This document shows, piece after piece, positions 1 through 10,429 of a DNA stretch of 10,429 nucleotides. Under the pieces are notes generated by a model. It saw only the letters and a program-made list of their open reading frames with translations. It had not been told where the DNA came from and searched no databases. Numbering within the stretch: the stretch's first letter is position 1; every line of letters starts with the position of its first letter. The translations under genes were made by a program, and so were the position numbers. The stretch is from Candidatus Auribacterota bacterium. Its GTDB lineage: Bacteria; Auribacterota; JAFGBW01. The stretch spans positions 1-10,429 of the forward strand of contig JAFGBW010000248.1 of the NCBI GenBank assembly GCA_016932965.1. The letters are read 5' to 3'.

Positions 1-1215
1 ATGAAGGAATCGTTCAGAGGCATCATTGCTTTCCCTGAAAGCAGCGGTTGCCTCCTGGGCTGAACGTAAACTGGCAGAGGCGTGCGCGTATAAAGTTTCA
101 TAAGTTGCTCTGGTCCTGTTAATAGCATCTGTCAACGGAGCCCACATCTGGTTGATGTCCCTCTGGTATAAAACCCTGATGGAGGATTGTTCTTTTTGAT
201 ATTGTATTATTTTTTGAAGCTGTTCACGAAGCTTTCCCTCCCTCATAGTGGTCCTGTAAGTAGAGAAAAAAGCTTTTCTTGCCAGGCTGACCAGTTGTTC
301 CGGGGTCTTTTCCTGGGCCTTGCGTTCTGGTTTAGCTTCTTCAGCAGGCTTGGTCTGTTTTCTATATTCTTTCATTGAATTTGAATGCAGCTCATTGGCA
401 TAGTCAACCCTGCTTGATTCAGTATATTTGACAGTCACTCCATGGAGAGCAAGAGCCTTGAATTCTTCTTCATCTGCTTTTCTGATAGACGTGACAATAA
501 CAGGGAGACTTTGAACAGCCTTTGTCTTTTGCAACTGAATGAACCTCTGCCTTGTCAATATTTTCTGGCGTTCAAGGGTTTTTTCAGGGAGTTTTGAAGT
601 GAAAAGCAGTGAAGAAGTCAGGTCCCGGATTATCATGGCAACTGAAAACGCCTCCTGGAATGAAGAAACCGTAAGAGCAGTAGGACTGGTTCTTACATGT
701 GAAAAATCCGCATACGCTGCCTGGGCTTCCTGGTGATTGGATTCGTATAACTCAGATAATGCCCGCTCTTTTTTTGGGGCCAGTCTTTTTAATTGGGCCA
801 AGGCTCTTTCTTCTTTTTTAAACAGTAAAAGAACTCTTCTATATTGTTGAATTTCTTTCTCTTCATTTTCTTCTGCCGTCTTGATTAAGGAAGTCAATTG
901 GCTGTTGAGATACTCGAGGAATAGTTTTTCCTGTTCTTCTTCTGACGAGGCGGTTTTGATACTTTCCGGAGCATCTGCATAAGCGGCGGCAAATCTCGGG
1001 TCAGATTCTATGATTTGTCTGAAATTCTTGGGAATAGCAGGCACTGCAGGGGAAGTAGACTCTTCTTTTGCGGCCTGAGTGATGGATTTGGGAGCCAGAT
1101 GCTGGATTTGGGCATGGTCAGTGGTAATAAATGACTGTCCGTAAACAAGGGACTGGCTGATAAAAGATAAGGTAATAAGATAATGAAGGAAATGACAAGA
1201 AAATATCCGGTTCAT
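1..1215 (-). CDS. Secreted or periplasmic coiled-coil protein of unknown function (partial, C-terminus beyond window)
   Basis: I do not recognise this protein. The minus-strand frame is open from an ATG at 1215-1213 to the left edge, giving 405 codons without a stop. The N-terminus is a good signal peptide: MNR, a hydrophobic core to about residue 24, then VYG-QS as a likely cleavage site near residue 26, so export is expected. No lipobox cysteine follows. The mature part is rich in Glu, Lys, Gln, Ala and Arg. Residues about 95-165 look like long amphipathic helices that could form coiled coil, with clusters such as EENEEKEIQQY and FKKEERALAQLKRL. A Lys/Glu/Pro-rich linker lies near residues 290-306 (QTKPAEEAKPERKAQEK), followed by more helical sequence. 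A GGAG ribosome-binding site at 1230-1227 lies 11 bases before the ATG and supports this start. The gene is divergent from asnB. The role could be structural or scaffolding; I see no catalytic motif. Confidence 0.8.
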   Translation of the reverse strand, partial: MNRIFSCHFLHYLITLSFISQSLVYGQSFITTDHAQIQHLAPKSITQAAKEESTSPAVPAIPKNFRQIIESDPRFAAAYADAPESIKTASSEEEQEKLFLEYLNSQLTSLIKTAEENEEKEIQQYRRVLLLFKKEERALAQLKRLAPKKERALSELYESNHQEAQAAYADFSHVRTSPTALTVSSFQEAFSVAMIIRDLTSSLLFTSKLPEKTLERQKILTRQRFIQLQKTKAVQSLPVIVTSIRKADEEEFKALALHGVTVKYTESSRVDYANELHSNSMKEYRKQTKPAEEAKPERKAQEKTPEQLVSLARKAFFSTYRTTMREGKLREQLQKIIQYQKEQSSIRVLYQRDINQMWAPLTDAINRTRATYETLYAHASASLRSAQEATAAFRESNDASERFLH

Positions 1216-1257
1216 GATTCAATCAACTCCATGGATAAAAAAGGCTTATGCATAAAG

Positions 1258-1285
1258 TATTTACCATATATACGGAGCTTGTCAA
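1258..1285 (-). promoter_or_regulatory. Candidate sigma-70-like promoter for the secreted coiled-coil gene
   Basis: On the minus strand a perfect -35 hexamer TTGACA (1285-1280) is followed 16 bases later by a weak -10 TAAATA (1263-1258), in an A+T-rich stretch about 45 bases before the ATG at 1215. The -35 is exact but the -10 matches only three of six consensus bases, so this is a candidate only. Confidence 0.35.
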
Positions 1286-1340
1286 CCCAGTATGATGTGA
1301 TTTTCATTTATTCTTGTTATTTTTTTTATTCAGCAAGCAT

Positions 1341-1372
1341 CTGTCAGTTCGGGTGACAGTGAGAAAGATCTC
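1341..1372 (+). promoter_or_regulatory. Two small adjacent hairpins in the asnB upstream region
   Basis: CTGTCA (1341-1346) and TGACAG (1354-1359) form a 6-bp stem with a 7-base loop. GAGA (1361-1364) and TCTC (1369-1372) form a second, 4-bp stem directly after it. They lie roughly 90-120 bases before the asnB start. They could be leader RNA structure or an operator; the stems are short and may be chance. The rest of 1216-1458 is A+T-rich. A weak promoter-like TTGGCA lies at 1395-1400, and no convincing Shine-Dalgarno precedes the asnB ATG. Confidence 0.25.
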
Positions 1373-1458
1373 ATATAGATACCGCAAGGTGATATTGGCA
1401 TCCTATTTTCAAAAAAGAATAGATTTCCTTCATTTTCTGTTCATGATAGCTTGGTTTT

Positions 1459-3339
1459 ATGTGCGGAATTGCCGGCATCATCATGGAAAAAGGACTGACA
1501 GCTTCCAGGGAGGCTGTCACAGGCATGACCCGTGCCCTTGTTCATAGGGGGCCTGATGAGGAAGGGTATTTTATTGAAAAAGAAGCGGCTCTGGGTGTCC
1601 GGCGGCTCTCTATCATTGATCTGGTTTCCGGCAGCCAGCCCCAGGCTTCCCATGATGGCCGCTTTCATATTGTCTTTAACGGTGAAATATACAATTACCG
1701 GGAAATCAGAACACAGCTGGCAGAGAATGGCTACTCTTTTCAAACCCATTCTGATACGGAGGTGATCCTGGCTCTCTATCAGATGATGGGGGAGAGAGGT
1801 CTTGATCTTTTGAATGGAATGTTTTGTTTTGCCGTCTGGGATGCCGCGCAGAAAAAATTGTTCCTTGCCAGGGACAGGCTCGGAGTCAAACCCCTTTATT
1901 ATTCGCTATTGAAAGACGGCACTTTTATTTTTGCCTCTGAAATCAAGGCTCTGCTCCGTTACCCTGGATTTTCACCTTCATTGGATCCTAAAGCCATAGA
2001 CACCCTCATGACTTTTGGTTTTCAGCTTTGCCCTGGCACTTTTTTCAAGGAAATTCGTTCTGTTTTACCCGGCCATTTTATATGGGTTACTACAGAGAAA
2101 ATCGAACAAAGGAAATACTGGGACCTGGATTTTCATCAGCCCAAACTCGCGGGATCTTCGGCTGATGTGGCTGAAGAGTTTCACGTGTTGTTAAAACAAT
2201 CCGTAGAACGGAGGCTGGTTTCTGATGTTCCTGTTGCGGCATACTTAAGCGGAGGGATTGATTCTTCGTCCGTGGTCGGGCTATACGCATCCCTGAAAGG
2301 AAAAATCAACACGTTTTCAATCGGATTTACCGAAGAACAATACAATGAATTGACCCATTCACGCCTGGTCTCGGACCGCTTTTCCACCCATCATACGGAA
2401 TTTTTGTGTGCTCCTACTTCTGATGATTTCCATCAATTGATCCTGTCTCTGGAAGAACCTATGGTGACACTCCTTCACCTGCCGTTGTATCTTTTATCCA
2501 GGGAAGTGAGAAAAGCAGGATACAAGGTGGTGCTTTCAGGCGACGGAGCGGATGAATTTTTGGGCGGATACGCTTATTTCGGGCTTTTAAAATTACTGCA
2601 TTTCATCAATCGGTATCCGGATTCTGACTTCAGAAAAAAATTGACCTTGAGATTTAATCCTTCCCTGACCACGGAACAAAGCAGAACGTCGTTTTATGAG
2701 CTGATGATCAATCAATTGAAATCGACTTCCATGATATGCCCGAATGTTCCTTATGGATTTTATGTTTTCCAGAACAAGGAGTCTTTATTTTCCCCCTCAT
2801 TTCATGAGAAGCTTTCCTTTGACAGGGAAGTGGATCTGTTCTTTGATCCGCAGGTTCTTGCCGGATATGAACCCATGGACCAGGCCTTTTACATTGAATC
2901 TAAATTCCGCCTATTAAATCTGACGCTCCCCCTTTCCGATAAAATGAGCATGGCTCATTCGGTTGAAAACCGCTCACCGTTTTTGGACTACACCCTGGCT
3001 GAATTTTGCAGCAGGATTCCATCTTATATGAAAATTTCAGGGCTGAAGGAAAAATTCATCCTGAAAAAGGCCATGAAGAGTTTTTTGCCTCCCTCTATCA
3101 TCGAAAGAAAAAAACAGCCGCTTCTGGCCCCGCCTTCCTGGTTTTTGTCCCTCATCGGAGAAGAATTGGAACATTACCTGAGTGAGGAAACAATCAGTGA
3201 AAAAGGTTATTTCAATCCCTCGTACCTCCGTTTCAGGATTGACCAGTGGAAACAAAATAAAAATGAACATGCTTCCTTCATCCTCATGATCTATTTCATT
3301 CATCTTTGGGATGATCTGTTTTTAAAGGGAAAAAGTTAG
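1459..3339 (+). CDS. asnB: Asparagine synthase (glutamine-hydrolysing), class II amidotransferase
   Basis: Makes asparagine from aspartate, glutamine and ATP in the cytoplasm. The 626-residue length fits the AsnB family. The N-terminal glutaminase (Ntn) domain is intact: Cys2 nucleophile in MCGIAGI, which fixes the start, then HRGPDEEGY (29-37), RRLSIIDL (48-55), FNGEIYNY (73-80) and SDTEVI (98-103). The synthetase domain has the ATP-pyrophosphatase loop SGGIDSS (264-270), VVLSGDGADEFLGGY (357-371) and a late ENRSPFLDY motif, as expected for an active enzyme. No strong Shine-Dalgarno precedes the ATG, although the Cys2 requirement makes this start almost certain. The gene stands alone: divergent from the coiled-coil gene upstream and followed by the structured RNA element. 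Related AsnB-like proteins amidate cell-surface glycans or act in exopolysaccharide clusters. No such genes are adjacent here, so plain asparagine synthesis is the default reading. Confidence 0.93.
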   Translation: MCGIAGIIMEKGLTASREAVTGMTRALVHRGPDEEGYFIEKEAALGVRRLSIIDLVSGSQPQASHDGRFHIVFNGEIYNYREIRTQLAENGYSFQTHSDTEVILALYQMMGERGLDLLNGMFCFAVWDAAQKKLFLARDRLGVKPLYYSLLKDGTFIFASEIKALLRYPGFSPSLDPKAIDTLMTFGFQLCPGTFFKEIRSVLPGHFIWVTTEKIEQRKYWDLDFHQPKLAGSSADVAEEFHVLLKQSVERRLVSDVPVAAYLSGGIDSSSVVGLYASLKGKINTFSIGFTEEQYNELTHSRLVSDRFSTHHTEFLCAPTSDDFHQLILSLEEPMVTLLHLPLYLLSREVRKAGYKVVLSGDGADEFLGGYAYFGLLKLLHFINRYPDSDFRKKLTLRFNPSLTTEQSRTSFYELMINQLKSTSMICPNVPYGFYVFQNKESLFSPSFHEKLSFDREVDLFFDPQVLAGYEPMDQAFYIESKFRLLNLTLPLSDKMSMAHSVENRSPFLDYTLAEFCSRIPSYMKISGLKEKFILKKAMKSFLPPSIIERKKQPLLAPPSWFLSLIGEELEHYLSEETISEKGYFNPSYLRFRIDQWKQNKNEHASFILMIYFIHLWDDLFLKGKS

Positions 3340-3360
3340 ATTCCCGTTTTTCTCAACTTC

Positions 3361-3492
3361 AGGGGGATAAGCAGACGTGAAAATTTTTTTAGGAAGCGTA
3401 GACATGGATGTCGCAGCGCCGTGACCGAAGGGAACCGGTAATGGCAAGGACAGGATGTCCGCAGCAAAAAAGATTTTCATGCCCCCTTTTTT
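3361..3492 (+). ncRNA. Structured RNA element with three GGA-loop hairpins inside a terminator-like closing helix
   Basis: Begins 22 bases after the asnB stop. Outer closure: GGGGG (3362-3366) with CCCCC (3482-3486), followed by six Ts (3487-3492). Next inward, TGAAAATTTTTTT (3378-3390) pairs over 13 positions with 3467-3479, the only imperfection being one G-U. Inside are three hairpins. Hairpin 1 is GACA-TGGA-TGTC (3401-3412). Hairpin 2 runs 3418-3445, a 10-position stem with one mismatch and loop AAGGGAAC. Hairpin 3 is GGACA-GGA-TGTCC (3448-3460), a 5-bp stem with exactly GGA as the loop. Hairpins 1 and 3 are each followed by GCAGC. GGA in an apical loop flanked by ACA and TGT resembles CsrA/RsmA binding sites. 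It could be a small CsrB/RsmZ-like RNA, a 3' UTR terminator of asnB with protein-binding arms, or a dispersed genomic repeat. The helices are seen; the function is inferred. I cannot match it to a named RNA family. Confidence 0.55.
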
Positions 3493-3574
3493 AACCGGAC
3501 AGTAGTGATAATATCATTGAATTAATAAAATAAATACGTAATGTTTAAAACAAACAGGGTCTGAAAATAATCGT

Positions 3575-3591
3575 CAGGGAAATCAGGATGT
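3575..3591 (+). promoter_or_regulatory. Kinase ribosome binding site with two GGA motifs, possible CsrA-type target
   Basis: The Shine-Dalgarno (CAGGGA, 3575-3580) ends 7 bases before the ATG at 3588. A second GGA is formed by the start codon itself in TCAGGATGT (3583-3591). That string matches eight of nine bases of ACAGGATGT in hairpin 3 of the element 130 bases upstream. Paired GGA motifs over a ribosome-binding site are the usual arrangement of CsrA/RsmA-repressed mRNAs; regulation here is inference. The stretch between the element and this site (3493-3574) is A+T-rich, with a TAAAAT -10-like hexamer at 3526-3531 but no good -35. Confidence 0.35.
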
Positions 3592-4586
3592 TGTGGGGTA
3601 TAGGCATAGTCCTTTTCATCGTTTTGGGGGTAATTGGATTTTATTTCCATAAGAAAAGGCCCCCTTCTTCAGGATCGCCGGCCTCTGCCCATAAAGCAGA
3701 TCCTTCAGCTCCGGCATCGGAAAATGCTTCGGTGAGTTTTTCTGCTGACTCTCCTGTCAAGAATCTGCATGACTTGACAAAAAGAATCGCTGAAATATTG
3801 GGAGAAAAATATACCCATTTTTTTCCTTTGGATACCGGCGGAATGGGATTTCTGGTTTCAGCCATGGAGAAGGAGACTAAAAGAAAAGTCGTTATCAAGA
3901 CGATTCTGCCGGACCTCAACCGGGACCAGAGGGCGTTAAAACTCTTTTTCGATGAGTCTTCAGCCATCAATAAAATGAACCATCCCAATATCGTGAAGAT
4001 ATTGGATGTCGGTCAAACCAAGGAATTGTATTATTATATCATGGAATATCTGGAAGGAGAGACCCTTCAGAATAAAATCGACCGTGAGAAAAAAATTTCT
4101 GTTTCAGAAGTGGTTAAAATCGGGACCCAGATAGCACGCGCGTTGCAGCATTGCCATGACAATTATATCGTGCACAGGGACATCAAACCCTCCAATATAT
4201 TTTTATGCGCCAGTGGAACAGCCAAGATCATTGATTTCGGGATCGTGAAAGTCATTAGCGGTGATCCGGCGCTTCTGGCTGGAACAACCAAAATCGGTTC
4301 CCCGGATTTTGCCTCTCCTGAACAGCTCCAGGGTAAAGCCATCTCCGGTAAAAGTGATGTCTATTCCTTGGGAACCTGTCTTTTCTATATGTTGAGCGGA
4401 AGAATGCCGTATAAAGCGTCTGACATGCTGGCTAAACTGCTTGAGAAACCGAAAGATTTGCACGAATTCTGTCCGGATTTGTCCAAAGAACTCGTCTCCA
4501 TCATTCATGGCTCTATTGAGTTGGATCCTGCCCAGCGTATCACGTCCATGGAATTATGGAAACGCTTGAGAAATATTAAAGGGTGA
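3588..4586 (+). CDS. Membrane-anchored Ser/Thr protein kinase (Hanks/PknB type)
   Basis: A 332-residue eukaryotic-like Ser/Thr kinase. Residues 1-20 form a single hydrophobic transmembrane segment followed by positive HKKRP, so the kinase should face the cytoplasm. Residues about 25-58 are a Ser/Pro/Ala-rich linker, and the catalytic domain runs from about 72 to 331. Visible motifs: glycine-rich loop DTGGMG (82-87), ATP-binding Lys104 in VIK, helix-C Glu123, catalytic HRDIKPSN (196-203), DFG (216-218), SPE (243-245, in place of APE) and SDVYSLG (256-262). The catalytic residues are all present. The first loop glycine is replaced by Asp, unlike the usual GxGGMG. The topology is the reverse of PknB: anchor at the N-terminus and no C-terminal extracellular sensor domain. 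The domain is compact and stops soon after the C-lobe. Start supported by the AGGGA ribosome-binding site. Substrates are unknown; no phosphatase or FHA-domain gene is nearby. Confidence 0.9.
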   Translation: MLWGIGIVLFIVLGVIGFYFHKKRPPSSGSPASAHKADPSAPASENASVSFSADSPVKNLHDLTKRIAEILGEKYTHFFPLDTGGMGFLVSAMEKETKRKVVIKTILPDLNRDQRALKLFFDESSAINKMNHPNIVKILDVGQTKELYYYIMEYLEGETLQNKIDREKKISVSEVVKIGTQIARALQHCHDNYIVHRDIKPSNIFLCASGTAKIIDFGIVKVISGDPALLAGTTKIGSPDFASPEQLQGKAISGKSDVYSLGTCLFYMLSGRMPYKASDMLAKLLEKPKDLHEFCPDLSKELVSIIHGSIELDPAQRITSMELWKRLRNIKG

Positions 4587-4620
4587 TCCAGTCTCATTTC
4601 TCCTGTGGATCATATTTTTT
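4584..4620 (+). terminator. Intrinsic terminator overlapping the kinase stop codon
   Basis: TGATCCA (4584-4590) pairs with TGGATCA (4606-4612) across a 15-base loop and is followed by TATTTTTT (4613-4620). The left arm begins with the TGA stop codon of the kinase. The U-run is on the plus-strand side only, so it should end kinase transcription and not that of the convergent glycosyltransferase gene. The remaining bases to 4705 show nothing further. Confidence 0.65.
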
Positions 4621-4705
4621 ATTGATTGGATAAATTTAACCCTTCCTGCAAATTTGTCCGGATTTCATTGTGCTTCATAACAGATCTAATATCAATGTGG
4701 GCTGT

Positions 4706-6211
4706 TTACGTCGATTCTGGGATAAAAGCAATGGTTTTATTTTCCGCACCAGCTTTGCTGAAATATGAGAGTCCTCCGGCCTCCTCTTCAATCATAACAA
4801 ACGGGAACGGATATAATTTCTTTATTTTCTCCTCATATTTTTTTTTGGAAACGATGATAGAACCCTGATGTTTTAAAATAAATGCCGATATCCGTTTCTC
4901 TACACCTTCTGATTCCGGATCGTCCTTGAGATCAAAAACTCTGTTGGAGTTTTTCAGGTAAAAGACTGTTTTAGGAATGGCGAAAATCGTGACAGCCTGC
5001 CATTCATTCCAGGGTTTTATCTTTTCTGATTCCGTGCGCAGATGATTCATGAATTTTTTTAGCCCGCCTGTTTTTTCCATAAAAGGCTGAATCAGATTGA
5101 ACCAAATCAGAAGAATGATCCCAAGAAAGAGAGAAGTATTTTTTACCAGAAAGGGGAGCCTTGGATGATCGGCGGTGATCTGCATGATCCAGCTGGAAAC
5201 CAGAAGGGAGGCAAAAGGAAGCAGAGGCAGGATATAATAACTGCGGCGGGACCCGCTGGCTGTGAAAAACAAAAAGATCAGCACATTGGCTAAAAAGATC
5301 CATCGAGAGGCCGGGGAATTTGTTTTCCAGTGATGGAGATGATGAATCAGTGCCGGGATGAAGAGAAGAATCCAGGGAAAAAAATACAACGGGAAATAGA
5401 TCAGATAAGTATAAAAAGGGTCCGTATGATCAAAAGGTTTGATAAAACGAACGATGTTTTCGATGAAGACCATTTTTAAACCTTCTTTTCCAGATGTGTT
5501 CCCCGGGATCCAGGTGGAAAGAAGGAAAGGCAAGATGTAGATCAGACCGGCCGTAATAATGGCCGAATAACAGGAAGGTTTTGTTATATGTCTTTTCCAA
5601 TTTCCCTCGCGGAGTAATTCCGGAAAAAGGATCAAAAGAGGGATCACAGCACCCAGTAGGCCTTTCATCAGGCTGGTGATTGAAAGAATGGAAAAGAAAC
5701 CAAGGTAATTGAAAAAAGAAGGGCGTTCTTTTTTTTCATGATACCAGGTGATTGCCATAACTGTGCCTGCCACGTTCAGCATATCAGACCCTGCTGTTCT
5801 GCCCCATAACACGAAAAAATAGGAGGAGACCAGTAGGAAGCCGGCGAGCAGTCCGGTTTTGGGATTGAATAATCTTCTACCCAGGATATAGACGGAAATA
5901 ACTGTGAATAATCCGGACAGTGCGGAAGGAAAACGTAACGCCCATTCATTGAGACCCTGAAATAATTTTGTGAAAAGAAGAATCAGCCAATAAGACCCTA
6001 ATGGTTTGTCATAATAAGGAAAACCAAGAAAAGTAGGATGAAAAAAATCCTGTTTTTGCATCATTTCTAGACAAATGACCGCCCAGCGTCCTTCGTGCGT
6101 CCATAGTTCCCTGGTGCCGAGCATCCCAAAAAAAACGAAAAGAGAGAGTGATATCAACAGCAGCAGGGAAAACCGGTCGTTTTTTTCAGTAATGGATGTC
6201 CCCTGGGTCAT
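4706..6211 (-). CDS. Membrane glycosyltransferase of the PMT/ArnT (GT39/GT83-like) GT-C fold family
   Basis: A 501-residue integral membrane protein expected to transfer a sugar from a polyprenyl-phosphate donor to lipid A, a glycan or protein on the outer face of the inner membrane. Hydrophobic segments run from about residue 13 to 390, followed by a soluble C-terminal part of about 110 residues. Family landmarks are visible: the first-loop acidic motif WTHEGRWA (37-44, Glu40), corresponding to the DE.RYA motif of PMT/ArnT proteins; YYDKPLGSYW (66-75), corresponding to the KPPL.YW motif; WGRTAGSDML (136-145) with Arg138 and Asp143; and a SLMKG motif after the next membrane segment. Length is near ArnT (about 550). 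Acceptor and sugar cannot be told from sequence. No clear Shine-Dalgarno precedes the ATG; the nearest upstream ATG is out of frame and stops at once. Same strand as fabI and the pseudouridine synthase but separated by 174 bp, so perhaps its own unit. Confidence 0.85.
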   Translation of the reverse strand: MTQGTSITEKNDRFSLLLLISLSLFVFFGMLGTRELWTHEGRWAVICLEMMQKQDFFHPTFLGFPYYDKPLGSYWLILLFTKLFQGLNEWALRFPSALSGLFTVISVYILGRRLFNPKTGLLAGFLLVSSYFFVLWGRTAGSDMLNVAGTVMAITWYHEKKERPSFFNYLGFFSILSITSLMKGLLGAVIPLLILFPELLREGNWKRHITKPSCYSAIITAGLIYILPFLLSTWIPGNTSGKEGLKMVFIENIVRFIKPFDHTDPFYTYLIYFPLYFFPWILLFIPALIHHLHHWKTNSPASRWIFLANVLIFLFFTASGSRRSYYILPLLPFASLLVSSWIMQITADHPRLPFLVKNTSLFLGIILLIWFNLIQPFMEKTGGLKKFMNHLRTESEKIKPWNEWQAVTIFAIPKTVFYLKNSNRVFDLKDDPESEGVEKRISAFILKHQGSIIVSKKKYEEKIKKLYPFPFVMIEEEAGGLSYFSKAGAENKTIAFIPEST

Positions 6212-6252
6212 GATCCGGGATCCATCTGGGGTGTGAAATGTCTTATGTTTGA

Positions 6253-6282
6253 TATATAACTATTGATCATGCTGTCCCTCAA
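6253..6282 (-). promoter_or_regulatory. Candidate promoter for the glycosyltransferase gene
   Basis: On the minus strand TTGAGG (6282-6277), 18-base spacer, TATATA (6258-6253), about 42 bases before the start codon at 6211. Each hexamer matches four of six consensus bases. It would give the gene its own transcript within the 174-bp gap after the pseudouridine synthase. I see no clear hairpin plus T-run terminator in that gap, so read-through from upstream is also possible. Confidence 0.3.
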
Positions 6283-6385
6283 TGTCTGTTTATGGAAAGA
6301 CGATCTGTTAATTTTCTGTTTCATAACCACGAATAACATGAATTTTTGTTAATGGACAATAAAATAGAATGGAGAAGATTTTGGA

Positions 6386-7339
6386 TTACCGGGTTTCGAT
6401 TTTACGGCCTGAACGGAAACAGAAAGCGAGTTTGGATTGCTTTTCCAGGAAATCATCCGGTAAGGGGGCCGCGAAAGAGATCTGTCCTTTCGAAGGATGG
6501 CATATTGTCAATTGCGATGCGTGGAGCATCTGTCGGCAGGCTGGAAGAATCAAGGAATAGGGATTTCCGTATAAGGTGTCTCCAATAATGGGATGTCCAA
6601 TGATGGCCAGTTGGGCTCGGATTTGATGAGTTCTCCCTGTCAGAGGTTTCAATTCCAGAAAGGAAGCCTGTTTGTATTTATTGAGGATCCTGTATCGGGT
6701 AATGGCTTTTTTTCCAAAAGGAGGGGGCATGGGACCCCATTTGTCCACTGAGAATTTTTTTCCGATTACGCCCAGGTAATTCACGAGTTCACTTTCTTTT
6801 CTGCGGGGAATGCCTTCCACAAGTGCATGATAGATTTTACGTGCTGTGTGGTTTCTGAACTGATCCGTGAAATATTTTTCTCTGTCCGGATTTTTCACAA
6901 GGGCAAGTACGCCGGAAGTCTCCTTGTCCAGGCGATGCAATAAAATGAATGTGTCTGCATGCGGGATCATTTGTCTCAATGGGATAAAAATGGAAGTCCT
7001 GTCAGAGCGGGAAGATTCAACGGAATATCCGGCTGTTTTGTTGATCACCAGGAGGATATCATCTTCATAAAGGAGGTTTGATGGGGCAAATTCAGCGGGT
7101 TTGATTGTGTCATGAACGGGACGGAATTCAATGACGTCACCGGGTTTTAATTTGACAGAGGAAAAATATTCCAATTTCCCGTTTAACCTGGCGGATCCCT
7201 TTTCAATCATTCGTTTGACGGACCTGGCTGAACAGGTCTCTTTTACCTGTCTCGTAATGTAATGACCCAGGGGGATACCGGATTCTTTTTTATCAATTTT
7301 CCATTTCATGATCATCGAGAGCCGGACAATGCTTGGCAT
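6386..7339 (-). CDS. RluA-family RNA pseudouridine synthase (RluC/RluD-like) with S4 domain
   Basis: Converts specific uridines to pseudouridine in RNA, most likely 23S rRNA. The 317-residue length fits RluC/RluD. An S4 RNA-binding domain occupies about residues 22-75 (ARSVKRMIEKGSARLNGK, then LKPGDVIEF). The catalytic domain follows with LLVINKTAG (96-104) and HRLDKETSGVLAL (135-147), in which Asp138 is the catalytic aspartate. LTGRTHQIRAQL and HPIIGDTLYG then complete the family signature. Which rRNA site it modifies cannot be told from sequence. The start is uncertain: Met1 has only weak GAAAG complementarity upstream, and Met9 or Met11 would also leave the S4 domain whole. The start lies 24 bp after the fabI stop on the same strand, so the two are probably co-transcribed. 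Confidence 0.92.
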   Translation of the reverse strand: MPSIVRLSMIMKWKIDKKESGIPLGHYITRQVKETCSARSVKRMIEKGSARLNGKLEYFSSVKLKPGDVIEFRPVHDTIKPAEFAPSNLLYEDDILLVINKTAGYSVESSRSDRTSIFIPLRQMIPHADTFILLHRLDKETSGVLALVKNPDREKYFTDQFRNHTARKIYHALVEGIPRRKESELVNYLGVIGKKFSVDKWGPMPPPFGKKAITRYRILNKYKQASFLELKPLTGRTHQIRAQLAIIGHPIIGDTLYGNPYSLILPACRQMLHASQLTICHPSKGQISFAAPLPDDFLEKQSKLAFCFRSGRKIETR

Positions 7340-7363
7340 GTACTTTCAACAACTCAGACGCCC

Positions 7364-8167
7364 CTATCCATTCTTCATCACCTTATCAATGATTTGCCGG
7401 TCAAAATAATTGACGGACATGCCTCCATCTATGACCAGTCCGGAAGCATTCATCCCGGAAGAAGCAGGACTCAATAAAAAGACCACAGCATTGGCGACTT
7501 CTTCTGTTTTCAGAGCTTGTTTCCGTAACGTCAGTTGTTCCGCGTAAAGATAATTGTTCACGTAATCGGGGATTCCTGCAGAAGATTTTGTTTTCAAGAG
7601 ACCTGCTTTCACTGCGTTGAACCGAATGCGAGAAAAGGCGCTGAATGATTTGGCCAGAAAACCGACTGAAGATTCCAGCGCAGCTTTGACGGGAGCCATG
7701 AATCCATAATTTTCTGAAGCCATGCTTGTTGAGGAGATAGATAAAACCACAACAGAAGCATCAGGATCCAGTATTTGTTTAAAATGATTGGCGATTTGAA
7801 TAAAAGAAAAGCAAGATATGTCAAGGGAGCGTAAGAAATCCTTTTTTAAAGTCTCGTGGAATGGTTTGGGCCCTTTTGAATAGTCTGCAAAGGCAATGGA
7901 ATGAATCAGACCGTGAATGACAGGATAATCTTTTTTGATCTTTTCCTTCACCTTTAGGATATCTTCCTCGTTTTCCACATCACAATGAAATACTGGAATT
8001 TCTGGAAATAATTTTTCAATAGCAGATCGCGCGTTTTGACTTCTAACAACCGGAATCACATTGGCTTTTTCACGGATAAGCACCTGGGCAATATGGGATG
8101 CAATGCTTTTCTTATTTGATAAGCCGAAAAGGACGATATTTTTATTTTCAAGCTGAAGAAAGCTCAT
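7364..8167 (-). CDS. fabI: Enoyl-[acyl-carrier-protein] reductase, FabI-like SDR, divergent
   Basis: Predicted to carry out the last, NAD(P)H-dependent step of fatty-acid elongation. Length (267) and order match FabI: GLSNKKSIASHIAQ (15-28), the FabI form of the Rossmann nucleotide loop; CDV (61-63); HSIAFA (89-94), a strong FabI signature; Y154-x6-K161, the enoyl-reductase catalytic spacing rather than the YxxxK of ordinary SDRs; KAALESSVGFLA (161-172); RFNAVKAG (182-189); and IDGG (246-249). Odd feature: the residue ten before the catalytic Tyr, a second Tyr in E. coli FabI (Tyr146), is Ile144 here, in VVLSISSTS. That stretch recalls FabL-type reductases as I remember them. After the second beta strand it has VVRSQNAR (40-47), where a basic residue might favour NADPH. 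Function is likely enoyl reduction, but another SDR activity is possible. The Shine-Dalgarno is weak. First gene of a probable pair with the pseudouridine synthase, divergent from leuS. Confidence 0.8.
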   Translation of the reverse strand: MSFLQLENKNIVLFGLSNKKSIASHIAQVLIREKANVIPVVRSQNARSAIEKLFPEIPVFHCDVENEEDILKVKEKIKKDYPVIHGLIHSIAFADYSKGPKPFHETLKKDFLRSLDISCFSFIQIANHFKQILDPDASVVVLSISSTSMASENYGFMAPVKAALESSVGFLAKSFSAFSRIRFNAVKAGLLKTKSSAGIPDYVNNYLYAEQLTLRKQALKTEEVANAVVFLLSPASSGMNASGLVIDGGMSVNYFDRQIIDKVMKNG

Positions 8168-8257
8168 ATAAGGAATTCCGCCTATTTTAGTTCGAACCTG
8201 ATACTATTTCTATTCATTTTATTGTTGGCTGTCCAAAATAATCCGCTAGAAGTCTTA

Positions 8258-8286
8258 TTGACCTTATCTGCACTCTATTATATATA
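8258..8286 (+). promoter_or_regulatory. Candidate sigma-70-like promoter for leuS
   Basis: TTGACC (8258-8263), 17-base spacer, TATATA (8281-8286), within a strongly A+T-rich stretch. The -35 matches five of six consensus bases and the -10 four of six, with ideal spacing. It predicts a leader of roughly 75 bases before leuS. That leader shows no T-box: there is no TGGNACC-type antiterminator and no terminator hairpin. The rest of 8168-8366 is the divergent spacer to fabI, in which I find no clear minus-strand promoter. Confidence 0.45.
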
Positions 8287-8366
8287 TTTTTACTTCTCGA
8301 AAATTGAAACAAAGGCTCATATAACGCCGAATAGAAGTTATTTATGAATCAGGAGTCAGAATTCAG

Positions 8367-10429
8367 ATGAATAGCGAATACCTTGCTGAAGCAATCGAAA
8401 AAAAATGGCAGCAGTTCTGGCTGGAAAAAGGCCTATTTGAAGTCAACTCTAATGACAAGTTTGATCCGGGGAAAAAATATTATTGTCTGGTCATGTTTCC
8501 GTATCCTTCTGCGGCCTTGCATGTGGGACATGGAAGGAACTACATTATAGGGGACGCAGTCGCCCGGTATAAGATGATGCGCGGATTTCAGGTTTTGACC
8601 ACCATGGGGTGGGACGCTTTCGGTTTGCCGGCAGAAAATGCCGCCATTAAATCTAAGATCCATCCCAGAATCAGCACGTTGAATAATATTGAAAACATGA
8701 AAAAGCAGCTTATTCAGTGGGGAGTCTGTTATGACTGGAAACGCGAGATCACGACTTGCCTGAAGGATTATTATCGCTGGACTCAATGGCTTTTCATTTT
8801 TCTTTATAAACGGGGACTGGCGTATAAAAAGTATGCCGAAGTGAACTGGTGTGATTCCTGTAAGACCGTATTAGCCAACGAGCAGGTGGTCAGCGGCGGA
8901 TGCGAGCGGTGCGGGACCGAGGTCGGTATTAGAGAATTGAATCAGTGGTTTTTTAAAATCACGGATTATGCCGAATGCCTGTTGAAGGATCTGGATCTTC
9001 TCATTGAGTGGCCTGAAAGAGTAAAAATGATGCAGACCAACTGGATCGGCCGTTCGACAGGAGTGAAAATTCGGTTTCCTCTCGTAGGAGCAAAGACAGT
9101 GATTGAATGTTATACCACGAGGGTGGACACGATTTTTGGTGCCACCTATTTTGCCGTTGCTGCTGAACATCCGGTCATAGCGGAACTTTTGGAAGGAAAC
9201 TCCAGAAAAGATGAAATCGAAAAATTCGTTCAGAACGTAAAACAGCAGAACCGGATCGAACGCACACGTGAAGATGTCGTGAAAAATGGGATTGATACCG
9301 GAAAAAAAGTCGTCAATCTGATGACCGGAGAAGAAATTCCGGTATGGATTGTGGATTATGTTCTCATGGATTATGGAACCGGAGCCGTCATGGCTGTTCC
9401 GACTCATGATGAAAGGGATTTCGCCTTTGCAAAGAAATACGGTCTGCCTTTGAAAGTAGTCATCCAGGACCCGTCCCAGAGTGCATTCGACAGCACACAG
9501 ATGCCCGGAGCTTATACTGAAGACGGAACTCTGGTGAATTCAGGTGCTTTTACAGGATTATCCAGTAATGAGGCCAGGGACAAAATCGTTGAATTCATGG
9601 AGAAAAATTCCATAGGCATTAGGATGGTTAATTTTAGACTCAGGGACTGGCTTATCTCCCGGCAGCGGTACTGGGGGGCTCCCATTCCGATCATTTATTG
9701 TCCTTCCTGCGGAACTGTTCCTGTTCCTGATACAGACCTCCCTGTGGAACTTCCTGAAGACGTGGAATTTCTCCCTACGGGAGAATCTCCGCTGGAAAGG
9801 CATCCTTCTTTTAAAAATACGATTTGTCCAGCATGCGGTAGAAAGGCGACACGGGAAGTGGACACCATGGATACCTTTGTCTGCTCCAGCTGGTATTATC
9901 TGCGGTATCTGTCTCCTCATGATGACAAACACATTTTCGAAAGTTCTGAAGTGAACCGCTGGCTTCCTGTGGATCAGTATATCGGAGGAGTGGAACATGC
10001 CATTTTACATTTGATGTATTCGCGTTTTATAACCAAGGTGTTAAAAGACGGCGGACTCGTTAATTTTTATGAACCCTTTGCGCGGCTTTTTACTCAGGGG
10101 ATGATCTGTAAAAAATCCCCTGTGACCGGAAAGATGGAAAAAATGTCGAAATCCAAAGGAAATGTGGTGTCTCCTGATGAATTGATTAACAAGTACGGAG
10201 CGGATACGATGCGTGTCTACACGCTGTTTATCGGGCCTCCTGAAAGAGACGCTGAATGGAATGATGCTGCTGTGGAAGGGGCTTACCGTTTTCTGAAAAA
10301 AATCTGGAAATTATTTCAGGAGAACATAGACAACATCAAAGCGGCGCATAAACAAGGCAAGGATTTTCTTGAGCCTTTGATGACAGATGCCCAGGCCAAG
10401 GAATTGTATGTTCATCTGAACCAGATCAT
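8367..10429 (+). CDS. leuS: Leucyl-tRNA synthetase (partial, C-terminus beyond window)
   Basis: Charges tRNA-Leu with leucine in the cytoplasm. 687 codons are present, about four fifths of a usual LeuS of 820-870 residues. Class I signatures: HVGH (52-55, the HIGH motif) within [28 protein letters not shown], and KMSKS (592-596) within [11 protein letters not shown] zinc site is visible as C162xxC165 and C179xxC182, and a second CPSC...CPAC pair lies near 448-490. The CP1 editing domain is present, with the threonine-rich TTRVDT (250-255; Val253 where TTRPDT is common) and THDERDF, whose Asp351 corresponds to the editing aspartate. The domain therefore looks able to hydrolyse mischarged tRNA. 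AGGAG at 8351-8355 lies 11 bases before the ATG and supports this start. A nine-codon frame (8344-8370, including its stop) overlaps the start as ATGA. Transcribed divergently from fabI. Confidence 0.96.

Follow-up and report, generated by a model that had tools for sequence, protein, structure and literature searches.

A dispersed hairpin repeat with the core architecture of tRNA-linked repeats lies behind asnB in an Auribacterota genome

The tRNA-linked repeats (TLRs; Rudd 1999) are known from E. coli. Among the RNAs relevant here, RrB is the rrnB T1-T2 spacer RNA, and this spacer is widely used in plasmids. TLRs were first noted in E. coli in 1978, and no function has gained acceptance since; they include RtT and the E. 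coli RrA, RrB and RrF, number 22 in K-12 and end in 18-19 bp of the upstream gene (PMC8144298). E. coli RrB binds CsrA in vitro at ~100 nM in a GGA-motif-dependent manner, and most E. coli TLRs are predicted to be CsrA non-binders (PMC8144298). Expression of RtT RNAs extends to further gammaproteobacteria (PMC4986893, PMC8092127), and in enterics, RtT-like sequences have been treated as equivalent to BIMEs (PMC2965389).

Here we describe a related element from a Candidatus Auribacterota bacterium. The window, i.e. the whole analysed stretch of 10,429 nucleotides, is contig 34 of a MAG of 3.14 Mb in 300 contigs that is 92.6% complete. The element starts 22 nt past the stop codon of asnB, and a Ser/Thr kinase gene follows on the same strand ~95 nt beyond it (Table 1). 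A sequence-only reading had described a nested G5/C5 closure, a 13-position helix with one G-U pair, three hairpins and a T6 run, and a base-by-base check agreed with this layout. The 5' strand of the outer helix P0 reads TGAAAATTTTTTT, the single G-T pair among its 13 positions is 3385/3472, and the T6 run occupies 3487-3492. The claimed excess of pairing was borne out as well: RNAfold of 3355-3495 gave -49.2 kcal/mol (z -4.54), with 0 of 200 shuffles equally low, and independent shuffles yielded z-scores of -4.82 for 3361-3492 and -5.2 for 3375-3482 (0/500 equally low). The antisense strand of 3355-3495 is less exceptional than the sense strand (z -2.74), and the inner core by itself is weaker (z -2.62). 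The predicted minimum (-48.7) is a rod in which the first hairpin arm pairs with the last arm; the three-hairpin form, at -46.0, lies 2.7 kcal/mol above it, and the family alignment supports this form over the rod as the predicted fold.

Table 1. Coordinates of the element and its flanking genes in the window
Feature	Position	Strand	Evidence
asnB-type asparagine synthase	1459..3339	+	PF00733 E=6e-78, PF13537
Whole element: outer helix, TLR-type core, T-run	3361..3492	+	z -4.8
G5, pairing partner C5 3482-3486	3362..3366	+	direct reading; pair probability 0.96
Outer helix P0, 5' strand; partner 3467-3479	3378..3390	+	direct reading; pair probability 0.90-1.0
Conserved core (TLR/RtT-type module)	3390..3469	+	covariance models R1, R2, R3
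Hairpin P1, GACA-UGGA-UGUC, loop GGA 3406-3408	3401..3412	+	family fold, covarying
Central arm (P2/P3 region); P3 = 3435-3437 with 3442-3444, GUAA loop	3418..3445	+	
Hairpin P4, GGACA-GGA-UGUCC, loop GGA 3453-3455	3448..3460	+	family fold
Outer helix P0, 3' strand	3467..3479	+	partner 3378-3390
C5 then T6, terminator-like end	3482..3492	+	direct reading
Ser/Thr protein kinase gene, downstream	3588..4586	+	PF00069 E=3e-53

Blastn against the source genome revealed six copies with 79-86% identity. A covariance model built from these six copies only, window included (R1), detected ~37 copies at E<0.02 and scored the window copy, a member of its training set, at 92.4 bits. A second model (R2), derived from 20 class II copies with the window absent from training, found 52 loci at E<1e-3 and recovered the window copy independently (E=6e-8), and a family-wide model (R3), trained without any E. 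coli sequence, gave it 54.1 bits with the window in training. The possibility of a dispersed repeat family, raised by the sequence-only reading, was thereby confirmed by the covariance-model search of the source genome, which returned many related copies with compensatory changes; we put the copy number at ~50, in at least four subfamilies. Subfamily (class) I, to which the window copy belongs, comprises eight intact copies and one interrupted copy; the core lies in a long A/T and G/C palindrome or next to it. Subfamily II, the largest, carries the core GACTCGAAGCC...GCAGTCCAAT between tandem 7-mers in random orientation; subfamily III has GAA loops, and subfamily IV consists of L017, L022 and L027. 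We do not claim a sense-only placement behind genes: the upstream gene is on the same strand in 7/7 class I cases, but the tandem sense versus antisense comparison gave 4 versus 0 (p=0.125), and the class II copies are placed at random.

The surroundings of several copies have features of their own. At L019 (1553-1830), a class I copy is split after CCCGTAAG by an insert of ~265-285 bp. This insert is edged by GTAAG on either side, includes 7-mer arrays in inverted orientation as well as a long palindrome (ATTGAGACATGTTTATTTGC...), and looks like a second small mobile element. Another dispersed palindrome that lacks the core (TGCGCGGAGAGCTTTTTCAGGGAAAAATCTCTCCGCGCA) lies downstream of the core at L009 and L013, adjoining class I copies. 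A further palindrome, the one that the core splits at L009, L010 and L012, sits intact directly 3' of the core at L011, L014 and L016 (TGCGGGAAGACCTTTTTTATAAAAAAAGGTCTTCCCGCA), as if the core had moved into or out of the palindrome loop. In the class II flanks at L018, L024, L026, L035 and L036, inverted tandem 7-mers (CACCACGGAGGACACGGAG ... CTCCGTGTCCTCCGTGGTG) delimit composite elements, inside which the core is surrounded by further 7-mer arrays (gagaatt / tgagtta). The location of class II copies in 7-mer arrays suggests a preference for such sites or co-amplification with them.

A nucleotide search of 58 relatives found copies in the source genome alone, and phage and plasmid records gave no match. 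In covariance-model searches of relatives, R1, R2 and R3 found zero copies in the two same-order genomes, and weak class-III-like copies were present in one member of the phylum (G030).

Within the source genome, one copy (L017) lies 34 nt behind tRNA-Ser(GCT), with the core where the T-loop would be. Its frame is GGGTTCG[core]AATCCCTCTTTCTCCG (also given as GGGTTCG[core]AATCCC), 16 nt are identical to the upstream tRNA 3' end, and R1, which was not trained on L017, matches it at E=2e-11. L027 retains T-arm and acceptor remnants, with no tRNA found in its 2.2-kb locus, and L022 and the rest retain none, so that the copies can be arranged as an escape series from L017 through L027 to the tRNA-less majority. 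A scan of GTDB contigs with an exact pattern from the 3' part of the family pointed to Mariprofundus and further zetaproteobacteria, where R2 E-values go down to 2e-15. There the core sits inside the T-loop (GGGTTCGA[core]GTCAATCCC...), and the 3' part repeats the 3' end of the upstream tRNA-Ser or tmRNA. R2 gave E-values of 1e-11 to 1e-14 on copies in such T-arm duplicates behind tRNA-Ser and tmRNA, and the stretch shared with the upstream gene is 19 nt at L105, 39 nt at L103 (tRNA-Ser) and 18 nt at L115 (tmRNA). R2 matched at E<1e-4 in 22 of the 78 zetaproteobacterial genomes, a figure somewhat raised by the five that were chosen for carrying the module; one genome (G109) has 44 dispersed copies.

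The sequence-only reading had matched the layout to no named family. For the core this proved incorrect, as it has the architecture of the tRNA-linked repeats and RtT. With R3, RrB of E. coli scored 17.4 bits (E=2e-5) and the best unrelated match 10.1 bits; E. coli RttR scored 11.1 bits, not above the ~10-bit noise. The Rfam RtT model (RF00391), which gives 137 bits for E. coli rttR, scored two zetaproteobacterial tmRNA-linked copies at 41.6 bits (E=4.5e-5) and 36.2 bits and L017 at 28.0 bits, all below the gathering score of 45 bits and with the T-arm/acceptor flanks supplying part of the scores. For the window, the Rfam search returned nothing relevant at gathering or permissive thresholds. 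BLAST of a tmRNA-linked copy against E. coli gave no match.

Like the TLRs, including RrA, RrB and RrF, the family has the core order P1-P2-P3-P4 with GGA-containing loops on P1 and P4, and the linked copies here and in the zetaproteobacteria end in the 3' end of the upstream tRNA or tmRNA; L017 and several zetaproteobacterial copies also lie directly downstream of a tRNA. Unlike the TLRs, the window copy and ~50 others are not beside tRNA or rRNA genes and have no duplicated 3' end; in subfamily I a long palindrome takes its place. The host is not a proteobacterium, and its phylum group differs from that of the zetaproteobacterial genomes. The window copy follows asnB, with no tRNA in the window and no duplicated tRNA 3' end. 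Compared to RtT (E. coli rttR, tyrT operon), the frame GGAUGAGAACC ... GGUUCGA [core] AAUCC is shared by L017 and the tmRNA-linked copies, whereas the window copy has no match and the loops are GAA in RtT and GGA/CGA here. As the window copy has the P1-P2-P3-P4 core and lacks both positional features of TLRs (location downstream of tRNA or rRNA; 18-19 bp of shared 3' end), we file it as TLR-like rather than as a TLR.

Alignment of 70 copies from the source genome and the zetaproteobacteria revealed that 92.5% of cells pair, compared to 33-50% when slid, and that both sides have changed in 200 cells versus 62 +/- 7.5 when shuffled, with compensated pairs in 6/6 helices. Since this alignment was fitted to the structure, the slid controls outweigh the shuffles. 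Class II alone has nine both-sides-changed pairs versus 3.5 in shuffles. The structure is real at the family level, and the ~75-nt core (P1-P4, with NGA/GGA loops on P1 and P4) is one homologous covarying family that includes the T-arm-linked copies and the ~50 tRNA-less copies here. G-U and A-C mismatches are equal over all 70 copies (35 versus 33); the T-arm-linked copies have 4 G-U versus 1 A-C, which are small numbers, and the remaining copies, class I counted, have 31 versus 32. Given this split, the structure was kept in the source copies, and the dispersed ones appear either to be decaying without RNA-strand preference or to be constrained as DNA.

Membership of the window copy in this family is supported by its independent recovery by R2 (E=6e-8), the match of R1 to L017, the match of R3 to RrB and the covariation over 70 copies. 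We consider it reasonably probable that the element is a dispersed, non-autonomous TLR/RtT/RrB-type module in the 3'-end palindrome of asnB and a probable mRNA 3' end; against this stands that the window copy has neither the defining TLR feature nor a Rfam match. We propose that the module arose beside tRNA genes and left them by some DNA-mobility or recombination route, and that the window copy would now occupy the loop of the long palindrome behind asnB. Upon transcription of asnB, the outer helix and T6 would probably end the transcript, and the folded core might cap and protect the mRNA 3' end, resisting 3' exonucleases. By inspection, a long and branched stem ends in C5 and then T6; a simple terminator scan reports none because the loop exceeds the size that its rule allows. 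The element would form the 3' structure of the asnB mRNA and is probably its terminator. Of the options named earlier, a terminator that ends the asnB transcript and carries arms for protein binding is plausible for this copy, as T6 follows the closing helix and two GGA loops fit the CsrA-type motif. For a small regulatory RNA with its own terminator no support was found: no promoter-like site was found within 3300-3543, the sole one in the scanned stretch lying downstream at 3544-3571, and T-runs are absent after the outer helix in most copies of the family.

A wider generalization, tentative and one that we do not favour at present, would see here a bacterial counterpart of tRNA-derived SINEs, in which a T-loop-born module repeatedly left tRNA/tmRNA 3' duplicates and multiplied, to ~50 copies in the source genome and to 44 in a zetaproteobacterial one. 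In this way it would have supplied mRNAs with preformed 3' ends, some of them bearing CsrA sites.

Two loop GGAs are present in the three-hairpin fold of the window copy, and the loops ACAUGGAUGU and ACAGGAUGU match the CsrA consensus, with AUGGAU and AGGAU fitting the CsrA motif. GGA occupies the P1 and P4 loops in 25/39 and 20/39 own copies and in 22/31 and 23/31 zetaproteobacterial copies, respectively, and is nearly absent from the P2 and P3 loops. Its enrichment in exactly P1 and P4 in both lineages suggests past or present CsrA binding by the source copies. The genome encodes one CsrA, which has arginines at the positions expected for RNA contact. These points, along with the GGA-dependent binding of CsrA at ~100 nM by RrB, which has the same architecture (PMC8144298), favour a CsrA-binding 3'-UTR or sRNA sponge, whose P1 and P4 loops would hold a CsrA dimer and whose many copies would together titrate CsrA. 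We regard this explanation as unlikely. Both GGAs are kept in only 13 of the 39 own copies, with CGA, TGA or U-rich loops elsewhere; csrA adjoins a FliW-like gene (L007:1429-2121; FliW-like by sequence recognition), i.e. a protein antagonist system; the dispersed copies have no excess of G-U over A-C; and, as noted above, prediction speaks against CsrA binding by most E. coli TLRs (PMC8144298). Hairpin-loop GGA with ACANGGAUGU-like flanks is shared with the CsrB/CsrC/RsmZ sponges, whereas the element has only two GGAs in loops where the sponges have many, matches nothing in Rfam, and does not conserve GGA across its copies. The sponge as the family's reason to exist is set back by the loop variation and the G-U/A-C test, and a family-wide RNA function stays hypothetical, as GGA is found in only about half to two thirds of own copies and the dispersed copies show no G-U excess. 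On the best reading, CsrA binding is not what keeps the family; by analogy with E. coli RrB, the two GGA-loop hairpins of the window copy could accommodate a CsrA dimer, and such binding may be a side activity of this copy.

An ordinary REP/BIME-like palindromic repeat, in which the hairpins would matter as DNA for a single-strand transposase and any RNA 3'-end effects would be incidental, is improbable in our view. It would account for the high copy number, the random orientation of class II within tandem 7-mers and the equal G-U and A-C mismatches, and the term BIME has been applied to rtT-like sequences of enterics (PMC2965389). REP, BIME and REPIN are likewise dispersed intergenic hairpin repeats, some with terminator potential. 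Unlike these, the family has a longer multi-hairpin core with T-arm relatives rather than a single REP hairpin, and its T-arm-linked copies lean to G-U (4 versus 1 A-C, small numbers). A search for the Y1 transposase (PF01797), positive in 5 of 14 known control genomes, found none in the source genome, and a REP/RAYT origin via this enzyme was rejected as no such gene was found in this MAG of ~93% completeness. A stand-alone intrinsic terminator of asnB without family kinship would fit the long helix followed by T6 22 nt past the stop codon, but it leaves the ~50 homologous cores and the tRNA-linked relatives unexplained and is very improbable; the existence of many copies of a covarying core refutes it as a full account.

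With the window copy read as a dispersed TLR-like module, a puzzle element of E. coli is seen to recur at high copy number in an uncultured bacterium unrelated to it. Since one and the same module follows tRNA and tmRNA genes in Zetaproteobacteria and is dispersed here, the origin, mobility and role of TLRs become testable by comparative genomics, and the family-wide structure, in which two fixed arms carry GGA loops, provides a yardstick for the proposed CsrA function.

Further arrangements of the module were observed in other genomes. One zetaproteobacterial contig (G059 contig 11, 4411-4704; L118/L128/L130) carries a tandem array of near-identical 72-82-bp units. At three other zetaproteobacterial loci (L121, L148 and L149), R2 matches lie among ATGGA/ATGAA(C/G) repeats that resemble Met-rich coding sequence (GGCATGGATATG...), and the module may there lie within a protein gene or at its end. 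Outside the phylum, at L179 of genome G238, two RtT-like units whose loops read AUGGAU stand in tandem (GCCATGGATGGCGTAGGTGATCGCCGCAGGCGCCCCGCAGGGCGGGGCGCCTGGATGGCGCC).
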